Below the pieces are notes generated by a model. It did no database searches. It had not been told where the DNA came from and saw only the letters and a list, made by a program, of their open reading frames with translations. This document shows, in pieces, positions 1 through 13,295 of a DNA stretch of 13,295 nt. A program made the translations under genes and the position numbers. The stretch's first letter is position 1, and the number at the start of each line of letters is the position of its first letter. Source of the stretch: Funneliformis mosseae (Eukaryota > Glomeromycota > Glomeromycetes > Glomerales > Glomeraceae); contig CAJVPP010002866.1 in assembly GCA_910592005.1 (NCBI GenBank), positions 1 through 13,295 on the forward strand, given 5' to 3'.

Positions 1-620
1 CAGAACTAATATTAGTATTGCTTGTCATGATTGCGTTTATCTCTGGTTAGCATATATTCAATTTTGTGTCCGAAATAATGATCATCAACCGGAGCAGTGA
101 GAAAGAATTTGCTGAGCCACAGATTGTGCGACAAAAAATAGGTAGATCATCAGCCCCGGCCAGTCTTGTGCGACATATTAATTTTTGCATATATTCGAAA
201 AAGAAAACATATTAACCTTTATCATTATTCTTTATTTTTTTTCCTAAACAATCATGAGAAAAATGTGAAAGGAGGTCTAGTTTCAACATAGAACTTACCG
301 TAAAAGTAAATACTGATGGCAAAAGCATATGCTATGAAGGGCTGAGGACTTTGTAATTTCGAGATCTATAAGAACTAACTACCTTTGCATCTCTCTGGTA
401 GATCTACATATGAAAAGGTATGAAGAATCCATTTGCATGTGTCTTCATGGAACTCTTGGCATCAGACGACAATACTAATTACGCCACATACCTCCTTAAC
501 TTTTTCTAGCAAGATATAAAGCATATAGAGGTATGTAGAAGTTCAGCTAACTTTCTGCAAAAATAATTGAGGTATGTATATACCAGAAGTCATGTATATT
601 GCAAGCGAGAATTTCTCATA
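1..620. other. AT-rich stretch, no gene recognised
   Basis: I see no open frame of convincing composition on either strand here. The only structure noticed is a 10-base direct repeat, TTGTGCGACA, at 124-133 and 166-175. The two copies are 42 bases apart, and similar bases precede both (CCACAGA and CCAGTC). The last part, from about 560, may be the 5' leader of the small relic that follows. Confidence 0.5.
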
Positions 621-965
621 ATGGGTCCTTACATTCCAGAAAACAAAAATATGGCCAATATTACTCTCAGATATCTTATTATTCCCACTGGAAGCTTCAT
701 TGGAATCCCACATAATAATGTTGATCAAACGATTACAATTTCCCTTGAAGATACAGTCAGAAATCTTCACGCTCAAGTTCAGTAACAGTTACTACAGCCA
801 TTCAGAAATGTTCTATTTTATCTTCGCGTATTTCGTCTTAGACCTATTAGATACATTGCTATGCGAGAAGGAGGGAATTTGATTTCGGATTTTTTTGATG
901 AGAATATCGCTATTGACGGTCACCATATTCTTGTAGAGGAGGATGTATATGGTTATTATAACTAG
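621..965 (+). pseudogene. Relic of small ubiquitin-fold / Crinkler-header-like protein
   Basis: One reading frame runs from ATG at 621 (or the internal ATG at 651, MANITLRYL) to TAG at 963-965. It is broken by TAA at 783-785. Around the break, another frame reads NSYYSHSEMFYF, so an indel near 780-815 may be the lesion and not a point stop. After it the frame resumes with LRVFRLRP, then REGGNLISDFFDENIA and HHILVEED. The order of elements resembles the header of the next gene: a beta strand, TISLEDTVRNLH, an L-x-V-F-R-L strand, a D-F-F loop and a terminal HI-L-V strand. The neighbour has LKV-stop-KV, GDYWTE and HIHVIV at the matching places. I infer a ubiquitin-like fold of the Crinkler header type. 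I do not recognise a named family and see no effector domain behind it. Confidence 0.4.
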
Positions 966-1447
966 TAATATGAAATATTCGTGCATAGCGCCTCTCGGCC
1001 AATTTTTATGTATTGTAAGCCGGCTTGGTCCCTTTAGGACCCTTCTGGCAATATTTTTTATTTCATAAATAAAGTATTATTTTATCGAGCGTATATTATG
1101 AGAAACGGGTTACGTGTAATGGTGCAGTTCATGTAATATAAATCTAACATTTTATCTGAACCAATCTAGTCTATAATAAAAATATACTGACACTATGTCA
1201 GGTGATAAGTGTGAAGGTCTCTTGTTCACTAAAGTGAACGAAGGGCGCAGTGATAGGCAGTCGTTACACCTATAATGCAATGTGGCTGATCGCACAGCAC
1301 GTCTCTCTTGTGAAACAGAATAATTTCTCACATATAGTCTACCTCAGTATTTTTCGCAAATAAAAATTCTTTTTTTTACTCTTGTCCTCACTCACGCTAT
1401 TTTGCACCAATAATATTTCACAAAAAAATACTATATAAGCCGAAAAC
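966..1447. other. Intergenic spacer, 3' end of relic and upstream of Crinkler
   Basis: No coding region seen. It contains an imperfect hairpin at 1017-1041, AATAAA-like signals near 1065-1075 that could end the upstream transcript, and an inverted repeat GTTCACT/AGTGAAC at 1224-1239 with a two-base loop. The last 80 bases are T- and A-rich and should hold the promoter of the Crinkler relic. No clear core promoter could be assigned. Confidence 0.4.
1017..1041. repeat. GC-rich palindrome plus hairpin
   Basis: A 10-base perfect palindrome, AAGCCGGCTT (1017-1026), is followed at once by a hairpin with stem GGTCC/GGACC (1027-1031 and 1037-1041) and a five-base loop. The GC content stands out from the AT-rich surroundings. 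A related string, AGCCGGCTGGCCCTTTCT, occurs at 11810-11827, so this may be one copy of a dispersed repeat. Its function is unknown. Confidence 0.45.
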
Positions 1448-2913
1448 ATGTCTATCACTTTGCTTTGCCTCGAACACTTTTCCTGTCGATATTAATAAGG
1501 ACCAGCTTGTTGGTCACCTCAAGAAGGCTATAAAAGAAAAAATAAATGTTTCGGCTAATTTCAAGGTGAAAGACTTGAAAGTATAGAAAGTGCCAATCTC
1601 TAATGATCATGTCGATCCCTTAAGCAATCTCTCACTTGAGGATGGAGAAGAGTTGTTAACAATAAATGAAATTGGGGACTATTGGACTGAGAAACCGCCT
1701 ATGAAACATATTCATGTCATAGTCTCTTCGCTAGAGGCCACCACCACTTCGAGCTGTGAGCAGGAACTGCTTGAGGAGATCGCCTCGTTGAAGGCATTAC
1801 TTAACAAGTTTACACATAATATATATTTTTTCCTGTCCCGAAGTAAGCGAAATCTTCAGTTCATGAGAAGTTTTACTAACCAGGTTATTGCATTTCAGCG
1901 TTCGACATCGTCGTTAGCCCTAAACGAACGAAAGGTTTCACGTGAACTGTAAATATCAAAGAAGCGACTCTCGATAGCCTTAAAGAGCATATATGTAAAA
2001 TAGAGAAACAACCAGCACCTGTAAATGATGGAGCGGTGCTAAAAATAGTAAATGACAGCGGAAAATACACCCTCTAAATGATAAAGAACTTTGTGAGATG
2101 CTCCAGCTGTTCGTATCAGATAAAATCTCAAGTTTACCGTATTCATTGAGACTCCCTCGAAACCATTCAACGAGTAGACCTTCCCGAAAGTGTGTAAACT
2201 CTACAGTCTTAGCGATGATCCGAATCCTAGTACTGACGGATACTAACTTTTTTCATGTGGTTCTGCTGATCTAAGTAGCAAAGAATCCAAAGCCGTGGTT
2301 AAGCATCTAATGGTCGAACTGAACCTTCGTAAGACTACCCCCCTTGACGTTGCATATGAGGCAACCAAAACCATCTATTCTTACTGTTACCTGGCCAGCG
2401 GAGTATCGTTCTATGAAGAAAATTTCAAACTCATACCGGAAAAGTTTGTCACAGGACGTAATGGACAAGGTAACCTCGATTATGCAATAGAATGTCGCTC
2501 AACTAATAGGATCGTGGGTTTGGTCGAGGTAAAAAAGGACGACTTTAAGCAAGGTTTCGCATAAGCTACCGTACAGATGGAATCTTCATTATTCCGCAAA
2601 CGCAAAGCAGGCAAAATAGATGACGAATATGGTTTGGATAAAGTATGGGGGATTGTAACAGATGCGGAAAAATGGTATTTCATGGAATGTATACTAGATA
2701 ATGAGGGGAAGCTATCGTTTAAGTTATCGAAACCAGTGATCGTTGTGTACGATGATGCTGATATAGAAACTAAGGTAAAAAAAGTGCTTTCTCATTATAT
2801 GGTTGTTGGATGAGGCACAGAAGCCGGACTCAAATGATTCTCAAAGTGAAGAAAGGGTAATAAAAAAACATAGGTCATCGAGCAATCTTACAGATAGTGT
2901 AGTTAAGTCTTAG
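1448..2913 (+). pseudogene. Crinkler (CRN) effector pseudogene, ubiquitin-like header plus REase domain
   Basis: ATG at 1448 begins MSITLLCLE, the usual Crinkler start. An indel near 1470-1485 shifts the frame, which resumes with DINKDQLVGHLKKAIKEK and the LK-V-stop-KVPI strand. There TAG at 1584-1586 sits where the family motif LxLWKV has Trp. An intron (1843-1898) follows. The linker (about 1899-2290) has TGA at 1943-1945, an indel near 2060, another near 2130, TAG at 2175-2177 in FNE-stop-TFPKV and TAA near 2244. The C-terminal part (2295-2813) reads GNLDYAIE and LVEVKK, a D...ExK pattern (D at 2478, E at 2526). It is cut by TAA at 2562-2564 and then reads ATVQMESS. An indel near 2790 moves the end into the frame closing at TAG 2911-2913. 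Known Crinkler REase-type proteins act in host cells and nuclei. This copy cannot make one. Confidence 0.85.
1843..1898 (+). other. Intron of the Crinkler pseudogene
   Basis: The donor GTAAGC at 1843, the branch-like TTTTACTAAC at 1871-1880 and the acceptor TTTCAG ending at 1898 bound a 56-base intron. Removal keeps phase: the codon split as A|CG gives Thr, followed by FDIVVSPKR, which matches the family's continuation. Without splicing, the frame runs into unrelated residues and stops at 1950-1952. Confidence 0.7.
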
Positions 2914-3080
2914 TATAGAAAATTCGTCATGTATCATAGGCTACGTCCAGAACATTTGTATTTATTTATAATAATAATAAAAGAATTGAATTTTGCAGGT
3001 ATATATGATAAGCGAAAAAATATAGTCATGGAACTGCCATTCCAGGACTATAAACAATTTATTTATATTATAATTACGCC
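2914..3080. other. Convergent 3' spacer
   Basis: This is the AT-rich gap between the 3' end of the Crinkler relic and the 3' end of the opposing frame. It contains a run of AATAATAATAATA at about 2970 and the hairpin listed separately. No coding sequence is seen. Confidence 0.5.
3021..3052. repeat. Strong hairpin between convergent genes
   Basis: TATAGTC (3021-3027) pairs with GACTATA (3046-3052). After one mismatch, TGGAA (3029-3033) pairs with TTCCA (3040-3044), leaving a six-base loop, CTGCCA. Twelve of 13 stem positions pair. It sits between two convergent frames. It could be a 3' end element for either, or the remains of a small inverted-repeat insertion. Confidence 0.55.
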
Positions 3081-3620
3081 TTAAATTCGTGATAGAGCCA
3101 ATATATGTTCTGGCCCTAAAACACTCGTCTTGGTAAATGCGTTATATAAAGAATTTGGCCTATACTTTGAAGGAATATGATGAAGGAATTTCACGAGTAT
3201 GTCATTCCTCCAAGCTTTCATCTCCTCACGCTCCCAAGTTATCTCTATCAATGTAGATAGGTTACTGTAATTCATTTCCATTAGGTTTTGAAGCGAAGAT
3301 CGTTTATTTTTTTCGAGGATAAATAAACTCATCCCACCTTCAACAGCAGAGTCCATAGTAATAGGGAAGTTTTTATGAATATCCAATCTACTTGCTAAGA
3401 TAGATAAGGGCGGAATTAAGGCTGGATAGTAGAAGTCGGCTAAGGAATCCAGCTCAAATTCACTGACACATATAGTCCCAATATCTTCTAAATAATCTGA
3501 AAGTCTATTAGCATATCTGTAACCTTCGCGAATCAACTTCTGGAATAGCTTTCCATTCGGGCTGATCTATCAACCAGTTAGTAAATTAAGTACTGTTCTA
3601 TGTATGTCTGATTCTTTCAT
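3081..3620 (-). pseudogene. Unrecognised protein, broken (tandem stops)
   Basis: A minus-strand frame begins at ATG 3620 (MKESDIHRTVLNLLTG). It meets TGA then TAG in adjacent codons (3572-3567) and continues in the same frame for about 162 residues to TAA at 3083-3081. Visible parts include NGKLFQKLIREGYRYANRLS, DYLEDIGTICVSEF, MDSAVEGGMSLFILEK and FLHHIPSKYRPNSLYNAF. The composition is balanced and protein-like, with Trp, Cys and Pro. No membrane segment or metal motif stands out, and I do not recognise the family. The two stops could be TGG-CAG changed by G-to-A and C-to-T, which is inference. The TGATAG could instead be the end of an intron, because TTTACTAAC lies just before it. In that case the exon would start at 3566. 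Confidence 0.5.
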
Positions 3621-3747
3621 ATGGATTGTTGAAATTAGTATTTATAAAAGTGATAATAGATGATTAGTACTTATGAAAATGGTATGTTTAATTACTCATT
3701 TCCTCCCATATTCTTCTTTTTATAATATATATATGCTCTTTCCTTAC

Positions 3748-3819
3748 CTTGTCCATATTGGACACAAAGCTGAACGCTTGATTTAGTGCCTCGTCCACAT
3801 CCTTTACATAGTTGTAGGA
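3748..3819 (-). pseudogene. Possible upstream exon of the unrecognised minus gene
   Basis: The minus strand reads YVKDVDEALNQAFSFVSNMD and then Lys (AAG) followed directly by GTAAGG, a good splice donor at 3747-3742. The frame is closed upstream by TAA at 3822-3820. A TACTAAT branch-like string lies near 3640, before the next frame. Phase to the downstream exon does not work out cleanly, so the connection is only suggestive. Confidence 0.25.
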
Positions 3820-4085
3820 TTATTATGCCCTTTCATATTTTGAATGCGTGGGATGCACAATATTGATCCTATACTGATTTTTTGCAAAAATAGGTCTTTC
3901 TAACTAACAACCAATTACAAGACATTTCTTTTCTCTGTCCATTATTCATACTCATTTTCATATTTAAAATTTATCGTTGCCTTGAAAGAGAGATAACGAA
4001 TAAGTTGATCCCAAAGGGATCGTGTCTACTTGTATGATGGTCGTTTATTTTAGTAAACCCTATTAATAAAAAATTTTCTTGGCAT

Positions 4086-4110
4086 TTTCTGAGACGGCCC
4101 GTCCCAGAAA
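4086..4110. repeat. 25-bp palindromic repeat, copy 1 (non-coding)
   Basis: The 25 bases run from TTTCTGAGACGG through a central C to CCGTCCCAGAAA. They form a near-perfect palindrome: arms of 12 with one mismatched pair. It lies about 57 bases before the ATG of the coiled-coil gene, which carries two further copies inside its coding sequence. Confidence 0.75.
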
Positions 4111-4920
4111 TTTTTGGTAATTTTCAGAACATTGAACAATTCCTTTCATATATAAAATAATTGATCATGTCAGTTAACGAAGCTAACCTATCCGAGCTTA
4201 AAGTATTGAGATAGCATATCATTGATTTAGAGGCTGAGAACTCTAAGATTAAAGCTGAGAAAGCCAAACTTGAAGCTAGGGATGCTAAGTATCTAAAGCA
4301 GGTTATGGATGACAATGCTAAGCTTAAGGCCAGAATCGAGGAGCTAGAAAAAAATAATGGAGTTACCACTAAACTCGAATCTGAGAACGCTGAGCTTAAA
4401 GCTAGAGTTGCGAAACTAGAAGAGGATTACAGGCTGATGCAAAACAATAATGCTACCATGGTAACTGGATCTTCTAACAATAGTTCACCTAACTTCAATT
4501 CTGATACGTTATTACCTAAAGAACTGATATTAGAAGTTTCACCTACTAGCTCCAAGTCATCGGAGATAGTTGCTTTCTTGAACAGGATGCATAAGGAAAA
4601 GGTTAGTGATGAGATTAGACAACGCAATAGGGAGAAGAAACTTCAAGCTCAAGAGTCTCTTCCAATACCTCCTGAAGAAGAAAAGCCTCAAGTTCTCGAC
4701 TCTGATATTCAGCCATGTAGTAGTTCAACATCTGAAGTCAGTGAGAACGTCAACCTAGGTTGTCCTAATTCCGAACCAGTAATCTATAATCAAAAGAGAG
4801 TTTCCAGGAATAGCAGATCACATAAGAAAAAAGTGAAAAATGAACTTAAACACGAATTATTCAACCCCTCTTTGAAATCAGAGATTTCGTCATCAATAAA
4901 TCATAATAATGTGACTGAAA

Positions 4921-4945
4921 TTTCTGAGACAGCCCGTCCCGGAAA
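4921..4945. repeat. 25-bp palindromic repeat, copy 2 (inside coding sequence)
   Basis: The copy starts TTTCTGAGACAG and ends CCCGTCCCGGAAA. It is read in frame as ISETARPGK. It differs from copy 1 at two positions (G to A in the left arm, A to G in the right arm), and it is preceded by ACTGAAA. Confidence 0.75.
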
Positions 4946-5436
4946 AGTTACCTATGACAACATTAATGAAGCCTTACAACATCTAGCTCAATTATGTGAC
5001 AAAGCTATCGATGCTGAAGATAGGGCAAATCGAGCTAATCAGGAAGAAATTTTATGTTGGTGCCTCTACTGAAAGGATTTCAAAGATCAGTTTGATGAGA
5101 TTATCAGAAGCAATGGTGGTAAATTTGGTGAAAAGAAGGCGAGAGGTATGCTTTATGACACTATCACAGAACAGCTTACTATCCTCCGCAAGAAAAGATC
5201 GCAAGAATTAGGGCTAAAACTTAGGGATATATCATGGGATAGCTTGCGTAAGAAAACTCAGAGAGCTGAAAAAAACTATAAATTATTCGAAAAAGTGGGT
5301 CTAGATAAGATCAAGTATATTAATTCATATAGCGCAAATTCCATTTCAGAGCTTACTGATGCACAATTTCAAGAGATTATAGATTATGGTATATCTTTGG
5401 AAAAGTTGTCTCCAGAAGCTGGTCATGTGTCTGAAA

Positions 5437-5461
5437 TTTCCGAGACAGCCCATCCCGAAAA
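5437..5461. repeat. 25-bp palindromic repeat, copy 3 (inside coding sequence)
   Basis: The copy starts TTTCCGAGACAG and ends CCCATCCCGAAAA. It is read in the same frame as copy 2, as ISETAHPEK, and is preceded by GTCTGAAA. It is the most diverged of the three copies. Confidence 0.7.
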
Positions 5462-5828
5462 AATCTTGCCTGAAGTAAATACACCTCAAATTACTCCAGC
5501 TAAAGCAGATGATAATGATCTCACGGATCTTAAGGAGGAAGATTCTGTGGTGGTAAGGTAGTGATCGCAAGTGTATCATCTGCATTCCAATCTAAGCCTG
5601 ATCATTCCTATTTTCGCAACAAGATATTGGATCAATATCCTAATCTATATAGAGAATGTAGTATTGAAAATTTCGACTATTATGGAGATAACATACAGGG
5701 ACTATATCTGCCCATTATGCAAATTAGGTCATGATGATGAAGAAATAGAAGGTAGGTATAAAGCAGGATCTTACTTTATTAAATGTGAACAGTGTGAAAT
5801 TGAGATAGTTGCATAGTCTCACTCTCTC

Positions 5829-5843
5829 GTTAGCATAGCTAAC
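5829..5843. repeat. Short perfect inverted repeat after the coiled-coil gene
   Basis: GTTAGC and GCTAAC are separated by ATA, 13 bases after the stop at 5816. A possible 3' untranslated hairpin. It is short enough to be chance. Confidence 0.3.
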
Positions 5844-5953
5844 CTAGGGTAGGAGAAAAGTGTTATATTTCTTAACAGATAGGTTTTCTTTTTTTGACCC
5901 TTTCACCTGCAGTTCTTGAATAAGAGGGTAGGGATTTAAATTGTTTGCAAACA

Positions 5954-5971
5954 TCATAGGAAGAAGTTCAC
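5954..5971 (+). repeat. Left terminal inverted repeat
   Basis: The 18 bases TCATAGGAAGAAGTTCAC match the right end perfectly in inverse orientation. The last bases, with the following GTGAT, form CACGTGAT. The left side abuts a 12-base perfect palindrome, TGTTTGCAAACA (5942-5953). Confidence 0.75.
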
Positions 5972-6152
5972 GTGATTAGACGATCGATTTCAATTGAATT
6001 TATACAGTTTAAAGTACTTTTTGAAAAATAAGGTTTCACATAATTAAAATTTTTTTTTTTACAAATAGCTTCATTAAAGCGTTAAAACGTTATTTTTAAA
6101 ATTAATCTCTAATAATCTCTAATTTAAGGAGTGTTTACTTAGTAATAAAGTT

Positions 6153-8639
6153 ATGGTTAAAACAAAAAAACTCGAAGGACCGTGCGTTATGAAAATTTGC
6201 AAAAAAACGTCAGTAACATGGCGAACTGTTACTGAAATGGTGATATCTCATGAAAAGGCCAGTGAAACGCTTCCTGAATATGTTAAAGAAAATGATGTTA
6301 TATGTTTGAATTGTTATAATGCAATTATTATTAACAAATCTTTTGAATTTAAACAATATGCATTAGAACGACATCATAATGAGCTAGAAACTTCTAACAA
6401 TAATATTTTGTCTTATTCGCAGGCTGTAGAGATAATTACAAAGATTCTCTATGAAAGGGAATGTAAATTATTACCACCAATTTGGGAATTTGAAGAATTT
6501 CGTGCGCTTATGGAATTAGGAGACAGGCGATTGAAACATTTTTTTGATGAACTATACATATCAACCAATCCGTTAACAAAGAACAAGAATACGATGAAAA
6601 AAGTATCAAAGCAATTAGTATTTTTATGTTATTATCTTTGTGGCATCAGAAATAAATTCATTAACAATGCAAAGAGAGATCTTGGGATGTATTTAGATTC
6701 AACTGGAACACCTAATTTAACAATTAATACTCTGGTAACGCTAGATTTATCGACGACATCTCGCACTATTTCTTATCATAAGGATGCTGTGTCTAAAAAA
6801 CATTCAATGACTGTGGAATCAAGGCTTTCAGAAAATGCGAATAATGCTATGATTTTAAATATTGATGATTATCATAGCATCCATACTAAAAGAATGCCTA
6901 ACACAGTTACAACATCAACTGCAGCACATCTCGCTACTGTTTTACTTAATCTGATAGAAAATGAGCTGGCAATACCAAAGCGAGATATTCATAATCCTGC
7001 ATTAGTTGATGCTTCATTAATCAAAACCGGTGTTGATAACTATTTGATATCACTATATTCATTCTCTCATAACCAGCGTTGGGAATTCCATTCTGTGGAT
7101 GACAAAACAAAACTCGAAGAACTAACGGTCTATAGTTATGATACTCGTTTAAAAGAAAAGAGAAATGCCCGATCAATAAAAGATGTGGTGCTTGCGGACC
7201 TTTTAGAAAATGATCTTCATTCAGTACAATCTTACATTAATGCTACTAATGCAGTTACTTCTATCCCTACAATTGATAGGTATATTAAAGCAGGCAATGT
7301 TATTCCGATCGTAGCTGATTGGCCTGGTCAAATTTACATGAGAACAGCTATATCCCGATATCTTGTTCATGGCAGTTCTTCTGGGATTACAGATAAGATT
7401 TTATCTTACCTTCCGATGATGGGTCTTTTGCACGTTTCCTTAAATAGCTGTGAGTTAGTCTTTCTCAAATACTAACTATTCTTTTCTGCAATATACAAAT
7501 ATATATTTGGCGAACGAAAACTGCTTGCTCAGAAACTGAAGCTATGGCGTATAAACTTATTATTAGAACTTTCACGTAGTGCATGGCAGGAAATCGCGCC
7601 AATAGTTGAAGTAAAATTTGGTCGCATATATAAAGATGCAGAATATATTACACTCAAGAATCTATTAGACAATATAATTCTGCTAGTTCTTGATATTTAT
7701 GCTTTATTTTTTCGTACTGGCGATTTTAACTCTTATATTGAATCATGTTTTCAGGTTTAGACTATTTTTCTTAAATTTAATCGTAAAAACTATACTAAAG
7801 CACCTTTAATGTTTTTATCAGATATTTTTTACTGGCAATCGAAAAATCACTCAATTTTGAAAACAATGAAAGCAGGATTACCAAAATTCTCTGATTCTCC
7901 CGTTGAAATCTTTTATAATCTTTTGCGATGTAATATAGAAAAATATCTTACGGCAAGTCAAATAATAAAGGAAGTACAGTACATTAATTATTTGTGATTA
8001 AATGATAATAGATTCAAAGAAAATTTTGTTCACACCTCAACTTGAGCAGTATACCAGTATTCTTCACGGAATATTTCAACATTAACACGAAAAACTGCAT
8101 GCTTTCTTTTAGATTATTTTTCAGATATTTATACTCGTATTAATCATGAAAAGATGCAATTTTTAATTCCATTACAGGTTACTATGAAAGGCTTATCAAA
8201 AAAGAGAAAAACTGATGCCAAAATCAGTTTTTCTATTCCAACAATGAAGATGGAGAATGCACAGCTTTGTCATTTATCTTTAGGATATAATTCTTCTAAA
8301 AAGCCTAACTTGTTTGGTTGTGATTCTTCTAATTGTCTTATTACTAATACTATATTTAATGAAGAAACAGGTCGGATACTATCATGTGGTCACGCATATC
8401 ATAATATATGCTTTAGCCTGAACAGATTCAAGTGCTTGCATTGCTTAGATTATATAAAGTCCGGTATTGATGAACATATACAATCACTTTTGGATCGTTT
8501 ACGACGACTTAATTTAATTAATGAAATTGAGAATGAAGAACCTGACTTTATTCCTGAAGAAGATCACAATGATAAAGAATCCGTTGATGGTATCTCAACT
8601 TCCTGGGACATTGCAATACTATGGTTTATTCAACAATGA
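6153..8639 (+). pseudogene. DDE-transposase-like protein with N-terminal Cys cluster and C-terminal RING-like finger
   Basis: One frame spans 828 codons with no frameshift, broken only by TAA 7473-7475, TAG 7758-7760, TGA 7995-7997 and TGA 8043-8045. Residues 11, 16, 51 and 54 are Cys (GPCVMKIC; ICLNCY), a likely zinc site. The core has ILNIDDYHSIH (Asp 238/239), IVADWPGQIYMRTAI (Asp 389) and SPVEIFYNLLR (Glu 585), spaced like the acidic triad of an RNase-H-fold DDE enzyme. The C terminus (723-764) shows C-x4-C, SCGHAYHNIC and CLHC, a RING-like finger, and then an acidic tail. The gene lies inside terminal inverted repeats, which supports a transposase role acting in the nucleus. I recall related large families in Glomeromycotina, but the DDE assignment is my inference. 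At 7758 the stop in FQV-stop-TIFLKF probably replaces Trp. Confidence 0.65.
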
Positions 8640-8847
8640 TTAAAATTATTATGTAAATATATAGTAATCATAAGTTATTTAAATATATATATTAAATATG
8701 ATATATATGAATCTAAAATACAATTTTAATAAATTTTTGAAATAATATAAATGGTATATAATAAATAAAAATTATGCTTTTATTTTATTTAAATTTACAT
8801 TTAATTTAATTGGTCAAATTGATATTTAAATTAATTGGTCAGTTATT
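8640..8847. other. Right subterminal AT-rich region of the transposon
   Basis: Very AT-rich, with TATATA runs and alternating T/A tracts. It lacks any frame. Two copies of TTAATTGGTCA, 25 bases apart (8806 and 8831), lie just inside the right terminal repeat and could be transposase-binding sites. Confidence 0.5.
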
Positions 8848-8865
8848 GTGAACTTCTTCCTATGA
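8848..8865 (-). repeat. Right terminal inverted repeat
   Basis: GTGAACTTCTTCCTATGA is the exact reverse complement of the left end at 5954-5971. Confidence 0.75.
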
Positions 8866-8959
8866 CTATAATTGGTAAATTTTATCGGAATGAAATCCGT
8901 TATCGTGATAAAAATTTTCAATTTGATATCGGGGGTCTCTGATACTGCATTATGGCTTA

Positions 8960-8967
8960 CACGTGAT
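8960..8967. promoter_or_regulatory. CACGTGAT motif upstream of the nuclease-like gene
   Basis: An E-box-like CACGTGAT lies 34 bases before the ATG at 9001. The same octamer occurs at 5969-5976, on the inner edge of the left terminal repeat, and at 10370-10377, past the 3' end of the nuclease-like gene. bHLH factors bind CACGTG in fungi. Use here is not shown. Confidence 0.25.
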
Positions 8968-9268
8968 TTTTATTTATGTGTTGTAACGTTAGTCCCAAAA
9001 ATGTCTTTTTATCTCGCAAGATTTTTTCGTCCTACTTCACGCACTTTTCCAGCAGTATTTTTCTCATCTACTTCCAAATTATTTGATAACGCACTTACGT
9101 TATCGCGAGAAAAGGTAAAAGCCATACTTAAGGAACAAGGATTTACCGGCACAATCAACCATACGGGTACTGATTTCAATAAAAAAGATTTGTAAGCGCT
9201 AAAAGTGAGCTTTCAGCCTGCTCTCAAGTGCAATGTCATACCTTGTAGCAAACTGCAAGATAATTTAG

Positions 9269-9325
9269 GTAAAATTAAATTCTTTAATACTATTTGTTAT
9301 TTGTGATTTATTAATTATAATGAAG
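9269..9325 (+). other. Intron 1 of the nuclease-like gene (tentative)
   Basis: Donor GTAAAA, T-rich body and acceptor ATGAAG give a 57-base intron. Joining G|GT yields Gly and the frame TNYSVSNSFNESDANNL. The AAG acceptor is weak. Confidence 0.45.
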
Positions 9326-9628
9326 GTACGAACTATTCTGTGTCAAACTCTTTTAACGAATCTGACGCTAATAATTTAAATATTATTTAGCCATAGAAAA
9401 ATATATTCTTCCTAACATCGATAGCGACACACTCACAAGCAGAAAATTTGATGTTGATCAACTTAAAGAAATTTCGGATGATCAAGTCAAAACATTCTTA
9501 ACTGATGTGCACGCAATTCTCAAGAATTTAGGTTCCGATGAAGGCATGGATGAATCTATGACTGATATGCTGTTAAATAATTTACTAGTTCAGATTATTG
9601 GTCTGCATAAACATCCCTTGAAAGTTAG

Positions 9629-9696
9629 GTGAAAAATTATAATATCCTTTTTTTTGTTTATTATGCATTCCAATGATTTCTTATCTACAAACATAG
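9629..9696 (+). other. Intron 2 of the nuclease-like gene
   Basis: Donor GTGAAA at 9629 and acceptor CATAG ending 9696 bound a 68-base T-rich intron. The split codon AG|C keeps the frame into IQPRCRLYIADEPYVTAHPE. Confidence 0.6.
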
Positions 9697-9799
9697 CATC
9701 CAACCGCGATGCAGATTATACATCGCAGACGAACCTTATGTTACAGCACATCCTGAATTTGTGGTTACTAGGAAGGATGTTTCTATGGTTGTTGTAGAG

Positions 9800-9860
9800 G
9801 TCTGTATGTTTTGATTTTAAAATTCTTATTTTGTTGACTCAAACAGCTTTCTATTAACAG
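9800..9860 (+). other. Intron 3 of the nuclease-like gene
   Basis: GTCTGT (a non-consensus donor) to TTAACAG encloses 61 bases. It is phase 0 and joins VVVE to DKHL. Using the better-looking GTATGT donor seven bases on would give an immediate stop, so the weaker donor is the one consistent with coding. Confidence 0.6.
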
Positions 9861-10226
9861 GATAAACATCTGAGGAACACGTGCCTTACCAATCCGAAAG
9901 GTTTTGGAGAAGCGCAGTTGGCCTTCGAGATACTCGCGTGTGGGAGTGAAAATATGCGTCAAACTTCACGTAAAACTGGTTTAATTCCAGATCAAACTAT
10001 ATTTGGTATTCGCGCTATCTCCACGTATTTTACATTTTACAAAACGGTAATCTCTAAAGAATATTGGAATGAACTTGATTTCGGCTTACCACAGACCGAG
10101 TCAGTTGTTATTGAAAGGTGGCCAGAAGGGGAACGTTCAGAGGATGGTCTGGACATTGCAGAACCAAATGGGAGACGAGAAGTGTTGGATGCATTGGCTA
10201 GAATTCGTCAATTTCTTTTGCAATAG

Positions 10227-10439
10227 ATGAAATCGTATATTATTATATCATGATTAGTATAGCTGGGCTTGGGGCTCTTTATAGTTTATTTTAGCATGCT
10301 TTATTTCAAATGAATTTGTTATAATAAAGAATTTCGAATTGGCATTATTTTTATTTTATCCATATTTATCACGTGATTCTTATGCTGATTCTTGCTTATA
10401 GTAAAATCAAAAAATAAAATGCATTTTAAAATTCTGAAC
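10227..10439. other. Convergent 3' spacer
   Basis: Lies between the 3' ends of the nuclease-like gene (+) and the zinc-ribbon nuclease relic (-). It contains AATAAA-like strings on both strands and CACGTGAT at 10370-10377. No coding region is seen. Confidence 0.5.
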
Positions 10440-11685
10440 TTATTCAACGAGACCCAACTCTCAAAGATGATTTGGAATAACTATGTATGGATCCTCATAA
10501 TACCAAACATATCTTAAAACAATCGAATTCTTCTCGCAAAGTTCTTTTTTGAGCTGATCACGCATCAACTGCTTTTCAAACTCTTTCGGATCTTTGTGAA
10601 AGTATTTTACGTGTTGCTCATGTTGTTTACCTTGTACTTCTATAGCAAATTCATACTGTGGATAGTAGATGTCGAGTTCTAGTCCTCGAGGATGTTCAGG
10701 TATTTTCAAGAAATCTGATCGGCGGATGCTGGAAGATAGGCCAAGAATGTTAGTTATGATTTTGCGATATAGATTTTCATGTTTATTTAAGCAATATGGG
10801 CATCATGTCTTGGAGTGCTTTATACAATTAAAACTTGAAAACTATTTATGACCCTTATTATACATCCATTGCATTGGAACACAGAGATTTATATATTCTG
10901 TAGAAAGACATATACCTCTTCTACTGTGAGCGATTTCTTTAGCTTCCGAAAAATCACAGGGAAGATTACCAGCATATTGTGTGCACCATCTTCCCATATT
11001 TTTTATTCGATAAAGGGTTGTAGACCATTCATGACCTTTGGCACATTTCCAAAGCATCGGGGTATCTGTATTAACATATTCTGTAGAAAGGCACTTACCA
11101 CCTCGTTCTTGTGCAATATTATTTGCTATATCAATATTAATCGTCGTTGACGGTGCTGTGTATCATGTCTTTGGATTGAGGTACATTCTTATTCTGGTGT
11201 AATATGTTCTTGTACCGGGATAATCTTTTGGCTTGGTATAACACGTTTTTGTTCTGGTATAATATGTCCTTGTACTGAGAAATCTTTTAGCTTGGTATAA
11301 CACGTTTTCTGCCTGGTGTATTACAAGTTCGACACCAAGTTCCCTTAAGAATAACCTTTACTGAAGCCTTCCACTTATGGCCTTCTTTACACTGCCATTC
11401 AAGAGGATCCTGTCTATTAATATACTCAGTTGCAAGGCAAAGACCTCCTTTCTTTTTTGCAAACTTCCTCATATCTTCAATTGTTCGAGTATGACGATTT
11501 TCAACTGCGCATCACGGGTACCATGTTTTTTCATTCTTTATATTAGAAAGTCTTGCAGACCATAAATGACCCTTAGCACATTTCCAAAGCATTGGCATCT
11601 GACAATTGATATATCTTTCAGGGATGCATTTACCTCCTCTGCTACGTGCGATCTCTTTAGCAACATTCAAAGTTAATTTTGCCAT
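10440..11685 (-). pseudogene. Zinc-ribbon-repeat protein with Vsr-like PD-(D/E)XK nuclease domain, broken
   Basis: ATG at 11685 (MAKLTLNVAKEIARSRGG) opens four repeats of about 45 residues. Each has the plan GG-x-CL-x-EYIN, W-x-C-x-x-GH-x-W and W-C-x-x-C, as in probable zinc-ribbon domains of the DUF4379 (PF14311) kind. Repeats 1-2 lie at about 11652-11320 and repeats 3-4 at about 11141-10791, with a 20-residue tandem linker between them. The C-terminal domain reads GLELDIYYPQYEFAIEVQGK, then QHEQHV, RDQLKKELC and RYVWYYEDP, like very-short-patch-repair-type nucleases. Breaks are TGA 11514-11512, TAA 11289-11287, a one-base loss in the linker, TAA 11191-11189, TAG 10844-10842, TGA 10805-10803 and TGA 10463-10461. 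After the last, ELGLVE continues to TAA 10442-10440. Three zinc Cys positions have become Tyr. A DNA-binding nuclease, possibly of mobile origin, is inferred. Confidence 0.75.
11190..11304 (-). repeat. Tandem 60-base (20-residue) linker repeat, two units
   Basis: On the minus strand, CGTGTTATACCAAGC opens each of two units spaced 59 bases apart. Unit 1 reads RVIPS-stop-K and then, after a one-base loss, VQGHIIPEQK. Unit 2 reads RVIPSQKIIPVQEHITPE and then a stop. Each unit keeps the CAA that the other has lost to TAA. The single-base loss in unit 1 causes the frame change between zinc-ribbon repeats 2 and 3. Confidence 0.75.
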
Positions 11686-12008
11686 TAATATTTTATACTA
11701 AATTTCAAAAGGTCGGCGGAAAACATGATATTATTTCATTTCGTGCTTTATTCCTTCCTTTAAACATGATCTACTCCAATATCTTTTATTAATTTCATTT
11801 TTTTTACTTAGCCGGCTGGCCCTTTCTCACGTATTATTTTACAAAATTATAATAAAGATTTTACTTTGAGTTTTTTAAACGTGTTTCGTAATTTTACAAG
11901 TGATATTTATTAATTACATTTGCTTATTAATACAGCTATAATTGTAAAAAACCAGCTAGATCATTAAAATGCTATAAGTGTTATACGATACTAATAATAC
12001 CATATTTC
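11686..12008. other. Spacer upstream of the zinc-ribbon nuclease relic
   Basis: No gene seen. It holds the GC-rich string AGCCGGCTGGCCCTTTCT at 11810-11827, related to the palindrome at 1017. Beyond this it is AT-rich and should contain the promoter of the minus-strand relic starting at 11685. Confidence 0.45.
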
Positions 12009-12243
12009 TTATTGTTTTTCTGAGCTCTTTCCTTTCTCACTGTAATTAATAGTAACATTAATTACATTTGCATTTTGGAAAAAAGAGGGGAGTGTTGGAG
12101 TAACAGGTCTAGAGACTACAGGAGTCTCAGTAGAAGGTATTACAGGTCTTGATGATTTGGTTTGTTTATGTGGGGAGGAAGAAGTATCAGACCCAGTTTC
12201 GAGAGGACCAGGTGTATTAGATGGCATTGTAGAATGACGTGCT

Positions 12244-12287
12244 CTTAGAAACAATAAAAATTTTAGGGGTATATCTTTTTCATATAC
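12244..12287 (-). other. Possible short intron of the SANT-like gene
   Basis: Donor GTATATG and a T-rich end with acceptor CTAAG give 44 bases. The split codon GT|A keeps the frame from FCYTLV to ARHSTMPSN. It is short, and unspliced reading would instead end at YMKKIYP-stop. Confidence 0.35.
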
Positions 12288-12480
12288 ACGAGAGTATAAC
12301 AAAAATAAATACCAGATTCTTTCCAAAATTCTGTTGAGAACTCTTCGTAATAATGTTCTCCAACAAGACTTCTCTTCTTTTTGACTTTTGCCTTATCCTC
12401 CTCATTAGTTTCAGTATTATCTGATCCCTCTAAGAGCGCTTCTGCATTAGCTTCTATTACAGCTTTCTTATAGGCCCTGG

Positions 12481-12565
12481 CTGTCTACATATAACCAAAG
12501 ATTACTAGATCAGAGTCAGGTTAAGTATAAGCAATGTGTTCCTAACTACTCGATTATCATATTAC
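12481..12565 (-). other. Intron of the SANT-like gene
   Basis: Donor GTAATA at 12565 and acceptor AGACAG ending 12481 remove 85 bases. The phase-1 codon A|CC gives Thr, and the frame runs from TRAYYI into TRAYKKAV. Confidence 0.55.
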
Positions 12566-12775
12566 TTATATAGTATGCTCGAGTTAGAGCTAAAAATTTC
12601 TTATTACAATCTTCCCCAGTGAAGTAATTAGTATTATTGTTTAGTTGATTTTATTCGCAATATCTTCCCAAAAGTTTCTCTTGTTATGGTTCAGGGTTTG
12701 GTGGTATTTTTCATTCCTATTTTTACATTCATCAATAAGCATTCGGGTTTATTCTTCACCCTACTGTGCAGACAT

Positions 12776-13295
12776 TTTTAAGTTTATGAGGAAGGAAGAA
12801 GTAAAAAGACTCGCTTATATAGGACATGGTTGGAGCTTACTCTGAATGAGATGGGGATTGAGTAAGATTAAATTAGCTTTGTGTACAGTCAGCGCTTTAA
12901 TTTTCGTAGAAAAATAATGGTGGCTTAGTTACTACGCGCGCAAAATATGATTGGCTGATCCTCGTGATTTGAGTTGCGAGAAGGTTGTGAGGAAGTGCCG
13001 AAAACTGTCTGAGAGCTAGGGTGATACAAATTTTTATGTTATATATCATGCAAAACACTTCCAACTAATCCCTATTAATCACGAGAAATTCACAAAGCGC
13101 ATGTAAATATAAAATTAGCCTAGCCGAGATATGACACTAATATGACCATCCGTATAAATTTGAATGATGATATTCTATAGTATATGTTGCTAAAGAATTG
13201 TTAGAATTCGCTAAAAACGCTTATAAATCAACAATATCATAAAATCGTTATAATTTACTAAAACACTATTATGGATTTAGATAGTAGAACCTATT
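12776..13295. other. Upstream region of the SANT-like relic, no gene seen
   Basis: No convincing frame on either strand. A short plus-strand frame over 12645-12845 is the shadow of the SANT-like exon. The last 290 bases are AT-rich and featureless to my reading. Confidence 0.45.
12949..12958 (-). promoter_or_regulatory. CCAAT box candidate for the SANT-like gene
   Basis: The minus strand reads AGCCAATCA here, the full NF-Y (HAP complex) core, about 175-185 bases upstream of the ATG at 12775 and correctly oriented. A TGCGCGCG stretch lies just upstream on that strand. Position and sequence fit a promoter element, but a single match can be chance. Confidence 0.3.

Follow-up and report, generated by a model that had tools for sequence, protein, structure and literature searches.

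A dead DNA transposon with a RING-like finger in an arbuscular mycorrhizal fungus, from a possibly new lineage

The 13,295-nt stretch of Funneliformis mosseae DNA analysed here, called the window, contains a single gene enclosed by inverted repeats (Table 1), which raises the question of whether this segment is a DNA transposon and to which group it belongs. An earlier note had described it as a transposon with exact 18-bp inverted ends and a single gene in which a DDE-like core lies between an N-terminal Cys cluster and a C-terminal RING-like finger; the note placed the protein in no named superfamily. In our reading, which takes in the mechanism proposed below and a probable new lineage, it is very likely a cut-and-paste DNA transposon of an arbuscular mycorrhizal fungus, present here as a dead copy.

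Table 1. Features of the element, in window positions
Feature	Positions	Strand	Description
Left terminal inverted repeat	5954..5971	+	18 bp exact; shuffle and end-pattern comparison
Right terminal inverted repeat	8848..8865	-	18 bp exact
Transposase pseudogene	6153..8639	+	single frame, 829 codons including stops
N-terminal zinc-finger-like Cys cluster	6183..6317	+	C-x4-C ... C-x2-C
First putative catalytic Asp motif, NIDDYHSIH	6858..6884	+	D240/D241 of modelled homologue P0001, strand beta1
Second putative catalytic Asp motif, VADWPGQ	7311..7331	+	D391 of P0001, directly after beta4
GPLHxSLNSRE motif, [C/D]xxH-like	7422..7454	+	directly after beta5
Third putative acidic motif, DSPVEIF	7893..7913	+	E587 of P0001, helix alpha4
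RING-H2-like finger	8319..8444	+	C-x4-C ... C-x-H-x2-H-x2-C ... C-x2-C

Inverted ends, genomic copies and target-site duplications

The two terminal repeats are identical at 18 of 18 positions, as had been claimed, and with up to 3 mismatches the end sequence occurs at 2 places only in the window, far beyond the 0.01 expected from shuffles. The perfect 18 bp are, however, a peculiarity of the window copy and not a family trait: conservation among related ends extends over about 33 bp, and the left and right ends of other copies mismatch at some positions. The family 33-bp end pattern extends to position 5986 at the left end of the window copy, with 3 mismatches, while 32 nt present in another copy, C1994, are missing directly inside the right end.

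Further copies were searched for in the assembly (82 Mb, 4154 contigs). The exact 18-bp end has five occurrences, two being those of the window, and the 33-bp pattern, with up to 3 mismatches allowed, is matched 28 times against none for its reversed control, so that the terminal repeats are not unique in the genome. Of these 28 matches, 22 face inward to a family gene match at most 3.5 kb away; for the other 6, no family match is faced within this distance. At least 108 genome places match the N-terminal 440 residues of the frame, a lower bound because only 96 of 395 candidates were scored. The C-terminal RING part has 118 matches, of which 61 lie downstream of a same-strand core match within 3.5 kb and none on the upstream side or the opposite strand; the remaining 57 have no upstream core match among those listed (96 of 395 core candidates scored). 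Such downstream linkage to a core match holds for 34 of the best 40 RING places. The family elements are about 2.8-3.5 kb long, have inverted ends mostly starting with TCATAGG or TTATAGG and in some cases with ACATAG, and carry one gene each, the fuller relatives encoding about 800-930 aa.

Target-site duplications were assessed as the agreement of the 9 bases outside the ends in 14 two-ended copies. Agreement is 9/9 in five of them (C1994, C299, C625, C3972 and C40) and 8/9 in three (C3161, C2016 and C69), followed by 7/9 in C2222 and 5/9 in C430, whereas the best of 182 mismatched flank pairings reaches 6/9. Since C3972 was supplied by a finder demanding an exact duplication, the count of 9/9 copies free of this selection is 4/13. 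The check for duplications that the earlier note had proposed is thus borne out in 8 of the 14 copies at 8/9 or 9/9, but not in the window copy, whose flanks TTGCAAACA and CTATAATTG agree at 3/9 only; no duplication (3/9 or less) is seen in C254, C197 and C2881 either. On shuffled loci the end-plus-duplication finder passed 5 of 1320, and at its loosest setting several chance-like pairs also appeared among real loci. The same finder detected C3511, a divergent copy whose protein is 38% identical to that of the window copy, with ten identical bases, GGTATCTCCT, outside both ends; we read these as a 9-bp duplication with T-starting ends, the alternative reading being a duplication of 10 bp.

The encoded protein and its predicted fold

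All three parts attributed to the gene are present, but its frame is not intact. Stops occur at 7473 (TAA), 7758 (TAG), 7995 (TGA) and 8043 (TGA); since the frame runs from 6153 to 8639 without any shift, the gene was broken by point mutations, and the four in-frame stops make the window copy a dead one. The first three Cys of the N-terminal cluster are conserved in 30/31, 27/30 and 29/31 aligned sequences, and many distant members have C-x2-H in place of C-x2-C. The finger may be of THAP type, although searches did not show this; a ZAD match is weak.

Structure prediction gives an RNase H fold with DDE transposases as best matches, as the reading in the earlier note requires; with the ends not unique either, neither of the outcomes that the note named as refuting it came about, and its reading is supported. 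The first Foldseek match is the P-element transposase; in VIA, Hermes comes first, and Hermes and the P element score above ISCth4. Conserved D, D and E residues are found at the predicted positions within this modelled fold and in the family alignment, and could constitute the catalytic triad. The [C/D]xxH-like motif mostly has G as its first residue in the family, and reads GLLHVSLNSCE in the decayed window copy.

The failure to assign the protein to a named superfamily persisted in Pfam scans. No transposase family is listed for the window pieces or for ten homologues, nor among the 25 listed of 52 families for the 47 aligned members. These scans are also the basis of the comparison with KDZ, Dada, Kolobok and Plavaka. 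Furthermore, phmmer gave no match between the first 440 residues and solved transposases, a search with a family profile, read up to E 10, returned 44 sequences, almost all of them RING proteins and none a transposase, and a viral structure library gave no match at E 0.001. Among individual members, a ZSWIM3_N match in one (E 0.0012) is weak; matches to HEPN_RiboL-PSP in 2 of 47 (best E 5.8e-4) and several further single-member matches are likewise weak and were taken for chance.

The RING-like finger is indeed present and is common in the family, with a C3H2C3 zinc-ligand pattern in 99 of the 154 fetched family proteins, fragments included, and a match of the family profile to RNF38 (E 4.5e-4); in the Pfam scans of ten homologues, all matches to RING models stayed below the curated cut-offs. 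Its first two Cys are spaced by 4 residues in 68 of the 99 fingers and by 2, the classical RING spacing, in 23. On the other hand, the accompanying suggestion of ubiquitin ligase activity is weakened: the CPxC proline and the basic linchpin after the last Cys, which mark RING E3 ubiquitin ligases, are each found in 0 of 99 fingers. Since some active RINGs lack these marks, the finger could still have such activity.

Relation to known transposon groups

A repeated host gene family whose inverted repeats arose by accident would account for the many copies and for their annotation as hypothetical protein, but is hardly credible, as paired ends and 9-bp duplications exceed the controls and a DDE transposase fold is predicted. 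The 9-bp duplications would also suit a highly diverged Mutator-like element (MULE) with a transposase beyond the reach of the MULE profile, MULE duplications being about 9 bp. Published lengths for IS256 and MuDR span 4-10 bp, as given in an excerpt of PMC10045372. This reading is nevertheless very unlikely, because none of the 119 genome places matched by the MULE profile PF10551 at E <= 0.001 (115 of them over the cut-off) overlaps any of the 85 merged family spans, and because Hermes and the P element outscore ISCth4 in the structure comparison. Alignment by hhalign with the genome's own MULE pieces, a weak test with four pieces above 80 aa from six loci, gave no match either (about 0.1% probability).

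A diverged branch of P or hAT elements, unlikely in our view, draws on the first places of these two transposases in the structure searches. For the P element (DmTNP/THAP9), the likeness includes an RNase H core with a helical insertion between beta5 and alpha4 and the same order of D in beta1, D at beta4, [C/D]xxH after beta5 and E in alpha4; the H stands 39 residues past the second D (counted from D303, with the motif at D339), against 38 in the family. In addition, both have an N-terminal zinc finger, and the family's C-x4-C ... C-x2-H spacing resembles that of the THAP finger. However, 150 residues separate the first two Asp in the family and 73 in P, the family has a C-terminal RING-like finger, its duplications are 9 bp and those of the P element 8 bp, and a sequence match between the two was not detected. 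A weak zf-BED match in one member, P0075 (E 0.066, below the cut-off), also speaks for such a P or hAT branch, but hAT elements such as Hermes carry other fingers, and no hAT, P or THAP domain is among the Pfam families listed for the window pieces, for ten homologues or, with 25 of 52 families listed, for the 47 members. Duplications of hAT are usually 8 bp, with 5-7 bp variants known, according to a passage of PMC12730594. RAG1/Transib differs as well, with 5-bp duplications and, in RAG1, an N-terminal RING, whereas the RING of the family is C-terminal.

It is rather unlikely that the family belongs to an already catalogued but poorly documented fungal group, such as Pfam DUF6589 or an unpublished Repbase class. 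DUF6589 proteins have a motif order similar to the family's. Many repeats stayed unclassified in Rhizophagus libraries, as stated in part of PMC11075540. However, no genome match to DUF6589 passes the cut-off, and its one weak place (E 9.1e-4) is on contig C2542, where no family match is listed (96 of 395 candidates scored); nor is DUF6589 mentioned in the literature searched, which says nothing about Repbase. In further literature searches, at the level of abstracts, nothing with the architecture of the family was met. Collectively, no named group tested fits, and the family with its fused RING zinc finger may be a new transposon lineage; judged on the Pfam scans, it is probably new at superfamily level, inside the hAT/P/MULE structural group.

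With its protein, ends and duplication length defined, the family can be used to search unclassified transposon sequence such as that of Rhizophagus irregularis, and it is a testable example, outside RAG1, of a transposase with a fused RING finger. In the available Rhizophagus irregularis genomes, such unclassified sequence made up 30% on average until part of it was assigned with a curated library, according to portions of PMC11075540, and many elements are described as unclassified in excerpts of Rhizophagus transposon papers (PMC11075540, PMC8647823).

Proposed mechanism, decay and relatives

In the mechanism that we propose, the ends would be bound, at an outer AGGRGGAC-like and an inner GGCYGATYA-like motif, by the N-terminal zinc finger together with the helices next to it. 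Excision would be the work of the RNase H core, which has an all-helical insertion, through D240 or D241, D391 and E587; the core would also join the 3' ends of the element to the target strands at points 9 bp apart, and the 9-bp duplication would then result from repair by the host. We infer that the RING-H2-like finger could serve assembly, stability or host-factor contact, and not classical ubiquitin transfer. The window copy would subsequently have decayed, mainly by transitions, with the loss of the 32 nt near its right end, and presents no duplication.

The window copy is 94.8% identical to C1994, which is longer by 235 nt near window position 7650, and differs from it by 144 transitions and 8 transversions (9 with the last bases). 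Changed and unchanged C contexts number 33/82 for CpG, 58/293 for CpA, 20/252 for CpT and 15/97 for CpC, with 18 further changes in ambiguous context. The ratio of transitions to transversions is less skewed in more distant pairs, namely 259:38 for the window copy and C454, 518:205 for the window copy and C2016, and 552 to 250 for C299 and C625. These data are consistent with an old insertion decayed largely by cytosine deamination. The transition bias, with its CpG and CpA enrichment, resembles RIP or methylcytosine deamination; RIP signatures are given as undetected in Gigaspora margarita in an excerpt of PMC8647823.

A protein search yielded 79 relatives, the fullest near ones of 804-841 aa, and a search with a 47-row profile yielded 244 proteins. 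Named relatives among the 79 come from Gigaspora and Entrophospora, which are Glomeromycotina according to lineage records, and from Acaulospora, Diversispora and Rhizophagus, which also belong to Glomeromycotina; this range of relatives points to an arbuscular mycorrhizal fungus as host. Among the best 120 of the 244, all named matches are from Glomeromycotina except one from a soil MAG labelled Bacteroidetes, and the remaining ones are metagenomic or without species name. No family relative was found in the viral contigs scanned.

The contig filed in the Bacteroidetes MAG (L076, VBAS01000141.1) thus carries a relative of a fungal transposon family, and is probably a fungal binning contaminant. 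It contains an open 920-aa frame enclosed by inverted ends AACAGGGCGGACAT with inner motifs GCCGATCA; the inner motif has 7 matches at up to 1 mismatch against 0.59 expected, 6 of them near the ends and 1 inside. Several ends in the window family carry a similar inner sequence, GGCCGATCA, for which the left end of the window copy has AGACGATCG. The L076 protein is only 40% identical to those of the window family, and the outermost ends have only a short motif in common. A 9-bp duplication was looked for at the ends of the L076 element and none was seen.

Elsewhere in the window, a 25-bp imperfect palindrome, TTTCTGRGACGGGCCGTCYCAGAAA, recurs at 4086-4110, 4921-4945 and about 5437-5461, its second and third copies lying within reading frames and encoding EISETA[RH]P. 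Genome-wide, with up to 3 mismatches, it has 16 matches (both strands counted) at 10 places, several of them on C142, C2866 and C3710, against 0 for the control. A 120-aa ORF at 1590-1952 matches the Crinkler N-terminal domain below the threshold (PF20147, E 0.0022, 19.2 bits for a cut-off of 24.6), and a 43-nt direct repeat is found at 11183-11323 in three diverged copies, spaced by 39 and 59 nt from start to start.
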